NCBI RefSeq assembly: GCF_004022265.1
Contig: NZ_SAVB01000005.1
Coordinates: 1-64,000 of the forward strand
Length of the DNA: 64,000 nt
Direction: 5' to 3'
Source: Paenirhodobacter ferrireducens
GTDB lineage: Bacteria > Pseudomonadota > Alphaproteobacteria > Rhodobacterales > Rhodobacteraceae
The translations under genes and the position numbers were made by a program. This document shows positions 1-64,000 of the stretch, in pieces; the first letter of the stretch is position 1, and every line of letters begins with the position of its first letter. The notes under the pieces were generated by a model. That model was not told the origin of the DNA and searched no databases. It was given only the letters and a program-made list of their open reading frames with translations.

Positions 1-150
1 GATGGTCAGGTCCTTGACCCCGCTCGCGACCAGCGCGTCGATCAGAAGCTCCGGAATGCCGCACAGGCCGAACCCGCCCGCCGCAATCGTCATCCCGTCG
101 ACCAGAAGCCCATCAAGAGCCTCCGACGCCGAGCCGTAGATCTTTCTCAT
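1..150 (-). CDS. scoA: 3-oxoacid CoA-transferase subunit A, N-terminal part (gene runs off the window)
   Basis: Only the first 50 codons are present, and the 3' end lies left of base 1. The peptide begins MRKIYGSASEAL and contains AAGGFGLCGIPELL, the glycine-rich start of the alpha subunit of succinyl-CoA:3-ketoacid CoA-transferases. These enzymes move CoA from succinyl-CoA to acetoacetate or a related 3-oxoacid, in ketone-body or aromatic catabolism. The ATG at 150 is preceded by GGGAGGA, a strong ribosome-binding site. It follows topA on the same strand after about 110 bases. Close relatives such as 3-oxoadipate CoA-transferase subunit A cannot be excluded from 50 residues, and the beta subunit would be outside the window. 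Confidence 0.8.
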   Translation of the reverse strand, partial: MRKIYGSASEALDGLLVDGMTIAAGGFGLCGIPELLIDALVASGVKDLTI

Positions 151-260
151 GAAATCCTCCCGTTTCCTGTGCGGAATTTGTGACCAAGGGGAGGGCGGGT
201 GTCAATCGCGGCGATGCTGCGCAGCGGCGCGGGCCCTCCGCCGCGCCGCCGCGACAGGCA

Positions 261-2912
261 TCACTCCGGCGCGGCGTCGGCTTTCTTGGCGGTTTTCTTC
301 GGCGCGGCCTTCTTCGCCGGCGCTTTCGCGGCGGCGGTCTTGGCGGTCGTCTTCTTTGCCGCGGGTTTCTTTGCGGGCGCCTTCTTCGGTGCGGCTTCGG
401 CCGTCTTGGCCGCGGCCTTCTTCGGCGCCGCCTTCTTCTTGCCGCCCTTCGCCGCCTTCGCCTCGAGCAGCGGCAGCGCGATCTCCATCGTCACCGCCTC
501 GGGTTCGACATCCTTCGGCAGGGTGGCGTTGACCTTGCCCCATTTGACATAGGGCCCGTAGCGGCCGGGCATCACCTGCACCTCGCCGCCGTCCGGATGC
601 TCGCCGAGCACCTTGAGCGGTTGCGCGGCAGCCCCGCCACGCCCCGGGCCGCGGGCGAGCTTTTGCGCCAGCACCTCGACGGCGCGGTTCATGCCGATGG
701 TGAAGACCTCTTCGGCATCGGGCAGGTTCGCATAGGTCTTGCCCCATTTCACGTAAGGCCCGAAGCGGCCGAGATTGGTCTCGACCGGCTCGCCATCCTC
801 GGGGTGCGGGCCGATCTGGCGCGGCAGAGACAGCAGCATCAGCGCACGTTCGAGGTCGATCGACTCGGGCGACCAGCCCTTCGGCAGGCTGGCGCGCGGC
901 GGTTTCGGCACCTCTTCGCTCGCCTCGCCCTTCTGCACATAGGGGCCGAAGCGGCCGATGCGCAGCGTCACCGGCTGGCCCTCGTCCTCGCCCAGAACCT
1001 TGCCGTCGAGCGCCGCCGCCTCGCCGTCGCCCGGGGCCGAGAGCGGCCGGGTGTAGCGGCATTCGGGGTAATTGCCGCAGCCGATGAAGGCGCCGCCCGA
1101 GCGTGCGGTCTTCAGGTGCAGCCGGCCCTTGTGGCACACCGGGCATTCGCGCGGATCCGAGCCGTCGGGGCGCGGCGGGTAGAGATGCGGGCCCAGCACC
1201 TCGTCGATCTTGTCGAGCACTTCGGAGATCCGCAGCTCCGACGTCTCGCCGATCGCTGCCGAGAAGTCGCGCCAGAAGCGCGCCAGCACGTCCTTGTAGT
1301 CGCGATCGCCGGCCGAGATGTCGTCGAGCTGTTCCTCGAGATCGGCGGTGAAATCATATTCGACGTAGCGGCGGAAGTAGTTCGTCAGGAAGGCGGTGAC
1401 GAGGCGGCCGGTGTCCTCGGGAATGAGCCGGTTCTTGTCCTTGCGCACATAGCCGCGGTCGACGATCGTGGTCAGGATCGAGGCATAGGTCGAGGGCCGG
1501 CCGATGCCGAGCTCTTCCATGCGCTTGACCAGCGTCGCCTCGGTGTAGCGCGGCGGGGGCTGGGTGAAGTGCTGCTCGGGGGTGATCTGGCTCTTCTTCG
1601 CGGGTTCGCCCTGCATGATCTGCGGCAGGCGGGCGCCGTCCTCGCCCTCGTCGTCGTCGCGGCCCTGATCGTAGATCTTCAGGAAGCCGTCGAAGGTGAC
1701 GACCTGGCCGGTGGCGCGCAGCTCGACCTGACCATCGGCCGAGCCCACGTCGACGGTGGTGCGTTCCATCACCGCGGCGGCCATCTGGCTGGCAAGGGTG
1801 CGCTTCCAGATCAGCTCATAGAGCTTGCGCTGGTCATCGGCGAGCTTGAGCTTCTCGGGGCTGGCCGACATGTCGGTGGGCCGGATGCACTCGTGCGCTT
1901 CCTGCGCGTTCTTCGCCTTGTTCTTGTACATGCGCGGGCTCGACGGCACGTAGTTGTCGCCGAAGCGGCGCTTGATCTCGTCGCGTGCGGCCATCACCGC
2001 CTCGGGCGCCATGTCGATGCCGTCGGTTCGCATGTAGGTGATGTAGCCTGCCTCATAAAGCCGCTGCGCCGCCGACATGCAGGCCTTGGCGCCCATGCCG
2101 AACTTGCGGCTGGCCTCCTGCTGCAGGGTCGAGGTCATGAAGGGCGGGTAGGGGTTGCGGGTGGCGGGCTTCGCCTCGACCGCCTTCACCGTCAGATCGC
2201 GCGAGGTGACGGCCTGCACCGCCAGTTCCGCATCGGTCGCGGTGGCGAGGTCGAACTTGTCGAGCTTCTTGCCGCCGAGAACGGTCAGTCGCGCGGTGAA
2301 GACCTGGCCGCGGGGCGTGGTCAGCTCGGCGGTGACGGTCCAGTATTCGCGGGCGTGGAACGCCTCGATCTCCATCTCGCGCTCTACGATGAGGCGCAGG
2401 CAGACCGATTGCACCCGGCCGGCCGAGCGCGCGCCGGGGAGTTTCCGCCACAGCACCGGCGAGAGGTTGAAGCCCACCAGATAGTCGAGCGCGCGGCGGG
2501 CGAGATAGGCCTCGACCAGCGGGCCATCGACCTGGCGGGGGTGCTTCATCGCCTCGGTGATCGCCGATTTGGTGATCGCGTTGAAGGTGACGCGCGACAC
2601 CTTCTTGCCCTTCAGCTTCTTCTCGAGCGCCTGTTCGAGGTGCCACGAGATCGCCTCTCCCTCGCGATCAGGGTCGGTGGCGAGGATCAGTTCGTCGTCG
2701 GAGGCAAGCGCATCGGTGATCGCCTTGATGTGCTTCTTCGAGTCGGAGCCGACTTCCCACTTCATCTCGAAATCATGCTCGGGATCGACCGAGCCATCCT
2801 TCGGCGGCAGGTCGCGGACATGGCCGAAGGAGGCCAGAACCGTGTAATCCGAGCCCAGATACTTGTTGATCGTCTTGGCCTTGGCGGGAGATTCGACAAC
2901 GACGACGGCCAT
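261..2912 (-). CDS. topA: DNA topoisomerase I
   Basis: 883-residue type IA topoisomerase, which relaxes negative supercoils by single-strand passage through a 5'-phosphotyrosyl intermediate. The Toprim start VVVVESPAKAKTI is at residues 3-15. The catalytic tyrosine lies in ITYMRTDG at about Tyr293. One four-cysteine zinc element (CPVC ... CGNYPEC) lies near 585-615. The last ~65 residues are a Lys/Ala/Pro-rich basic tail, as is usual in alphaproteobacteria and probably DNA-binding. I chose the ATG at 2912 over an in-frame upstream start because it sits directly before the Toprim motif and behind GAGGAAG. It lies 128 bases downstream of dprA on the same strand, and dprA-topA is a common alphaproteobacterial pair. 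Confidence 0.97.
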   Translation of the reverse strand: MAVVVVESPAKAKTINKYLGSDYTVLASFGHVRDLPPKDGSVDPEHDFEMKWEVGSDSKKHIKAITDALASDDELILATDPDREGEAISWHLEQALEKKLKGKKVSRVTFNAITKSAITEAMKHPRQVDGPLVEAYLARRALDYLVGFNLSPVLWRKLPGARSAGRVQSVCLRLIVEREMEIEAFHAREYWTVTAELTTPRGQVFTARLTVLGGKKLDKFDLATATDAELAVQAVTSRDLTVKAVEAKPATRNPYPPFMTSTLQQEASRKFGMGAKACMSAAQRLYEAGYITYMRTDGIDMAPEAVMAARDEIKRRFGDNYVPSSPRMYKNKAKNAQEAHECIRPTDMSASPEKLKLADDQRKLYELIWKRTLASQMAAAVMERTTVDVGSADGQVELRATGQVVTFDGFLKIYDQGRDDDEGEDGARLPQIMQGEPAKKSQITPEQHFTQPPPRYTEATLVKRMEELGIGRPSTYASILTTIVDRGYVRKDKNRLIPEDTGRLVTAFLTNYFRRYVEYDFTADLEEQLDDISAGDRDYKDVLARFWRDFSAAIGETSELRISEVLDKIDEVLGPHLYPPRPDGSDPRECPVCHKGRLHLKTARSGGAFIGCGNYPECRYTRPLSAPGDGEAAALDGKVLGEDEGQPVTLRIGRFGPYVQKGEASEEVPKPPRASLPKGWSPESIDLERALMLLSLPRQIGPHPEDGEPVETNLGRFGPYVKWGKTYANLPDAEEVFTIGMNRAVEVLAQKLARGPGRGGAAAQPLKVLGEHPDGGEVQVMPGRYGPYVKWGKVNATLPKDVEPEAVTMEIALPLLEAKAAKGGKKKAAPKKAAAKTAEAAPKKAPAKKPAAKKTTAKTAAAKAPAKKAAPKKTAKKADAAPE

Positions 2913-3040
2913 GACTTCCTCTTCAATGCGCAGGTTCAGCACTTGGGCGCGGAACATGTGGGCGTTGGGGGGGGATTGTCAATGACGCACCGACAGCCGG
3001 TTTTCCCGCTGGGGCTTTCGAGCCTGTGCCTCCGGAGGCG

Positions 3041-4168
3041 TCAGCCAAGGCTCAGCAGCCCGCCGGGGTGGCGGATCACCCGCCCCTCGATCTCGAGCAG
3101 GACGAGGGTCCGGGCCAGCACCGCGGGGGCAATGCCCAGGCTGCGCAACAGCAGGTCTTCGGGCGTCGGGCTGGGGCCGAGGGCCGCCAGGATGCGGGCC
3201 TCGGCCGCGCCGGTCTCCGGCCCCGGGAGCGGGGGCTGAACCGGCGCGGCGACAGGGGGCGGGGCTGGCCCGGAGGCGACGGGCGCGGGGCCGCCAAGCG
3301 CCTCGATCACGTCTTCGGCATTGCGCACCAGAACCGCGCCGTCGCGGAGCAGCAGGTTGCAGCCGGCGGCGCGGGCATCCATCGGATGGCCCGGCACCGC
3401 CATCACCTCGCGCCCGTAATCAAGGGCGTTGCGCGCCGTCAGCAGGCTGCCCGAGCGCGCGGCGGCCTCGATCACCACCGTCGCGCGGGCCAGCCCGGCG
3501 ATGATGCGGTTGCGCTGCGGGAAGTGGCGGGCCTGCAGCTGCGTGCCGGGGGGCAGCTCGGCCAGGCGCAGCCCCTCGCGTGCCATGCGGGCAGAAAGTT
3601 CTGTGTTTTCCGTCGGATAGATCACGTCGATACCGCCCGCCTGCACGCCGATCGTGCCGGTGGCGAGCGCCGCCTCATGCGCTGCCGCGTCGATGCCGCG
3701 TGCAAGGCCCGAGACCACGGTGAAGCCCGCCGCGCCCAGCTCCCGCGCCAGCCGCTGCGCCATGCGCAGGCCGAGCGAGGAGGCATTGCGCGCGCCCACG
3801 AGCGCGATCATCGGCCGCGCGGCCAGCGCCGGATCGCCAAGCGCCCAGAGCAGCGGCGGCGCATCGTCGAGATCGGCCAGCGCGGCGGGGTAGCCCGGCG
3901 CACCGAAGGCCAGAAGCCGCGCCCCGGCGCGGCGGCCGGCGGCAAGCTCGGCCCGGGCGACGCCTTCGGGGCAGGGCGCATAGCCCTCGGCCCCGGCAAT
4001 GCGGGCGATGTCGGGCAGCGCGGCCAGCGCCGCCTCGGCGCTGCCGTGTTCGGCCAGCAGGCGATGGAAGGTGGTCGCCCCCACTCGGCGGGAACGCGCG
4101 AGGCGGAGACGGTCGAGCGTCTCTGCTTCCGTCAGGGGCGGGGCGTCGGGCGTGGGACCGGAAAACAA
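3041..4168 (-). CDS. dprA: DNA-processing protein DprA (Smf), TTG start
   Basis: 375 residues. DprA binds incoming single-stranded DNA and loads RecA during natural transformation. The Rossmann-like SMF core shows VGARNASSLG near 120, GLARGIDAAAHE near 150 and FPQRNRIIAGLAR near 210. A C-terminal winged-helix segment (LLLRSLGIAPAVLA) follows a Pro/Ala linker. No ATG fits the N-terminus. I chose the TTG at 4168 because GGAGGAAG lies a few bases upstream; the frame stays open to another TTG at 4243 that has no visible ribosome-binding site. topA follows on the same strand, and the gene diverges from the phytase-like gene at 4416. Identity is clear; only the start is uncertain. Confidence 0.93.
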   Translation of the reverse strand: MFSGPTPDAPPLTEAETLDRLRLARSRRVGATTFHRLLAEHGSAEAALAALPDIARIAGAEGYAPCPEGVARAELAAGRRAGARLLAFGAPGYPAALADLDDAPPLLWALGDPALAARPMIALVGARNASSLGLRMAQRLARELGAAGFTVVSGLARGIDAAAHEAALATGTIGVQAGGIDVIYPTENTELSARMAREGLRLAELPPGTQLQARHFPQRNRIIAGLARATVVIEAAARSGSLLTARNALDYGREVMAVPGHPMDARAAGCNLLLRDGAVLVRNAEDVIEALGGPAPVASGPAPPPVAAPVQPPLPGPETGAAEARILAALGPSPTPEDLLLRSLGIAPAVLARTLVLLEIEGRVIRHPGGLLSLG

Positions 4169-4329
4169 TCTGCTTCCTCCGATCTCCGTCGCATCGCCGT
4201 TTCTGCATTCGGGCGCTGCGTCGGCAAATGGCAGGCGAATCAACCAATGCGAGAATCATTTCAAAAGTGTGCGCGCAAAGGATGTGCGTGTCGCCCGCAA
4301 AACGTGCACAGATCGAGGCGATCACGGCC

Positions 4330-4369
4330 GCGTTACCGAAACGTCATGGCGCCGTCGCCCGGCTGTTAC
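4330..4369 (+). promoter_or_regulatory. Candidate PhoB-binding repeats upstream of the phytase-like gene
   Basis: Four GTYRY-like cores (GTTAC, GTCAT, GTCGC, GTTAC) start at 4332, 4343, 4354 and 4365, an exact 11-base period. Pho boxes are 7-base direct repeats of CTGTCAT type spaced 11 bases apart. The best units are ACGTCAT and CTGTTAC (5 of 7 each), and the others are weaker. The array ends 46 bases before the ATG of a secreted phytase-like protein, so phosphate-starvation control would make sense. Spacing is seen; binding is inferred. Confidence 0.5.
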
Positions 4370-4415
4370 CCGCGCCGGGCATCCGCAGCGCATCACGTAA
4401 TTGACGGAGCATCCG

Positions 4416-6581
4416 ATGATCCTGCGACTGACGCTCGGCGGCGTTCTTGCCCTGACCACCGCGCTTCCGGCCCTGGCCGAGATGAACTTCAACCGCATCG
4501 CCGCCTTCCCGGTGGCCGACAACACGCCTTCCGGCACCGATGCCGCGCGCGAGACCTCGGCCGAGATCATCTCGGTGACCGAGGACGGCATGACGCTGGT
4601 CTACACCGACAGCCCGGCGGGCGTGATCGGGCTGATCGACATCACCGATCCGGCGGCGCCGAAAGGGCTGGGCGAGGTTTCGGTGAAGGGCGAGCCGACC
4701 TCGGTGACGGTGCTGGGCGGCAAGGCCTTCGTCGCGGTGAATACCTCGGAAAGCTATGCCAACCCGTCGGGGCGTCTCGACGTCGTCGACCTTGCGACCA
4801 AGACCGAGGTGGCAAGCTGCGATCTGGGCGGTCAGCCCGATTCCATCGCGAAATCGAAGGACGGCCGGTTCCTCGCCATCGCCATCGAGAACGAGCGTGA
4901 CGAGGAACTGAATGACGGCGCGCTGCCGCAGATGCCGGCGGGCACTCTGGTCAAGCTGCCGCTGAAGAACGGCCTGCCCGAGTGCGCCGCGCTGCAGACG
5001 ATCGACGTGACCGGGCTGTCCGAGATCGCCGGCGAGGACCCGGAGCCCGAATTCGTCGACATCAACGGCAAGGGCGAGATCGCGCTGACCCTGCAGGAGA
5101 ACAACGCGATCGTCATCGTCGGTGCCGACGGCAAGGTGGCCAAGGCCTTCAGCGCGGGCACCGCGACGGTCGAGGGGATCGACACCAAGAAGGACGGCAA
5201 GCTCGACTTCACCGGCAAGATCGAGAACATCGCGCGCGAGCCCGACGCGGTGAAATGGATCGACGACGACCATATCGCCATCGCCAACGAAGGCGATTGG
5301 AAGGGCGGCACCCGCGGCTGGACGATCTTCGCCAAGGACGGCACGATGGTCTATGACAGCGGCAACAGCTTCGAGCGCGCGGTGGCCGCGATCGGGCATT
5401 TCCCCGACAAGCGTGCCGGCAAGAAGGGCGTCGAGCCCGAGTCGGTCGAGACCGGCACCTTCGGCGGTCAGAAGCTGATCTTCATCGGCTCGGAACGCGG
5501 CTCGGTCGTCGGTGTCTATGACGGCACCGATCCGGCGGCGCCGAAGCTGCTGCAGCTGCTGCCCTCGGGCATCGGGCCGGAAGGTTATGTCGCGATCCCC
5601 GAACGCAACCTGCTGGTCTCGGCGAACGAGACCGATCTGGGCGCCGACGGCGCGGCGCGGGCGCATGTGATGATCTATCAGCGGCAGGAGGCGCCGGCCG
5701 CCTATCCGATGCTGACCTCGGCGGGCACCGATCCGCTGATCGGCTGGGGCGCGCTCTCGGGGCTTGCCGCCGATCCCGAGAAGGCGGGCATCCTCTACAC
5801 GATCTCGGACAGCTTCTACTCGGCCGAACCGCGGATCTTCACCATCGACACCACGCAGAAGCCCGCCAAGATCGTCGCCGCGCTTGATGTCACCCGCGAC
5901 GGCGCGCCGGCGCAGCTGACCGACCTCGAGGGCATCACGCCCGACGGCAAGGGCGGCTTCTGGCTGTCGACCGAGGGCAACACGGCGAAGATGGTGCCGC
6001 ACGGGCTGCTGCATGTCGACGCCAAGGGCAAGATCAAGGAGCAGGTCGGCCTGCCGCCGGAGCTTGCCGCGGTCGAGACCCGCTTCGGCTTCGAGGGCAT
6101 CGCGAAGGACGGCGACACGCTGTGGATGGCGGTGCAGCGCGAGTGGAAGGACGACCCGAAGGGGATGGTCAAGCTCGTGTCCTACAACACCGAGACCAAG
6201 GAATGGGGCGCGGTGCATTACCCGCTCGAGCCGAAGGGCGCGGGCTGGATGGGGCTCTCCGAGCTGACCTTCCACGGGGACTGGGCCTATGTGATCGAGC
6301 GTGACAACCTGATCGGCGACAAGGCCGTGGTGAAACGGCTCTACCGGGTGAAGCGCGCCGATCTGGTCGCGGCGCCGCTCGGCTCCGAGCTGCCGGTGGT
6401 GGCGAAGGAAGAGGTGCGCGACCTGATCCCCGACCTGAAGGCCACGGGCGGCTATGTCGTCGACAAGGTCGAGGGCTTCACCATCGACTCGGCCGGCACC
6501 GGCTGGGTGGTGACCGACAACGACGGCGTCGACGACAGCTCGGGCGAGACCCTGTTCTTCCCGGTCGGCACGGTCGAGTGA
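4416..6581 (+). CDS. Secreted esterase-like/phytase-like beta-propeller protein
   Basis: 721 residues with a Sec signal peptide (MILRLTLGGVLALTTALPALA, cleaved near residue 21), so probably periplasmic or secreted. Residues ~25-420 look like a beta-propeller with repeated segments such as GVIGLIDITDPAAPKGLGEV and GSVVGVYDGTDPAAPKLLQL. Residues ~430-715 match the 'esterase-like activity of phytase' family (PF13449), with DLEGITPDGKGGFWLSTEGN and FGFEGIAKDGDTLWMAVQRE. Members are presumed phosphoesterases, although activity is poorly established for the family. The ATG at 4416 has GGAG seven bases upstream. The gene stands alone, diverges from dprA and follows PhoB-like repeats, which supports a role in scavenging phosphate from organic esters. 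The substrate is unknown. Confidence 0.82.
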   Translation: MILRLTLGGVLALTTALPALAEMNFNRIAAFPVADNTPSGTDAARETSAEIISVTEDGMTLVYTDSPAGVIGLIDITDPAAPKGLGEVSVKGEPTSVTVLGGKAFVAVNTSESYANPSGRLDVVDLATKTEVASCDLGGQPDSIAKSKDGRFLAIAIENERDEELNDGALPQMPAGTLVKLPLKNGLPECAALQTIDVTGLSEIAGEDPEPEFVDINGKGEIALTLQENNAIVIVGADGKVAKAFSAGTATVEGIDTKKDGKLDFTGKIENIAREPDAVKWIDDDHIAIANEGDWKGGTRGWTIFAKDGTMVYDSGNSFERAVAAIGHFPDKRAGKKGVEPESVETGTFGGQKLIFIGSERGSVVGVYDGTDPAAPKLLQLLPSGIGPEGYVAIPERNLLVSANETDLGADGAARAHVMIYQRQEAPAAYPMLTSAGTDPLIGWGALSGLAADPEKAGILYTISDSFYSAEPRIFTIDTTQKPAKIVAALDVTRDGAPAQLTDLEGITPDGKGGFWLSTEGNTAKMVPHGLLHVDAKGKIKEQVGLPPELAAVETRFGFEGIAKDGDTLWMAVQREWKDDPKGMVKLVSYNTETKEWGAVHYPLEPKGAGWMGLSELTFHGDWAYVIERDNLIGDKAVVKRLYRVKRADLVAAPLGSELPVVAKEEVRDLIPDLKATGGYVVDKVEGFTIDSAGTGWVVTDNDGVDDSSGETLFFPVGTVE

Positions 6582-6602
6582 CGCCGGAAAAACGCACGGA
6601 TG

Positions 6603-6628
6603 GCCCGGAACCCCTGTGGTTTCCGGGT
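6603..6628 (+). terminator. Hairpin downstream of the phytase-like gene
   Basis: A 7-bp perfect stem (CCCGGAA/TTCCGGG) with a ten-base loop sits 23 bases after the stop codon. The following bases (TCATCTTC) form only a weak T-tract, so this may be an intrinsic terminator or a 3'-end stabiliser. Confidence 0.4.
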
Positions 6629-6751
6629 CATCTTCACATCTGATGGAACCGCAGCGGCCTCACGGGACTTGACCATCCGGTGCGGCGCTGGCCTTTTGAG
6701 GAAAGGCTGACGTCGCGTCGGCCAGAAGGTGTTTCAGGAATAGGTGCTGTC

Positions 6752-7615
6752 GTGCTGTCTCTCTCGCTGCGTCGTCATGCGATTGTCTTTCCGGTGTTGC
6801 TCGTTGCGGCCCTTGCGGGCTGTGCACAGCAGCCGATGACCCCGGCCACCGTGTCCTCGAGTTCCGCCGTGCCACCCGAATACCAGTCCCGCCCCGATGG
6901 CGACCGGGTGATCCCGGCGGTCAATCCGAACTACCTGACCGACCGCAACCGCCGTCGCTGGGTCGACTATTCCGGGCCGGAAGAGCCGGGCACGATCATC
7001 GTCGATCCCTATGCGCGGCTTCTCTATCACGTCGTCTCGCCCGGCCGGGCGATGCGCTTCGGTATCGCCGTGGGCAAGGCGGGCAAGGGCTTTTCCGGCA
7101 ATGCCGTGATTTCGCGCAAGGTCGAATACCCGTCCTGGACGCCGACGAAGAACATGATCCGCAACGACCCCGACCTCTACGGGCCGCTCGCGGGCGGGCT
7201 TCCGGGCGGGCTCGACAACCCGCTCGGCGCGCGGGCGCTCTATCTCTACCGGGGCGGCAAGGACACCTATTACCGCATCCACGGCACGATGGACCCGTCC
7301 TCGATCGGCAAGGCCACCTCGGCGGGCTGCATCCGGCTGTTCAATCAGGACATCATCGACATGTTCGACGAGACCGAGCTGGGCACCAGGGTGAAGGTCC
7401 GCTCGCGCGCCGAAAGCCTCGAGATGGAGGGGGCAATGACCGAGCTGCACACCGGCTATGTCGTGCCCGCCGCCGACGCCGAGGCGATTGCCGCCGACGA
7501 GGCCGCGTATGAGGCCGGGCAGATCCAGGATTACTCGCAGGTCGAGCAGGAACAGCACGAGGCTGCCGTCGCCTCGGCCGAGGAGCGCGAAGCGCAGCTG
7601 CACGGCGCGAACTGA
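6752..7615 (+). CDS. L,D-transpeptidase (YkuD) lipoprotein
   Basis: 287 residues. A lipoprotein signal (RRHAIVFPVLLVAALAGC, lipobox LAGC at 21-24) indicates membrane anchoring on the periplasmic side. The YkuD domain spans ~85-215 with the active-site HGTMDPSS (His177) and SAGCIRL (Cys193). The family makes 3-3 peptidoglycan crosslinks or attaches proteins to peptidoglycan. The C-terminus is acidic and rich in Ala/Glu/Gln. No ATG precedes the signal sequence. I chose the GTG at 6752 because it gives a proper short n-region; a GTG at 6680 would add 24 residues before the signal. It is a single gene after the phytase-like gene. Confidence 0.9.
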   Translation: MLSLSLRRHAIVFPVLLVAALAGCAQQPMTPATVSSSSAVPPEYQSRPDGDRVIPAVNPNYLTDRNRRRWVDYSGPEEPGTIIVDPYARLLYHVVSPGRAMRFGIAVGKAGKGFSGNAVISRKVEYPSWTPTKNMIRNDPDLYGPLAGGLPGGLDNPLGARALYLYRGGKDTYYRIHGTMDPSSIGKATSAGCIRLFNQDIIDMFDETELGTRVKVRSRAESLEMEGAMTELHTGYVVPAADAEAIAADEAAYEAGQIQDYSQVEQEQHEAAVASAEEREAQLHGAN

Positions 7616-7657
7616 GGCGGGTGGCGGCGTCGCGGGCGGCGACTTGGTTTCATCTGT

Positions 7658-7682
7658 CATCGGGGCCGGCGTGGCCCCGATG
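7658..7682 (+). terminator. Terminator-like hairpin after the YkuD gene
   Basis: A 10-bp perfect stem (CATCGGGGCC/GGCCCCGATG) with a five-base loop begins 42 bases after the YkuD stop. The downstream GACTTTATG is only weakly T-rich, so intrinsic termination is plausible but not certain. Confidence 0.45.
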
Positions 7683-7836
7683 GACTTTATGCCCTTGTCG
7701 ATCTGAGCCTGTGGCTGCCGGTCAAAGGCAGTGCATGGGCATGTGGTCAAGAGTTCGTGTTGCCTCCCTGAACTTCACGGGGCACACTTTCACGCGACGA
7801 TTGGACGACCATCGAGAGTTTAGACCAGGCAGCAAT

Positions 7837-8289
7837 GTGCGCTACATTTTTGTTTTCGTGCTTCCCGTCGTCGCGGCAACGGTGCTCTTTTACGCATCGT
7901 TTGGGATGAGGCAGGAAGCACACCGGGCTTCAGCCGATGTTCTTGTCCTTGTTCTCTCTGAAGAAGCGGATGCGGGGCTGAAACTGCAGAAGATGATAGA
8001 GAACGGCGTGCCTCCGGTATTCCAGCGCCTGAGGATTTTGGCGTTTGGCGCCATGATCTGTGCAGCAGGTGTCGCCTCACTTGCGATCCCCATGGAATAT
8101 TCAATCAAGCGTCAGATTGATATGATGACCGCAATGGTCGCGGGCTTCTGTGTCGCCAAGGAGGTTATCGGCTTTAGTTTTTTCAATTGGCTAGATTTCT
8201 GGAAGTCGATGATCCCCTGCTTGGCGCTTGCGGCGTTCGTGGTGTGGCTTCGGCCCGCGATCAGGAATATGCGCAATAATGCGACCTGA
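7837..8289 (+). CDS. Hypothetical membrane protein with atypical base composition
   Basis: 150 residues of unrecognised family. Hydrophobic segments are at about 2-20 (IFVFVLPVVAATVLFYASF), 64-85 (LRILAFGAMICAAGVASLAI), 95-115 and 123-140, so three or four membrane passes. Base and codon use are clearly more AT-rich than all neighbours (TTT, AAT and GAT codons and runs such as TAGTTTTTTCAATTGG), which suggests recent horizontal acquisition. The start is uncertain. The GTG at 7837 sits directly before the first membrane segment with a weak ribosome-binding site. An in-frame ATG at 7735 behind AAAGG would add 34 residues. No neighbour suggests a function. Confidence 0.6.
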   Translation: MRYIFVFVLPVVAATVLFYASFGMRQEAHRASADVLVLVLSEEADAGLKLQKMIENGVPPVFQRLRILAFGAMICAAGVASLAIPMEYSIKRQIDMMTAMVAGFCVAKEVIGFSFFNWLDFWKSMIPCLALAAFVVWLRPAIRNMRNNAT

Positions 8290-8371
8290 GCATTGCGCCG
8301 GTAGCATCTCTGCCCAACGTCCGCTCCGTCCGTCTTGCCTTCCCGCGGCGCCTCGGAAAAGCCCGCGCCGC

Positions 8372-8713
8372 TCAGCGATAGAGGATGACGTAATCCTTGC
8401 GCAGCGTCTCGAGCACCCGCCAGATGCCGGAAAAGCCCGGGCGCAGCACGAAGGCATCGCCGGGACCGACCTCGAGCCGGCTGCCGTCGTCGCCCTCGAT
8501 CACCGCGCGGCCGGTCAGGATGCGGCAATATTCCCATTCCTCGTAGGTCGCGCGCCAGGCCCCCGGCGTCGACTGCCAGATGCCGCAGTAAAGGCCGTTC
8601 TCGTCCTCGACGTTCCAGGTGGTGTGGACGGGATCGCCCTCGACCAGTTTCGCGGGATCGGGGCGGGTGACTTCGGGCTCCGCCGCGGCGGGGGTGAGCG
8701 CTTCGAGCAGCAT
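8372..8713 (-). CDS. Small cupin-domain protein
   Basis: 113 residues forming one cupin barrel of the DUF861/cupin_3 type. It contains the hallmark WNVEDENGLYCGIW, the strand motif EWEYCRILTGRAVIEGDDG, and the turn VGPGDAFVLRPGFSGIWRV. Proteins of this group resemble (S)-ureidoglycine aminohydrolase or the EutQ cupin, but many are uncharacterised, so no substrate is claimed. The ATG at 8713 lies six bases beyond the stop of the upstream binding-protein gene and uses a GGAG inside its last codons. The two are therefore probably co-translated, and the cupin may act on, or sense, the ligand of that binding protein. Confidence 0.85.
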   Translation of the reverse strand: MLLEALTPAAAEPEVTRPDPAKLVEGDPVHTTWNVEDENGLYCGIWQSTPGAWRATYEEWEYCRILTGRAVIEGDDGSRLEVGPGDAFVLRPGFSGIWRVLETLRKDYVILYR

Positions 8714-8718
8714 CGGTC

Positions 8719-10191
8719 TTACTCCGTCCAGTGCACCTGGGTCAGGTCGTTCGCGGGCGTCGGCGCGTTCAGCCACAGACCTTCGAGTTTCGCATTCGCG
8801 ACGCCGGTCTTCGCCAGCTGGAACAGGTAGGCGTTGACGTAATCGCGCGCGATCGTCTCCTCGGCGCGCTGCGTCAGCGTGCGGCGCGTGGCGGGATCCG
8901 TGGCGCGGTCGAGCTCGCTCATCAGCGAGACGAAATCGGGGTTGTTGTAGCCGAAGTAGTAATCCGGCCGCGCGTAGATGTTGATGTCGGCGGGCTCGGT
9001 GTGGCTGACGATGGTCAGGTCGAAATCATGGCCCTTGAACACCTGCTCGAGCCACTGCGCCCATTCGAGATTGGTGATCTCGGTCTTGATCCCCACGGCG
9101 GCGAGCTCCGCCGCGACGATCTCGCCGCCGCGCCGGGCATAGGTCGGCGGCGGCAGGGCAAGGCGCAGCGTCAGCCCTTCGGCTCCGGCCGCGGCCAGCA
9201 GGGCCTTCGACTTCCCGGGATCATAGGCGGAAAGCGCCGTCAGATCCTCGTAATCGGGATTGTGCGGGGCGAAATGGGTGCCGATCGGCGTGCCGTAACC
9301 GAACATCGCGCCGTCGATGATGTCCTGACGGTTGAGCGCATGGGCGATCGCCTCGCGCACCTGCACGTTGTTCAGCGGCGGGGTGCGGTTGTTCATCGCG
9401 AGGATGGTCTCGCCCTCGGTGGTGCCGACCATCACCTTGAAGCGCGGATCGGCCTGAAACTGCACCAGAGTCTCGGGGGCGGGGAAGTTCGGGAAGGCGT
9501 CGACATCGCCCGACATCACCGCCGCGAAGGCCGCGGTCGGGTCGGCGATGAAGCGGAAGGTGGCCTTGGCGAGCGCCGGCTTCGCGCCCCAATAGCCCGG
9601 ATAGGCCGTCAGCGTGACGTGATCGCCCTGCACCCAGTCGGCAAGCGCGAAGGGGCCGGTGCCGACGGGATGCGTGGCCTCGGTCGCGACGCTCTCGGGG
9701 GCGACGATCACCGCATCCCCCCAGGCCATCTTTGCCGGGAAGGCGCCGTCCGGGGCGCTCAGCACCACCTTCACCGTCGCCGGGTCGATCACCTCGACCG
9801 CGGCGATGCCGGCGAAGAGCGCCTTTTGCGCATTGGCGCTGTCCTCGGCGCGGGCGCGGTCGAGGCTGAACTTCACGTCCTCGGCGTCGAAGCCGGTGCC
9901 GTCGTGGAAGGTCGCGCCGGTGACCAGGTGGAAAGTGTAGCTGGTACCGTCCTCCGACACCTCCCAGCTGCGGGCGAGCGCGGGCAGCACCGCGCCATCG
10001 GGGCCGAACCGGGTCAGCCCCTCGAAGAGGTTCGCATAGACCACCTCGTCGATCGCCGCGGCGGCGCCTGCGGTCGGGTCGAGGTTCGGCGGTTCCAGCA
10101 CCATGCCCAGGGTGACGGCATCGGGCGCGGCGATGGCGGCGGTTGCCGAAAGCGCAAGGGCGGCAAGGGCCGCAGTCAGGCGATGGGGCAT
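8719..10191 (-). CDS. ABC transporter substrate-binding protein, family 5 (peptide/nickel type)
   Basis: 490 residues with a Sec signal peptide (cleaved near residue 21). The fold is the large periplasmic SBP_bac_5 type, shown by VYANLFEGLTRFGPDGAVLP, the segment FHDGTGFDAEDVKFSLDRA, the HPVGTGPFALADW motif and VREAIAHALNRQDI. Such proteins capture di- or oligopeptides or other organic ligands for Dpp/Opp-type importers. The ATG at 10191 is preceded by GGAG. No permease or ATPase gene is next to it, and the only partner is the cupin gene downstream. It is either an orphan receptor feeding a transporter encoded elsewhere or the remnant of a split operon. It diverges from panB. Confidence 0.92.
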   Translation of the reverse strand: MPHRLTAALAALALSATAAIAAPDAVTLGMVLEPPNLDPTAGAAAAIDEVVYANLFEGLTRFGPDGAVLPALARSWEVSEDGTSYTFHLVTGATFHDGTGFDAEDVKFSLDRARAEDSANAQKALFAGIAAVEVIDPATVKVVLSAPDGAFPAKMAWGDAVIVAPESVATEATHPVGTGPFALADWVQGDHVTLTAYPGYWGAKPALAKATFRFIADPTAAFAAVMSGDVDAFPNFPAPETLVQFQADPRFKVMVGTTEGETILAMNNRTPPLNNVQVREAIAHALNRQDIIDGAMFGYGTPIGTHFAPHNPDYEDLTALSAYDPGKSKALLAAAGAEGLTLRLALPPPTYARRGGEIVAAELAAVGIKTEITNLEWAQWLEQVFKGHDFDLTIVSHTEPADINIYARPDYYFGYNNPDFVSLMSELDRATDPATRRTLTQRAEETIARDYVNAYLFQLAKTGVANAKLEGLWLNAPTPANDLTQVHWTE

Positions 10192-10370
10192 CGGATCTCC
10201 TCGGGCGCGCCGGCAGGGCGCGGTTCGCGCCATGATTGAGGCGAAGCCCGCCGGGGATCAAGGAATTTGCGCCGCTGTGCCCGTCGCAACGCAGCGGCAT
10301 GGGGAGGGCGGCCGCCGCGCCGCGGCATTCTTTCTTTGCATTGCCGGGCCCGGAGGATTAAGGCTGCGCC

Positions 10371-10392
10371 CCGAGGAAGAGGAGCCTCGGGA
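10371..10392 (+). other. Small hairpin in the panB leader
   Basis: Inverted repeat CCCGAGG ... CCTCGGG lies 12 bases before the panB start, overlapping the region where the ribosome-binding site GGGGGAAG follows. It could influence translation initiation. No known riboswitch fold is recognised, so the role is open. Confidence 0.3.
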
Positions 10393-10404
10393 CAGGGGGA
10401 AGCC

Positions 10405-11229
10405 ATGAGCGCAACCGCAACCACCCGCCGCCTGATGCCGGCGGAGATCACCGCGATGAAGGGGCGCGCGCCCGTCGTCTGCCTGACCGCCTACACCACG
10501 CCCGTCGCACGTCTGGCCGATGCGAGCTGCGATGTGCTGCTTGTCGGGGATTCGCTCGGCATGGTGCTGCACGGCCTGCCGTCGACCCTTGGCGTGACGA
10601 TGGAGATGATGATCCTGCACGGCCAGGCGGTCGCGCGCGGCTCCGAGCGGGCGCTGATCGTCATCGACATGCCCTTTGGCAGCTACGAGGAGGGCCCGGC
10701 ACAGGCGTTCCGCAACGCCGCGCGGCTGATGGCCGAGACCGGCGCAGGCGCCGTGAAGCTCGAGGGCGGGCAGCACATGGCCGAGACCATCGCCTTCCTG
10801 ACCGCCCGCGGCATTCCGGTGATGGCGCATATCGGTCTGACCCCGCAATCGGTGAACACGCTTGGTGGCTACAAGGTGCAGGGGCGCGGCCATGACGCGG
10901 CCCGGCTGCGCGCCGACGCGCTGTCGGTGGCCGCAGCCGGTGCCTTCGCTGTGGTGCTCGAAAAGGTCCCCGCAGCGCTGGCCGCCCAGGTCTCGCGCGA
11001 ACTCGCCATTCCCACGATCGGCATCGGCGCCGGCGTCGATTGCGATGGTCAGGTGCTGGTGATCGACGACATGCTCGGCCTGTTCACCGATTTTCGGCCG
11101 AAATTCGTCAAGCGCTATGCCGAGCTTGGTGCGCAGGCGGCCGAGGCGATCGCCGCCTATGCCGCCGAGGTCCGCTCCCGCGCCTTCCCGGCCCCTGAAC
11201 ATGCCTTTGCCGACGAGGTGAAAAAATGA
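10405..11229 (+). CDS. panB: 3-methyl-2-oxobutanoate hydroxymethyltransferase
   Basis: 274 residues. PanB adds a hydroxymethyl group from 5,10-methylene-tetrahydrofolate to 2-oxoisovalerate, making ketopantoate for pantothenate and CoA synthesis. Family motifs are clear: [28 protein letters not shown] (Mg-binding Asp), [41 protein letters not shown] and [20 protein letters not shown]. The length is normal. The ATG at 10405 follows GGGGGAAG. It overlaps panC by four bases (ATGA), so the two enzymes are translationally coupled. ketopantoate reductase and panD are not in the window. Confidence 0.97.
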
Positions 11230-12065
11230 CCCAGGTGATCCGCTCCTCGGCCGAGCTGCGCGAGAAGGTCGCGGGCTGGAAACGCTCGGGGATGCTGGTC
11301 GGCGTGGTGCCGACGATGGGCGCGCTGCATGACGGCCACCTGTCGCTGGTGCGCGAGGCGCGGCGCCAGTCGGACCGGGTGATCGTGACGATCTTCGTCA
11401 ACCCGATGCAGTTCAACAATGCCGACGATCTGAAGAAATACCCCCGCGACGAGGGCCATGACCTCGCGTTGCTCGATGCCGAGGGGGTCGACGTGCTCTT
11501 CGCCCCCGAGGTCACCGAGGTCTATCCCGAGGGCTTCGCCACCAAGGTCTCGGTTTCGGGCGTGTCGGAACCGCTCGAGGGCGCCTTCCGCCCGGGCCAT
11601 TTCGACGGCGTGGCGACGGTGGTCGCGAAACTCTTCGGCATGACCCAGGCCGGCCGCGCCTTCTTCGGCGAGAAGGACTGGCAGCAGCTGCAGGTGGTGC
11701 GCCGGCTGGTCGAGGATCTGAACATCCCGGTGAGGATTATCGGCTGCCCGACGATCCGCGAAGCCGACGGGCTGGCGATGTCGTCGCGCAACGTGCGGCT
11801 GAGCGCGGCCGAGCGCGCCGCCGCCCCGGCACTGCACCGCATCCTCGAGGCCGCCGCCGCGACGCTGCATGGTGGTGCTTCCGCGCGCGAGACGCTGCTC
11901 GATGCCGAGGCCGAGATCCTGGAGGCTGGGTTCCGCGAGGTCGATTATCTCGACCTGCGCTCGGTCGAGGGGCTGCGCCCGCTCGAGCGCGCCACCGAGC
12001 CCGCCCGTCTGCTCGTCGCCGCCTGGATTGGCGACGTGCGGCTGATCGACAATATCGCGGTCTGA
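11226..12065 (+). CDS. panC: Pantothenate synthetase (pantoate--beta-alanine ligase)
   Basis: 279 residues. PanC condenses pantoate and beta-alanine with ATP, through a pantoyl-adenylate, to give pantothenate. Motifs include [15 protein letters not shown] (HIGH-like nucleotide-binding element), [50 protein letters not shown] and [11 protein letters not shown] (KMSKS-like loop). The length is typical. The start codon overlaps the panB stop by four bases, and no separate promoter is needed. It converges on the M20 peptidase gene, with a large palindromic element in between. Confidence 0.97.
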
Positions 12066-12076
12066 GCTCGGCGCCC

Positions 12077-12180
12077 GGGGGCGCCGCCCCCGGACCCCCG
12101 AGGTATTTCGGGCAAGATGAAATGAACACGGCTTTCATCTTGCCCGAAATACCTCGGGGGGAGCGGGGGGCAGCGCCCCC
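12077..12180. repeat. Intergenic palindrome family, copy 1 (probable bidirectional terminator)
   Basis: Two perfect 28-base arms (12095-12122 and 12133-12160) flank a ten-base loop, each arm beginning CCCCCGAGGTATTTCGGGC from the outside. Outside each arm sits a GC hairpin: GGGGGC-GCC-GCCCCC at 12077-12091 and GGGGGC-AGC-GCCCCC at 12166-12180. The element fills the gap between convergent panC and the M20 gene. A related element with the same architecture lies at 28354-28485. From memory, similar palindromes are frequent between genes in Rhodobacteraceae. Transcription termination or mRNA end protection is the likely role. Confidence 0.8.
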
Positions 12181-12186
12181 TCGCGA

Positions 12187-13464
12187 TCAGGCGAGCAGTT
12201 CTGCCAGCACCAGCGTCAGCACCTTCGCGCTGTCGAGCATGTCCTCGACCCCCACCCATTCGTCGGGCTGATGCGCCAGTTCCAGCTGTCCGGGCCCGTA
12301 GGCGATGCAGTGCTTCAGCCGGCCGATGCGGTCGATGTGCTTCTGGTCATAGGTGCCGGGCGAGACGACATAGCCCGCCTCGCGCCCCAGCACCGCCTCG
12401 ATCGCCGCGGCGGTCGAGCGCACCACCGGCGCGGCGCGCTCGGTCATCGAGGGGATCACCTCGAAGAGCGTGCGGATCTCGTAATCAAACGCGGGCCGGC
12501 GCGCCTTCAGCCCGTCGAGAAGGCGGGTGACCTCGGCCTTCACCTCGTCGAGGTCCTCCTCGATCAGGAAGCGGCGGTCGATCACGATCCGGCAGCGGTC
12601 GGCGACGCAGGGGGCGGGCAGGGCGGTCGAGCCGGGCTCGGGTTCCGCCTCGCCGCCATGGATCGAGTTGATGTTCAACGTCGAGCGCCGCGCCCCTTCG
12701 GGGATCACCGGCATCGCGGTGTGCTTGTGTGCCAGAAGCGGGTAGAGCGTTTCCTCGATCTCGGCCAGCACCGCCCCCATGTGGCGGATCGCACTGTCGC
12801 CGAGGAAGGGCATCGAGCCATGCGCAATGCGTCCCTTCGTCTCGATCTCGGCCCACCACACGCCGCGGTGGCCAAGGCAGATCCGGTCCTTGTGCAAGGG
12901 TTCGGGAATGATCACGTGATCGACCCGGCCGGGCGAGAAATAGCCCCGTTCGGCAAGCCAGGCGACGCCGCCGAAGCCCCCCGATTCCTCGTCCGCCGTC
13001 GCCGAGATCTCGATCGCGCCGACGAAATCGGGGCAGGTGGCGAGGAAGGCCTCGGCGGCGATCACCGCGCTCGCGATTCCGCCCTTCATGTCGCAGGCGC
13101 CGCGGCCATAGATCCGGCCGTCGATCAGCTCTGCCCCGAACGGATCGCGGCTCCAGCCATGGCCGACCTCGACCACGTCGTGATGGCCGTTGAAGTGCAC
13201 GCATTGCCCGGGGCGCTCCCCCTCGCGCCGCGCGACGAGGTTCCAGCGTGGGAAGTCCTCGCAATCACCGGGCGTGCCGGTGGCGCGCAGCAGCTCGACC
13301 GCGAAGCCCTGCCGCGCCAGCCGCTCGGCCAGAAGCTCGCAGATCTCGCGGTAATTGCGCCCGGGCGGGTTCAGCGTCGGCACGCGGATCAGCGCCTGCG
13401 TCAGCGCAATGAGCGCGTCGCGGCGGCTTTCGACCTCGGCCTTGAGACGGGCGGTTCTGTCCAT
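12187..13464 (-). CDS. M20-family deacylase (acetylornithine deacetylase / succinyl-diaminopimelate desuccinylase type)
   Basis: 425 residues. This is a two-zinc amidohydrolase that removes an acyl group from an amino acid or hydrolyses a related amide. Metal ligands are visible in HFNGHHDVVEVG, RGACDMKGG and TADEESGGFGG, and a lid/dimerisation domain follows (AHGSMPFLGDSAI). The family is broad: it could be ArgE-, DapE- or peptidase-like, and no neighbour fixes the substrate, so no symbol is assigned. The ATG at 13464 is the likely start, but no clear Shine-Dalgarno sequence precedes it, so it may be leaderless or start elsewhere. It converges on panC. Confidence 0.88.
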   Translation of the reverse strand: MDRTARLKAEVESRRDALIALTQALIRVPTLNPPGRNYREICELLAERLARQGFAVELLRATGTPGDCEDFPRWNLVARREGERPGQCVHFNGHHDVVEVGHGWSRDPFGAELIDGRIYGRGACDMKGGIASAVIAAEAFLATCPDFVGAIEISATADEESGGFGGVAWLAERGYFSPGRVDHVIIPEPLHKDRICLGHRGVWWAEIETKGRIAHGSMPFLGDSAIRHMGAVLAEIEETLYPLLAHKHTAMPVIPEGARRSTLNINSIHGGEAEPEPGSTALPAPCVADRCRIVIDRRFLIEEDLDEVKAEVTRLLDGLKARRPAFDYEIRTLFEVIPSMTERAAPVVRSTAAAIEAVLGREAGYVVSPGTYDQKHIDRIGRLKHCIAYGPGQLELAHQPDEWVGVEDMLDSAKVLTLVLAELLA

Positions 13465-13595
13465 GCGCAAAGGCTAGCGCTGCCAATTGCCGCGGTAAAC
13501 CGGAAAGGGTGGCGGGGCAGGGGCGTTTTCGATAGCGTGCCGGCAAGAGGCCGGCGCCGCGATCGCAGGGGCTGGCGGGGCAAGGGTGGGGCGAG

Positions 13596-13904
13596 ATGAA
13601 CCTCTTCGTGATCTTTCTGGTGGTGATTTCGCTCGTCATGGCGCTGTGGCTTGCGCGCGCGGACTGGGCGAAGATGCTGGCGCTGGTGCCGCTCGGGGCG
13701 CTGGTGCCCGGGTTCTACGGCGCGGCAGTCAACTGCGGGATCGGCTTTCTGGCCGATATCCTCGGGGAAGGCGCCTGCACGGGCGGCGCGACGCCGCGCG
13801 CGGCCTTCGCGGCGCTGTACGTGATCTCGATCCCGATGGTGCTGGCCGGCGGCGTGGTGTTCAAGCTGATCGGCCTTGGCCTGTCGCGCCGCCGCACGGC
13901 CTGA
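13596..13904 (+). CDS. Small membrane protein, unknown function
   Basis: 102 residues, not recognised. Hydrophobic segments at ~2-20 (LFVIFLVVISLVMALWL), 27-45 and 73-95 suggest three membrane spans. The central loop carries two cysteines (VNCGIGF and GEGACTGG) that would face the periplasm and could pair. GGGGCGAG precedes the ATG at 13596. It is the first of three consecutive genes for small membrane proteins (13596-14859) with gaps of only 7-15 bases, so they are probably one operon, the last encoding DUF1523. Confidence 0.75.
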   Translation: MNLFVIFLVVISLVMALWLARADWAKMLALVPLGALVPGFYGAAVNCGIGFLADILGEGACTGGATPRAAFAALYVISIPMVLAGGVVFKLIGLGLSRRRTA

Positions 13905-13919
13905 GCCGGGGAGGGGGCA

Positions 13920-14198
13920 ATGATCGGTTTCCTGCGCTGTGCGGTCTTCGGGCTGGGCGCGCTTGCGGTCCTGTTCTGGCTGGTGCGGATCTACGCCCGC
14001 TCGCTGCGCCGCGAGGCGCTCGAGAAGCACTGGGCGCGGGAAAGTGCGGCGGGAGTGGACCTCGGCCCGTGCGATGCCTATGTCGAGGCCGGAATGCAGG
14101 ACTATGAGCACGGGCTGATGCGGCGGCTGGTCTGGCTCGTCTTCATCCTTCCGATCGTGATTTTTGCGGTCGTGGTCTTTGTCATGAACTATCGGTGA
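13920..14198 (+). CDS. Small two-span membrane protein, unknown function
   Basis: 92 residues with membrane segments at ~4-22 (FLRCAVFGLGALAVLFWLV) and ~69-88 (LVWLVFILPIVIFAVVVFV). Between them lies a charged, probably cytoplasmic loop rich in Arg, Glu and Lys (RREALEKHWARES). The family is not recognised. GGGGAGGGGGC precedes the ATG at 13920. It starts 15 bases after the preceding membrane-protein gene and ends 7 bases before the DUF1523 gene. Co-transcription with both is very likely, and the conserved order, rather than the sequence, is the best clue to a shared envelope role. Confidence 0.75.
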   Translation: MIGFLRCAVFGLGALAVLFWLVRIYARSLRREALEKHWARESAAGVDLGPCDAYVEAGMQDYEHGLMRRLVWLVFILPIVIFAVVVFVMNYR

Positions 14199-14205
14199 GG
14201 CGATC

Positions 14206-14859
14206 ATGCGCTATGTGAAATGGGCTTTCTGGACGGTGATCGTGCTCGTGGTCGGTGGGTTTCTGCACTACACGCTGCCCCAGCATGACATCGTGCGCGT
14301 CGTCGGCACCTATCAGGAACGACAGGACCTGACCGACTGGACGCGGATCTTCTGGTCGACGCCCGACGATCAGTCCGGCACGCTGACGAACCGCGACGTG
14401 CAGTTCATCCAGGCGATCCGGGCGAACGGCAAGCCGATGGTCTATCGCAACGAGGATACCGGCTGGCGCTGGCCGCCCTATTTCAAGTTCGACACCGCGA
14501 CGCTGCAGACCCAAGCCGACGACCTGCGCTCGACCGCCGAGGCGCCGAAATGGGCGGTCGTCACCCATTACGGCTGGCGCAACCAGTTCCTGTCGATCTT
14601 CCCGAATGCGGTCGGCATCCGGCCGGTGGCGGGGCCCGACGTGCGGATCATCCCCTGGGTGAACATCGTGATCCTTGGCGGGCTGCTGGTGCTGATCCTG
14701 CTCATTCGCGCGATGTGGCGGCAGTTCCGCGAACGCACCATCGAGCCGCTGATCGACGAGGCCGCCGACAAGTGGGATGAGCTCGGCGACCGGGCCGAGG
14801 CGATGGACGGCAAGGCGCGCGGCTTCTGGGCGCGGCTGGTCGGGCGCGGCCGGAAGTAA
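14206..14859 (+). CDS. DUF1523 family membrane protein
   Basis: 217 residues. Membrane segments are at ~5-23 and ~149-167, with a periplasmic domain between them. The signature of DUF1523 is visible: HYTLPQHDIVRVVGTY near the N-terminus, then MVYRNEDTGWRWPPYFKFD, VVTHYGWRNQFLSIFPN and VRIIPWVNI. The C-terminal tail is charged and helical. The family is, to my knowledge, largely confined to Rhodobacterales and its function is unknown. Third gene of a three-gene membrane-protein operon. A strong terminator at 14877 closes the unit. Confidence 0.88.
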   Translation: MRYVKWAFWTVIVLVVGGFLHYTLPQHDIVRVVGTYQERQDLTDWTRIFWSTPDDQSGTLTNRDVQFIQAIRANGKPMVYRNEDTGWRWPPYFKFDTATLQTQADDLRSTAEAPKWAVVTHYGWRNQFLSIFPNAVGIRPVAGPDVRIIPWVNIVILGGLLVLILLIRAMWRQFRERTIEPLIDEAADKWDELGDRAEAMDGKARGFWARLVGRGRK

Positions 14860-14876
14860 GTCATTGGTCAGATCGG

Positions 14877-14905
14877 AAAAGGCCCGGGAGATCCCGGGCC
14901 TTTTT
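14877..14905. terminator. Bidirectional rho-independent terminator
   Basis: AAAA, then an 8-bp perfect stem GGCCCGGG-AGAT-CCCGGGCC, then TTTTT. It has A/T runs on both sides and lies between the convergent DUF1523 and ALDH-like genes, so it can serve both strands. The T-run touches the stop codon of the minus-strand gene. Confidence 0.93.
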
Positions 14906-17097
14906 CATGCGCCGTAGGGCAGCCAGATCGTCTTGTGCTGCTGAGCCTGGGCCAGCGTCGCGCGGATCGGCGCGGCGGCCCAGTCCTGCGGAACGGGGCA
15001 CCAGACGGGCTTGAGCGAGGCGGCGGTGTCGGCGCGTAGCCGCGCCGCGGTCTCGGGCGTGCCGCAATACCACAGCGCCGCGACCTCGTCGTGACCGGCG
15101 AGCACCGAGGCCAGCGCGTCGCGCGGGCCGGACACGAAGGTCGCCACCCCGGCCGGCAGGCCCGCGCTGGCGAAGACCTGCGCAAGCTCCGTCGCGGCGG
15201 CGGGGAAAGCCTCGGCCGGGATCGCGACGACGCGGTTGCCGGCGGCAATCGCGGGCAGCACCAGCGCGGCAAGGCCCAGAAGCGGTTGCGCGGTCTGGCT
15301 CGCGATGCCGATCACGCCAAGAGGCTCGGCGCGGAGCAGTGTCTGCATCTGCGCCCCGGTCGCGGCCAGATGGCCCGCGCCCGCATCGGCCAGCGCCGCG
15401 GCGCGGACGGCAAGCTCGACCGTCGCCGCGACCTCGGCCGGGTCATGGCCCGCGTCGTGCAGCCGCGCGGCGAGCTCGGTGCGGCGTCGCGACAGGGTCT
15501 CTGCGATGGACTGGAGCACCCGTGCCCGGCCGTGGCCCGACATCTTCGCCCAGCCCGCGGCCTTCTGCGCCGCCTCGACGGCGCCGGGGATCGTGCCGGG
15601 GCCCGGCGCCGGGGCGGCATCGAGCCCCCCCGTCGCCGCCTCGGGCAGGGCCCTCGGGGGCAGGGGGGCGAGGGCGGCCTCGAAGCCCGTGGCGCCGAAG
15701 CCGCTGTCGCGGCGCGCACCCGCGGGCGCGGCGGCGTCGAAAATCGCGGTGCTGTTGATCCAGACCGTGGCCGTGTGCAGCCGCGCGGCGATGTCGGTGG
15801 CAAGGGTGATGTTTTCCGACCAGACCGAGGCGGCGGCGCCGAAGCGGCTGGCATTCGCGAGCTCGACCGCCTCGGCGGGCGTGCGGAAGCTCATCAGCGT
15901 CGCGACGGGGCCGCGCAGCGGCGTCGCGTTGAGCGGGGTTGCCGGGGCGGTGCCCAGAAGGAGCGTCGGGGCGACGAAGGCGCCGGTCTCGGGCGGGGCG
16001 CTTGCGGGGCGGAGTGCCTGCGCGCCCTCGGCCTCGGTCGCCGCGATTAGGGCGGCGAGGCGGGTGGCCTCGGCCTCGGAGACCAGCGCGCCGATGTCGC
16101 TGCCCCTGGCGAGCGGGTCGCCCACCTGCAGCTTCGCGAGGCGGGCCGTGAGGCGGGCGGTGAAGGGCTCGGCCACCGCTTCCGCGACCAGCAGCCGCGC
16201 CCCGGCCGAAGGGAGCTGGCCGCCCGCCAGCCAGCCTGCCACCACGCCCTCGACCGCGGCGTCGAGATCGGCGTCGGGGAAGACGAGGACGGGGCTGCTG
16301 CCGTCGAGTCTGAGGCTCAGCGCCGGGCCGTGCGGGGCGCTGGCGCGGCGTGCGGCGCGGCCGGCCTCGGTCGTGCCGGCGAAGATCAGCCGGTCGAGAT
16401 CGGCGCCCGCAAGGGCAAGGGCCGTGTCGGCATCGCCGGTGACGGTGTTCACCACGCCCGCGGGCAGGCCGGCCTCGGTGAAGATCTCGGCCAGCGCGAG
16501 GGCGGTCAGCGGTGCCTCGGGCGCGGGCACGACGACGACAGTGCCGCCCGCGGCGAGCACCGGGGCGATCGCGGTTGCAAGCCCCGTCAGCGGTAGCGCG
16601 GGGGCCAGAACGACGCCGGTCACCGCATGGGGGGCGCGGCCGGGATGATCCATGCCACGCAGCGCCGCGCGGCCGGCGGCGTGCTGCAACGCCCGCACCG
16701 CCTGCGCGAGGTCGGGATCGCGGCTTTCGCGGATCGGCGTGCCGGTGTCGAGCGTGGCAAGACCGGCCAGGAACGAGGCGCGTTTCTGCAGCTGGCGCGC
16801 GAGGGCATGAAGCGCCTCGGCGCGGGCCTGATCGGGCAGCGCCGCCCAGCCGGCTTGCGCCGCGCGGGCGGCGGCGAGCGCCGCGGCGATGTCCTCGGCA
16901 CTGCCCCGCGCCACCTCGGCGAGCACCGCGCCGGTGGCCGGGTTCTGCACCGTGCGCACGGCGCTCGAGGCGGTGAAGGCGCCGGCGATGAAATGGCCGA
17001 AGCGGCCGTGCGTGGCAAGCCAGGCGCGGACCTCGGCCGGGGTCTCGGTGCCGGGGCCATAGTCCATCGTCTCGAGGATCTCTTTCACGGTGACCAT
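14905..17097 (-). CDS. Two-domain aldehyde-dehydrogenase-like protein (ALDH16-like) lacking catalytic residues
   Basis: 730 residues. Residues ~30-480 form a full ALDH fold and ~495-730 a second, truncated ALDH-like domain, the arrangement of the ALDH16 family. The usual active-site features are missing. GQxC is GQLPSAGAR (Pro296 where the nucleophile should be), LELGG is LRLDG (Arg263 for the general-base Glu), the NAD-contact KPA is VPA, and the PWN element is PAL. The only two cysteines lie near the C-terminus (YCGTPE, WCPVP). It is therefore probably not an aldehyde dehydrogenase. The ATG at 17097 follows GAGGG overlapping the deoC stop, so it is co-translated with deoC. Confidence 0.85.
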   Translation of the reverse strand: MVTVKEILETMDYGPGTETPAEVRAWLATHGRFGHFIAGAFTASSAVRTVQNPATGAVLAEVARGSAEDIAAALAAARAAQAGWAALPDQARAEALHALARQLQKRASFLAGLATLDTGTPIRESRDPDLAQAVRALQHAAGRAALRGMDHPGRAPHAVTGVVLAPALPLTGLATAIAPVLAAGGTVVVVPAPEAPLTALALAEIFTEAGLPAGVVNTVTGDADTALALAGADLDRLIFAGTTEAGRAARRASAPHGPALSLRLDGSSPVLVFPDADLDAAVEGVVAGWLAGGQLPSAGARLLVAEAVAEPFTARLTARLAKLQVGDPLARGSDIGALVSEAEATRLAALIAATEAEGAQALRPASAPPETGAFVAPTLLLGTAPATPLNATPLRGPVATLMSFRTPAEAVELANASRFGAAASVWSENITLATDIAARLHTATVWINSTAIFDAAAPAGARRDSGFGATGFEAALAPLPPRALPEAATGGLDAAPAPGPGTIPGAVEAAQKAAGWAKMSGHGRARVLQSIAETLSRRRTELAARLHDAGHDPAEVAATVELAVRAAALADAGAGHLAATGAQMQTLLRAEPLGVIGIASQTAQPLLGLAALVLPAIAAGNRVVAIPAEAFPAAATELAQVFASAGLPAGVATFVSGPRDALASVLAGHDEVAALWYCGTPETAARLRADTAASLKPVWCPVPQDWAAAPIRATLAQAQQHKTIWLPYGA

Positions 17098-17104
17098 CTT
17101 TCCC

Positions 17105-18058
17105 TCAGGCAAGCGCGTGGCGGGAGGAGGACGCAAAGCGTCCGGTGACATGCTGTTCGAGCTGGCGCTCGATATCGCCCAGAAGCGAGGAGGCGCCGAT
17201 GCGGAAGAGGGCGGGGGTGAGCCAGTCGCGCCCCATCTCCTCGCGCATCAGGATCTGCCAGGCGAGGGCGTCCTTGGCCGTGCGCAGCCCCCCCGCCGGC
17301 TTGAAGCCGATGCGGGCGCCGGTGCGCGCGCCATAGTCGCGCAGCGCCCGCACCATGGTGAGCGAGACCGGCAGGGTGGCGTTCACCGCCTCTTTCCCGG
17401 TCGAGGTCTTGATGAAATCGGCGCCCGCCTGCATCGCCACCATCGCGGCGCGATAGACATTGGCGAGCGAGCCAAGTTCGCCCGTCGCCAGGATCGCCTT
17501 CATGTGGGCGGCGCCCGAGGCCTCGCGCATCGCGGCGATCTCGTCGTAAAGCGCGGACCAGTCGGCGCGCAGCACATGGGCACGGGTGATGACGATGTCG
17601 ATCTCGGCGGCGCCTTCCTCGACGGCATAGCGGATCTCGGCCAGACGCAGCGGCAGCGGCATCAGCCCGGCGGGAAAGCCGGTCGCGACCGAGGCCACGG
17701 GGATGCCCGAGCCCGCGAGCGCGCGCACCGCGGCGCCGACCATCGTCGGATAGACGCAGACCGCGCCGGTCGTCAGCGCCTCGAGCCCCAGCCCCTCGAG
17801 GATGTGATCGGCGAGCGGGCGGCGGGCCTTGGCGCAGAGCCGCGCGACGCGCGCCTCGGTGTCGTCGCCCGCCAGCGTCGTCAGGTCGATGCAGCGGATG
17901 GCATTGACGAGCCAGGCCGCCTGCCACTCGCGCGTGAGACCGCGGCGCGCGGTCAGATCGGCGACGCGGGCCTCGGCGGCGGGGGTGTTGACGGCGACGT
18001 GCTCGAACCAGGACGGATCGAGCGGGGCGCCTGGATTGCGCGGATGGGTCTGGGTCAT
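17105..18058 (-). CDS. deoC: Deoxyribose-phosphate aldolase
   Basis: 317 residues. DeoC splits 2-deoxyribose 5-phosphate into acetaldehyde and glyceraldehyde 3-phosphate, in deoxynucleoside catabolism. Schiff-base chemistry residues are present: FIKTSTGKEAVNAT (reactive Lys) and GFKPAGGLRTAKDA (second Lys). CVYPTMVGAAV and AEIDIVITRAHVL cover the substrate pocket. At 317 residues with an N-terminal extension it matches the longer class of the family. The start ATG at 18058 has GGAG upstream. The stop codon overlaps the ribosome-binding site of the ALDH-like gene, which points to linked function. Other deo genes are not in the window. Confidence 0.95.
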   Translation of the reverse strand: MTQTHPRNPGAPLDPSWFEHVAVNTPAAEARVADLTARRGLTREWQAAWLVNAIRCIDLTTLAGDDTEARVARLCAKARRPLADHILEGLGLEALTTGAVCVYPTMVGAAVRALAGSGIPVASVATGFPAGLMPLPLRLAEIRYAVEEGAAEIDIVITRAHVLRADWSALYDEIAAMREASGAAHMKAILATGELGSLANVYRAAMVAMQAGADFIKTSTGKEAVNATLPVSLTMVRALRDYGARTGARIGFKPAGGLRTAKDALAWQILMREEMGRDWLTPALFRIGASSLLGDIERQLEQHVTGRFASSSRHALA

Positions 18059-18142
18059 CGGCTCCGCCGGGGTTGAGGGCGTTCGGGGGCGAGGCTAGCG
18101 AAGCGCGGGGCCGGCCGCAACGGGGGGCGTCGGACATGCGAA

Positions 18143-18166
18143 GGGCCCCGCGCGGTGGCGGGGCCC
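18143..18166 (-). terminator. GC-rich hairpin after grxD
   Basis: A 9-bp perfect stem (GGGCCCCGC/GCGGGGCCC) with a six-base loop lies 20 bases beyond the grxD stop on the minus strand. The tail (TTCGC) is not a T-run, so termination is likely but imperfectly supported. Confidence 0.5.
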
Positions 18167-18185
18167 CGAAACCTTGCGGTTGCGC

Positions 18186-18545
18186 TCAGGCGTTCGCGGC
18201 GCGGATCTGCTCGGCCGCATCCTTGTTGTAGGCGACGCCCTTGTCGTCGAAGAGCTTGTCGAGCTCGCCCGACAGCGTCATCTCGGTGACGATGTCGCAT
18301 CCGCCGACGAATTCGCCCTTGACGTAGAGCTGCGGAATCGTCGGCCAGTCGGAGAAGTCCTTGATGCCCTGGCGGATATCGGCATCGGCAAGGACGTTGA
18401 CGTCCTTGTAGGTGACGCCGAGATAGTTCAGCACCCCGGCGACGCGGCTGGAAAACCCGCATTGCGGCATTTCCTTGGTGCCCTTCATGTAGAGCACCAC
18501 GTCATTGCCTTCGATGTCAGCCTTGATCTGGTCGATTGCGGTCAT
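18186..18545 (-). CDS. grxD: Monothiol glutaredoxin, Grx4/GrxD family (CGFS)
   Basis: 119 residues. The CGFS active site is at 29-32 with KGTKEMPQ before it. [19 protein letters not shown] holds the cis-proline and glutathione-binding TIP motif. CGFS glutaredoxins bind a [2Fe-2S] cluster with glutathione and, paired with BolA, act in iron-sulfur delivery and iron sensing. The ATG at 18545 was chosen from the domain start and AGGA upstream. It begins four bases after the stop of a 42-residue ORF, which itself overlaps bolA, so bolA-orf42-grxD is one tightly coupled operon. The last residues ([10 protein letters not shown]) are a normal tail. Confidence 0.96.
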
Positions 18546-18549
18546 CTGA

Positions 18550-18678
18550 TTATTCCTTGGTTCGGGGTTCGCGCAGCCCTTTGAGGCCGAAACGGAAGAG
18601 GAGGGGGAGGGCGACAAGCAAGATCCAGACTAGATAGCTCAGCTCGGAAATTGCGCGTAGCCCCTCTGCGACGGTCAT
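18550..18678 (-). CDS. 42-residue single-span membrane protein between bolA and grxD
   Basis: A very short ORF with ATG at 18678 overlapping the bolA stop codon (ATGA) and TAA at 18552, four bases before the grxD ATG. The peptide starts [15 protein letters not shown], has one hydrophobic span at ~15-29 ([15 protein letters not shown]) and ends in a basic tail ([12 protein letters not shown]). The tight overlap on both sides, a clean membrane helix with positive residues after it, and the fact that the grxD ribosome-binding site lies inside it all favour a real gene. I know no function for it. A role in membrane tethering of the BolA-Grx pair is speculation. Confidence 0.65.
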
Positions 18679-18914
18679 TCGGCCTTGGTGGTGAGGGCGA
18701 GAGCGTGGAGCGGCGCGTTCGGCCCGTCCATCGCCCCTTTCAGCGCGGCGAAGACGGCACGTTGCTGCTGCACGCGGTTCATGCCCTTGAACGAGGCGTC
18801 GATGACCTCGGCCGCCCAGTGATTGCCGTCACCGGCCAGGTCGGTGATGGTGATCTTCGCGTCGGGGAACCCGTCGCGGATCAGGGCTTCGATGTCCTTG
18901 GCTTCCATCGGCAT
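18675..18914 (-). CDS. bolA: BolA family protein
   Basis: 79 residues, a complete BolA domain with the stretch DGNHWAAEVIDASFKGMNRVQQQR. His32 and the invariant C-terminal His70 (NAPLHALAL) are candidate ligands for the shared BolA-glutaredoxin [2Fe-2S] cluster. BolA-Grx4 complexes act in iron regulation and cluster trafficking. The ATG at 18914 follows GAGGAG; a second ATG two codons later is possible. It is first in the bolA-orf42-grxD operon, and a promoter-like sequence lies just upstream. Confidence 0.94.
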   Translation of the reverse strand: MPMEAKDIEALIRDGFPDAKITITDLAGDGNHWAAEVIDASFKGMNRVQQQRAVFAALKGAMDGPNAPLHALALTTKAE

Positions 18915-18938
18915 GTGGCACTCCTCGTCCTTTGCCCC

Positions 18939-18967
18939 AATCTAGGCCGGCCCGGGAGGGGGGGCAA
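18939..18967 (-). promoter_or_regulatory. Candidate sigma-70-type promoter for bolA
   Basis: On the minus strand TTGCCC (18962-18967) and TAGATT (18939-18944) are separated by exactly 17 bases, giving 4 of 6 matches to each consensus hexamer. Transcription would start about 18 bases before the bolA ATG. Confidence 0.4.
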
Positions 18968-19034
18968 GGGGCCGCCCGCGGGTGCGTTGGGCGGGGGCCT
19001 CCGGCGGGCGGATTTGAACAAGGAAAAGCGGCAT

Positions 19035-19062
19035 GAAAAAAGGGCCGGAAGGCCGGCCCTTT
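19035..19062 (-). terminator. Rho-independent terminator of purL
   Basis: On the minus strand a GGGCCGG/CCGGCCC stem with a four-base loop is followed by TTTTTT, 26 bases after the purL stop. This is a textbook intrinsic terminator. Confidence 0.9.
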
Positions 19063-19087
19063 CCTGATCATGTTCCGGGCGTCCGTC

Positions 19088-21250
19088 TCAGTCGCCGATC
19101 GCGGCGGCGAAGGCGCTGCGGTAGAGCGCCGAGAGCTCGGCGAGCGGGGCGCTGTCGGTGCCAAGGGTCACTGCGGTGCCGCCGAAGCGGCCGACACGGG
19201 CGAGCGGCACGCCCGCGGCCTTGGCGGCCGCTTCCAGCGCGGCGGCGCCGGTCGCGTCACAGGCGACGAGATAGCGCGCCTGATCCTCGCCGAAGAGCTG
19301 GGCGATCTCGCCCACGTCCAGCGTCACGCCAAGGCCCGCGCCTTCGGCCATCTCGAAGGCGGCAAGCGCCAGCCCGCCATCGGCGAGGTCGGTCGCGGCC
19401 TTGAGAGCGGCACGGTTCGTGCGCAGGAATTCGCCGTTGCGGCGCTCGGCCGCCAGATCGACAGGCGGCGCGTCGCCGGTCTCGAGCCCGAAGGCCTCGA
19501 GCGCCAGCGCCGACTGGCCAAGGTGCCCCGCGGTCTCGCCGATCACCAGCGCGATGTCGCCCTCGGCAGGCAGGCCGGCAATCATCTCGTCGAGCGATTT
19601 CAGCAGGCCCACGGCGCCGATCGTCGGCGTCGGCAGGATGCCCGAGCCGTCGGTCTCGTTGTAGAGCGAGACGTTGCCCGACACGATCGGGAAGTCGAGT
19701 GCGCGGCAGGCCTCGCCGATGCCTTTGATCGCGCCGACGAACTGGCCCATGATCTCGGGCTTCTCGGGGTTGCCGAAGTTCAGGTTGTCGGTGGTGGCGA
19801 GCGGCAGGGCGCCGGCGGCGGTGAGGTTGCGATAGGCTTCGGCCACCGCCTGCTTGCCGCCCTCGAACGGGTTCGCCTTGACGTAGCGCGGAGTCACGTC
19901 CGAGGTGAAGGCGATCGCCTTGTCGGTGCCATGCACGCGCACGACGCCGGCGCCAAGGCCCGGACGGCGCACGGTGTCGCCCATCACCTGGGTGTCATAC
20001 TGCTCGAAGACCCAGTCCTTCGCGGCATAGTTCGGCGAGCCGATCAGCGCCTTCAGCGCGGCGATCGGCGCAATCGCCGGCAGCGGCGCCATCGCGGCGG
20101 GGGCGGGGGGCTCGATCCACGGGCGGTCGTATTCGGGCGCCGAGGAGGACAGTTTCGACAGCGGCAGGTCGGCCTTCACGTCGTTGCCGTGCAGGATCAG
20201 GAAGCGGTCCTCGGCGATGGTCTCGCCGACCACGGCGAAGTCGAGGTCCCATTTCGCGAAGATCGCGCGGGCCTCGTCCTGCTTCTCGGGATGCAGCACC
20301 ATCAGCATGCGTTCCTGAGATTCCGACAGCATCATCTCGTAGGCGGTCATCGCGGTCTCGCGCTGCGGCACGGCGTCGAGCACCAGCTTGATGCCGAGCC
20401 CGCCCTTGTCGCCCATCTCGACCGCCGAGCAGGTCAGACCCGCCGCGCCCATGTCCTGGATCGAGATCACCGCGTCGGTCTGCATCAGCTCCATGCAGGC
20501 CTCCATCAGGCATTTCTCGGTGAAGGGGTCGCCGACCTGGACGGTGGGGCGCTTCTCCTCGATCGTGTCGTCGAATTCGGCCGAGGCCATGGTGGCGCCG
20601 CCGACGCCGTCCCGGCCGGTCTTGGCACCGACATAGACGACGGGCATGCCCACGCCCGAGGCGGCGCAATAGAAGATGCGGTCGGTGTCGGCGAGGCCCG
20701 CGGCGAAGGCGTTGACCAGGCAGTTGCCGTTGTAGGAGGGGTGGAAGCGCACTTCGCCGCCCACGTTCGGCACGCCGAAGCAGTTGCCGTAATGGCCGAT
20801 GCCCTCGACCACGCCCTTCACCAGCTGCGCGGTCTTCGGATGCGCGGGCACGCCGAAGGACAGGCTGTCCATCGCCGCGATCGGGCGTGCGCCCATGGTG
20901 AAGACGTCACGCAGGATGCCGCCGACGCCGGTCGCCGCGCCCTGATGCGGCTCGATGTAGGACGGGTGGTTGTGGCTCTCCATCTTGAAGATCACCGCCT
21001 GACCGTCGCCGATGTCGACGACGCCCGCGTTCTCGCCCGGGCCGCAGATCACCTGCGGGCCCTCGGTGGGCAGGGTGCGCAGCCATTTCTTCGAGGATTT
21101 GTAGGAGCAGTGCTCGTTCCACATCGCCGAGAAGATGCCGAGCTCGGTGAAGGAGGGCTCGCGGCCGATGATCTCGAGGATGCGCTGATATTCGTCGGGC
21201 TTCAGGCCATGGGCGGCGACGATTTCGGGGGTGATCTGCGGCTCGGTCAT
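19088..21250 (-). CDS. purL: Phosphoribosylformylglycinamidine synthase, PurL subunit (small form)
   Basis: 720 residues, the length of the small PurL that works with separate PurQ and PurS. PurL converts formylglycinamide ribotide to the amidine with ATP and ammonia from PurQ, in purine synthesis. Motifs: [15 protein letters not shown] near the N-terminus, [20 protein letters not shown] (nucleotide and substrate binding), [25 protein letters not shown], and the second-half repeat [16 protein letters not shown] and [12 protein letters not shown]. The ATG at 21250 has GGAGGA upstream. purQ and purS are not in the window. A strong terminator follows. Confidence 0.97.
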
Positions 21251-21535
21251 CAATGTCCTCCGGGATGCGGGGCGGGCGGCTTTGCGCATCCCATAAGCCA
21301 TGTGGCCTTGCGGGGAAAGGGGCTGCGCATGCGAAAAGGGCCGGCGCGGCGGCGCGGATCGGAGCCGCGCCCCGAGCTGGCTTGGCCGGTTTGGAGGCGT
21401 CCTGTGGAGCGGCCCCGGTTTTCGCCGCGGCGTCCGCCGGCCTTCCGGCCCTGCGCATCCGGGCGCTGGCGTCCGGCCCGCCGCGGCGGCGGATGCAAAA
21501 CGGGGGGGATTCGCCGGGCGCGGGAGCATAGGGCC
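21251..21535. other. GC-rich intergenic stretch upstream of purL
   Basis: Very GC-rich with several short inverted repeats (for example GCCGCGGCG and GGCGCGGCGGCGCG). Long open frames cross it, but they read as low-complexity Arg/Pro/Ala sequence without start signals or family motifs. The purL promoter should lie here, but no convincing hexamer pair was found. No riboswitch was recognised. Confidence 0.4.
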
Positions 21536-21564
21536 AAAAAAAAGGCCGAGACAAAGTCTCGGCC
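21536..21564 (-). terminator. Strong rho-independent terminator (3' end of candidate sRNA)
   Basis: Minus strand: stem GGCCGAGAC/GTCTCGGCC with a three-base loop, followed by eight Ts. It lies 210 bases beyond the LysR stop, too far to be merely that gene's terminator, and fits an independent RNA. Confidence 0.93.
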
Positions 21565-21619
21565 GTAGTCCAACAGGGAGGTAGAAGGTGATGAGAGTTT
21601 CCTCGTATCATCCCCTTCT
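21536..21619 (-). ncRNA. Candidate trans-acting small RNA with anti-Shine-Dalgarno motif
   Basis: On the minus strand a promoter-like pair (TTGAAC, 17 bases, TAAATC) would start a transcript near 21619. It runs through a hairpin with a GAAA tetraloop (TGATACGAG-GAAA-CTCTCATCA), an unpaired pyrimidine-rich stretch containing ACCTCCCTG (complementary to ribosome-binding sites), and a perfect terminator (21536-21564: 9-bp stem then eight or nine Ts). The total is about 84 bases with no credible ORF. This architecture is that of alphaproteobacterial trans-acting sRNAs such as the alpha-r14/NfeR/StsR group; membership is a guess. It lies downstream of the LysR gene on the same strand. Confidence 0.6.
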
Positions 21620-21625
21620 GCGCCT

Positions 21626-21654
21626 GATTTATGTGCAGAGTTGAAACGGTTCAA
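21626..21654 (-). promoter_or_regulatory. Promoter-like sequence for the candidate sRNA
   Basis: TTGAAC (21649-21654, minus strand) and TAAATC (21626-21631) are 17 bases apart. The upstream hexamer is embedded in CCTTGAAC, which also resembles the -35 element of heat-shock (RpoH) promoters, and in a TTGAA-ACGG-TTCAA inverted repeat. Confidence 0.45.
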
Positions 21655-21774
21655 GGAGAATTACGCTGCACCTGCAACATGCCCGCCATGCGTTGCGGTA
21701 ATGCCTCAGTGCAACCTCCGGTTGAGGTCTCGTGTTGCATGTCTTTCACGGTGTGAACAGGCCCGGTCAGGGGC

Positions 21775-22692
21775 TCAGTCGAGGGAGGGCTCGCCGGTCT
21801 GCTGGCGGCGGTAGGCGATGATCTCTTCCTGCACGAAGTCGCGGAAGGCGGTGACGCGGCGCGACTGGCGCAGTTCCTCGGGGTAGGCGAGGAAGACCGG
21901 GACCTCGACCGACTCGATCTCGGGCAGGACGCGCTCGATCTCGGGGAAGTCGACGGTCAGGTAATCGGGCAGGATGCCGATGCCGATGTGGTTCAGCACG
22001 CCCTGCAGCACGCCGAAATAGCTGTTCACCGTCAGCATCGAATGCACGTCCTGCGCCATCACCATATGGGCAAGCTGTGCGCCGGCATGCACCTGCGGCG
22101 TCGCCGGGTTCTGGCAGATCAGCCGGTGGCGCTCGAGATCGGCGAGGCTTTCGGGCCGGCCCACGGCGTCGAGATAGGTGGGCGTCGCGTAAAGCCGCAT
22201 CCGCAGCGTCAGCAGCCGCTTGCGTACCAGATCGGCCTGCGAGGGCTCCTTCATCCGGATCGCCACGTCGGCCTCGCGCATCGGCAGGTCGAGCACACGC
22301 TCCTCGAGCAGCAGATCGATCTTCAGTTCGGGATAGCGTTCATAGAGCTTCGACAGCCGCGGCGTCAGCCACAGCGTGCCGAAGCCGACGGTGGTCGTCA
22401 CCTTCAGCTCGCCGAAGACCTCTTCCTCGCTGTCGCGGATGCGCGCGGCGGCGGAATCGAGCTTCTTCGCCATGGTCGAGGTCGCCTCGAACAGCAACTC
22501 GCCCTGTTCGGTCAGAATCAGGCCGCGGGCGTGGCGGTGGAAGAGGGTGGTGCCAAGCGCATCCTCGAGCGCGCGGATCTGCCGCGACACGGCCGATTGC
22601 GACAGATGCAGCGCGTCGCCGGCATGGGTCAGCGAGCCGGCATCGGCCACCGCGTGGAAGATTCGCAATTTGTCCCAGTCCATGCCACTCAT
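21775..22692 (-). CDS. LysR-family transcriptional regulator
   Basis: 305 residues. The N-terminal winged helix-turn-helix is MDWDKLRIFHAVADAGSLTH through HLSQSAVSRQIRALEDALGT, and the effector domain spans ~95-295. Conserved features EELRQSRRVTAFRDFVQEEI and GIGILPDYL place it in the LysR superfamily. The effector is unknown. The ATG at 22692 (MSGMDW) or the one at 22683 is the start; neither has a strong ribosome-binding site. It diverges from murI across 293 bases and is followed on the same strand by a candidate sRNA. Confidence 0.9.
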   Translation of the reverse strand: MSGMDWDKLRIFHAVADAGSLTHAGDALHLSQSAVSRQIRALEDALGTTLFHRHARGLILTEQGELLFEATSTMAKKLDSAAARIRDSEEEVFGELKVTTTVGFGTLWLTPRLSKLYERYPELKIDLLLEERVLDLPMREADVAIRMKEPSQADLVRKRLLTLRMRLYATPTYLDAVGRPESLADLERHRLICQNPATPQVHAGAQLAHMVMAQDVHSMLTVNSYFGVLQGVLNHIGIGILPDYLTVDFPEIERVLPEIESVEVPVFLAYPEELRQSRRVTAFRDFVQEEIIAYRRQQTGEPSLD

Positions 22693-22985
22693 AATCGGTC
22701 TTTCGGCCTCTTGTTGCAGTCTTCCTGCATATAGGGATCGCACCCCGTTGCCAAACCCGTTCACGCTGAAAAACGCCGGTCCGGCGCACCGATTTCCGGC
22801 TTTTGGCGCGAAGATGCCGCATCCCGGCGGAAGCCCGCCCAAGGGGGAGGCAGGGTGGGGCCGGCACCGGGCTTGCAGGATGGCGGGGGCAAGATGCGAT
22901 TTCGGCTTTCCCTCCGGTCGGTCGCGGGACTAGAAGAGGCAACCCCCGCCCGGTCCGGCGGGGCGCTCTGGCGTGGGAGGGAGCA

Positions 22986-23798
22986 ATGGCGGTTGGGGTT
23001 TTCGACAGCGGTCTCGGCGGGTTGACTGTCTACGAGGCGATCTCGCGCAAGCTGCCTGATCTGGCCCTCGTCTATTACGGCGACAACGCCAACGCGCCCT
23101 ATGGGGTGCGCGACGCCGACGACATCTTCAACCTGACCTGCAAGGGCGTCGAGCGGCTGTGGAACGAGGGCTGCGACCTTGTCATCCTCGCCTGCAACAC
23201 CGCCTCGGCCGCGGCGCTGAAGCGGATGCAGGAGACCTGGATCCCGAAGGACAAGCGCGTTCTGGGCGTCTTCGTGCCGATGATCGAGGCGCTGACCGAA
23301 CGCAAGTGGGGCGATAACTCGCCGCCGCATGAGGTCGCGGTGAAGCATGTCGCGCTGTTCGCCACGCCCGCGACGGTGGCGAGCCGCGCTTTCCAGCGCG
23401 AGTTGGCGTTCCGCGCGATCGGTGTCGACGTCGAGGCCCAGCCCTGCGGCGGCGTGGTCGACGCGATCGAGACCGGCGACGAGATCCTCGCCGAGGCGCT
23501 GGTGAAATCGCATGTCGAGGCGCTGAAGCGGCGGATGCCGCATCCCGAGGCGGCGATCCTCGGCTGCACCCATTACCCGCTGATGCAAAAGACCTTCCAG
23601 GAGGCGCTCGGGCCGCAGGTGAAGGTCTATTCGCAGGCGAATCTGGTGGCCGACAGCCTCGAGGATTACCTTGAGCGCCGGCCGGAATTCCTGGGCAAGG
23701 GCACGGTGTCGAAGTTCCTGACCACCGGCGACCCCGCCTCGGTCTCGGTGCATGCGACGCAGTTCCTGCGCCACGAGATCCGGTTCGAGGCGGCCTGA
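22986..23798 (+). CDS. murI: Glutamate racemase
   Basis: 270 residues. MurI makes D-glutamate for peptidoglycan by a two-base mechanism. Both catalytic cysteines are present, in LACNTAS (Cys70) and LGCTHYP (Cys194), and the N-terminal [14 protein letters not shown] is typical. The ATG at 22986 follows GGGAGGGAG. The upstream frame is open but carries no family sequence. It appears to be monocistronic, between a divergent LysR gene and a convergent DUF805 gene 30 bases downstream. Confidence 0.96.
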
Positions 23799-23828
23799 GC
23801 CGCCCCGACGCTGTTCTGGCCGCGGGGC

Positions 23829-24560
23829 TCAGCCGAAACGGTTCGGCCCGCGCGTGCCGCGTTGCACCATGAAGACCAGCATCGCGATCGCATAGGCGAA
23901 GATCGCGATCCCGAAGATTGCGAGCAGCCCGAGCCCGGTGGTTTCCGAGGCGCCGGCCTGCGAAGTGATGGCGGCGAAGACGCCGATCGCCAGCCCGAGG
24001 CCGATCATCGCGAGGTAGAAGCCCCCGACCCACCAGCCGGACCGGTCGGTGTCATGCAGCCGCCGCACCGTCACCGCGAGCGAGGGCAGGAAGGTCGTGA
24101 GCCCGAACAGCCCCGAGATCGCCGCGCCATCATTGCCCATGGCGGCTTCGAGCACGCCGCCGACGGCGCTGCCGAGCGTGGTGAAGAGGGTGAACCACCA
24201 ATATTCCGAACGGCTCGCCCGGCCCTTGAAGGTGATGTATTTCGTGAAGCAGACCTTGATCGCCTCGCCGAAGCTGCGGCGGGGCGCGCCCGGATAAAGC
24301 CCGTCCGGGCCGATCCCGGTCGCGCCTGTGCGCAGGCCCTGCGCCATGCGCTGCGTGCCAAAGCCGGTCGCGCCCGCGGGCAGCGGCGGCGGGGCGCCGA
24401 AGTCGAAATGTGCCGAGGCGGGGTCCCAGTTCGTCATCCCCTCGCTCCACACCAGCGTGTCGGCGCGCAGCCGGCCGGCGCGGATCAGATCGGCCATCGT
24501 CTCGGCGCTCACCGGCCCGTGGCTTTCCCCCTGCCAGGCGTAATGCCAGTCTTTCGTCAT
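23829..24560 (-). CDS. GYF_2-DUF805 membrane protein
   Basis: 243 residues. Residues ~4-50 are a GYF_2 domain (DWHYAWQGESHGPVSAETM ... LVWSEGMTNW), a fold that binds short peptides or partner proteins. After a flexible linker, ~100-240 is a DUF805 membrane domain (FKGRASRSEYWWFTLF and TVRRLHDTDRSGWW) with four hydrophobic spans. Its function is unknown. AGGGAA precedes the ATG at 24560. It diverges from argC with ~100 bases between them and converges on murI. Confidence 0.88.
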   Translation of the reverse strand: MTKDWHYAWQGESHGPVSAETMADLIRAGRLRADTLVWSEGMTNWDPASAHFDFGAPPPLPAGATGFGTQRMAQGLRTGATGIGPDGLYPGAPRRSFGEAIKVCFTKYITFKGRASRSEYWWFTLFTTLGSAVGGVLEAAMGNDGAAISGLFGLTTFLPSLAVTVRRLHDTDRSGWWVGGFYLAMIGLGLAIGVFAAITSQAGASETTGLGLLAIFGIAIFAYAIAMLVFMVQRGTRGPNRFG

Positions 24561-24662
24561 GCAATTCCCTTCCGGCCGTTCAAATTCTGCGTGGGTGGTA
24601 AACATCGCTTGCGCGGGACTTTAGGCTGAGGCAGGACAGGCCGACAAGTCGCGGAGATTGCC

Positions 24663-25691
24663 ATGACCCAGAATATCGCCATCCTCGGCGCCTCGGGCTA
24701 CACCGGTGCCGAACTCGCCCGGATCATCGCCACCCATCCCTCGATGCGCATCACCGCGCTCTCGGGCGACCGCAAGGCGGGGATGAGCATGGGCGAGGTC
24801 TTCCCGCATCTGCGCCACATGAACCTGCCCGATCTGGTGAAGATCGAGGAGATCGACTTCTCGACCATCGATCTGGCCTTCTGCGCGCTGCCGCATGCGA
24901 CCAGCCAGGCGGTGATCAAGGAGCTGCCGCGCGATCTGAAGGTGGTCGACCTGTCCGCCGATTTCCGGCTGCGCGACCCGGCCGAATACGAGAAATGGTA
25001 TGGCAAGCCGCATGCGGCGGTCGAGCTGCAGAAAGAGGCCGTCTATGGCCTGACCGAGTTCTACCGCGACGAGATCCGCACCGCGCGGCTCTGCGCCGGC
25101 ACCGGCTGCAACGCGGCGGCCGGGCAATATGCGCTGCGCCCGCTGATCGAGGCGGGGGTGATCGACCTCGACGAGATCATCATCGACCTGAAGGCGGGCG
25201 TTTCGGGCGCTGGCCGCTCGCTCAAGGAAAACCTGCTGCATGCCGAGCTGTCGGGCGGCACCATGCCCTATTCGGCTGGCGGCAAGCACCGCCACTTGGG
25301 CGAGTTCGATCAGGAATTCTCGAAGATCGCCGGGCGCGACGTGCGGGTGCAGTTCACCCCCCATCTGATGCCCTTCAACCGCGGCATCCTCGCCACCGTC
25401 TATGTCCGCGGCGAGCCGCAGGCGATCTATGACGCGATGTCGCGCCGTTATGCCGATGAAGTGTTCCTCGAAGTGCTACCTTTTGGCACACTGCCTTCGA
25501 CTCGATCCATCGCCGGCTCGAACTATGTTCATGTCGGTGTGGTCGGCGACCGCCTTCCCGGCCGCGCGCTGGTGATGGTGGCGCTCGACAACCTGTGCAA
25601 GGGCTCCTCGGGGCAGGCGATCCAGAACGCCAACCTGATGCTGGGGCTCGAGGAGACGGCTGGGCTGATGCTGGCCCCTGTGTTCCCTTGA
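24663..25691 (+). CDS. argC: N-acetyl-gamma-glutamyl-phosphate reductase
   Basis: 342 residues. ArgC reduces N-acetylglutamyl phosphate to the semialdehyde with NADPH in arginine synthesis. It has the Rossmann start [15 protein letters not shown], then CALPHATSQ, the [10 protein letters not shown] motif, the catalytic cysteine in GTGCNAAAG (Cys149), and [15 protein letters not shown] with the histidine-containing [14 protein letters not shown]. The length is standard. GGAGATTGCC precedes the ATG. ccmE follows on the same strand after 64 bases. Other arg synthesis genes are not nearby, while arginase lies 1.7 kb downstream on the other strand. Confidence 0.96.
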
Positions 25692-25755
25692 TCGAGGTCA
25701 AGGCGGCGCGGGGCGTTTGGTCCGAGAACGCGCCGACACGGCGAAGGAGACGCGG

Positions 25756-26205
25756 ATGAAGAGCCTGAAGAAGAAGCGCCGGATCCAGGTGCTGGTGGTC
25801 GCGGCGCTGGCGCTGCTGATCTCGACGGCGATGATCGGTTACGCGATGCGCGACGGGATCAACTTCTTCCGCGCGCCCTCGCAGCTGGCCGAGAACCCGC
25901 CGAAACCGGGCGAGACCTTCCGCCTCGGCGGGCTGGTCGAGACCGGCACGCTCACCCGCGGCCAGGGCGAGACCGTCACCTTCAGCGTCACCGATGGCGG
26001 CGCCTCGGTGCCGGTGCGCTTCACCGGCGTGCTGCCCGACCTCTTCAAGGAGGGACAGGGGATGATCGGCACCGGCAAGATGGAGGACGGCACCTTCGTC
26101 GCCTCCGAGATTCTCGCCAAGCATGACGAGAACTACATGCCGAAGGAAGTGATCGAGGCGCTGAAGGAACAGGGCGTCTACGAGCCGCCGAAGCCCAATT
26201 CCTGA
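25756..26205 (+). CDS. ccmE: Cytochrome c maturation heme chaperone CcmE
   Basis: 149 residues. CcmE is a periplasm-facing, membrane-anchored chaperone that binds heme covalently and hands it to apocytochrome c. It has a basic N-terminus (MKSLKKKRR), one membrane helix at ~10-30, an OB-fold, and the heme-binding histidine in LAKHDENY (His123, with Tyr127). AAGGAG precedes the ATG at 25756. ccmF, often the next gene, does not follow; instead a phage-type endolysin gene starts 67 bases downstream, so the rest of the ccm set is elsewhere. Confidence 0.96.
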   Translation: MKSLKKKRRIQVLVVAALALLISTAMIGYAMRDGINFFRAPSQLAENPPKPGETFRLGGLVETGTLTRGQGETVTFSVTDGGASVPVRFTGVLPDLFKEGQGMIGTGKMEDGTFVASEILAKHDENYMPKEVIEALKEQGVYEPPKPNS

Positions 26206-26272
26206 TCCGCGCGCCCGCTTGCGGCGCCGTTAACCGGATCGCGACAGCATTCCCCGGGGGAGCCTCTGGGGA

Positions 26273-26890
26273 ATGCGCATGAAATCAGTCACCGACATCG
26301 CCAAGGAAATCGTCGCCCGCGAGGGCGGCTATGTGAAGGACCCCGACGATCCCGGCGGGGCCACGAAATACGGCGTGACGCTTGCCACGATGCGCCGGCT
26401 CGGCATCGACCTCGACCGCGACGGTGTGGTCAGCGAGCGCGACGTGAAACTGCTGACCCCCGCGCAGGCGGTGCAGATCTATGTGCGCCATTACTTCGAA
26501 ACGCCGCATCTTGGCGAGCTGCCCGAGGCGGTGCAGCCTTCAGTCTTCGACATGCAGGTGAACGCCGGCGACAATGCGGTGAAGATCCTGCAGCGGCTGC
26601 TGAACCGGATGGGGCAGGCGGTCGCGGTCGACGGGCAGGTCGGGCCGCAGACGATTGCCGCCGCGCGCCGCGCCGCCGCCCCCGATCCGGGGCTCTTCGC
26701 CGACGCCTACGGCATTGCCCGGCGCACCTATTATTACGACCTCGCCGCCGCCCGCCCGGCCTCGCGCAAATATGCGACGACCACGGCGGGCACCAAGGGC
26801 GGCTGGATACTGCGCGCCGAGGAGTTCATCTCGCCGCGCTTCCACCTGAGCCCGGCACAGCACAAGGCACGGGTGGCGGCATGGGGCTGA
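26273..26890 (+). CDS. GH108 endolysin of gene-transfer-agent type
   Basis: 205 residues. The N-terminal GH108 muramidase domain carries the catalytic-Glu motif REGGYVKDPDDPGGATKYGV (Glu17 from the first ATG), and residues ~100-200 are a peptidoglycan-binding domain. There is no signal peptide, so export needs a holin, encoded by the next gene with a ten-base overlap. GH108 enzymes cleave glycan strands. This pair corresponds in family and order to the endolysin and holin that release the Rhodobacter capsulatus gene transfer agent (rcc00555-rcc00556, from memory). ATGs at 26273 and 26279 are both possible; GGGGA/GGGGGAG lies upstream. Confidence 0.9.
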   Translation: MRMKSVTDIAKEIVAREGGYVKDPDDPGGATKYGVTLATMRRLGIDLDRDGVVSERDVKLLTPAQAVQIYVRHYFETPHLGELPEAVQPSVFDMQVNAGDNAVKILQRLLNRMGQAVAVDGQVGPQTIAAARRAAAPDPGLFADAYGIARRTYYYDLAAARPASRKYATTTAGTKGGWILRAEEFISPRFHLSPAQHKARVAAWG

Positions 26891-27378
26891 TCGGGCGGAT
26901 CCTTGGCGGGCCGGCCGCGACCACGGCTCTCGGCACCGCGGTGACGCATGTCGCCGAGGTGTTCACCGTCAACGCGACGAAGAAGATGGAGGCCGAGGCC
27001 GAGGCCTATCGCGCGGCCCTCGACGAGCACGGGGCCGAGTTCCGATATGCCAGGGCGGGCCTCTTCGACCGCATCGTGAACGGGCTGAACCGGCTGCCGC
27101 GGCCGATGCTGGCGCTCGGCACGCTCGGGCTCTTCGTCTATGCGATGCTCGATCCCGCCGGCTTCGCACAGCGCATGGTCGGGCTGAACTATGTGCCCGA
27201 GCCGCTGTGGTGGCTGCTGGGGGCGATCGTCAGCTTCTATTTCGGCGCGCGCGAGGCCTATTATCTGCGCCACCGCGCGACGCCCGCGCCCACTCCGGCC
27301 CCTGTCGAGGCGGACGAGAACCCGGCGCTCGCCGAGCTGATGGCGAAGGGGGCGGTGGCCGAGGTCCCGGCGGGCTGA
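26881..27378 (+). CDS. Gene-transfer-agent-type holin
   Basis: 165 residues matching the GTA_holin_3TM group. An N-terminal amphipathic, partly hydrophobic stretch (~1-30) is followed by a charged helix (KKMEAEAEAYRAALDEHG), clear membrane spans at ~75-91 and ~107-124, the sequence FYFGAREAYYLRH, and a Pro/Ala/Glu-rich cytoplasmic tail. It would open the inner membrane to let the co-encoded endolysin reach peptidoglycan. The reading frame starts ten bases before the endolysin stop, so the two are translationally coupled. No phage structural gene is nearby. It converges on arginase with a three-base gap. Confidence 0.88.
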   Translation: MGLIGRILGGPAATTALGTAVTHVAEVFTVNATKKMEAEAEAYRAALDEHGAEFRYARAGLFDRIVNGLNRLPRPMLALGTLGLFVYAMLDPAGFAQRMVGLNYVPEPLWWLLGAIVSFYFGAREAYYLRHRATPAPTPAPVEADENPALAELMAKGAVAEVPAG

Positions 27379-27381
27379 TCC

Positions 27382-28305
27382 TCAGAACGAGCGGGTGGGC
27401 CGGTCGAAGACCTTCCGGCCCATCAGCGAGCCGACCAGATCGACCATCAGCTTCGCGGTGCGGCCGCGCTCGTCGAGGAAGGGGTTCAGCTCGACGAGAT
27501 CGAGCGAGGTGACGAGCTCCGATTCGTGCAACAGCTCCATCACCAGATGCGCCTCGCGGAAGGTGGCGCCGCCCGGCACCGTGGTGCCGACAGCAGGCGC
27601 GATCGCCGGGTCGAGGAAATCGACGTCGAGCGAGACATGCAGCAGCCCGTTCGCCGCCCGCACCCGGTCGAGGAATTCGTGCAAAGGCGCGCCGAAGCCG
27701 CGCTCGTCCAGGACCCGCATGTCGGCGATCTCGATCTCCTCGGGGATCAGCGCGGATTTCTCCGCCGGATCGACCGAGCGGATGCCGAGCATCGCGATCC
27801 GCTCGCCGGGCACCGGCGCGGGGAAGGGCGGGAACGGGGCAAAGCCCGGCCGGCCGGCGATATAGGCGACGGGCGTGCCGTGCAGATTGCCCGAAACCGT
27901 GCTTTCCGGGGTGTGGAAATCGGTATGCGCGTCAAGCCAGAGCACGAAGAGCGGCCGGCCTGCCTTCTTCGCATGGGCGGCCATGCCGGCGACCGAGCCG
28001 AGCGACAGCGAATGATCGCCGCCGAGAAAGACCGGCATCCCCTCGGCCGCCGCAGCCTCGCCCGCGCGCGCGAGCGCCTCGGTCCAGGCAAGGGTCTCGG
28101 CCAGATGATGCACGGCCGGGTTCGGATGGGGCAGGGGCGCGCAGGGGGCAATCGCCACGTCGCCGCGGTCGATCACCTTGTGGCCAAGCTCCTCGATCGC
28201 CGTGGCGATGCCGGCGACGCGATAGGCCGCCGGGCCCATCAGGGCGCCGGCGCGTTTCTGTCCGCTGTCCACGGGCGCGCCGATCAGGATGCAGGTCTGG
28301 GCCAT
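27382..28305 (-). CDS. Arginase
   Basis: 307 residues. Arginase hydrolyses L-arginine to ornithine and urea at a dinuclear manganese site. The ligand motifs are GGDHSLSLG near 100, WLDAHTDFHTP near 124 and SLDVDFLDPAIAPAVGT near 225, and SGNLHGTPVA is the substrate loop of arginases rather than agmatinases. AAGGAG precedes the ATG at 28305. metG lies upstream on the same strand, separated by a large palindromic element, so arginase is probably expressed separately. It converges on the holin gene. Confidence 0.93.
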   Translation of the reverse strand: MAQTCILIGAPVDSGQKRAGALMGPAAYRVAGIATAIEELGHKVIDRGDVAIAPCAPLPHPNPAVHHLAETLAWTEALARAGEAAAAEGMPVFLGGDHSLSLGSVAGMAAHAKKAGRPLFVLWLDAHTDFHTPESTVSGNLHGTPVAYIAGRPGFAPFPPFPAPVPGERIAMLGIRSVDPAEKSALIPEEIEIADMRVLDERGFGAPLHEFLDRVRAANGLLHVSLDVDFLDPAIAPAVGTTVPGGATFREAHLVMELLHESELVTSLDLVELNPFLDERGRTAKLMVDLVGSLMGRKVFDRPTRSF

Positions 28306-28353
28306 GGCTGTCTCCTTTTTCCCCGATGATGGGGCCTTGCGCGGGAAAGGAAA

Positions 28354-28485
28354 GGGGCGCTGCCCCTACGGGCAATTCACCCCGGGATATTTGCGGCAAT
28401 TGGAAGCCGGGAGAAGCCCCTGTCTTCCAATTGCCGCAAATATCCCGGGGGGTGAGGCCGCAGGCCGAGGGGGGCAGCGCCCCCC
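28354..28485. repeat. Intergenic palindrome family, copy 2
   Basis: Perfect 27-base arms (28380-28406 and 28424-28450) with a 17-base loop; from the outside each arm begins CCCCGGGATATTTGCGGC. They are flanked by GGGGC-GCT-GCCCC (28354-28366) and GGGGGGC-AGC-GCCCCCC (28469-28485). The architecture is the same as in the copy at 12077. It sits between the metG stop and the arginase start on the same strand, so it probably ends the metG transcript and may lie in the arginase leader. Confidence 0.8.
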
Positions 28486-28492
28486 TGCGCGC

Positions 28493-30202
28493 TCAGTCGC
28501 GGATGCCGGCGAAGCGGTTTTGCCAGTCCTCGCGTTCCTCGTCGGCAATCTTGCGGAACAGCACCTCGGGGGTAGTGAAGGCATGGCCCGCCGGCAGCAC
28601 CTCGAGCGCGGCGCGGATGTCTTCGGGCCAGCTGCGGTCCTCGGTCTGCATCGCGGCCAGCATCGTGGCGGCGGCATCGGGGATGAAGGGCTCGGACAGC
28701 ACCGCATAGAGCCGCACCAGGTTCAGCGCGAGCCGGGTCTGCGCCGCGGCCTGCGCCGGATCGGTCTTGAACACCGTCCAGGGGGCGGCCGCCTGCAGGT
28801 ATTCGTTGCCCGCGACCCAGATCGCGCGCAGCTCGGTCGCGGCCTTGCGGACTTCCTTTTCGTCCATCAGCCGTTCGTACTCGCGCACGCGGGTGGCGAG
28901 CTCGGCGATCAGCGCGATCTCGCGCTCGCCCCAGAGCCCGCCCTCGGGCAGCGCCTCGCCGAATTTCGAGCGGCAGAACTTGGTGATGCGGCTGACGAAA
29001 TTGCCCAGAACGTCGGCGAGATCCTTGTTCACCGAGACCTGGAAATTCTCCCAGGTGAATTCGGCGTCGGCGCTTTCGGGCGCATGGCTCAGCAGCCACC
29101 AGCGCCAGTAGTCGGGCGGCAGCAGGCCGAGCGCCTGGTCCATGAACACGCCGCGCCCGCGCGAGGTCGAGAACTGGCCGCCGTCATAGTTCAGGTAGTT
29201 GAACGACTTGATGTAATCGACAAGCTTCCAGGGCTCGCCCGAGCCGAGGATGGTCGAGGGGAAGGAGAGCGTGTGGAAGGGCACGTTGTCCTTGCCCATG
29301 AACTGGGTATAGGTCACGTCCTCGGCGCCCTTGTCGGTGCGCCACCAGCGCGCCCAGTCCCCGCCGGTCTTGTCCGCCCATTCCTGGGTCGCGGCGATGT
29401 ATTCGATCGGCGCGTCGAACCAGACGTAGAAGACCTTGCCCTCCATGCCCTGCCACGGCGCGCCCTCGAACTGCGCCGGCACGCCCCAGGCGAGGTCGCG
29501 GGTGATGCCGCGGTCCTGCAGCCCGTCGCCGTCGAAGAGCCATTTCTTCGCGATCGAGGTGGTCAGCACCGGCCAGTCGGTCTTGCTGTCGATCCAGGCC
29601 GCCAGCTTGTCCTTCATCTCGGACTGGCGCAGGAACAGGTGCTTCGTCTCGCGCATCTCGAGATCGGTCGAGCCCGAGATCACCGAGCGCGGGTTGATCA
29701 GGTCGACCGGGTCGAGCTGCTTGGTGCAATTGTCGCACTGGTCGCCGCGCGCCGAGGTATAGCCGCAGTTCGGGCAGGTGCCCTCGATGTAGCGGTCGGG
29801 CAGGAAGCGGCCGTCGGCGACCGAATACATCTGCTTTTCGGTCACTTCGCGGATCAGCCCATGCTCGGCCAGGACCTTGGCGAAATGCTGGGTCAGCACC
29901 CGGTTCTGCGCCGAGGACGACCGGCCGAAGTGGTCGAAGCTCAGCCGGAAGCCGGCGGCGATCTCGGCCTGAACCTCGTGCATCTCGGTGCAATAGACAT
30001 CGACCGGCTTGCCGGCCTTCGCCGCGGCCAGCTCGGCCGGCGTGCCGTGCTCGTCGGTCGCGCAGATGAACATCACCTCGTGGCCGCGTGCGCGCAGATA
30101 GCGGGCGTAGAGGTCCGCCGGCAGCTGCGAGCCCACGAGATTGCCGAGGTGCTTGATGCCGTTGATGTAGGGAATCGCCGAGGTGATGAGGTGACGCGCC
30201 AT
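28493..30202 (-). CDS. metG: Methionyl-tRNA synthetase
   Basis: 569 residues. It charges tRNA-Met with methionine using ATP. The HIGH-like motif is HLGN at 18-21 after [11 protein letters not shown] single zinc knuckle ([17 protein letters not shown]) lies near 142-160. The KMSKS-equivalent loop reads QFSTS (from Gln343), so both lysines of the classical motif are replaced. The C-terminal helical anticodon domain is present, with no appended tRNA-binding domain. The ATG at 30202 follows GGGCGGGA and matches the family start [13 protein letters not shown] palindromic terminator-like element lies just beyond its stop. Confidence 0.95.
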
Positions 30203-30291
30203 GATCCCGCCCTTGCTCCGGTTTTGCGGCGGTTTAACGCGGTTGTGCGGGCAAGGCCAGAGACTTTGGCCAGACCGGGGCGGGGTGGGGC

Positions 30292-30309
30292 CTGTCATGC
30301 CACGGTCAT
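30292..30309 (+). promoter_or_regulatory. Near-consensus PhoB box upstream of the ABC ATPase gene
   Basis: CTGTCAT-GCCA-CGGTCAT matches the Pho box CTGTCAT-N4-CTGTCAT in 13 of 14 positions. TAGGCG begins ten bases after the box, where a -10 element is expected in Pho promoters. The ATPase start is 40 bases downstream. Confidence 0.72.
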
Positions 30310-30349
30310 CTTGCGGATGTAGGCGCCGCCCCGAACGGAAGGAACGGGA

Positions 30350-31438
30350 ATGGCCAGCATCGAGACCTCGCACCTGCGGCTTGCCTTCGGGGCGACACAT
30401 GCCGTCGACGGCATCACCATGGAGGTGCCCTCGGGCGCCTTCTTCGCGCTGCTCGGCCCCTCGGGCTGCGGCAAGACCACGTTGCTGCGCCTGATCGCCG
30501 GGCTCGAGCGGCCCGATGCCGGCGCCATCCGCATCGCGGGCGAGCAGGTGGCGGGGCCCGGGCGCTTCATCGAGCCGGGCGCGCGCGGGCTTGGCATGGT
30601 GTTTCAGTCCTACGCCCTTTGGCCGCAGATGACGGTGGCGGGCAACGTGGCCTTCGGGCTGAACCGGCTGCCCGCGGCCGAGCGTGCGCGCCGGGTCGAG
30701 GAGGCGCTTTCTACCGTGGGCCTTGCCCATGCCGCCGGGCGGCGTCCGCATGAGCTGTCGGGCGGGCAGCGGCAGCGCGTGGCGCTTGCCCGCAGCCTTG
30801 CCGCGCGGCCGGCGCTCATCCTGCTCGACGAGCCGCTGGCCAACCTCGATGCGCATCTGCGCCAGTCGATGCTGGCCGAGTTCCGCCGCATCCACCGCGC
30901 CTCGGGCACCACCTTCGTCTTCGTCACCCATGACCAGAACGAGGCGATGGCGATCGCGAGCCTTGTGGGCGTGATGGACCGCGGCCGGATGGAGCAGATC
31001 GCCCCGCCCGAGGTGCTGTTCGACCGCCCGGCGACGCCGATGGTGGCGCGCTTCGTCGGCAATGGCCGGACGCTGCCGGTGACGGCACTCGCGGCGCAGG
31101 GCGGGCGGGTGAAGCTGCGGCTGGGATCGCGGCTTCTGTCGCTGCCCGGCGATGCGCCGCCCGGCCCGGCCTGGCTGTGCCTGCGCCCGCGCGATCTGTC
31201 GCTTGCGGCCGGCACGGCGGATCTGTCGGCGCGGGTGATCGACCAGCGCTTCGAGGGCGGCGAATATGTGCTTGCCTGCCTGCCCGAGGGGCTTGATCTG
31301 CCCGAACCGCTCGAGCTGCGCAGCCGTGCGGCGGTGGCGCCGGGCACGCTCGTCGGGTTGCAGCTGCGCGGCGGCTGGGTCCTGCCGCGCGAGGAGCTGG
31401 CGCCCGAAACCGCGTCCGCCGAGCCGGCCTTCGCCTGA
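30350..31438 (+). CDS. ABC importer ATPase (FbpC/PotA-like)
   Basis: 362 residues. Walker [10 protein letters not shown] at 36-44, Q-loop [10 protein letters not shown], signature LSGGQRQR at 136-143, Walker [13 protein letters not shown] at 157-168, H-loop VTHDQNEAM. The C-terminal ~110 residues form a TOBE-type domain that may sense ligand or regulators. This ATPase would power the fused permease encoded at 34132 with the binding protein at 33150. GGAAGGAACGGGA precedes the ATG. It starts an operon with the MBL hydrolase (TGATG overlap) and a histidine phosphatase, behind a PhoB box. The FbpC/PotA-like class transports iron, polyamines or phosphorylated compounds; the context favours the last. 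Confidence 0.93.
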
Positions 31439-32517
31439 TGCCGTCTCTCATCGCGATCTCGGGCTTCGATGCGAAGGGGCCCGCCTGTTTCCTGCTTGAA
31501 CTTTCCGGCCGGCGGTTCCTGCTCGACCTCGGCACCGGGCCCGATGCCGGGCGGATGCCTGATCTGGCGGGGGTGGGGCGCGTCGATGCGGTGCTGATCT
31601 CGCACGGCCACCCCGACCACATCGGGGCGCTGTCCCTGCTTGGTCAGATCGGCCTGCCGCCGGTCTTTGCCACCGCGCCGGTCACGGCGCTGTCGCCGGC
31701 GGTCGCGGCGGCTGCGGGCGGGTTGTTGCCGGTGCGGGGCGCGGTGCTGGGCGTGCCCATCGAGACCGGCCCCTCGGGCCATGCGCCGGGGGCGGTGTGG
31801 ATGCGGATCGGCGGCGAAGACGGGCTTCTTTATACCGGCGATCTGTCGGTCGAGGGCAGCCTCTGGCCCTGCGCGACGCCGCCCACGGCCCGCGCCGCGG
31901 TGCTGGATGCAAGCTATGGCGCGGCGGACGAGGCCTTGCCCGATCAGCGCGCGGCAGTGCTGGCGCTTGCCGCCGAGGGGCCGCTTCTGCTGCCCGCCCC
32001 GGCCGCGGGCCGTGGGCTCGAGATGGCGCGGGTCTTCCTCGAGGCCGGGCACGAGGTCTTCCTCTGCCCCGCGCATCGGCGTGTTGCCGCGGTGATGCAG
32101 GCCTTTCCGGGCTGGCTCGCGCCGGGTGGTGCGGCGGCGCTCGCGCAGCTTTTGGCGGCGACCCGCCCGCTTGGCCCCGAGGCGCCCGCGTGTGGCGTGA
32201 TGATCGCCGCCGGGCCGAATGCCGAGGGCGGTGTGGCGGCACGGCTTGCCGCGCGCTTTGCCCAGACCGGCGAGTCGCAAATCGTCTTCACCGGGCATCT
32301 GGGCGTCGCGACCCCGGCCGAGGTGCTGACCCGCGCTGGCCGGGCCGCGTTCCTGCGCTGGAACGTGCACCCGCCGCTTGCCACCACCCGCGCGCTTCTC
32401 GACGCCATCGCCCCCGCGCAGGCGATGGCGGCCTTCACCCCGGCCGCGGGCCGGCGCGCGCTGGCCGCCGCGCTGCCTGCTGCCCCCCTTGCCGAAACTG
32501 CGGAGCTGCACTGGTGA
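31438..32517 (+). CDS. MBL-fold hydrolase, beta-CASP-like
   Basis: 359 residues without a signal peptide, so cytoplasmic. The metal-binding SHGHPDHIG at 55-63 and YTGDLSVEG are metallo-beta-lactamase motifs. The rest, with [19 protein letters not shown], the IVFTGHL strand and [18 protein letters not shown], resembles the beta-CASP insertion and C-terminal histidine of nucleases and phosphodiesterases of that group. The start overlaps the ATPase stop by one base, and its own stop overlaps the phosphatase start. In a phosphate-regulated importer operon a phosphodiesterase role on the imported compound is a reasonable inference, but the substrate is unknown and an RNase-like role is possible. 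Confidence 0.82.
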
Positions 32518-33077
32518 TCCTGCCCTTCGACGCCCCCTTCCTGTTCCTGCGCCATGGCGAGACCGCGGCGAATGCCGCCGACCTCATTGCCGGCGCAATG
32601 GACCTGCCGCTGACCCCCACCGGCCGGGCGCAGGCACGCGCCGCGGCGCAGACCCTTGCGGCGCTGCCCGCGGCCGAGCGACCGGCGACGATCTGGTGCT
32701 CGCCGCTCGCCCGGGCCCGCGAGACGGCGGCGCCGGTCGCTGCCCGTCTTGGCCTGCCGGTGCGGCTTCATGCCGGGCTTTCCGAGCGGAACTGGGGCAT
32801 CTGGGAGGGCGCGCCACGCGCCACGCTGCGCCGCGACGAGACCCCGGCGGGCGGCGAGGGGCCGCTCGATTTCCGTGCCCGGATCCGCGCCGCGCTCGTT
32901 GGGCTCGATGGCCGCACTCCGGTGCTGATCGTCGCGCATTCGGGCGTGGCGCGCGAACTCCATGCGCTGATCGGCGCGGGCGCCTTCCGCCGGCCGCTGA
33001 ACGGCGAGGTCTCGCGCTGGTCGCCCGCCCCCGACGGGCGCTGGCACGAAAGACCGCTCGCCGACACGGAACTGTAA
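32514..33077 (+). CDS. Histidine phosphatase (phosphoglycerate mutase-like)
   Basis: 187 residues with GTG start in a GTGA overlap with the MBL gene. The catalytic RHG motif LRHGETAAN (Arg13-His14-Gly15) and the second histidine in VAHSGVARE (about 139) define the branch-1 histidine phosphatases. SPLARARETAAPVA and LSERNWGIWEG are usual for phosphatases of broad specificity. It has no signal peptide. As the third gene of the PhoB-box operon it could free inorganic phosphate from the monoester left by the MBL enzyme. The assignment as a phosphatase rather than a mutase rests on length and context. Confidence 0.87.
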   Translation: MILPFDAPFLFLRHGETAANAADLIAGAMDLPLTPTGRAQARAAAQTLAALPAAERPATIWCSPLARARETAAPVAARLGLPVRLHAGLSERNWGIWEGAPRATLRRDETPAGGEGPLDFRARIRAALVGLDGRTPVLIVAHSGVARELHALIGAGAFRRPLNGEVSRWSPAPDGRWHERPLADTEL

Positions 33078-33082
33078 AGGCG

Positions 33083-33100
33083 CTGTCACCCCGCTGTCGT
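33083..33100 (+). promoter_or_regulatory. Near-consensus PhoB box upstream of the binding-protein gene
   Basis: CTGTCAC-CCCG-CTGTCGT matches CTGTCAT-N4-CTGTCAT in 12 of 14 positions with the exact 11-base repeat period. TAGCCC begins ten bases after the box, the same offset as at 30320. It lies only six bases after the phosphatase stop and 50 before the binding-protein ATG. Confidence 0.7.
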
Positions 33101-33149
33101 ATCGCGGCGCTAGCCCACGCCCAGTTTCAAAGATCAGGGATACCCAACC

Positions 33150-34139
33150 ATGACGCTCCTGCGCCGCCTCGCCCTCGGGCTCCTCACCTCCACCGCGCTC
33201 GCCACCGGCGCGCTGGCCCAGGCCGGAGGCACGATCACCGTCTACACCTCGCAGCCGAGCGACCAGATGGCCGCCGTCGTCGAAGCCTTCAACAAGGACC
33301 ACCCGGAGATCACCGTCGAGGTCTTCCGCACCGGCACGACCGAGCTGATGTCGAAGCTGCAGGCGGAGTTTGCCGCGGGCAGCAGCCCGGCCGACGTGAT
33401 GCTGATCGCCGATGCCGTGGCGATGACCCAGCTGAAGAACGACGGCCGTCTTTACGCCTATGACAACGCGCCGCTGGCCGGCATTCCGGCGGCAGTCGTC
33501 GACCCCGACCACACCTTCTTCGGCACCAAGCTGATCACCACCGGCATCGTCTACAACACCACGCTGGTGAAACAGGCGCCGACCTCCTGGGCCGACCTCG
33601 AGAAACCCGAGATCGCGGCGCAGACGATCATGCCGAGCCCGCTCTATTCCGGCGCGGCGGTGATCCATGTCGGCACCATGGTGCAGCAGCCCGAATTCGG
33701 CTGGCCCTATTACGAGACGCTGGCGAAGAACGGCGCGGTCGCGGGCCAGGGCAACGGCACCGTGCTCGAGGCCGTGGCCCGCGGCGAGAAGGCCTATGGC
33801 ATCATCATCGAATACATGGCGATGAACGCCAAGGCGAAGGGCTCGCCCGTCGATTTCGTCTTCCCGAAGGAAGGCGTCTCGTCGATCACCCAGCCGGTCG
33901 CGATCCTGAAGGACAGCGACAACATCGAGGCGGCGAAGGTTTTCGTCGACTGGGAACTCGGCCGTGCGGCGCAGGAACAGTCGGCCGCGCAGGGCTATTT
34001 CCCGATCCTCGAGGGCGTGGCCCAGCCCGCGGGCTATCCCGACCCCGCCTCGCTGAAGATCCTGTCGGCCGATCCGGCGAAGATGCTCGCCGCCGACAAG
34101 GAAACGAAAGAGACCTTCTCGGATCTCTTCGGTGGCTGA
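33150..34139 (+). CDS. Periplasmic substrate-binding protein (FbpA/AfuA-like)
   Basis: 329 residues with a signal peptide (MTLLRRLALGLLTSTALATG, cleaved after ALA near 23). The mature part begins GGTITVYTSQPSDQMAAVV, typical of the iron/hexose-phosphate/phosphonate class of binding proteins. VFRTGTTELMSKLQAEFAAG and ADVMLIADAVAM line the ligand cleft. The tyrosine ligands of true ferric-binding proteins are not obvious, which agrees with an organic phosphate ligand. AGGGA precedes the ATG. It overlaps the permease gene by eight bases and is preceded by its own PhoB box, so phosphate limitation probably induces it. Confidence 0.9.
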   Translation: MTLLRRLALGLLTSTALATGALAQAGGTITVYTSQPSDQMAAVVEAFNKDHPEITVEVFRTGTTELMSKLQAEFAAGSSPADVMLIADAVAMTQLKNDGRLYAYDNAPLAGIPAAVVDPDHTFFGTKLITTGIVYNTTLVKQAPTSWADLEKPEIAAQTIMPSPLYSGAAVIHVGTMVQQPEFGWPYYETLAKNGAVAGQGNGTVLEAVARGEKAYGIIIEYMAMNAKAKGSPVDFVFPKEGVSSITQPVAILKDSDNIEAAKVFVDWELGRAAQEQSAAQGYFPILEGVAQPAGYPDPASLKILSADPAKMLAADKETKETFSDLFGG

Positions 34140-35865
34140 TCTGACGGCCTCTGCTGCGCGCGCAGGTTTGCGCGCGCGCCTTCCGGGCGGTGACGGTCTC
34201 GTCATCGCCCTGATTGCCCTTTACGTCCTGGGTCTTGGCCTGTGGCCGCTGGCGCGGCTGCTGCTCGAGGCCTTCGGGCCCGACGACGCCGGCCGCCCCC
34301 TTGGCCTGATCCGCGAGGCGCTTTTCAGCCGCGCGGCAAGGGCGGCGCTGGCGAACACGCTCGCCGCCTCGGCCGGATCGGTCGTCGTTTCCGTTACGCT
34401 CGGCACCGCGCTGGCGCTGGCGCTCGGGCTGATGCGGCTGCCGGGGCGGGTGGCGATGACCTTCCTCGCGCTCGCGCCGATGCTGATCCCGTCGCAGATC
34501 ATGGCGCTCGCCTGGATCGAGCTTTTCGGGTCGTCCTCGCCGATCCTTGCGCCGCTGGGCCTTGCCCCCGGGGCGGGCGCGCGCAATCCGCTTTATTCGG
34601 GCGCCGGCGTCGCCTGGCTGATGGGGATCGAGCACATGCCGCTCGTCTTTCTCGCCGTGCGCGCGGCGCTGGGCGCGGTGCCCTCGGATCTGGTCGAGGC
34701 GGCGCGGATCGCGGGCGCGGGCCCGATGCGCATCGTCGCGCGGGTGATCGCGCCGCTCTGCCTGCCGCAGATCCTGGCCGGCGCGATCCTCGCCTTCGCG
34801 GCGGCGGTCGGCAATTTCGGCGTGCCCGCACTTCTGGGCATCCCGGGCCGCTTCCCGATGCTGACGACGCTGATCTATCAGCGGCTGAATGGCTTCGGCC
34901 CGCAGGTGCTCGGTCAGGTCGCGGTGCTGGCGCTGATGCTGATCGGGCTGGCCGGGCTGGCGCTTCTGGCCCGCAGCGCGCTGATCCGCCGCCTCTCGGT
35001 GCCGGTGGCCGCGGGGCGGCCCTTCGCGGGCTTTGATCCGGGGCGCGGGCGCGGGGGGGCGCTGGCGGCGCTCTGGGCCGTGCTCGGGGTGCTGCTGATC
35101 GCGCCGATCGCGGCGCTTCTCGGCACGGCGCTGGTGCCGGCGCTTGGTATGCGGCTGACGGCCGAGACGGTGACGCTCGCGAATGTCACGCAGACCCTCG
35201 CCGATCCGGTGATCCGCCGCGCCTTTGCGAATTCGCTGGGCCTGTCGCTGAGTGCGGCGGCGCTCTCGGCGCTGGTGGCGCTGCCCTTCGCCTGGTTCGC
35301 GCAGGTCGCCCGCGAGTCGCTTCTGCGCCGGCTCGACACGCTCGCCGACGCGCCCTTCGTGGTGCCTGGAACGGTGCTGGCGCTGGCGATGATCCTCGTC
35401 TTCCTGCCGCCGCTGCCGGGGCTGGGCGTCTCGGTCTACGGCACGCCGGTGATCCTGCTTTTCGCCTATCTCGCGCGCTTCCTGCCGCTGGTGTTGCGTC
35501 CGGTGGGGGGCGTCGCGCAGGCGATGGAGCCCGCGCTCGACGAGGCGGCGCGGATCGCCGGCGCCCCCGCGCTGCGCCGCATCGCGCGGATCTTCACGCC
35601 GCTTGCGGCGCCGGCCGCCGCTGCGGGGGCGGTGCTGGTGGTGATGACCGCTTTCAACGAGCTCACGCTCTCGGCACTGTTGTGGTCGGCCGGGACCGAG
35701 ACCGTGGGGGTGATGATCTTCGCGCTGCAACAGCAGGGCAACTCGACCGGGGCGGCGGCGCTCTCGGTGCTGTCGCTCGCTCTGGTGCTGGCGCTGGCAC
35801 TTCTGACCGACCGCATCGCGCGCCGCTCGGCCCCCTGGGTGCTGCCCTGGCGCGGCGGCGTCTGA
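34132..35865 (+). CDS. Fused ABC permease (FbpB-type, two membrane domains)
   Basis: 577 residues made of two homologous permease halves, each with about six membrane spans. The cytoplasmic coupling loops are EAARIAGAGPMRIVARVIAP in the first half and EAARIAGAPALRRIARIFTP in the second, both EAA motifs that touch the ATPase. Fused permeases of this kind belong to the FbpB/AfuB group. The GTG start lies inside the end of the binding-protein gene (eight-base overlap). With the genes at 30350 and 33150 it makes a complete importer. Short GC-rich inverted repeats follow the stop codon. Confidence 0.92.
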   Translation: MADLTASAARAGLRARLPGGDGLVIALIALYVLGLGLWPLARLLLEAFGPDDAGRPLGLIREALFSRAARAALANTLAASAGSVVVSVTLGTALALALGLMRLPGRVAMTFLALAPMLIPSQIMALAWIELFGSSSPILAPLGLAPGAGARNPLYSGAGVAWLMGIEHMPLVFLAVRAALGAVPSDLVEAARIAGAGPMRIVARVIAPLCLPQILAGAILAFAAAVGNFGVPALLGIPGRFPMLTTLIYQRLNGFGPQVLGQVAVLALMLIGLAGLALLARSALIRRLSVPVAAGRPFAGFDPGRGRGGALAALWAVLGVLLIAPIAALLGTALVPALGMRLTAETVTLANVTQTLADPVIRRAFANSLGLSLSAAALSALVALPFAWFAQVARESLLRRLDTLADAPFVVPGTVLALAMILVFLPPLPGLGVSVYGTPVILLFAYLARFLPLVLRPVGGVAQAMEPALDEAARIAGAPALRRIARIFTPLAAPAAAAGAVLVVMTAFNELTLSALLWSAGTETVGVMIFALQQQGNSTGAAALSVLSLALVLALALLTDRIARRSAPWVLPWRGGV

Positions 35866-36342
35866 GCTCGGCCGCCGCCGGCCACGCCCCGGCGGCGCGT
35901 CTTTCCGCCTTGTCATTCCGCTGCGGAATGCCGCGCCGAATGCGCTGATCGCGCCGGTGCCGCGGAGCGAACCGAGTGCGCTGTGCGTCCGATATGGCCG
36001 CTTTCGAGGCCAGCGCGCGGCGGACTCGGCGGAAATGGCCGGAAATCCGGAAAACCCCTTTCTTTTAAAGCCGGCAAAGAATCGTTCTTTGCCGGCGAAA
36101 TCGCGCCCAAAGATTGGGCGCTTCGCGGAGCGCGTTCCGCCGCAATGCTCCTGTGGCCCGCCGTCGCACTGTGCAGCCCGCTGGGATTCAATGGAAATCC
36201 GAATGTTCATTCTGAAACGGAATGAGCTTTTGCGCATCGCTTGATTGTCTGCGATGCCGCTTCGTCGCCGATCTGAAGACGAGCCCGCGGCCCTGCCGCC
36301 CCGGGTGCCAGCAGAAGAACCGTCTCATCAGGGAGTGCCCCC
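35866..36342. other. 477-base intergenic region with serial hairpins
   Basis: No convincing gene. Inverted repeats in order: GCCGCCG/CGGCGGC at about 35871-35897; CATTCCG-CTG-CGGAATG at 35914-35930; a perfect 12-bp stem around GCCGGCAAAGAA at 36070-36096; and GCGCCCAA-AGA-TTGGGCGC at 36103-36121. The part after 36030 is more AT-rich than its surroundings and has three CCGGAAA copies. The last hairpin shares its core with one at 43290. The promoter of the amino-acid importer should lie near the right end, but no clear hexamers were found. Confidence 0.6.
36070..36096. repeat. Perfect 12-bp inverted repeat
   Basis: GCCGGCAAAGAA, a three-base loop (TCG) and TTCTTTGCCGGC. It would form a stable cruciform or RNA hairpin in the gap between two transporter operons. 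It lacks a T-run, so it is not a classical terminator. Confidence 0.75.
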
Positions 36343-37173
36343 GTGATCCACCCGTTCAAGACCCTCGCCGCGCTTGGCCTTGCCGCCGTGCTCGGCCTTG
36401 CCGCCCCCCTCGCCGCAACCGCCGGCTCGCCCGAAGAGGGCTGGGCGGGCGTGCAGGCCGCGGGCAAGCTGCGCTGCGGCGCCGCCGTCTTCCCGCCCTA
36501 TGTGATGCGCGACCCGGTCACCGGCGAATACAGCGGCTTCTTCGCCGATCTGTGCCGCGAGTTCGGCGAGGAAGTGCTGAACGTGCCGGTCGAATTCGTC
36601 GACACCACCTGGGACAACATCGTCGCCGGGCTGCAGGCCGGCAAATGGGACCTGTCGCTCGCGCTGAACCGCACGCCGACCCGCGCACTCGCCATAGCCT
36701 TCTCGGACCCGGCCGTGCCCTACGAGATCACGCTCCTTTACAACAAGGACAACCCGAAGATCCCGGCGGGGGCGAAGAGCCTGGCCGATCTCGACAAGGA
36801 AGACGTCACCATCGCCGTCGTCTCGGGCACCGCGATGGACAAGTCGATCTCGCCGCTGGTGAAGACCGCGAAGATCGTGCGCCTTCCGTCCTCGGACGAG
36901 GCGCGCCTGGCGGTGATGTCGCGCCGCGCCGATGTGCTGGCCGACCCGTCCGACACCAACCGGCTGTTCATCGCCGCGAACAAGGACTGGGCCGTCGATC
37001 TGGCGCCCGAACCCGCCATCGCCAAGCAGGGCATCGGCTTCGGCCTGAACGCCGGCTTCCCGGCCAAGGACATCGACGCGCTGAACATCTTCATCGAGGA
37101 GAAGGTCGCCACCGGCCACGTCGAGGCGCTGGTCGAGAAATCGGTGCAGGAGGTTCTGGCCGAGGGCCAGTGA
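36343..37173 (+). CDS. Polar amino-acid ABC transporter binding protein (family 3)
   Basis: 276 residues. GTG start at 36343 behind GGGAG. The signal peptide ends near residue 27 (AAPLAATAG). The mature protein follows the SBP_bac_3 pattern: LRCGAAVFPPYVMRDPVTGE, YSGFFADLCREF, WDNIVAGLQAGKWDLSLA and LNRTPTRALAIAFSDP for the ligand pocket. It captures a polar amino acid in the periplasm. ATPase and two permeases follow (37239-39357), giving a complete importer. The adjacent D-amino-acid dehydrogenase and ornithine-cyclodeaminase-family genes suggest a catabolic ligand. Confidence 0.92.
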   Translation: MIHPFKTLAALGLAAVLGLAAPLAATAGSPEEGWAGVQAAGKLRCGAAVFPPYVMRDPVTGEYSGFFADLCREFGEEVLNVPVEFVDTTWDNIVAGLQAGKWDLSLALNRTPTRALAIAFSDPAVPYEITLLYNKDNPKIPAGAKSLADLDKEDVTIAVVSGTAMDKSISPLVKTAKIVRLPSSDEARLAVMSRRADVLADPSDTNRLFIAANKDWAVDLAPEPAIAKQGIGFGLNAGFPAKDIDALNIFIEEKVATGHVEALVEKSVQEVLAEGQ

Positions 37174-37238
37174 GCCCCACCCAAAACCGGCGGGCGGGGG
37201 CAGACCTCCGCCCGCCCCTCTGCACGAAGGCACGGACG

Positions 37239-38000
37239 ATGGCTCAGGACAAGCTCCTCAAAATTCACAACCTGCACAAATCCTATGGTGATCTGGAAAT
37301 CTTCAAGGGCCTGACGCTCTCGATGGACCGCGGCGACCGGCTGGTCATCATCGGTCCCTCGGGCGGCGGCAAGTCGACGCTTCTGCGCATCGTCATGGGG
37401 CTCGAGGACATCGTCGGCGGCGACATCTATATGGACGGCAAGCCCTATATCCTGCGCGACGGGGCAAAGACGAAGATCGACCGCAAGTTGCAGGCGCGCG
37501 TCGGCATGGTGTTCCAGCACTACACGCTGTTCCCGCATCTCGACATCCTGCGCAACCTGACCCTTGCCCCGGTGAAGACCCGCGGCATGTCGCGCGCCGA
37601 GGCCGAGGAAAAGGCGATGGGGCTGCTGACCCGCTTCGGGCTGGATGCGAAGGCCCACGCCTATCCCTCGCAGCTGTCGGGCGGGCAGAAGCAGCGCGTC
37701 GCGATCGCCCGTGCGCTGATGCTCGATCCCGATCTGCTGCTGTTCGACGAGGTGACCTCGGCGCTCGACCCGGAACTCGTGGCCGAGGTCGAGGCGGTGA
37801 TGATGGAGCTGGCCGAGGCCGGCATGCCGATGATGATCGTCACCCATGACATGCATTTCGCCCGCAACATCGCCAGCCGCGTGGTCTTTGCCGCCGGCGG
37901 CGTGGTGGTCGAGGACGGCCCGCCCGAACAGGTGCTCGACGCCCCGCAGGTCGCCCGCACCCGCGAATTCGTCGAGCGCGTCTTCGCGAAGAAGAGGTGA
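37239..38000 (+). CDS. Polar amino-acid ABC transporter ATPase
   Basis: 253 residues. Walker A GPSGGGKSTLL at 39-49, Q-loop VFQHYTLFPHLD, signature [16 protein letters not shown], Walker B LLLFDEVTSALDPEL, and switch histidine VTHDMHFARN. It is typical of GlnQ/HisP-like ATPases, except that an extra loop (YILRDGAKTKIDRKLQA) sits before the Q-loop, as in several family members. GAAGG lies upstream of the ATG at 37239. It follows the binding protein by 65 bases and precedes the first permease by seven. Confidence 0.93.
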   Translation: MAQDKLLKIHNLHKSYGDLEIFKGLTLSMDRGDRLVIIGPSGGGKSTLLRIVMGLEDIVGGDIYMDGKPYILRDGAKTKIDRKLQARVGMVFQHYTLFPHLDILRNLTLAPVKTRGMSRAEAEEKAMGLLTRFGLDAKAHAYPSQLSGGQKQRVAIARALMLDPDLLLFDEVTSALDPELVAEVEAVMMELAEAGMPMMIVTHDMHFARNIASRVVFAAGGVVVEDGPPEQVLDAPQVARTREFVERVFAKKR

Positions 38001-38007
38001 GGGCGCG

Positions 38008-38676
38008 ATGAGCTACGATCTGCAGTTCTTCTACGTCTGGCAGAACCTCGACAAGCTCGGGCAGGGGCTTGTGGTCTCGCTCGAGCTCACGGGGCTTGCG
38101 AACCTGATCGGGCTGACGCTGGGCTTTGGCGTCGCGCTGCTTCTGCGCGCCAAAAGCGCGCTGCTGCGCGCGCCCGCCGCGGCGATGGTCGAGGTCTTTC
38201 GCTGCACCCCGGTGCTGGTGCAGGTGGTGTGGTTCTTCTACTGCGTGCCGATCCTGTTCAACCTGTTCATCGACCCGATGGTGATGGGGGTACTGGCGCT
38301 TGGGGTGAACCTTGCCGCCTTCAACGCCGAGGGCTATCGCGCCGCGATCCAGTCCGTCCCGCGCGAGCAATATGATGCCTGCGCGGCGCTTGGCCTGACC
38401 GGCTGGACCCGGATCCGGCACGTGATCCTGCCGCATGCCCTGCGCGCCGCGCTGCCGGTGCTGATGACGAATGGCATCACCATCTTCCAGCAAAGCGCGC
38501 TGGTCGCGCTCGTGGCGATTCCGGACCTGATGTATGCGGGCAAGATGCTCGCCACCGAGACCTATCGCCCGATCGAGACCTATACCGTCGTCGCCGCGAT
38601 CTATTTCGCGATCTCGGCGCCGGTCTCGCTGATCGTGCAGCGCATCGAGGCGCGGTTCGACCGCGTCCAGGCCTGA
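38008..38676 (+). CDS. Polar amino-acid ABC transporter permease 1
   Basis: 222 residues, HisM/GlnP-type, with about five membrane spans. The family motif FRCTPVLVQVVWFFYC and the cytoplasmic EAA-like loop SVPREQYDACAALGLTGW are clear. I chose the ATG at 38008 because GAGG precedes it and it gives the usual N-terminus; the frame is open upstream inside the ATPase gene. It forms a heterodimer with the next gene product, given their similar length and shared motifs. Confidence 0.93.
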   Translation: MSYDLQFFYVWQNLDKLGQGLVVSLELTGLANLIGLTLGFGVALLLRAKSALLRAPAAAMVEVFRCTPVLVQVVWFFYCVPILFNLFIDPMVMGVLALGVNLAAFNAEGYRAAIQSVPREQYDACAALGLTGWTRIRHVILPHALRAALPVLMTNGITIFQQSALVALVAIPDLMYAGKMLATETYRPIETYTVVAAIYFAISAPVSLIVQRIEARFDRVQA

Positions 38677-38688
38677 GGAGGCATTGCG

Positions 38689-39357
38689 ATGATGCATTTC
38701 GACCCCATGGTCCCGTTCAAGTACTGGGACGCGCTGCTGATCGGGCTGTGGATGAGCCTGCGGCTGACGCTGATCTGCCTGGCCCTCGGCATCGCGCTCG
38801 GCTTCCTCACCTCGCAGGCGCGGCGGTCGCGGTTCATGCCGCTGCGGGCGCTCGCCACCTTCTATGTCGAGCTGTTCCGCGGCACGCCGGTGCTGATCCA
38901 GCTGTTCTGGATCTTCTACTGCCTGCCGCTGCTTCTGGGCTTCGAGCCGGGCAACTTCGCCTCGGCGGTGGTGGCGCTGACGCTTTATGCCGGGGCGATC
39001 ACCTCGGAAACCTTCCGCGCCAGCCTGAAGTCGATCCCGCGCGAGCAATATGACACCTGCCGCGCGCTCGGCATCACCGGGATGAGCCTCGCGCTCTGGG
39101 TGGTGCTGCCGCAGGCGCTCCTGCGGGCGATCCCGACGCTTTTATCGAACGCGGTCGCACTCTTCAAGGAAAGTGCGCTGATCTCGGCGGTCGGCATGGC
39201 GGATCTGATGTTCATCGGCTCCTCGATCTCGAACCGCACCGGGCGCCCGGTCGAGATGCTGACGGCGATCGCGGTGATCTATTTCGCCGTGGCCTTCCCG
39301 CTGACCCGCATCGTCGGCCGCGTCGAGGCGCGGATCCTGCGTCGCCTTGCTGTCTGA
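38689..39357 (+). CDS. Polar amino-acid ABC transporter permease 2
   Basis: 222 residues, the same length as its partner. It has the motif FRGTPVLIQLFWIFYCLP, the EAA-like loop SIPREQYDTCRALGITGM and about five membrane spans. GAGGAGG lies upstream of the ATG at 38689, and a second ATG follows directly. It begins 12 bases after permease 1 and closes the four-gene importer operon. The LysR gene begins 70 bases later on the same strand and may be read through. Confidence 0.93.
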   Translation: MMHFDPMVPFKYWDALLIGLWMSLRLTLICLALGIALGFLTSQARRSRFMPLRALATFYVELFRGTPVLIQLFWIFYCLPLLLGFEPGNFASAVVALTLYAGAITSETFRASLKSIPREQYDTCRALGITGMSLALWVVLPQALLRAIPTLLSNAVALFKESALISAVGMADLMFIGSSISNRTGRPVEMLTAIAVIYFAVAFPLTRIVGRVEARILRRLAV

Positions 39358-39427
39358 GCGGCAGAAAATGCTTGTCTCGGCGCGGGGGGCGGGCGAAAGC
39401 AGGCGCGATCTGCTCGGAGCCCTGCTG

Positions 39428-40348
39428 ATGAAAACCCCGCGCCGTTTTCTGCCGTCGCTGTCGCTGCTGCAGGCCTTCGAGGCCGCGGCCCGGCTGCAGT
39501 CGATCACCGGCGCCGCGCAGGAGCTGTCGCTGACGCAAAGCGCCGTGTCGCGGCAGATCCGGGCGCTCGAGGAACAGCTCGGCACCTGCCTGTTCCACCG
39601 CGAGAAGCAGACGATCCGGCTGACGCTGGGCGGGGCCTCCTATGCGCGCGAGGTGCGCGAGGCATTGCAGAAGATCTCGCAGGCCTCGATGAACCTGCGT
39701 GCGAACCCGCATGGCGGCACGCTGTCGCTGGCCATCCTGCCCACCTTCGGCACGCGCTGGCTGGCGCCGCGGCTGCCGGGGTTTCTGGCGGCGAACCCGG
39801 GCATCACCATCAACCTCGTGACCCGGCTGACGCAGTTCGACTTCCGCAACGAGGCGGTCGATGCCGCGATCCATTTCGGCCGCACCGACTGGCCGGGCGC
39901 CGATTGCGTCTATCTGATGGGCGAGGACGTGGTGCCGGCCTGCGCGCCGGAGGTGCTGGAACGCTATCGCTTCGGCACGGCGGCCGATCTGCGCACGGCG
40001 CCGCTTCTGCACCTGACCTCGCGCCCCGACGCGTGGGAGCGGTATTTCCTGCGCCATGACGTCGATGCGCAGAACGTGCATGGGATGCTCTTCGACCAGT
40101 TCGCCACGGCGGCGCAGGCGGCCGCGGCGGGGCTGGGCGTGGCGCTGCTGCCAACCTTCCTCATCGACGACGAGATCGCGGCGGGGCGGCTGGTGCGCGC
40201 GCTCGATGCGCCGATGCGCTCGGAAGAGGCCTATTACCTGTGCTGGCCGCACGATCAGGACAGCTACGAGCCGCTGCAGGTGTTCTGCAAATGGCTGACG
40301 GCCGAGACCCGCGCCTTCGAGGCGGCGCGGGCCGCTGCGGCGGGCTGA
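39428..40348 (+). CDS. LysR-family regulator (GcvA-like)
   Basis: 306 residues from the ATG at 39428, which has GGAG ten bases upstream and gives the usual start MKTPRRFLPSLSLLQAFE. The helix-turn-helix is ELSLTQSAVSRQIRALEEQLG. The effector domain is of the GcvA group (LSLAILPTFGTRWLAPRLPGF and GLGVALLPTFLIDDEI). Upstream in-frame ATG/TTG starts (39368 and 39347) are possible but less likely. It lies between the amino-acid importer and the minus-strand catabolic genes, whose stop codon directly abuts its own, so it probably regulates one or both. Confidence 0.9.
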   Translation: MKTPRRFLPSLSLLQAFEAAARLQSITGAAQELSLTQSAVSRQIRALEEQLGTCLFHREKQTIRLTLGGASYAREVREALQKISQASMNLRANPHGGTLSLAILPTFGTRWLAPRLPGFLAANPGITINLVTRLTQFDFRNEAVDAAIHFGRTDWPGADCVYLMGEDVVPACAPEVLERYRFGTAADLRTAPLLHLTSRPDAWERYFLRHDVDAQNVHGMLFDQFATAAQAAAAGLGVALLPTFLIDDEIAAGRLVRALDAPMRSEEAYYLCWPHDQDSYEPLQVFCKWLTAETRAFEAARAAAAG

Positions 40349-41287
40349 TCAGCCCGCCATCCGGTCATGGGCGAGGATCGCCGCGGCCAGATCCTCGAGC
40401 CCCGAGCCCACCCCCTTGAACAGCGTGATCTCGCGCTCTGATCGGCGTGGGAACAGGTTCTCGCGGCACAGGGTGTCGAGCGTGCCCTCGATGTCGCCAA
40501 GGCCGATCGCGCCCGAGGCGAGCGGCTGCGCGATGTCGCCGCTTTCCACCCGCGCGTGATCGGTATCGAGGAAGATCCGCGCGCGGCGCATCACCGCATC
40601 GTCGGCCTCGCGCATCTCGGGGGTGAAGGAGCCGATCAGGTCGATGTGCTGACCCGGGCGCAGCCAGTCGCCGCGGATCAGCGGCGCGCGGGCGAGCGTG
40701 GCGCAGGAGATCACATCGGCGCGCCCGACGGCGGCGGCCAGATCGGTGACCGCCTGTGCCGCGATGCCGTCTGCGCGCAGCTCGGCCGCCAGTGCCTCGG
40801 CCGAGGCCGCGGTGCGGTTCCAGACCTCGACCGTCTCGATCGGCAGCGCGGCGCGATAGGCCTGCGCGAGGTTCGCGCCGACCCGGCCGGCGCCGACGAT
40901 CAGCTGGCGGCGGCTGTCGGGCCGGGCAAGGCGTTTCGCGGCCAGCGCCGAGGCCGCCGCGGTGCGTCGCGCCGTCAGCTCGCCGCCATCGAGGATCAGC
41001 GCATGCGCGCCGGTGCGCCGGTCGAACAGGATATAGCTCGAGGCGATCGCCGGCAGGCCGAGCGCGGCATTGCCCGGGTGCACGTTGACGATCTTCACCC
41101 CGCCCCAGCCCTCCGCCTGCCACGCGGGCATCAGCAGCAGCACGTCTTCAGGGCCGCCGGGGGTGGTCATCAGGTGCTGGTGGCGCAGCGGCACCTCTCC
41201 CCCGGCGCGAAAGCCGGCGTCGAGGGCCTCGATCAGCGCGTCGAAGGGCAGCGCGGCGCGGGTTTCCGCAAGGCTCAGGATCTTCAC
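40349..41287 (-). CDS. Ornithine cyclodeaminase / ketimine reductase family protein
   Basis: 312 residues. GTG start at 41287 behind AGGAG. The NAD-binding motif LIVGAGRVGANLA and the substrate region TPGGPEDVLLLMPAW and GVKIVNVHPGN mark the OCD/mu-crystallin family. Members include ornithine cyclodeaminase, alanine dehydrogenase and reductases of cyclic imines (1-pyrroline- or 1-piperideine-2-carboxylate). The gene starts ten bases after dadA-like on the same strand. A ketimine reductase acting on the cyclic imine formed when the D-amino-acid dehydrogenase oxidises a diamino acid or proline analogue is a reasonable but unproved role. Confidence 0.88.
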   Translation of the reverse strand: MKILSLAETRAALPFDALIEALDAGFRAGGEVPLRHQHLMTTPGGPEDVLLLMPAWQAEGWGGVKIVNVHPGNAALGLPAIASSYILFDRRTGAHALILDGGELTARRTAAASALAAKRLARPDSRRQLIVGAGRVGANLAQAYRAALPIETVEVWNRTAASAEALAAELRADGIAAQAVTDLAAAVGRADVISCATLARAPLIRGDWLRPGQHIDLIGSFTPEMREADDAVMRRARIFLDTDHARVESGDIAQPLASGAIGLGDIEGTLDTLCRENLFPRRSEREITLFKGVGSGLEDLAAAILAHDRMAG

Positions 41288-41297
41288 GGGCGTTCTC

Positions 41298-42560
41298 CTA
41301 TGCGGCCTCGAGCCAGCGCGCGCGGGCCGAGACGTCGCGCAGCGCCGGGGTTTCGCCGGTGAGGTGCTGGGCCAGAATCTCGCCCGCACCAAGGCTCATG
41401 GTCCAGCCGAGCTGGCCGTGTCCGGCATTGATCCAGAGGTTGGCAAAGTGCTTCACCTTGCCCAGGAAGGGCGGGCCCGCGGGGGTGGTCGGGCGCAGGC
41501 CGGTCCAGAATTCGGGCGTGTCAAGGTCGACCGCCGCGCCGAAGCTGCGCCGCACATAGTCATCGAGCAGCTTCACCCGCGCGGCCGGCAGGCTGCGGTC
41601 GCGCCCGGCGAATTCGGCAATTGCCGTCACCCGCAGCCGGTCGCCGTAATTGGCGACGGCCAGCAGCTCGGTCTCGTCGACGAAGGGCAGGCGCGGCACG
41701 CCGGCGGGGTCGGTGATCCGCCAGGTGCCGGAATAGCCCTTCACCGGATAGATCGCCGGCGCAAAGCCGAGCGGGCGGGTCAGATCAGGGGTCTCGCCCC
41801 CGGTTGCCAGCACGACCGCGCCGCAGGGCACCGGGCCGGCCGAGGTCTCGACCGCGACGATCTTGCCGTTGCGGCGGGTGAAGCCGGTGACGGCAGTGTC
41901 ATAGCGGATCTCGATGCGGCCCGTGTCGGCCAGCCAGGCGGCGGTGCGGCGGGTGAAGAGGTGACAGTCGCCGACCGAGTCGATGTGGCTGAGCAGCCCG
42001 CCCGCCAGACGGTCGCGCATCGCCGCAAGCCCCGGCTCGCGCGCGATCAGCGCCGCGGGATCCAGCGCCTCGATCTCGCCGCCGGTGCCGACCTTGGCGG
42101 CATAGCTGCGAAACTGCGCGGCATCCTGAAACAGGTAGAGCGCGCCTTCGTGCGCGGTGGCGACGGGCAGGCCCATCTCGGTCTCGGCCGCCTTCAGCAT
42201 GTCGCGGCTGAACCGCGCCAGCCGCCGCTCGCGGTCGCTGTTCACCGCATTGGCGGAGGCGGTGCAGTGGCGCAGGAAGTCGATCCCCCACCGCCACAGC
42301 GCCGGGTCGAGCAACCGGCTCACCCGCACCGCCGGTTCGCGACCGAGCAGCGCCCGGCCAAGCGCCGGGATCGCCGCGGGCTCGGCCCAGGCCTTGGCAT
42401 GGCCCACCGCCATCATCCCGGCATTCCCGCGCGAGCACAGCTCGGCCGCGCCCGGCAACCGCTCGATCAACGTGACGCGCCGCCCGCGTTTCGCCAGGGC
42501 ACGCGCCGTCATCGTGCCGATGACCCCCGCACCGATCACCACCACCCGGTCGTCTTGCAT
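41298..42560 (-). CDS. D-amino-acid dehydrogenase (DadA-like FAD oxidoreductase)
   Basis: 420 residues. The FAD-binding start VVVIGAGVIGTMTARALAKRG, the ATGG stretch and the C-terminal INAGHGQLGWTMSLGAGEIL are those of the DadA/DAO family, which oxidises D-amino acids or proline analogues to imino acids and passes electrons to the respiratory chain. LRPTTPAGPPFLG is the conserved substrate-side loop. The ATG at 42560 follows AAGGAGAG. It is the middle gene of XRE-cupin/dadA/OCD on the minus strand. Hydroxyproline-epimer dehydrogenases are related and cannot be excluded. Confidence 0.88.
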   Translation of the reverse strand: MQDDRVVVIGAGVIGTMTARALAKRGRRVTLIERLPGAAELCSRGNAGMMAVGHAKAWAEPAAIPALGRALLGREPAVRVSRLLDPALWRWGIDFLRHCTASANAVNSDRERRLARFSRDMLKAAETEMGLPVATAHEGALYLFQDAAQFRSYAAKVGTGGEIEALDPAALIAREPGLAAMRDRLAGGLLSHIDSVGDCHLFTRRTAAWLADTGRIEIRYDTAVTGFTRRNGKIVAVETSAGPVPCGAVVLATGGETPDLTRPLGFAPAIYPVKGYSGTWRITDPAGVPRLPFVDETELLAVANYGDRLRVTAIAEFAGRDRSLPAARVKLLDDYVRRSFGAAVDLDTPEFWTGLRPTTPAGPPFLGKVKHFANLWINAGHGQLGWTMSLGAGEILAQHLTGETPALRDVSARARWLEAA

Positions 42561-42570
42561 TTGTCTCTCC

Positions 42571-43188
42571 TTACGGGGTCTCGCGCAGGTCGCAGACCCA
42601 CAGAACGATTGCCGGCTCCGCCTCCAGCGAGACCAGCGCATGCCCCATCGCACTGTCGAAGGCGAAGCTGTCGCCGGGGGCGAGGTCGACGGGGGCGTAA
42701 TGTTCGGTGAAGACGCGCACGCGGCCGCTTTGCACCACCACCTGTTCCTGACCGGGGTGGGCCTGCAGCGTCTCGAATGCGTCCAGGCTGCGGGCGCGGA
42801 TCTCGGCGCGGAAGACGAGGTAGGGCTTGCGGATCACGTCGTCGCACAGCAGTTCGAGCCGGTAATGCGGCGTCTCGATCACCCGCCCCTCGCCCGCCCG
42901 GGTCAGCGAGCGCCAGCCCGCGAGCCGCTTCATCGTGCCATAGCTCAGCAGCTCCTCGATGCCGGTGCCGAGGCCGCGGCAGATCTTCGCAATCACCTCG
43001 AAGGTCGGCGAGAGCTGGCCGCTTTCGATACGCGACAGCGTCGCCGCCGAGACCCCGCTTCCGGTCGCAAGCGCGGTCAGGGTCAGCGCCCGGTCAAGCC
43101 GCAGCGCCTTCAGACTGGCGCCGAGCGACACCGCCGGCGTGGCGGCGGGGGCGGTTTCGGCGCTGTCACGGATTTCGGTCTTCCACAT
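42571..43188 (-). CDS. XRE-cupin transcriptional regulator
   Basis: 205 residues. An N-terminal Cro/C1-type helix-turn-helix (LGASLKALRLDRALTLTALA, then SAATLSRIESGQLSPTFEVI) is followed by a cupin barrel at ~125-200 (LQAHPGQEQVVVQSGRVRVF and LAPGDSFAFDSAMGHA), a fold that usually binds the effector. Such regulators often control amino-acid or polyamine catabolism. The ATG at 43188 has AAGGG upstream; ATGs at 43203 and 43215 are alternatives. It begins the operon with the D-amino-acid dehydrogenase ten bases downstream, so local control is likely. Confidence 0.9.
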   Translation of the reverse strand: MWKTEIRDSAETAPAATPAVSLGASLKALRLDRALTLTALATGSGVSAATLSRIESGQLSPTFEVIAKICRGLGTGIEELLSYGTMKRLAGWRSLTRAGEGRVIETPHYRLELLCDDVIRKPYLVFRAEIRARSLDAFETLQAHPGQEQVVVQSGRVRVFTEHYAPVDLAPGDSFAFDSAMGHALVSLEAEPAIVLWVCDLRETP

Positions 43189-43289
43189 GGCGGGCCCTTT
43201 CATTGTCCCGAGCATGTGCAAGAATTTTGCGGATACGCAAACTATTTCCGGAAGCGCATGGACCGGAATCCGCTCGGCCAGCGGGGTCT

Positions 43290-43304
43290 GCCCAAGGATT
43301 GGGC
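43290..43304. terminator. Short hairpin after the HlyD-family gene
   Basis: GCCCAA-GGA-TTGGGC, two bases beyond the stop of the exporter adaptor gene on the minus strand. The core is shared with the longer hairpin at 36103-36121 (CCCAA-RGA-TTGGGCGC). There is no T-run, so it may be a terminator with Rho help or a 3'-end protector. Confidence 0.45.
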
Positions 43305-43306
43305 GC

Positions 43307-44539
43307 TCAGCCGCCCGGGGCGGCGGTGACGCGGCTGCCCTCGGCAATGCGCGCACCGGGGAAGGCGATCACCTGCGCCCCCTCGGCCAGCCCTCCGGTG
43401 ATCTCGGCGGTAAGGTCGGTCTGATGCCCGATCGTCACGGCCCGCAGCCTTGCGCGCCCGTTCTCGACCACGAAAACCGCCCAGCCGGCGCCGTCGCGGA
43501 ACAGCGCGCCGATCGGCACCTGCAGCACTGCGGGCGCCTGCCAGATCACCACCCGCACATAGACGCGATACTGATCGCCGAGCCCCGGCCGCGCCTCGGG
43601 CGGGGTGAGCAGGTCGAGCTTGAGATGCACCCGCTGCTCCTCGATGCCGAGGGCCGAGACCTTGGTGAAGGCGGCGGGCTCGATCTGGCGCACCCGCGCG
43701 GCCAGTGTCTCGGGCCCGCCCCAACGCTCGACATGGGCGCTTGCCCCCGACACCACCCGCACCGCGTCCGAGGAGAGGAGGTCCAGCTCGATCTCGAGAT
43801 CGCCCAGATCGCCCAGCGTCATCAGCACATCGCCCGCCTGCACTGGCCGCGCGCTTTCGTTCGCAAGCTCGAGCACGGCGCCGCTCGTCGGGGCGCGGAT
43901 CTCGATGCAGCAGGCGCTGCCCGCGCCATCCTCGCCCGGGCCGAGAAGCGCGGCCTGGGTGCGCGCCAGCGTCGCCTGTTGCAGGTCGACCGAGGATTGC
44001 GCCGCCTCAAGCGCGCTGCGGGCGACGGCGCGGGTGGTCGTCGCCTCCTCGAGCAGGTGCTGCGACACCCGGCCAAGCGCAGCCAGCGCCTCGTTGCGGG
44101 CATAATCGCTTTCCGCCTGCTCGAGATCGGCGCGGGCCTGCGCGAGCCGCGCGCGGGCAAGGGCAAGCGCCGCCTGTGCCTCGGCCACCGCCGCCTCGGC
44201 CCCGGCCCGCGCGCGGGCATCGAGGAAGGCGGGTTCGAGCGGCTGGATCTGTGCGACGACGGTCTCGCCCGCCCGCACCGCATCGCCCACGGCGACCGGC
44301 GCGCGCAAGACCGTGCCGGCAAGCGGCGCCGTCACCTCGTAGCGGTCGCGCACCCGCGTCACCCCCTCGGCCGAGACGGTGACCTCCATCGGCGCGCGGG
44401 TGACACGGGCCAGATCGACGGTGACCGGCTCGGGCCAGAACGCCCAGACCAGCGCGGCGAGGGCAAGCAGACCGCTTGTGGCCCAGGTGAGGGACCGCGG
44501 GGCGAGGAAATGGCGGGCGGGGCGGCGGGGAGCGGTCAT
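43307..44539 (-). CDS. HlyD/MacA-type periplasmic adaptor protein
   Basis: 410 residues. One membrane anchor at ~18-34 (LTWATSGLLALAALVWAFW) is followed by a barrel-sandwich hybrid domain interrupted by a long Ala/Arg-rich coiled-coil hairpin (~105-195), then beta-barrel and membrane-proximal domains. Such adaptors bridge an inner-membrane exporter and an outer-membrane channel. AGAGGGAA overlaps the end of the FtsX gene and precedes the ATG at 44539 by a few bases. With the FtsX permease and ATPase upstream it makes a DevBCA/MacAB-like exporter. The substrate is unknown, and no outer-membrane channel gene is adjacent. Confidence 0.9.
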   Translation of the reverse strand: MTAPRRPARHFLAPRSLTWATSGLLALAALVWAFWPEPVTVDLARVTRAPMEVTVSAEGVTRVRDRYEVTAPLAGTVLRAPVAVGDAVRAGETVVAQIQPLEPAFLDARARAGAEAAVAEAQAALALARARLAQARADLEQAESDYARNEALAALGRVSQHLLEEATTTRAVARSALEAAQSSVDLQQATLARTQAALLGPGEDGAGSACCIEIRAPTSGAVLELANESARPVQAGDVLMTLGDLGDLEIELDLLSSDAVRVVSGASAHVERWGGPETLAARVRQIEPAAFTKVSALGIEEQRVHLKLDLLTPPEARPGLGDQYRVYVRVVIWQAPAVLQVPIGALFRDGAGWAVFVVENGRARLRAVTIGHQTDLTAEITGGLAEGAQVIAFPGARIAEGSRVTAAPGG

Positions 44540-44540
44540 G

Positions 44541-46910
44541 TCATTCCCTCTGTTTCAGGGCAGTGGCGAGGCCGACGCGGTCAAGCCGGCGGCGCACGGC
44601 AAGGGCTGCGACAAGGGCCGAGACGGTGGCGATCAGCGCCGCCACGGCATAGGTGCGCCGCGCGATCACCAGCGGGATGCGCACGACATCGGTCGAGAAG
44701 CCCTCGGCGATCAGCGCGGCGAAACCGTAGCCGCCCAGCAGCCCGGGGGGGATGGCGAGAAGCGTGAGCAACATGAGTTCCCCCACCAGCACGGCGCCGA
44801 CCTCGGCCCGGCTGAAGCCGAGCACGCGCAGGCTGGCAAGTTCATAGGAGCGTTCCGACAGCCGGATGCGCGCGGCATTGTAGACGACGCCCACGGTGAT
44901 CAGCACGCCAAGCACGGCATAGATGCTGACCGAGCGGGTCAGGTTCTCGTTCAGCGTGGCGTCGAACTGGCGCTGCACGTCGGGCCAGAACAGCGTGCCG
45001 GCGATCGCCGGGGTCGCCTTCACCGCGCGGTCGAACTCGGCCAGCCGGTCGGGGTCGAGCAGCAGGTCGATGCGGTTCACCTGTTCGGCCATGCGCATCC
45101 GCGCGGCAAGGGCCGCGGCGGGGATGCTGGCGGTTTCGCCCAGATCCTGACGGATCACCCGGGTCACCGGAATCTCGAAGCTGTCGCGCGGCGGCGCAAG
45201 CAGGGTGACGGTGACGCTCTCGCCCGCGTGCAGATCAAGCTTCGTTGCAAGGCTTTCGGGCAGCGCCAGCCCGTCGGCGGGCAGCGGCACGGCATGGCCC
45301 CCGGCGTCGAGGGTCTGCACCAGCGTCGCCTCGGGGCTGCGCGCCTCAAGGAGTGTGCGTTCCGAGCGCGGCCCGTGGCTCAGCCGCACCGGCACGGCAA
45401 GCGCCCCCTCGGCGCGCAGCACTCCGGGCAGATGGGCCGCATCCTCGATCACCGAGCGCGGCGCGTTCTCGGCGAGCGTCAGGGTGACGCTCTGGCGGTT
45501 GGTGCGGCTGAAGGCGGCGTCGATCACCGAGGAGATCGCGTCATAGGTGAAGAAGCAGGCCACCAGCACCGCGATCGAGGCCGCGACGCCGAGCGAGGTG
45601 ACAAGCGCCCGCCCCGGCCAGCGGGTGATCGCGCGCAGGATCATCATCGTCGTCTGCCGCAGGCCAAGCCGCACCGCCAGCGCGTCGATGTGGCCGCGGC
45701 GGAAGCGCGGCGGGGCCGGGGGCTGCATCGCCACCGCCGGGGCGAGCCGGGCCGAGCCGCGCACCGCGCGCAGCGCGCCCGCCACCACCGCGCCAAGCCC
45801 CATCAGCGCCGACAGCGCGAAGCTCGCCGTGCCCGGGGTGTAGACGAGCCAGGGGAAGCGGTAGAAGCGGGTGTAAAGCGCCGTCAGCTCGGCGCCGAGC
45901 CACCAGCCCGCGCCCCAGCCGATCAGCACCCCGACCAACCCGATGCCGGCCGCGAGTTTCAGGTAATGCAGCGCGATCTCGCGCCCGGTGAAGCCCATGG
46001 CCTTCAGAAGCCCGATCACCGGCCGTTCGAGCCCAATGAGCCGCCCCATCACCATGTTCACCAGAAAGGCCGAGACGATCAGGAAGATCGGCGGCAGGAT
46101 CACCGCCATCGCGCCGAGCTGGTCAAGCTCGCCCGAGAGGAACTGGTCCGAGCTTTGCAGGTCGCGGCCATAGGCGCCGGTGCCGCCCCAGGGCGCAAGC
46201 TGCCGGTCGAGCGCGTCGATCACCCGATCGCGCGAGGCGCCGCGGGTCAGGGTGAGGCTGAGATCGTTGAAGGCGCCGGTCAGCCCCGCAGCCGCCGCGG
46301 CCGGCACCTCGCCCATCCAGATCACGCCATAGCGGCTGTCGTCGGGCATCAGCGAGCCCGGCCCGATCAGATAGACGAATTCGGGCGAGAGCATCAGCCC
46401 GGTCACCCGCAGCTCGCGCCATTGCCCGTTCAGGATCGCGCCGAAACTGCTGCCGGGGAAAAGGCCGTTCGCCTCGGCAAAGCTTTCCGACAGCGCCACC
46501 TCGTCGGTCGCGCGCGGGTCGGGCAGGCGGCCGGTGCGCAGCACCGGGCGGTTCAGCACCGGCGCCCCCGCCTCGGGCAGCGAGACGAGCCGCGCCTGTG
46601 CCGGCTTCGTCTGCCCCGGCAGGTCGAGCACCACCTGCATCGAGATCCGCGCCTCGGCCTGCGCGACGCCCGGGATCGCGGCGATCTCGGCTAGCTGCCC
46701 CTTCGGCACCCGCGTCGCACTGGCGAAGACATCGGCGAATTGCATGCGGTCGTAGAAGGATTGCCGGGCCAGCCGCAACGAGCGTTCGGTGCCGGTCGCC
46801 AGCACCAGCACCATCACCCCGCAGCCAAGCACGAGGGCAATGGCGAGGGCCTGCGCCCAGATCCGGCGCAGATCGCGCAACAGCTTGCGGTCGAGGGCGC
46901 GCATCACCAT
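44541..46910 (-). CDS. FtsX/MacB-type ABC exporter permease (two FtsX domains)
   Basis: 789 residues. An N-terminal span ([20 protein letters not shown]), a large periplasmic domain, FtsX spans near 260-285 ([20 protein letters not shown]), 310-335 and 360-385, a second span-periplasm unit starting near 430, and a final FtsX set ([19 protein letters not shown] through [18 protein letters not shown]). This duplicated FtsX layout is that of large exporters of lipids or lipoproteins. ATGs at 46910 or 46904 are both possible, inside the overlap with the ATPase stop. The HlyD gene follows with a one-base gap. Confidence 0.88.
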
Positions 46911-47614
46911 TCGATCCCCTGCGGCGGCTGCGGGGAGGCGTTCTCTTCGATCGCGGTGACGCGCCCGTCGGCGAGCCGGATCACCCGATGCGCCATCTGC
47001 CGGATCGCGGCATTGTGGGTGATGAGGGCGGTCACCGTGCCGAGATCGCGGTTCGCCTCCCAGATCGCCTGCAGCACCGTCACCCCGGTCGCACTGTCGA
47101 GCGCGCCGGTGGGCTCGTCGCACAGCAGCACCTCGGGCCGCTTCGCCAGCGCCCGGGCGATCGCCACGCGCTGCTGCTCGCCGCCAGAAAGCTCGGCCGG
47201 AAAATGGTCGAGCCGCGCGGCAAGGCCCACCCGGTCGAGCGCCTCTTCGGGCGGCATCGGGTTGCGTGCGATCTCGGTCACCAGCGCGACGTTCTCGCGT
47301 GCGGTGAGGCTGGGCACCAGATTGTAGAACTGGAAGACGAAGCCGACATGGGCGCGGCGGAAGGCGGTGAGCCCGGCATCGTCGAGCCCGGTCAGCTCGG
47401 TATCGCGGAAGAACACCCGCCCGGTCGTCGGGCTGTCGAGCGCACCAAGGATGTTGAGCAGCGTCGACTTGCCCGAGCCCGAGGCGCCGAGCAGGACCAC
47501 AAGCTCGCCCTCGTTCAAGATCAGGTCAATGCCGCGCAGCGCGGCAACGGTGACGCTGCCGGTGACATAGGTCTTTGTCACCCCCTCGACGCGAAAGACG
47601 GCGGGCTGCGCCAT
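46904..47614 (-). CDS. MacB/LolD-type ABC exporter ATPase
   Basis: 236 residues. Walker [16 protein letters not shown]-loop [14 protein letters not shown], signature [16 protein letters not shown], Walker [17 protein letters not shown] and H-loop [11 protein letters not shown]. The GALDS stretch and short length are typical of the LolD/MacB subfamily that works with FtsX permeases. GGAGGAGGAGACC precedes the ATG at 47614. It starts the ATPase-FtsX-HlyD operon, with stop and start codons overlapping the permease gene, and diverges from the hydrolase-OsmC fusion across ~180 bases that should hold both promoters. Confidence 0.93.
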
Positions 47615-47796
47615 GCGGTCTCCTCCTCCTCCCACCCGGTGCGATCATGGCACGATCGGGTCGTCACCACCTTGATCCCGCACAACTGCGTATCGGGGCA
47701 AGATCGGTCGTGGGGCGAAGCGCCGCATCCTGTGCCCTTGCCGGCACCGGCACCTTGCCCCACCTTGATCTCCGGAATTCACGCAAGGAGACTCCC

Positions 47797-49014
47797 ATGC
47801 CCTCGGAATCGCTTACCTTTCCGGGCCACGACGGCACCCCGCTCGCGGCCCGGCTGGAGCTGCCGGCGGGGCCGGTTCTGGCCACGGCGCTGTTCGCGCA
47901 TTGCTTCGCCTGTGGTGGCGACATCGCCGCGGCCCAGCGGATCGCGGCGCGGCTGGCGGCGGCGGGCATTGCCGTGCTGCGATTCGATTTCACCGGGATC
48001 GACGGCGCGGGCGGAGGGTTCGCGACGCGCAGCTTCACCGCGAGCATCGGCGATCTGACCGCGGCGGCGCGCTTCCTTACCGCGCGCGGCATGGCGCCGG
48101 GGCTGCTGATCGGCCATTCGCTCGGCGGCACCGCGGCGGTTCTGGCGGCCTCCGAGATGCCCTCGGTGACGGCGGTGGCGACGATCGGTGCCTCCTTCGC
48201 GCCGGCCTCGCTTGCGCGGCATTTCGGCGAGTCGATCGCCGAGATCGCGGCCGAGGGCGCGGCCGAGGTCAGCATCGGTTCGGCCCGGCTGCGGATCGGG
48301 CGCGATTTCGTGCAGAGCCTTGCGGGCCTCTCGGTCGGCCCGGCGGTTGCGGCGCTGCACCGCGCGCTGCTGGTGCTACACGCGCCGCGCGACATGGTGG
48401 TGGGGATCGAGAATGCGACGCGGATCTTCCTGGCCGCGAAACACCCGAAAAGCTTCGTCACCCTTGATGACGCCGATCACATGATCAGCGATCCCGCGGA
48501 GGCCGATTATGCCGCCGGCGTGATTGCCGCCTGGGCCGCGCATTACCTCGATTTGTCCGAGCCCGCGTCGGAAGGCGTGCCCGAGGGCGTGGTGCGGGTG
48601 TCCGAGGCTGACCCGGCGGGGTTCGCCCAGGATGTCACCGCCGGCCCGCGCCATCACCTGATCGCCGACGAGCCGCTGGCGCAGGGCGGCACAGACCGTG
48701 GCCTCTCGCCCTATGGCCTGCTGTCGGCGGCACTTGGCGCCTGCACCTCGATGACGATCCGGATGTATGCGCGGCGCAAGAACTGGCCGCTCGAGCATGT
48801 CCGGGTCGAGGTCAGCCACCGCAAGCTCCATGCCGAGGATGCGGCGGCGGCCGAGGCCGCGGGCGGGCGGATCGACGTCTTCTCGCGCGAGATCACGCTG
48901 GCCGGCCCGCTCGATGCCGAGCAGCGCGCGCGTCTGGTCGAGATCGCCGATCGCTGCCCGGTGCACCGCACGCTGTCGCACGGTGCCACGGTCGAGACCC
49001 GGCTTGCGGGCTGA
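47797..49014 (+). CDS. Bifunctional alpha/beta hydrolase - OsmC family protein
   Basis: 405 residues. Residues ~1-255 form an alpha/beta hydrolase with nucleophile Ser108 in LLIGHSLGG, and aspartate and histidine in LVLHAPRDMVV and LDDADHMIS. Residues ~270-405 form an OsmC/Ohr-like domain with two cysteines in ALGACTSMTI and ADRCPVHRT, the arrangement used to reduce organic hydroperoxides. Fusions of this kind occur in many proteobacteria, and their combined substrate is unknown. GCAAGGAG precedes the ATG at 47797. The stop codon directly abuts that of the convergent glycerophosphodiesterase gene. Confidence 0.9.
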   Translation: MPSESLTFPGHDGTPLAARLELPAGPVLATALFAHCFACGGDIAAAQRIAARLAAAGIAVLRFDFTGIDGAGGGFATRSFTASIGDLTAAARFLTARGMAPGLLIGHSLGGTAAVLAASEMPSVTAVATIGASFAPASLARHFGESIAEIAAEGAAEVSIGSARLRIGRDFVQSLAGLSVGPAVAALHRALLVLHAPRDMVVGIENATRIFLAAKHPKSFVTLDDADHMISDPAEADYAAGVIAAWAAHYLDLSEPASEGVPEGVVRVSEADPAGFAQDVTAGPRHHLIADEPLAQGGTDRGLSPYGLLSAALGACTSMTIRMYARRKNWPLEHVRVEVSHRKLHAEDAAAAEAAGGRIDVFSREITLAGPLDAEQRARLVEIADRCPVHRTLSHGATVETRLAG

Positions 49015-49758
49015 TCAGGCGGGCTCGGTGCTGCGCAGGCGCAGTGCGAGGTCAGGCCGGTCGCTGGTCAGATGGCCGATGCCGAGCTCGAGGAAATGGC
49101 GGATGCGGTCGGCGTCGTTCACCGTCCAGGCGCAGAGCCGTTCCTTCGGCCAGAGCGCGGTGATCGCGTCCCATTCCGCGTCGAGATAGTCGTGGCGCAG
49201 CGCCACGATGTCGACGAGGTGCCCGACGGTGCCGAGGAAGGTCTCGAGCCCGCCCTGACGCGCCACCCAGTCGGCATCGGCCGAGACGAGGCGGGCGATC
49301 GAGGGGGCGACCTCGGCGCAGTCGCGCAGGACGCCCACATCGAAGGAGGTCAGATGCGCGCGGCGGTCAAGCCCGTGCGCGATCAGCGCATCGGCGACGC
49401 GGGCGGCGATGCCGGGGTAGGGCTGGCCGGCCTCGTCGAGCTTGATCTCGACATGCAGGCCAAGGCCGTGCACCGGCGCCAGCACCTCGAGCACCTCGCC
49501 GAACGTCGGCACGCCGGTGTCGCTGTCCTTCAGAAGCGTGCGGCGCCGGGTCTCGGGCGTCAGCGCGCGCACCGGGCCGGTGCCGTCGGTGGTGCGGTCG
49601 AGCAGCGGATCGTGGATCACCACAAGCTCGCCCGCATCGGTCAGATGCACGTCGAACTCGATCGCGTCGCAGCCGAGCTGCAGGGCGTTGCGAAAACCCG
49701 GAAGCGAGTTCTCGGGCCAGAGATTGCGGGCACCGCGGTGGCCGTTGATGGCGGTCAT
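49015..49758 (-). CDS. Glycerophosphodiester phosphodiesterase
   Basis: 247 residues without a signal peptide, so cytoplasmic. GDPD motifs: INGHRGARNLWPENS (catalytic His and Arg, Glu ligand), EFDVHLTDAGELVVIHDP (metal ligands and second catalytic His) and LHVEIKLDE. It cleaves glycerophosphodiesters to glycerol 3-phosphate and an alcohol. GGAG precedes the ATG. It is the last gene of the dipeptide-type ABC operon (55281 down to 49015), 11 bases after the permease. This suggests that the transporter may bring in a glycerophosphodiester or that the two are simply co-regulated. Confidence 0.92.
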   Translation of the reverse strand: MTAINGHRGARNLWPENSLPGFRNALQLGCDAIEFDVHLTDAGELVVIHDPLLDRTTDGTGPVRALTPETRRRTLLKDSDTGVPTFGEVLEVLAPVHGLGLHVEIKLDEAGQPYPGIAARVADALIAHGLDRRAHLTSFDVGVLRDCAEVAPSIARLVSADADWVARQGGLETFLGTVGHLVDIVALRHDYLDAEWDAITALWPKERLCAWTVNDADRIRHFLELGIGHLTSDRPDLALRLRSTEPA

Positions 49759-49769
49759 GGGAAGCTCCT

Positions 49770-50624
49770 TCAGCGAATGGTGGGATCGAGCCGGTCGCGC
49801 AGCCAGTCTCCGGCCAGCGAAATCGAAAGAGTTGTCAGGGTGATGACAACGGCGGGGGCAAGCATGATCCAGGGCGCCGTCGTCAGGTAATCGCGGCCGA
49901 AACCGACCATGTTGCCAAGGCTCGTCTCGGGCGGCTGCACCCCGAGGCCGAGGAAGGAAAGCCCCGATTCCATCAAGACGATCTCGGGAAAGGTCAGGGT
50001 CATCGACACGATCAGCGTCGAGGCGACATTGGGCAGGATGTGGCGCAGATAGACCCGGGCGGGGGACGCGCCAAGCTGCACCACGGCCGCGGCATAGCCC
50101 TGCGCGCCGGCCGAGATCGCGAGGCCACGGGCGATGCGGGCATACCGCTCCCAGCCGTAAAAGCCCATCAGCCCGACCAAGAGCGGCATCGACGAGCCGA
50201 AGAAGGCCAGCACCGCCAGCGCCATGATGAGGAAGGGCAGCGCCGCCTGGAAATCGGCAAGCATGACGACGGCATGCTCGACCCAGCCGCGCGCCTTGGC
50301 GGCGAGAAAGCCGAGCGTGGTGCCGAAGACGGCCGAGAGGATCGTCGCGCCGAAGGCGATCACCAGCGAGACCCGCACCGACTGGATCAGCCGCGAGAGC
50401 ACGTCGCGGCCCAGCTCGTCGGTGCCGAGCCAGTGGTGCGGCGTCAGCGGCGGGGCGAGGCGCGCGGCCAGATCCATGCGGGTGATCGGGTAGGGGCGCA
50501 GCAGATCGGCAAGCGCCGCACAGATCAGCATTGCGGCCAGCCAGAAAAGGCTGAGCGCGACCGAGACGGGCAGGCCCGCGGGCAGCAGGCGGCGGGTGCG
50601 GGGCAGGATGTCGGCAAGGGCCAT
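49770..50624 (-). CDS. Dipeptide-type ABC permease, DppC-like
   Basis: 284 residues, six predicted spans. The N-terminal span (LFWLAAMLICAALADLL) is followed by the typical HHWLGTDELGRDVLSRLI, and the EAA-like loop is AAVVQLGASPARVYLRHILP. The end FLGLGVQPPETSLGNMV is diagnostic for DppC/OppC proteins. GAGGAGGAC precedes the ATG at 50624, ten bases after the DppB-like gene. It pairs with that protein to form the membrane channel for the importer. Confidence 0.93.
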   Translation of the reverse strand: MALADILPRTRRLLPAGLPVSVALSLFWLAAMLICAALADLLRPYPITRMDLAARLAPPLTPHHWLGTDELGRDVLSRLIQSVRVSLVIAFGATILSAVFGTTLGFLAAKARGWVEHAVVMLADFQAALPFLIMALAVLAFFGSSMPLLVGLMGFYGWERYARIARGLAISAGAQGYAAAVVQLGASPARVYLRHILPNVASTLIVSMTLTFPEIVLMESGLSFLGLGVQPPETSLGNMVGFGRDYLTTAPWIMLAPAVVITLTTLSISLAGDWLRDRLDPTIR

Positions 50625-50634
50625 GGCGTCCTCC

Positions 50635-51561
50635 TCAGGTGGTGGGCTGCGCGCGCAGCCGCGGGTCGAGCGCGCCATAGAGCAGATCGACCACAAGGTT
50701 CGAGACGACCATCACCGCGGCGATCAGCAGCAGGATGCACTGCACCACGGCGAGGTCGCGGTTGCTGACCGAGACGATGAGCAACCGCCCGATGCCGGGC
50801 CAGCTGAAGATCGTCTCGACCACGACGGCGCCGGCGATCAGCGAGCCGACCATGAAGCCCACCAGCGTCACGATCGGCACCGCGGCATTCGGCAGGGCAT
50901 GGCCGCGCACGACATTGCGCCATTTCACGCCTTTTGCCGCAGCGGTGCGGATATAGGGCTGGCCCATCACCTCGATCATCGCCGAGCGCGAGAAGCGCGC
51001 CAGAACGCCGATGCCGCCGATCGAGATGGTGAGGGTCGGCAGGATGCCATGCACCCAGGTCCCCGAGCCGCCCGAGGGCAGAACGCCGAGCGTCACGGCA
51101 AAGATCAGCACCAGCACCAGCCCCAGCACGAAGGAGGGGATGGTGAAGCCCGCAACGGCCAGCAGGATCACCCCGCGGTCGATCAGGCTGTCGCGGTGCA
51201 GTGCGGCATAGACGCCGGCCGGGATGCCGAGGCCGAGCTTCAGGATCAGCGCCGGGATCGTCAGTTGCAGCGTCGCCGGCACGCGTTCGAGCACCAGCGC
51301 CAGCGCCGGCGAATGGTCGCGCATCGAGACGCCGAAATCGCCGCGGAAGATCGCGCCGAGATAGGCGAGGTATTGCTGCCACAGCGGCGCATCGAGCCCC
51401 CAGGAGCGGCGGAAGGCCTCGACCGCCTCTTGCGGTACGTCGGGGCCCAGCATCACCTGCGCCGGGTCTCCGGACAGGCGCAGCACGACGAAGGCGAAGG
51501 TCATCACGGCGATCACCGTGGCAAGCGCGCGGGCAAGCCGCAGGGCGACGAAGCGCAGCAT
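50635..51561 (-). CDS. Dipeptide-type ABC permease, DppB-like
   Basis: 308 residues, six predicted spans. RLSGDPAQVMLGPDVPQEAV and the GLDAPLWQQYLAYLGAIFRG stretch in the periplasmic segment are family hallmarks, as are the coupling loop IRTAAAKGVKWRNVVRGHAL and the end SNLVVDLLYGALDPRLR. AAAGGA precedes the ATG at 51561. It follows the second ATPase gene by 11 bases. The cluster order, binding protein, OppD, OppF, DppB, DppC, is unusual only in that the ATPases precede the permeases. Confidence 0.93.
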   Translation of the reverse strand: MLRFVALRLARALATVIAVMTFAFVVLRLSGDPAQVMLGPDVPQEAVEAFRRSWGLDAPLWQQYLAYLGAIFRGDFGVSMRDHSPALALVLERVPATLQLTIPALILKLGLGIPAGVYAALHRDSLIDRGVILLAVAGFTIPSFVLGLVLVLIFAVTLGVLPSGGSGTWVHGILPTLTISIGGIGVLARFSRSAMIEVMGQPYIRTAAAKGVKWRNVVRGHALPNAAVPIVTLVGFMVGSLIAGAVVVETIFSWPGIGRLLIVSVSNRDLAVVQCILLLIAAVMVVSNLVVDLLYGALDPRLRAQPTT

Positions 51562-51572
51562 CGGCGGTCCTT

Positions 51573-52562
51573 TCAGGCGGCGACGGGGCTTTGGGCCCCG
51601 GCGGTGACATGGCAGGCGACGGCGCGGCCGGGCTCGGGCACGCGCAGCGCCGGCACCCGGGTGCGGCACAGGCCCTGCGCCAGCGGGCAGCGCGGGTGGA
51701 AGGCACAGCCCGGGGGCCGCGCCGCGGGGTTCGGCGGTTCGCCCTGCAGCAGGATGCGGGCATCGAGCGGCCGCCCTGGCACCGGGATCGAGGAGACGAG
51801 CGCCTGGGTATAGGGGTGGCGCGGTTCGGCGAAGATCTGCTCGGCCGGGCCCTCCTCGACGATCCGCCCGAGATACATCACCGCGACCCGGTCGGCGAGG
51901 TTGCGCACCACCTTCAGGTCGTGGCTGATGAAGACCATGCCAAGGCCCTTTTGCCCCTGCAGGTCGCGCAGCAGGTTCACCACCTGCGCCTGGATCGAGA
52001 CATCGAGCGCCGAGACCGGCTCGTCGCAGACCAGCAGCGCGGGGTTGGTGGCCAGGGCCCGCGCAATCACCACGCGCTGGCGCTGCCCGCCCGAGAGCTC
52101 GTGCGGATAGCGCCCGCCCTGATCGGCACGCAGCCCGACCGCGGTCATCAGCGAGGCGGTGCGGGCCGGGCGCTCCTCGGGCGTGCCGATGCGGTGGATG
52201 TCGAGCGGCTCGCGGATCTGCGCGGCGACCGTCAGCCGCCGGTCGAGCGCCGAGAGCGGATCTTGCCAGACCATCTGCATGCGCGACCGCAGCCGGCGCC
52301 AGATCGGCGTGCCGAAGCGCGGCAGGGGCATGCCCTCGAACAGCACCGTGCCGCCCTGCGCCGGGTCAAGGCCCAGAAGCATCCGCCCGAGCGTCGACTT
52401 GCCCGATCCCGACTCGCCGACGATGCCCAGTGTCTCGCCCGCGCGCAGCTTCAGGCTGACCTCGTCGACGGCGCGGACCTCGGTCACGGCGCCGGTCAGG
52501 CCGCGGCGGGAACGGTAGATGCGCACCAGATCGCGCGCCTCGAGAAGCAGGGGACGGCTCAT
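51573..52562 (-). CDS. Dipeptide/oligopeptide ABC ATPase, OppF-like
   Basis: 329 residues. Walker [17 protein letters not shown]-loop MVWQDPLSALDRRLTV, signature [17 protein letters not shown], Walker B LLVCDEPVSALDVSIQA and H-loop FISHDLKVV. The C-terminal oligopeptide-transporter extension (PPGCAFHPRCPLAQGLC) carries four cysteines that in relatives bind an iron-sulfur cluster. The ATG overlaps the stop of the OppD-like gene by four bases, so the two ATPases are translated together and act as a heterodimer. Confidence 0.93.
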   Translation of the reverse strand: MSRPLLLEARDLVRIYRSRRGLTGAVTEVRAVDEVSLKLRAGETLGIVGESGSGKSTLGRMLLGLDPAQGGTVLFEGMPLPRFGTPIWRRLRSRMQMVWQDPLSALDRRLTVAAQIREPLDIHRIGTPEERPARTASLMTAVGLRADQGGRYPHELSGGQRQRVVIARALATNPALLVCDEPVSALDVSIQAQVVNLLRDLQGQKGLGMVFISHDLKVVRNLADRVAVMYLGRIVEEGPAEQIFAEPRHPYTQALVSSIPVPGRPLDARILLQGEPPNPAARPPGCAFHPRCPLAQGLCRTRVPALRVPEPGRAVACHVTAGAQSPVAA

Positions 52563-53551
52563 GTCATCGCCCTTTCCATGCTGAAACTGTCAGCCCGCGC
52601 CTCGGGCACCGGATAGGCGCAGGCGAGGGTGCGGCCGTCGGGCTGCGCGAGCAGATCGGGGCGGGCGCGGCTGCAGGCGTCATGCGCGCGGGTGCAGCGC
52701 GGGGCGAAGGCGCAGCCCGGCGGCAGGGCGCGCGGATCGGGCACCGTGCCCGGGATCGGCACCAGCCGCCGCCGCGGCCCGGTCATCTGCGGGATCGCGT
52801 CGAAAAGGCCGCGGGTATAGGGGTGGCGCGGATGCGCGAACAGGCGCTCGACCGGCCCCGCCTCGACGATCCGGCCGGCATACATCACGCAGACCCGCTC
52901 GCAGATCTGCGCGACGGCGCCCAGATCGTGGCTGATGAAGACGGTGGCCATGCCGGTCTCGCGCCGCAGCCGGGCCAGAAGCTCGAGGATCTGCGCCTGA
53001 ATCGTGGCATCGAGCGCGGTGGTCGGCTCGTCGGCGATCAGCAGGTCGGGCCGGCCGGCCAGCGCCATCGCGATCATCAGCCGCTGACACTGGCCGCCGG
53101 AAAATTCGTGGGTGTAGAGGTCGAAGCGGCGCGGCGCGTCGGGGATGCCGACCATCTCCATCAGCCGGATCGCCTCGGCCTTCGCCGCCGCGCCGCGCAG
53201 GTCGCGGTGCAGCCGCAGCGCCTCGCAGATCTGCCGGCCCACCCGGATCACCGGGTTCAGCGCGCTCGATGGGTCCTGGAAGATCATCGCGATGCGCTTG
53301 CCGCGCACGGTTTCCAGCGCCTCGCGCGGTGCGCCCACCAGCTCGCCCGCGCCAAGCCGCACCGAGCCCGTGACCCGTGCCTTCGCCGGCAGCAGGCCAA
53401 GCGCCGCAAGCCAGGTCACCGACTTGCCGCAGCCCGACTCGCCCACCAGGCCAAGCGCCTCGCCGGGCGCCACGTCGAGGTCGATGCCATGCAGCACCGG
53501 GACGCCGTCGAAGGCGACGCGCAGGTCGCGGATTTCCACCAGTCTGTCCAT
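52559..53551 (-). CDS. Dipeptide/oligopeptide ABC ATPase, OppD-like
   Basis: 330 residues. Walker A VGESGCGKSVTWLAAL, Q-loop MIFQDPSSALNPVIRV, signature EFSGGQCQRLMIAMAL (Phe and Cys variants in place of the usual LSGGQRQR), Walker B LLIADEPTTALDATIQA and H-loop FISHDLGAV. The C-terminal cysteine extension (PPGCAFAPRCTRAHDAC) is present. GGAAGGA precedes the ATG at 53551. A strong hairpin separates it from the binding-protein gene upstream. Confidence 0.93.
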   Translation of the reverse strand: MDRLVEIRDLRVAFDGVPVLHGIDLDVAPGEALGLVGESGCGKSVTWLAALGLLPAKARVTGSVRLGAGELVGAPREALETVRGKRIAMIFQDPSSALNPVIRVGRQICEALRLHRDLRGAAAKAEAIRLMEMVGIPDAPRRFDLYTHEFSGGQCQRLMIAMALAGRPDLLIADEPTTALDATIQAQILELLARLRRETGMATVFISHDLGAVAQICERVCVMYAGRIVEAGPVERLFAHPRHPYTRGLFDAIPQMTGPRRRLVPIPGTVPDPRALPPGCAFAPRCTRAHDACSRARPDLLAQPDGRTLACAYPVPEARADSFSMERAMT

Positions 53552-53598
53552 GAGATCCTTCCGAAAGGCGCGCATCCGGCCGGGACCGGAATGCAAAG

Positions 53599-53625
53599 CC
53601 CCGGCGGGCACGCGGCCCGCCGGGG
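53599..53625 (-). other. Strong intercistronic hairpin between binding-protein and ATPase genes
   Basis: An 11-bp perfect stem (CCCCGGCGGGC/GCCCGCCGGGG) with a five-base loop and no T-run lies ~20 bases after the binding-protein stop. Hairpins at this position in ABC operons usually protect the upstream mRNA and lower expression downstream, giving excess binding protein. Confidence 0.6.
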
Positions 53626-53643
53626 GATGGCCGGGGCAGGGGG

Positions 53644-55281
53644 TCAGCCCGCGGCCCAGTTCGAGGCGCGGAAGTCCATCGCGAAGGCCGGTGCCGCCTT
53701 CCAGTGCAGGTCCGAGCGCATGCCGGTGAAGACCGCGTTCTGGTGCAGCACCTGATAGGCCGGGTCCTCGCGCTCAGCGATTTCCAGCATCCGCGCGATC
53801 GCCTTCTTGCGGGTGGCGTGATCGGTCGAGGTCTCCATCACCACCGAGAGCTGGTTCAGCTCGGCGTTGGTCCAGTCCTTCTTCTGCTGGGCCTCGCCGT
53901 TCGGGCCGAACTGCACCACAAGCGGGGTGATCGGGTCGTTGATCAGGTTCGAGGCCGACCAGTCGCGCACGCCCTTGATCCCGGCGGGGTCGTGGATCTG
54001 CGCCCAGTTCTCCTTCATCTCGATCTCGACGTTCATACCGACCTGACGCCACATCTCGACCATGATCTGAGCGGTCGGCGTCTGGTTGGTGTAGTAGTTG
54101 TTCAAGAGCCGATAGGGCACCGCATCGCCCTTGTAATTGGCCTGCTTCAGCAGGTCGCGGGCCAGTTCGGGGTTGTATTCGGGCGCGGCCCAGCCCTCGA
54201 CGAACATGTCCGAGCTGCGGAAGCTGTCGAACTGCAGCCCCGCGGGCACCACCGTCTGCCCGGCCCAGAGCGCCTCGACGATCGCCTGACGGTCGATCGC
54301 ATGGGTCATGGCGCGGCGCACGCGCGGATCGGCCAGCACCTCGTTTTGCGTGTTGAAGACCGAGATCCGGTGGTTCCAGATGGTCGAGCTCTGCACCTCG
54401 AAGCCCGGGGTGCCGGTGACCGCGGCGATCTGGTCGGGCGGCAGGTCGCAGGCGAAGTCGTATTCGCCCGACAGCAGCCCGTTCACCCGGCTCGACACTT
54501 CCGGCACCTCGACGAAGGTGATCTTCTCGAGCGGCGGCTGGCCGCCCCAGTAGTCGTCGAAGGCGACGAGGGTCAGCGACACGTCGGGCTTGAACTCGGC
54601 GACCATGTAGGGGCCGGTGGTGACGGGCCTCGCCGCCCACTCGGCATAGCTTGCCGCCTCGTCCCAGGCGCGGCGGTTGGCGATCTGGCTGCCGAAGGCA
54701 TAGAGCCGGCCCTCGAGCGTCACGTCGGGCGTCGCGTTGTGGAAGCGCACGGTGTACTTGTCGACGATCTCGACGCCCTGCAGCGCCGGCCACAGGCGGC
54801 GGCCGATGCCCGGCACGTTCGCCGGCAGGTCCTTCGCCGTGGCGGGGGTGTAGTTCTCGGCGAAGATCGTGGTGCCGCCGACCGGCTGGGTGTCGCCGAA
54901 GACGCGCTCGGGCGAGAACGAGAAGGCCACGTCCTCGGCGGTCATCTCGTCGCCGTTGTGGAACTTGACGCCTTCGCGCAGCTTCAGCTCGATCGTCTTG
55001 TCGTCGATGCGCGACCACGAGGTCGCCAGCCCCGGCACCGGGCCCTGATCGCCCATCCAGTTGCGCAGGATCAGCCCTTCCCAGAGGTTCGGGAAGAACA
55101 CCCGCTCGCCGACGTTCGACTGTTCGTTCCAGATGTCGAGCGTGTTGTTGTTGGTGATCTTCTGCACCGCGACGGTGATCGAGCGGCGGGCGCCCTGCGC
55201 GCGCAGATAGCCGGGCAGCAGCAGGCTGCCGGTGGTGGCGCCCAGCAGTCCGAGGGCATGGCGGCGGTTCAAGCGGATCAT
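53644..55281 (-). CDS. Dipeptide-type ABC substrate-binding protein, possible Tat signal
   Basis: 545 residues. The N-terminus MIRLNRRHALGLLGATTGSL has a twin arginine followed by a hydrophobic stretch, so export by Tat is possible, with cleavage near residue 29 (LRAQG). The SBP_bac_5 fold is shown by NLWEGLILRNWMGDQGPVPG, LREGVKFHNGDEMTAEDVAF, RPVTTGPYMVAEFKPD and RRAMTHAIDRQAIVEALW. CAGGAGAC precedes the ATG. It is the first gene of the operon that also encodes two ATPases, two permeases and a glycerophosphodiesterase. The ligand is unknown, peptide or otherwise. Confidence 0.93.
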   Translation of the reverse strand: MIRLNRRHALGLLGATTGSLLLPGYLRAQGARRSITVAVQKITNNNTLDIWNEQSNVGERVFFPNLWEGLILRNWMGDQGPVPGLATSWSRIDDKTIELKLREGVKFHNGDEMTAEDVAFSFSPERVFGDTQPVGGTTIFAENYTPATAKDLPANVPGIGRRLWPALQGVEIVDKYTVRFHNATPDVTLEGRLYAFGSQIANRRAWDEAASYAEWAARPVTTGPYMVAEFKPDVSLTLVAFDDYWGGQPPLEKITFVEVPEVSSRVNGLLSGEYDFACDLPPDQIAAVTGTPGFEVQSSTIWNHRISVFNTQNEVLADPRVRRAMTHAIDRQAIVEALWAGQTVVPAGLQFDSFRSSDMFVEGWAAPEYNPELARDLLKQANYKGDAVPYRLLNNYYTNQTPTAQIMVEMWRQVGMNVEIEMKENWAQIHDPAGIKGVRDWSASNLINDPITPLVVQFGPNGEAQQKKDWTNAELNQLSVVMETSTDHATRKKAIARMLEIAEREDPAYQVLHQNAVFTGMRSDLHWKAAPAFAMDFRASNWAAG

Positions 55282-55429
55282 CGGTGTCTCCTGAAATGGC
55301 ACAAGGCGGGGCCGGGCCCCGGGAGCAGGGACCGCCGCGGTGGAGCGGCGGGACTGCCGGTCATTGAGCAGGTTCAGGTGACGTTCCGGCGACCGCCGTG
55401 CGAAACTTGCGTAACAGGCCCGCGCGGGC

Positions 55430-56326
55430 TCAGCCGCGGGGCAGCCAGGGCGGGTGCTCGCCGATCGTGGCGACGAGATGGTCGACGAAGAGCCGCAGCT
55501 TGCGCGGCATCGGCCGGATCGGCGGCCAGACGGCGCTGATCGGCAGGGGCGGCGGGGCAAGGCCCGGCAGCACCGCGACGAGCCGCCCGTCGGCCAGCGC
55601 GTCATGCACGATGAACGAGGGCAGCAACGCAAGGCCCAGCCCGGCAATCGCCATGTCGCGCATCGCCTCGCCGTTGTTCGCGGCGACGCGGGCCGGGCGG
55701 GGCGGCGGCACGCCGGGGCCGAGTTCCCAGGCCTCGCCCGGGCGCGTGTTGAGATAGGTGATCGCCTCGTGCGCGGACAGATCGGCGGCCGTGGCGGGCG
55801 TGCCCATGCGGGCAAGGTAGTCGGGGCTCGCGACGATCGCGCGCGGGTCCTCGCACAACCGGCGCGCCATCAGCGTGCTGTCGCGCAGCCGGCCGATGCG
55901 CAGCGCCACGTCAAAGCCCGCCCGCGCCAGGTCGATGTGCTGGTCGTCATAGTTCAGCACGATCTCAAGCCCCGGATGGGCGCGGGCGAAGCCCGCCACC
56001 ACCGGGCCGAGATGGCGGATGCCGAAGCTCATCGGCGCAGCGATGGCAAGCCGGCCGCGCAGCGCGCCGCTGGCGGCACTTTCGGTGGCGGCAACCAGGG
56101 TGGCCAGCGCCGGGCGCAGCCGCTCGGCCAGCTCCTGCGCGGCGTCGGTCGCGGTGATCCGCCCGGCGCTGCGCAGGAACAGCGCGGTGCCGAGCGCCGC
56201 CTCGAACTCGGCGATGCGCTTGCTGACCACCGATTTCGACAGCCGCAGCCGCGCGCCCGCGGCCGAGACGCTGCCGGTCTCCATCACCGCGAGGAAGGTC
56301 TCGATATCCGCGAGCGTCCAGTTCAT
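55430..56326 (-). CDS. LysR-family transcriptional regulator
   Basis: 298 residues. HTH LRLSKSVVSKRIAEFEAALG with start MNWTLADIETFLAVMETGSV, and an effector domain of the DsdA/TrpI-like layout (LAIAAPMSFGIRHLGPVVAG and GLGLALLPSFIVHDAL). The ATG at 56326 fits the family start, but no clear ribosome-binding site is seen. It lies upstream, on the same strand, of the dipeptide-type ABC operon and downstream of the GNAT/dioxygenase-hydrolase genes. It might regulate either, and relatives next to pirin and glyoxalase genes respond to quinones or electrophiles. Confidence 0.88.
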   Translation of the reverse strand: MNWTLADIETFLAVMETGSVSAAGARLRLSKSVVSKRIAEFEAALGTALFLRSAGRITATDAAQELAERLRPALATLVAATESAASGALRGRLAIAAPMSFGIRHLGPVVAGFARAHPGLEIVLNYDDQHIDLARAGFDVALRIGRLRDSTLMARRLCEDPRAIVASPDYLARMGTPATAADLSAHEAITYLNTRPGEAWELGPGVPPPRPARVAANNGEAMRDMAIAGLGLALLPSFIVHDALADGRLVAVLPGLAPPPLPISAVWPPIRPMPRKLRLFVDHLVATIGEHPPWLPRG

Positions 56327-56375
56327 GCGCAGACGATATCCGCCGCCCGCTCCGTTCGCAAATCCCGAACGCAGC

Positions 56376-56705
56376 TTAAAGCGGCAGTTTCGGTTTCTCG
56401 CCCGGGGCGGTGGTGAAGACATCGGCCCAGTCCGGGTTCCGGGTATAGAGGAGCTGCACATAGGGGCAGAGTGGGATGATCTTCACCCCCTCGGCCCGGG
56501 CATCGGCCACCAGCCGCTCGACCAGCGCCGCGGCGGCGCCGGTGCCGCGCAGGGCCTCCGGCGCGCCGGTGTGATCGGCACTGAGAACCGCCGGGCCGCG
56601 CCGGGTGAAGGTCAGTTCCGCCTCGGCGTCGATGCCGGCGATGTGGGCGACATAGCGCCCGTGCAGGTCGTCGTGCCATTCGCGGGTCAGGGTGATCTCA
56701 GTCAT
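56376..56705 (-). CDS. Small GNAT-fold acetyltransferase (YjdJ-type)
   Basis: 109 residues. A truncated GNAT fold of the YjdJ/GCN5-related group: ADHTGAPEALRGTGAAAALVERLVADAR (acetyl-CoA P-loop, RGTGAA in place of the canonical RGxGxA) and VKIIPLCPYVQLLYTRNPDW at the end. Such proteins bind acetyl-CoA, and some acetylate small amines. The start overlaps the stop of the dioxygenase-hydrolase gene by eight bases, so it is co-translated with it. The substrate is unknown. Confidence 0.85.
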   Translation of the reverse strand: MTEITLTREWHDDLHGRYVAHIAGIDAEAELTFTRRGPAVLSADHTGAPEALRGTGAAAALVERLVADARAEGVKIIPLCPYVQLLYTRNPDWADVFTTAPGEKPKLPL

Positions 56706-58227
56706 CGGTCTCTCCTGTCATCCAATGGTGCACCGCGGCCTCGTCGGCCGTGGTGATGTCATGTCCGGCATCGAGCGCGCGCAGCGTGACCTCGGCCCCG
56801 GCCGCAGTCAGTGCCGCGGTGAGCTTCGGCGCCTCGGCGCGGAAGAAGTCGCGCGTGCCGGTCAGCGCCAGCACCCGGGTGCCGTGCAGGTCAGCCGCGG
56901 GGGCCTGTTCCAGCGCCGCGGCCGGGCGCAGCAGCACCGCGCGCCGCACAGCCCCCGGGTAAAGCTGCAGCACCGCGCCGAGGAACGCCGCCCCGTTCGA
57001 ATAGCCGATCACGCTCAGCCCGTCCGGGTCGAGCCCATAGGCGCGGCGGGCCTCGGTCAGGAAGGCGTCGAAGGCCTCGGCCTCGGCGCGGATGTCGTCC
57101 TGATCGAAGCGCATCAGCCCCTCGCGGCGGAACCAGCGCGGCGTGCCTTCCTCGACCGCCCGGCCGCGCAGGGCGACCAGCGTCGCGTGCGGGGCCACCC
57201 GATGCGCGAAGGGCAGCAGGTCGGCCTCGTTCCCGCCCGAGCCGTGCAGCAGCACGAGCGTCGTGCCGTCCGGCTCTTCGGGGGTGAAGATCCGGTGCAC
57301 GAAGGGCAGATCGCGCTGCGGCAGGCGCGGCGCGCCCGGCAGGGCGAATTGCGGCAGCATCACCCGCAGATCGGCAGCGCGGCGCGGATCGTCGACCGGC
57401 ACGAAGAGCGTCTCGCCCAGATGGTCGGGTGCCTCGTCCACCGCAAAGCCGGGCCCGTCCGTCGCATATTCCAGCAGGCTGCCGCCCGGCTCGCGCACAT
57501 AGAGCGAGGTGAAATAGGTCCGGTCATGCAGCGCAGTGGGCTCGGCCGGGGCCAGTGCCGCCTCCATCGCCGCGACGGCCGCCACATCGGGGGCGCGGAA
57601 GGCGACGTGGTCGATGCCGCCGGTGCCCGGCGCCGCCTCCCAAAACCCGGTCGCGTCGCGGATGTCGAGCGCGTCTGTGTCGGACACCAGCCGCCGCACC
57701 GCGCCCTCGCGCGCCGCCTCGCGATAGCCGAAGCGGGCGACGAAGGCCGCGGTCTCGTCCGGGTGCTCGGTGAAGAGCGTGACCGCACGCAGCCGCCGCG
57801 GCGCCTCGACGGGGCCGAGCGGCGCGGTGGCGGGCAGATCGGCGCCGACCAGCTTCACGATGATGCCGTCGGGGTCCTTCAGCCGCAGCACCGTCTCGCC
57901 GAATTCGCGCAGGGGCCCCTCGACCGGCACATGCGCGGCGAGCGCCCGGGTCAGCCACAGGCCGATGCTGTCGGCGGGAACGGCGAGCGCGATCTCGCCC
58001 GGCGCGCCATGGCCCGCGCGGCCCGGCCCGCCATCCTCCCACACCAGGAAGGTGACGAGCGCGCCGGGCGCGCCGGCGGCATCGCCATAGAACAGGTGCA
58101 GCTGGTTCGCATCCTCGAAGCCGCCGGTGCGCTTGACGAGCCGCAGGCCGAGGAAGCCCGCGTAGAAGTCGACATTCGCCTGAACGCGGCGGGTGAGGGC
58201 GGTGACGTGATGCAGTCCGGTGGTCAT
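56698..58227 (-). CDS. Fusion of ring-cleaving-dioxygenase-type VOC protein and carboxylesterase (MhqE-MhqD-like)
   Basis: 509 residues. Residues ~1-110 and ~148-270 are two vicinal-oxygen-chelate (glyoxalase/dioxygenase) modules with GLHHVTALTRRVQANVDFYA, then GGIDHVAFRAPD and SLLEYATDGPG, giving the His-His-Glu metal site. Residues ~310-505 are an alpha/beta hydrolase of the phospholipase/carboxylesterase group with LLHGSGGNEADLLPF, nucleophile VIGYSNGAAFL and AGHDITT. In Bacillus subtilis the two parts are separate proteins, MhqE/MhqO and MhqD, induced by methylhydroquinone. GAACGCCC preceded by CAGGA sets the ATG at 58227. It diverges from pirin. Confidence 0.87.
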   Translation of the reverse strand: MTTGLHHVTALTRRVQANVDFYAGFLGLRLVKRTGGFEDANQLHLFYGDAAGAPGALVTFLVWEDGGPGRAGHGAPGEIALAVPADSIGLWLTRALAAHVPVEGPLREFGETVLRLKDPDGIIVKLVGADLPATAPLGPVEAPRRLRAVTLFTEHPDETAAFVARFGYREAAREGAVRRLVSDTDALDIRDATGFWEAAPGTGGIDHVAFRAPDVAAVAAMEAALAPAEPTALHDRTYFTSLYVREPGGSLLEYATDGPGFAVDEAPDHLGETLFVPVDDPRRAADLRVMLPQFALPGAPRLPQRDLPFVHRIFTPEEPDGTTLVLLHGSGGNEADLLPFAHRVAPHATLVALRGRAVEEGTPRWFRREGLMRFDQDDIRAEAEAFDAFLTEARRAYGLDPDGLSVIGYSNGAAFLGAVLQLYPGAVRRAVLLRPAAALEQAPAADLHGTRVLALTGTRDFFRAEAPKLTAALTAAGAEVTLRALDAGHDITTADEAAVHHWMTGETDD

Positions 58228-58390
58228 GGGCGTTCTCCTGAAGGAGGTTCGACCAGAAGATAGGGCGCGGCCGCGCGCCGGCGAAGCGGCCCGGAGCAGA
58301 ACCCGGTGTTCTCGAATTGCGAACGTGTTACGTCTCACGCGTTTCATGATTTCGTGCTATCTCAGAGTCAACCAACGACAGGAGAACGCC

Positions 58391-59302
58391 ATGAGCTGGA
58401 ACCCCGCCCTCGCCCCGGGCGATCCCGACACCGTCGGCCCCGACGCGATCGAGACCCCGATCATTCCCCGCGCCCGCGATCTGGGCGGCTTCGAGGTGCA
58501 GCGCCAGATGGTCGGGCCCTTCATCTTCTTCGACCACATCGGCCCGGCCGAGTTCCTCACCGGCAAGGGCATCGACATCCGCCCGCACCCGCATATCGGG
58601 CTGGGCACGGTGACCTATCTCTACCGCGGCGACTTCCACCACCGCGACAGCACCGGCGCCGATCAGGTGATCGTGCCCGGAGAGGTGAACTGGATGGTCG
58701 CGGGCAAGGGCGTGACCCATTCCGAGCGCACCAGCGAGGAAGGCAAGCACGGGCCGCACAGCCTCTATGGCATCCAGACCTGGATCGCGCTGCCCGAGGA
58801 CCGCGAGGACATGGCCCCGGTGTTCGAGCATCACGGCAAGGGCGCGCTGCCGCTCTTCGAGGATGGCGGGGTCAGCGCGCGGCTGATCCTCGGCACCGCC
58901 TATGGCGAGGCAGCGCCGGCGACGATGTTTTCCGAAACCTTCTACCTTGACGTGACGCTGGCCCCCGGCGCCCGCTTCCCGCTGCCCGACGATCACGAGG
59001 ACCGCGGCATCTATGTCACCGAGGGCGAGATCCGTGTCGCCGGTCAGCGCTTCGAGGCGGGGCGGATGATGGTCTTCCGCCCGGGCGACCGGATCACCGT
59101 CGAGGCGGGAGAGCGCGGCGCGCGGATCATGGCGCTTGGCGGTGCCACGCTGAACGGGCCGCGCCACATCTGGTGGAACTTCGTCGCATCGAGCCGCGAG
59201 CGGATCGAGCATGCGAAGGAAGAGTGGCGTGCGGCGCGGTGGGGGCGGGGGCTGTTCGACCTGCCCGCCACCGACCACGACGAGTTCATCCCGCTGCCCT
59301 GA
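58391..59302 (+). CDS. Pirin family protein
   Basis: 303 residues, two cupin domains. The N-terminal domain has the metal-binding residues in RPHPHIGLGTVTYL and GKGVTHSERTSEE (His, His, His, Glu). The C-terminal half includes YVTEGEIRVAGQRFEAGRMM. Bacterial pirins are iron-dependent quercetinases or regulators. CAGGAGAACGCC precedes the ATG, identical to the sequence before the divergent dioxygenase-hydrolase start, in a shared 163-base promoter region. The pairing suggests a common response to quinones or flavonoids. Confidence 0.93.
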   Translation: MSWNPALAPGDPDTVGPDAIETPIIPRARDLGGFEVQRQMVGPFIFFDHIGPAEFLTGKGIDIRPHPHIGLGTVTYLYRGDFHHRDSTGADQVIVPGEVNWMVAGKGVTHSERTSEEGKHGPHSLYGIQTWIALPEDREDMAPVFEHHGKGALPLFEDGGVSARLILGTAYGEAAPATMFSETFYLDVTLAPGARFPLPDDHEDRGIYVTEGEIRVAGQRFEAGRMMVFRPGDRITVEAGERGARIMALGGATLNGPRHIWWNFVASSRERIEHAKEEWRAARWGRGLFDLPATDHDEFIPLP

Positions 59303-59419
59303 GCTGGTCTGCCTCACCCCGCTGCCCCGGTGCATTGACGCGCCGGGGCGCTTGGTGAACTAATCGGCGCCGGACCAAGGCTGCCCCATCGCGCGGGGCG
59401 CCGATGCGGAGGCGCTGCG

Positions 59420-59476
59420 ATGACCCACTTCCCCTTGCGACCGGCGCGCGCGCCCCGTTTCCGGGCGTGCCGATGA
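59420..59476 (+). CDS. Candidate 18-residue leader peptide ahead of the kinase gene
   Basis: ATG at 59420 with an ideal ribosome-binding site (GGAGG, seven-base spacing) and TGA at 59476 overlapping the kinase start in ATGA. The peptide MTHFPLRPARAPRFRACR has five arginines in 18 residues. The kinase itself has no visible ribosome-binding site, so its translation probably depends on reading this ORF. A regulatory leader sensing basic amino acids is conceivable; simple coupling is the safer reading. Confidence 0.5.
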   Translation: MTHFPLRPARAPRFRACR

Positions 59477-60540
59477 GCGAGGCGCTCTCCGACCCGATCT
59501 TCGCCGTCCTCCTCGACAGCCCGCCGCCGCCCGTCGATACCGCGGCGGCCGAGGCGCTGTTGCGCGAGCTTTGGGGGATCGAGGGGCGGGCCGAGAGCCT
59601 CGCTTGCGAGCGCGACGCGAATTTCCGCGTCACCACCGACGCCGGGCCGGGCTATGTGCTGAAGGTCGCAAACCCGGCCGAGGCGCGCGCCACCACCGCG
59701 TTTCAGGTCGAGGCGCTGCGCTGGCTGGAAGGCCGCACCCCGGCGTTGCCGGTGCCGCGGATGGTCGCGACGCGGACGGGTGATTTCCTTGCGCCGCTTA
59801 CCCTTGACGACGGACGGAACAGCACGGTGCGGCTGCTCAGCTGGGTGCCGGGCACGCCGGTGGCGCGCACGGGCGGGGCAGGGCGGCTGGCGGCACAGAT
59901 CGGCACGCTGGCCGCGCAGCTGGGCGCGGGGCTGGCGGGCTTCCGCCATCCCGCCTCGGGGCACGAGATCCTGTGGGACATCCGCCACCTGCCGCGGCTG
60001 ATGCCGCTGCTCGCATCGCTGCCCGCCGGCGCCTTGCGCGACCAGCTTCAGGCCGAGATTGACCATTTCGCCGCCGCGGTGGCGCCGCGCCTGCCCGCGC
60101 TGCGCTGGCAGGTGGTGCACAATGACCTCAACCACCACAACATCGTCATCGACCCACAGGCGCCCGAGCGGATCGCGGGCGTGCTCGACTTCGGCGACAT
60201 GGTGCGCACGCCGCGCGCCGTCGATGTCGCGGTGGCGGCCTCCTATCTCACCCATCTCGAGGACGATCCGCTTGCCCCGGTGGCGCGGATGGTGACGGCC
60301 TATGCCGCGGTCACGCCGCTCGATGCGGCCGAGGTCGAGCTGCTGCGCGACCTGATCGTGGCGCGGCTGGTCGCCTCGATCACCATCACCGAGTGGCGCG
60401 CGGCGCGCTATCCGGAGAATGCCGAGTATATCTTGCGAAACAACCGCGGCGCGCGGGCGGGGATGGCAGGCTTTGCCGCCCTGCCGCGCGAGGTGGTCAC
60501 GGCGGCACTGCGAACCGCGGCAGAGGAGGGCGTGCGATGA
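59473..60540 (+). CDS. Phosphotransferase of the hydroxylysine-kinase-like (APH) family
   Basis: 355 residues. Protein-kinase-like fold with CERDANFRVTTDAGPGYVLK (nucleotide loop and Lys), the catalytic loop VVHNDLNHHNIVID and the metal-binding VLDFGDMVRTP. The closest class is the HYKK/AGPHD1 group, which phosphorylates 5-hydroxylysine and related amino alcohols; aminoglycoside or homoserine kinases are more distant. The ATG at 59473 sits in ATGA with the leader ORF, with no ribosome-binding site of its own. It overlaps the aminotransferase gene by four bases. Related enzymes are often fused with that aminotransferase. Confidence 0.85.
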   Translation: MSEALSDPIFAVLLDSPPPPVDTAAAEALLRELWGIEGRAESLACERDANFRVTTDAGPGYVLKVANPAEARATTAFQVEALRWLEGRTPALPVPRMVATRTGDFLAPLTLDDGRNSTVRLLSWVPGTPVARTGGAGRLAAQIGTLAAQLGAGLAGFRHPASGHEILWDIRHLPRLMPLLASLPAGALRDQLQAEIDHFAAAVAPRLPALRWQVVHNDLNHHNIVIDPQAPERIAGVLDFGDMVRTPRAVDVAVAASYLTHLEDDPLAPVARMVTAYAAVTPLDAAEVELLRDLIVARLVASITITEWRAARYPENAEYILRNNRGARAGMAGFAALPREVVTAALRTAAEEGVR

Positions 60541-61859
60541 CGCGCGAGACGATGGTGAACGCCTATGTCGAGGGGGCGGCCGACCTCGATGCGGAGACCG
60601 CGGCGCTGATCGCGCGGCGGCAGGCGCTGCTCGGGCCCGCCTATCGGCTGTTCTACGAAAAGCCGCTGCATCTGGTGCGGGGCGAGGGCGCGTGGCTTTA
60701 TGATGCCGCGGGCGAGGCCTATCTCGACGGCTACAACAACGTCACTTCGGTCGGGCATTGCCACCCGAAGGTGGTGGCGGCGATCGCCGCGCAGGCCGGC
60801 GTTCTGGCCACCCACACCCGCTACCTGCATGCGGGCGTTCTGGACTATGCCGAGCGGCTGCTCGCCACGCTGCCCACCGGGATCGGGCAGATGATGTTCA
60901 CCTGCACCGGCTCCGAGGCGAATGACCTTGCCGTGCGCATCGCGCGCGCCTTCACCGGCGGCACCGGCATCATCGTGACCGAGACCGCCTATCACGGCGT
61001 CACCCAGGCGGTGGCGGAGTTCTCGCCCTCGCTCGGCCCGGCGGTTGACCTTGGCGTGCATGTGCGCACCGTGCCCGCCCCCGACAGCTACCGCGAGGCG
61101 GATGTGGCGGGCGCCTTCACCGCCTCGGTCGAGGCGGCGATCGCCGATCTGACCCGCCACGGCATCCGCCCGGCGCTCTTCATCTGTGACGGCATCTTCG
61201 CCTCGGACGGGGTGTTCGACGGGCCGGCGGGCTTCCTGCAGGGCGCCGTTGCCGCGATCCGGGCCGCGGGCGGGCTTTACATCGCCGACGAGGTGCAATC
61301 GGGCTTTGGCCGCACCGGCGACGCGATGTGGGGCTTTCAGCGCCACGGCGTGACCCCCGACATCGTCACCATGGGCAAGCCGATGGGCAACGGCTATCCG
61401 GTCGCGGGCGTCGCGCTGCGCCCCGAGGTGGTCGCCGAGTTCGGCCGCAAGGCGCGCTATTTCAACACCTTCGGCGGCAATGCGGTGGCGGTTGCGGCGG
61501 CGACCGCGGTGCTGGATGTGATCGAGGGCGAGGGGCTGGTCGCGAACGCCCGCGACGTCGGCGCGCATCTGCGCGACGGGCTGCGTGGGCTCGCCGACCG
61601 CCATCCCTGCATCGGCGACGTGCGCGGGGCGGGGCTCTTCATCGGCGTCGAGATCGTCTCGGACCGCGCCGCGAAGACCCCCGATCCGGCGCGCACGGCG
61701 GCCATCGTCAACGGGTTGCGCGCGGAGCGCGTGCTGATCTCGGCCTGTGCCAAGGGCGCAAATGTGCTGAAGATCCGCCCGCCGCTGATCTTCACCCGCG
61801 AGCAGGCCGATCTGCTGGTGGCGCGGCTCGACCGGGTGCTTGGCGGGCTCGGCGCCTAA
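60537..61859 (+). CDS. Class III aminotransferase / phospho-lyase (AGXT2L-like)
   Basis: 440 residues, PLP enzyme. GYNNVTSVGHCHPKVVAAI, CTGSEANDLAVRIARAFTG, the Asp-containing ADEVQSGFGRTG, and the PLP lysine in TMGKPMGNGYPVAG. The NNVTSVGHCHP sequence and the pairing with the preceding kinase resemble AGXT2L1/2, which eliminate phosphate and ammonia from phosphoethanolamine or 5-phosphohydroxylysine. AGAGGAGG precedes the ATG. The convergent AraC gene overlaps its end. The kinase plus lyase suggests catabolism of hydroxylysine, ethanolamine or an analogue. Confidence 0.88.
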   Translation: MTRETMVNAYVEGAADLDAETAALIARRQALLGPAYRLFYEKPLHLVRGEGAWLYDAAGEAYLDGYNNVTSVGHCHPKVVAAIAAQAGVLATHTRYLHAGVLDYAERLLATLPTGIGQMMFTCTGSEANDLAVRIARAFTGGTGIIVTETAYHGVTQAVAEFSPSLGPAVDLGVHVRTVPAPDSYREADVAGAFTASVEAAIADLTRHGIRPALFICDGIFASDGVFDGPAGFLQGAVAAIRAAGGLYIADEVQSGFGRTGDAMWGFQRHGVTPDIVTMGKPMGNGYPVAGVALRPEVVAEFGRKARYFNTFGGNAVAVAAATAVLDVIEGEGLVANARDVGAHLRDGLRGLADRHPCIGDVRGAGLFIGVEIVSDRAAKTPDPARTAAIVNGLRAERVLISACAKGANVLKIRPPLIFTREQADLLVARLDRVLGGLGA

Positions 61860-62656
61860 CCCTGCAGGAAGCTTTGCGGCGGCCGGCCGAATTGCGTGCG
61901 GAAGGCGGCGACGAAGGCGCTCGGGCTGCGATAGCCGAGCGACCAGGCGATTTCGGTGCTGCTTTGTCCGCGCTCAAGCCGCTCGATCGCCGCCATCAGC
62001 CGCAGCCGGCTGCGCCATTGCCGGAAGGTGAGCCCGGTCTCGGCGCGGAACAGGCGTTCCAGCGTGCGCGGGCTCGCCCCGGCAAGGGCCGCCAGATCGG
62101 CAAGCGGGCGCGCCTCGTCGGGCGTCTCGCGCAGGTGCCGCATCAGCCGCACCAGCCGCGCGTCATGCGCGCCGGGCAGGCTGAGGGGCGCCTCGGCCAG
62201 CGCCTCGATCTCGTCGGTGATGACCGCGGCCAGATGCAGCCGCCGTGCGTCGAAGGGCGCGTCGGTGCTCAGCGCGGCGAGCCGCAGGATCAGTTCGCGC
62301 AGCAGCGGCGTCAGCAGCAGCACCGCGCAACGCGGCACCTGCCGGCGCAGCGCCAGCGTCGGGTCGACGTAGAGGTTGCGGATCTCGACCTCGGTCTCGG
62401 TCGTGACGTGGTGGTCGGTGCCGCCCGGGATCCAGACCGCGTGACTGGGCGGCACGATCCAGACGCCGCCGCGGCTCGTCACCCGCAACACCCCCTGCAT
62501 CGCCCAGATCAGCTGGCCGCGCGGGTGGCTGTGCGGCTCGACCATCTGCCCGGCCGGCATCCGCCCGCTGTGCACCAGCACCGGGCGCGCGGCATCGCGC
62601 ACGAAGCCGGCACCACTGGCGGGCCGGGTTGGCGTTTCGGCGACATCCTTTGTCAT
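61856..62656 (-). CDS. AraC-family transcriptional regulator with cupin domain
   Basis: 266 residues. The N-terminal cupin (EPHSHPRGQLIWAMQGVLRV, then VPPSHAVWIPGG) resembles the effector domain of AraC_binding/cupin regulators. The C-terminal double helix-turn-helix is LADLAALAGASPRTLERLF and STEIAWSLGYRSPSAFVAAF. Its stop overlaps the aminotransferase end by four bases (convergent), and its ATG at 62656 is 64 bases from the divergent SLC13 gene, the most probable target. Confidence 0.92.
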   Translation of the reverse strand: MTKDVAETPTRPASGAGFVRDAARPVLVHSGRMPAGQMVEPHSHPRGQLIWAMQGVLRVTSRGGVWIVPPSHAVWIPGGTDHHVTTETEVEIRNLYVDPTLALRRQVPRCAVLLLTPLLRELILRLAALSTDAPFDARRLHLAAVITDEIEALAEAPLSLPGAHDARLVRLMRHLRETPDEARPLADLAALAGASPRTLERLFRAETGLTFRQWRSRLRLMAAIERLERGQSSTEIAWSLGYRSPSAFVAAFRTQFGRPPQSFLQG

Positions 62657-62720
62657 GATGATGGTCTAACGCAGGGGCGCGCGCCGGGCTAGTGTGGCGG
62701 CGCGTGCGAACGGGGGTCCC

Positions 62721-64000
62721 ATGTCTGTCGCAAGAATTTCGATGAAACCGCTTTTCGTCGGGCTGGTCGTGCTGGCGGCGCTGGTGCTGGCGTTGCTGCC
62801 GCCCGCCGGGCTGACACTCGAGCAGGCGCGCACGCTCGGCATCGTGCTGGTCACGCTGGCGCTCTGGGCGACGGGGGTGGTGCCGGGCTATCTGGCCAGC
62901 CTGATCTTCTTCGCCGTGGTGCTGATCCTCGGCCTTGCGCCGGCGGCGACGGTCTTTGCCGGCTTCGGCTCGACCGCGGTCTGGCTGATCGTCTCGGGTT
63001 TCGTCATCGGCACGGCGATCGGCGTGTCCGGCCTTGGCGGTCGTCTGGCCGAAGCGGTGGGGCCGGTGCTCGGCCGCTCCTATCCGCGGCTCATCGGCGG
63101 GCTGATGATCGTGGCGATGGCGCTTGGCTTCCTGATGCCCTCCTCGGTCGGGCGCGCGGTGGTGCTGGTGCCGATCGGCATGGCGCTTGCCGACCGGGCG
63201 GGCTTTGGCCGCGGCTCGAACGGGCGGATCGGCATCGCCGCGGTGCTGGCGATCGGCTGCAACATGCCGAGCTTCGCGATCCTGCCCTCGAACATCCCGA
63301 ACATGGTGCTGTCGGGCGCGGCCGAGACCATCCACCACGTCCATTTCGGCTATACCGAATACCTGCTTCTGCATTACCCGGTGCTGGGCATTCTCAAGGC
63401 GGCGCTGACCGTCGCGCTGGTGCTGCGCCTGTTCCCGGCCGAGGTCGGTGCGCCGCTGCCGGGTGTGCTCGAGGCAGAGGCCGCGGCGGGCGCGCAACCC
63501 GGCGAGCGCGGCAAGCAGATCCGGGTGGCGGTGATCCTGCTTGCGACGCTCGTGCTGTGGATGACCGACAGCTGGCACGGGGTGAACGCGGCCTGGGTCG
63601 GGCTGGTCGCGGCGGTGATCCTGCTGATGCCGGGGATCGGCGTGGTGACGCCGCCGGCCTTCCGGCAGGGCGTCGACTTCGGCATGTTGCTGTTCGTCGT
63701 CGGCGCGCTGGCGCTTGGCGCGATGGTCAATGCCTCGGGGCTGGGCGCGCTGCTCGGCGCGGGGCTGCAAAAGGTGCTGCCGATGGCGCCCGGGGCGGAT
63801 GCGACGAATTTCCTGTCGCTCGTCGCGATGGCCAGCGGCACCGGCCTCTTCGCCACCGTGCCGGGGGTGCCCGCGGTGCTGACGCCGATGGCGCAGGATC
63901 TGGCCACCCTCACCGGTTTCAGCCTGAAGGCGGTGCTGATGACCCAGGTGATCGGCTTCTCGACGGTGTTCTTCCCCTATCAGGTGGGGCCCCTGGTGGT
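62721..64000 (+). CDS. SLC13/DASS-type anion symporter, C-terminus outside the window
   Basis: The first 426 codons are present and the frame runs off the right edge. About ten hydrophobic spans are visible (LFVGLVVLAALVLALLPPAG first). The segments FGSTAVWLIVSGFVIGTAIG, FLMPSSVGRAVVLVPIGMAL and LAIGCNMPSFAILPSNIPNM match the paired helical hairpins of divalent-anion:sodium symporters, which carry sulfate, citrate or dicarboxylates. GGGGG precedes the ATG at 62721. The divergent AraC-type gene 64 bases away probably regulates it. Confidence 0.87.
   Translation, partial: MSVARISMKPLFVGLVVLAALVLALLPPAGLTLEQARTLGIVLVTLALWATGVVPGYLASLIFFAVVLILGLAPAATVFAGFGSTAVWLIVSGFVIGTAIGVSGLGGRLAEAVGPVLGRSYPRLIGGLMIVAMALGFLMPSSVGRAVVLVPIGMALADRAGFGRGSNGRIGIAAVLAIGCNMPSFAILPSNIPNMVLSGAAETIHHVHFGYTEYLLLHYPVLGILKAALTVALVLRLFPAEVGAPLPGVLEAEAAAGAQPGERGKQIRVAVILLATLVLWMTDSWHGVNAAWVGLVAAVILLMPGIGVVTPPAFRQGVDFGMLLFVVGALALGAMVNASGLGALLGAGLQKVLPMAPGADATNFLSLVAMASGTGLFATVPGVPAVLTPMAQDLATLTGFSLKAVLMTQVIGFSTVFFPYQVGPLV

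Follow-up and report, generated by a model that had tools for sequence, protein, structure and literature searches.

Five genes on the forward strand of the window (the whole stretch of 64,000 nucleotides analysed here) form two units, each preceded by a putative Pho box (Table 1). The first unit encodes an ABC ATPase, a metallo-beta-lactamase-fold hydrolase (MBL) and a histidine phosphatase, and the second a periplasmic binding protein (SBP) and a fused permease, which is the content that the original prediction had assigned to two operons. Within the units, the ORF coordinates give junctions of TGATG and GTGA and an 8-base overlap, suggesting that both units are translationally coupled. Judging from their sequences, the five genes appear to form a set for phosphate starvation, by which a phosphorus compound would be imported and its phosphate stripped off inside the cell.

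Table 1. Genes and putative regulatory features of the locus (positions in the window)
Feature	Position	Strand	Basis or remark
Pho box 1, CTGTCATGCCACGGTCAT, CTGTCAT-N4-CGGTCAT	30292-30309	+	13/14; upstream of the ATPase-MBL-phosphatase unit
-10 candidate TAGGCG	30320-30325	+	First base is the 11th after Pho box 1
ATPase, PhnT2/PotA-like ABC transporter	30350-31438	+	ORF and family matches
Beta-CASP metallo-beta-lactamase-fold hydrolase (MBL), predicted intracellular phosphodiesterase/nuclease	31438-32517	+	Fold model, motif residues
Histidine phosphatase branch 1, predicted intracellular phosphomonoesterase, GTG start	32514-33077	+	PF00300, catalytic residues
Pho box 2, full, tandem 11-mers CTGTAAA/CTGTCAC/CTGTCGT	33072-33100	+	17/21; overlaps the phosphatase stop codon
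Pho box 2, core, CTGTCACCCCGCTGTCGT	33083-33100	+	12/14
-10 candidate TAGCCC	33111-33116	+	First base is the 11th after Pho box 2
Periplasmic binding protein (SBP), FbpA/AfuA/PhnS fold, signal-peptide-like start	33150-34139	+	
Fused (two-domain) ABC permease, PhnU2-like, GTG start	34132-35865	+	

A Pho box was defined as at least two CTGTCAT-like 7-mers at 11-base spacing, double boxes being scored out of 14 and triple boxes out of 21. Both near-consensus boxes claimed in the original prediction (at 30292 and 33083) hold up, and the second is extended upstream by the CTGTAAA at 33072, giving three 11-mers. The candidate -10 elements starting with TAG exactly ten bases downstream are also present at both boxes, the hexamers themselves being weak. 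In the window, two sites score at least 12/14 versus 0.12 expected (2 of 300 dinucleotide shuffles reached this number), and one triple box scores at least 17/21 versus 0.003 expected. At the laxer threshold of 11/14, the five sites observed in the window are not significant (shuffle means of 1.99, with 9/100 shuffles reaching the count, and 2.21, with 25/300). Across the whole genome, 17 sites have at most two mismatches, and the reversed pattern gives 3. Both boxes of the locus belong to these 17, and Pho box 1 is one of three sites genome-wide with a single mismatch. Many of the other 15 are inside or before genes without an evident phosphate link, which means that the pattern by itself lacks specificity. 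The same genome carries an 11/14 box at a pstS-like gene preceding pstC and, a few kilobases on from this gene, a PhoB (TIGR02154, 344.9 bits, above the cut-off of 296.2). From these sequence features, we infer that both promoters may be controlled by PhoB.

Boxes recur upstream of related genes in several genera, which supports the predicted Pho-box control. Scores of at least 11 were obtained upstream of the SBP gene in 12 of 37 MBL loci (mean of 0.52 for permuted motifs) and at 5 of 12 ATPase starts (mean of 0.19), counts that include near-duplicate loci and come from regions anchored on BLAST starts, where some true starts may be missed. One permuted motif exceeded the true motif in the MBL loci (14/37 vs. 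12/37) and one equalled its count in the MBL-free loci; among all 420 arrangements, the true count was reached by TTGTCAC, the one-base shifts TCTGTCA and TGTCATC, and CTGTTAC. The spacing to the -10 candidate is conserved: in 22 of the 35 SBP-upstream sites scoring at least 10/14 (35 of 57 regions), a TA starts at base 11 downstream of the box, and at any other of positions 1 to 20 this occurs at most three times. Scores below 10 were found for 15 of the 37 MBL-locus regions, including L151, L153 and three of the four loci with SurE in the phosphatase slot (L147, L154 and L155).

The family survey, in which about six or seven first-look candidates were scored per genome, revealed the MBL in 19 of 295 genomes, and in 19 of 19 it adjoins the same SBP, fused permease and ATPase together with a monoesterase (16 histidine phosphatases and 3 SurE), in several gene orders. 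The conservation of both enzymes with the transporter, which the original prediction had proposed as a check, thus extends to all these MBL loci. The MBL was unmatched in 23 of the 42 SBP-bearing genomes (scored in the same limited way, so this absence is not firm), and neither an MBL nor a phosphatase of these kinds was found near the SBP gene in the 20 of these 23 genomes whose loci were examined, suggesting that the transporter can do without both enzymes. The MBL lies about 40 kb from the SBP gene in Falsirhodobacter, and in R. leguminosarum its neighbour is another ABC system. The original interpretation is supported in part, by the Pho boxes, the linkage and the lack of the tested iron and 2-aminoethylphosphonate (AEP) features described below; its "single locus" does not apply to every genome. 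A contig profile scan gave 76 loci, of which L038-L042 were used and the other 71 dropped (E values of 2e-16 or weaker); profile A1 was built from some of the loci later found with it. No E. coli genome gave a near-identical match to the Enterobacter operon.

The structure model of the MBL (pLDDT of 89.3, from a 6-row alignment) presents a full beta-CASP fold, in agreement with the original prediction, and narrows the family hint of a diesterase to a predicted nuclease-type fold. Foldseek matched it to TTHA0252 (E value of 3.2e-21, TMq of 0.80), and the 50 nearest folds listed of 1021 are RNA- or DNA-processing proteins, namely TTHA0252, CPSF, Integrator, archaeal CPSF/FttA, RNase J and type VII CRISPR proteins. 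A PhnP-like cyclic phosphodiesterase was rejected as its identity because these 50 listed matches are other proteins. The eight metal and beta-CASP motif residues (H56, H58, D60, H61, H115, D135, D157 and H311) are kept in 42 or 43 of 43 rows. The protein thus shares the whole fold and motifs with beta-CASP nucleases such as TTHA0252 and CPSF-73, but it is shorter (359 residues vs. 431 for TTHA0252), has at most 22% identity among the 50 matches listed and, unlike them, is tied to an importer in all 19 loci of the family survey.

The histidine phosphatase of the window matches PF00300 (E value of 6.4e-35), and the RHG motif and catalytic residues (R13, H14, G15, R67 and E91) are intact in 31 of 31 rows. 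Unrelated phosphatases interchange at the same slot across loci. SurE, of a family called 5'/3'-nucleotidase, takes it in four (L035, L147, L154 and L155), and a dual-specificity-type or "protein phosphatase" in five (L034 and L156 by weak Pfam matches; L254, L257 and L261 by record annotation). Fifteen of the 18 type-B loci, and also Phaeobacter, have a PNKP-type HAD protein (HAD_PNKP, E value of 2e-28) next to the histidine phosphatase, and in Halomonas PA16-9 such a protein is the only phosphatase found at the locus; none was found in the window's genome. No recognised monoesterase was found at L260 and L033 (Azospirillum) or at L157 (G440). The interchange amounts to a natural experiment through which the chemistry can be tested, since any true substrate has to be acceptable to every one of these enzymes.

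Among NCBIfam models, PhnS2, PhnT2 and PhnU2 come closest to the three transporter proteins, but all of these matches are far under the cut-offs. The ATPase scores 285.7 bits against PhnT2 (cut-off of 457.7) and 268.7 against UgpC (NF008653, cut-off of 432), and the SBP 152.9 against the AepX/PhnS2 equivalog (cut-off of 392.75) and 41.4 against the PhnS equivalog (cut-off of 395.3). SBP relatives with solved ligands bind glucose-6-phosphate and pyridoxal phosphate (PLP). Residues T63, S167 and G168 match Thr37, Ser147 and Gly148 of P5PA, whose phosphate site is kept only in part, and the sugar-binding H205, D206 and E229 of AfuA align with Y222, M223 and I246 (with an inferred numbering offset). 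In an alignment with SfuA, the FbpA-type iron ligands (H9 and Tyr195-Tyr196) give way to P36 and Y222-M223, and 33 of the 63 rows carry an F at position 222. By these residues and scores, iron, AEP and an AfuA-type sugar phosphate are disfavoured as imported ligands, which suits the original preference for an organophosphate over iron.

We consider it probable that a Pho-regulated importer acts here together with an MBL phosphodiesterase and a monoesterase in the cytoplasm. The importer would carry an intact organophosphate into the cell, the beta-CASP MBL would open a phosphodiester, which may be cyclic, and the phosphate would then be freed by the monoesterase encoded with it; we infer both this order of the two enzymes and the cytoplasmic site of hydrolysis. 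A nucleotide-type substrate is our tentative first choice (for instance, a nucleoside phosphodiester of the 2',3'-cyclic or another simple type), this being the direction indicated by the beta-CASP fold, by SurE and by the PNKP phosphatase. A bolder version, held more loosely, is a dedicated starvation route in which intact nucleotide-type phosphodiesters (e.g., 2',3'-cyclic nucleotides from RNA decay) would be digested inside by a beta-CASP enzyme taken over from RNA processing, a nuclease fold turned catabolic, and by an interchangeable 3'/5'-nucleotidase. Such intracellular digestion would go against the usual view that nucleotides must be dephosphorylated outside the cell before uptake (PMC8289736). 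Glycerol- or sugar-phosphodiesters come next as substrates, with a smaller chance, and are kept in play by the GlpR-like, SorC, LacI and RpiR regulators beside variants of the locus, which hint at a product of the sugar or sugar-phosphate type and do not single out a nucleotide.

The same regulators would suit a functional analogue of Ugp importing glycerophosphodiesters or polyol/sugar phosphodiesters, especially since the GlpR-like DeoR type occurs in 14 of 18 type-B loci and four MBL-free relatives adjoin carbohydrate-type permeases (the one tested is nearest to UgpA but scores 119.6 against a cut-off of 335). This explanation is possible but rather unlikely, with a beta-CASP enzyme where a GDPD would be expected, SurE and PNKP-type phosphatases that are nucleotide-end enzymes by family name, and a GlpR-like protein in L039 that falls below its cut-off (180.6 vs. 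331 bits). We find it unlikely that the import of a phosphomonoester (sugar phosphate or nucleotide) leaves the phosphatase sufficient and the MBL in a side role, e.g., clearing cyclic by-products: L260 of Azospirillum keeps the MBL without a recognised monoesterase, the MBL gene overlaps its neighbours in the window and the SBP lacks the three residues with which AfuA binds sugar, although the closest ligand-bound SBP relatives do take monoesters and many SBP-bearing genomes lack an MBL match.

Automatic annotation suggests a ferric-iron, polyamine or AEP importer, to which the enzymes would be bystanders. The labels in public records ("iron ABC transporter permease," Fe(3+)-binding, PotA, PhnV) and the FbpA-type fold of the SBP agree with this, but the replaced iron ligands, the low PhnS2 score and the Pho boxes leave it highly improbable. 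Hardly better are the chances that the beta-CASP protein processes RNA and merely shares the operon, as its nearest listed folds could imply, given its linkage to the importer in all 19 survey loci and in several gene orders.

UgpBAEC-UgpQ is a Pho-regulated glycerophosphodiester ABC importer with a cytoplasmic phosphodiesterase. Its working logic is common with that of the window locus but the parts differ: the families listed for the latter include neither UgpB nor a GDPD, and it adds a monoesterase. By sequence, AfuABC (PMC4546632) and the PLP importer P5PA (PMC8427247) have some of the closest SBPs of solved structure, with organophosphate ligands; both AfuA and P5PA carried a ligand that co-purified with them. 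Unlike the window locus, no Pho box or companion enzymes were found described for them in the accessible parts of these papers. The AEP importers provide the nearest, though distant, NCBIfam models; according to one study, the synthesis of AepXVW, AepSTU and PhnS is phosphate-insensitive, yet AepXVW is the main one in Pi-sensitive growth (PMC8316502). No description of the gene set was found in the literature searched, which covered few subscription papers, just as the original prediction had known of no system with this exact content. If our favoured reading is correct, the locus would represent a new organic-phosphorus uptake route in the Pho regulon of Alphaproteobacteria and some Gammaproteobacteria, and a transporter clade now annotated as "iron ABC transporter" would receive a corrected label. 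S. meliloti SMc04316-04317, a predicted iron-transport operon with a Pho box that is highly induced in phosphate stress (PMC8829014), resembles the window locus by this description; the S. meliloti match found here is on pSymB.

The locus comprises five forward-strand genes in two coupled units (see the table). The binding protein (SBP) begins with a signal-like stretch when its sequence is read directly, and such a start is absent from the metallo-beta-lactamase-fold hydrolase (MBL) and the phosphatase on the same reading. None of the five genes reached an NCBIfam cut-off among the matches listed (ATPase: best 25 of 184); the nearest models for the transporter parts were PhnS2/T2/U2, with scores far under threshold. 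The gene divergent from the locus, on the same strand as the arginase-family gene, presumably encodes a methionyl-tRNA synthetase.

Features of the putative phosphate-linked locus and its neighbours
Feature	Position	Strand	Remarks
Glycosyl hydrolase 108 endolysin-type protein (PF05838), then GTA-type 3TM holin (PF11351)	26273-27378		Gene-transfer-agent-like lysis pair
Arginase-family protein (PF00491)	27382-28305	-	
Pho box	30292		13/14 consensus letters
Unit 1: ATPase-MBL-histidine phosphatase	30350-33077	+	
Pho box	33072-33100		Three tandem repeats, 17/21
Unit 2: binding protein-fused permease	33150-35865	+	
Amino-acid-type ABC transporter genes, then LysR regulator	36343-40348		Directly downstream; family searches on three of these genes

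A profile of 13 MBL relatives (E 1e-20 or better) detected the enzyme in 19 of the 295 genomes of the family. Each of these 19, namely the window's own locus and L138-L155, places it beside the SBP, the permease and the ATPase, the last split by a frame change in L140, and a monoesterase was always present (16 histidine phosphatases and 3 SurE). The class-wide sample gave 5 genomes out of 289, the window's own counted: L156 carries a dual-specificity-type phosphatase, L158 a histidine phosphatase, L157 an SBP and permease with no recognised adjoining ATPase and no monoesterase, and L159 lies at a contig end. The main gene orders were ATPase-MBL-phosphatase-SBP-permease (type A, as in the window), SBP-permease-ATPase-MBL-phosphatase (type B and the SurE type) and ATPase-SBP-permease-MBL-phosphatase (dual-specificity type). 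Within the genus, 6 of 17 other genomes encode the MBL (E below 1e-30), three in type A and three in type B loci, and the system is therefore patchy.

Three kinds of phosphatase take the position after the MBL: histidine phosphatases, SurE (PF01975, E 8e-45) and the dual-specificity type. Pfam matches for the dual-specificity type are weak (DSPc, PTP-SAK), and one of them, with 27.3 bits, barely clears its cut-off of 27. A HAD protein comes next in 15 of the 18 type-B histidine-phosphatase loci, an arrangement also found in Phaeobacter inhibens; that of Maritalea L039 matches HAD_PNKP (PF25109, E 2e-28) and has Pnkp1 and T4 polynucleotide kinase as PDB relatives. In Halomonas PA16-9, whose record also has split permease and regulator genes, the HAD is the sole phosphatase found. 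Regulators differ as well: GlpR-like in 14 of 18 type-B loci, SorC-type in all four SurE loci and LacI in three of five dual-specificity loci (all but L156 were covered, and the L034 annotation has none). In three of the four SurE loci (L147, L154 and L155) a further protein recurs, whose L147 copy matches HAD_2 weakly. On S. meliloti pSymB (L245:4920-10844, Pho box 11/14), a related transporter is followed by a 570-residue HAD (Hydrolase_3)-AAA fusion, possibly a further phosphatase variant.

The window holds two sites of at least 12/14, against 0.12 in shuffled windows, and one triple site, against 0.003. Genome-wide, the pattern has 17 two-mismatch sites and its reversal 3. A single mismatch occurs at just three places: the box at 30292, a site preceding a gene whose product has a start resembling that of a secreted 5'-nucleotidase, and a site ahead of an ORF that shows no evident link to phosphate. 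The pstS-like gene has a box of 11/14. Relatives carry boxes in the same place, perfect in Maritalea L039 and Falsirhodobacter L255 (14/14), and scoring 13/14 in Duffyella, 12/14 in Enterobacter, 11/14 in S. meliloti, Phyllobacterium and Phaeobacter and 10/14 in Alloyangia; the Falsirhodobacter, Duffyella, S. meliloti and Phyllobacterium operons are without MBL. No Pho box was found in Salmonella L251, Kosakonia L253, Thermus L248 or Pannonibacter L254 (best scores 8-9). Among MBL loci, 12 of the 37 SBP starts had a box of at least 11/14; ATPase starts had one in 5 of 12 cases, and the SBP starts of MBL-free loci in 4 of 20. Permuted motifs averaged 0.52, 0.19 and 0.22, and 1, 0 and 1 of 300, respectively, reached the observed counts; those that do so closely resemble the Pho box or are the box shifted by one base. 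The opposite strand gave 0, 1 and 0. Scores below 10 were seen in 15 of the 37 and 7 of the 20 SBP regions. The original prediction had remarked on -10 candidates ten bases downstream of the boxes, and the comparison supports this spacing: of the 57 SBP-upstream regions, 35 score at least 10, and in 22 of these TA starts at base 11 downstream of the box; no other position from 1 to 20 has it in more than 3.

The AlphaFold2 model of the MBL (mean pLDDT 89.3) gave TTHA0252, yeast Ysh1, archaeal KH-CPSF and CPSF-73 entries as the best among the Foldseek matches listed (E 3e-21 upward, TM on query about 0.8), and eight metal and beta-CASP residues are conserved in 42-43 of 43 rows. On these grounds the protein is a compact beta-CASP enzyme, apparently active, rather than a generic MBL.

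The solved SBPs near by sequence bind glucose-6-phosphate or PLP, as described in PMC4546632 and PMC8427247. By fold alone, iron-binding proteins rank equally high among the relatives; in the alignment, two iron ligands are absent from the window SBP, as are the three sugar residues of AfuA. T63, S167 and G168 align with Thr37, Ser147 and Gly148 of P5PA, whose Thr149 and Ser183 are replaced by A169 and G201. The window proteins fell below the cut-offs of the 2-aminoethylphosphonate (AEP) models. The system is related to the AfuA, FbpA and AEP families but outside all three by the tested features. As to substrate class, the nuclease fold, SurE and the PNKP-type 3'-phosphatase favour a nucleotide-type compound, to which we tentatively give somewhat under even chances; the sugar-type regulators speak for a product of the glycerol or sugar kind, and diesters of that kind seem to us somewhat less likely than nucleotides.

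Under low phosphate, PhoB would bind both boxes, as their sites and conservation suggest; the SBP would capture an organophosphate for import by the ABC parts, judging by their families, the beta-CASP enzyme may then cut a phosphodiester, given its fold and motifs, and the phosphatase would liberate phosphate. This working logic resembles that of Ugp with UgpQ, yet the system is not a member by the tested feature. We found no publication on this gene set in the open-licence literature. A Pho-box "iron transport" operon of S. meliloti, possibly of this family, is reported in PMC8829014 to be strongly induced under phosphate stress; Phaeobacter MED193 Pho-regulon proteins, which may include this transporter, are tabulated in PMC10132767, and PMC3596328 offered nothing specific.

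The SBP profile was found in 42 of the 295 family genomes, including all 19 with MBL. The loci of 20 of the 23 MBL-free genomes were fetched, some truncated where a contig ends, and neither an MBL nor any of the above kinds of phosphatase was seen in them; the ATPase was convergent with SBP-permease in 14 and on the same strand in 2, and none was found alongside in 4. Four MBL-free loci adjoin carbohydrate-type permeases, one of which was tested and came nearest to UgpA, under cut-off. The variants fall in separate clades of an SBP tree of 63 rows (a quick tree with SH-aLRT support only), with one change each for type A, SurE and dual-specificity and three each for type B and MBL-free. R60, G62, T63, S163, S167, G168 and N202 are kept in all 63 rows and K127 in 62, across all variants, which suggests one ligand class. 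In the plasmid collection, the SBP was found in 95 records (1e-40) and the MBL in 25 (1e-20). On the Thermus thermophilus plasmid L248, SurE lies a few genes away from a distantly related SBP-permease-ATPase set. On the R. leguminosarum OyaliB plasmid (L259), a member of the same MBL family has as neighbours an RpiR/SIS regulator and a pair of ATPases from a different ABC type, a context that may point to a role of the MBL with a second importer.
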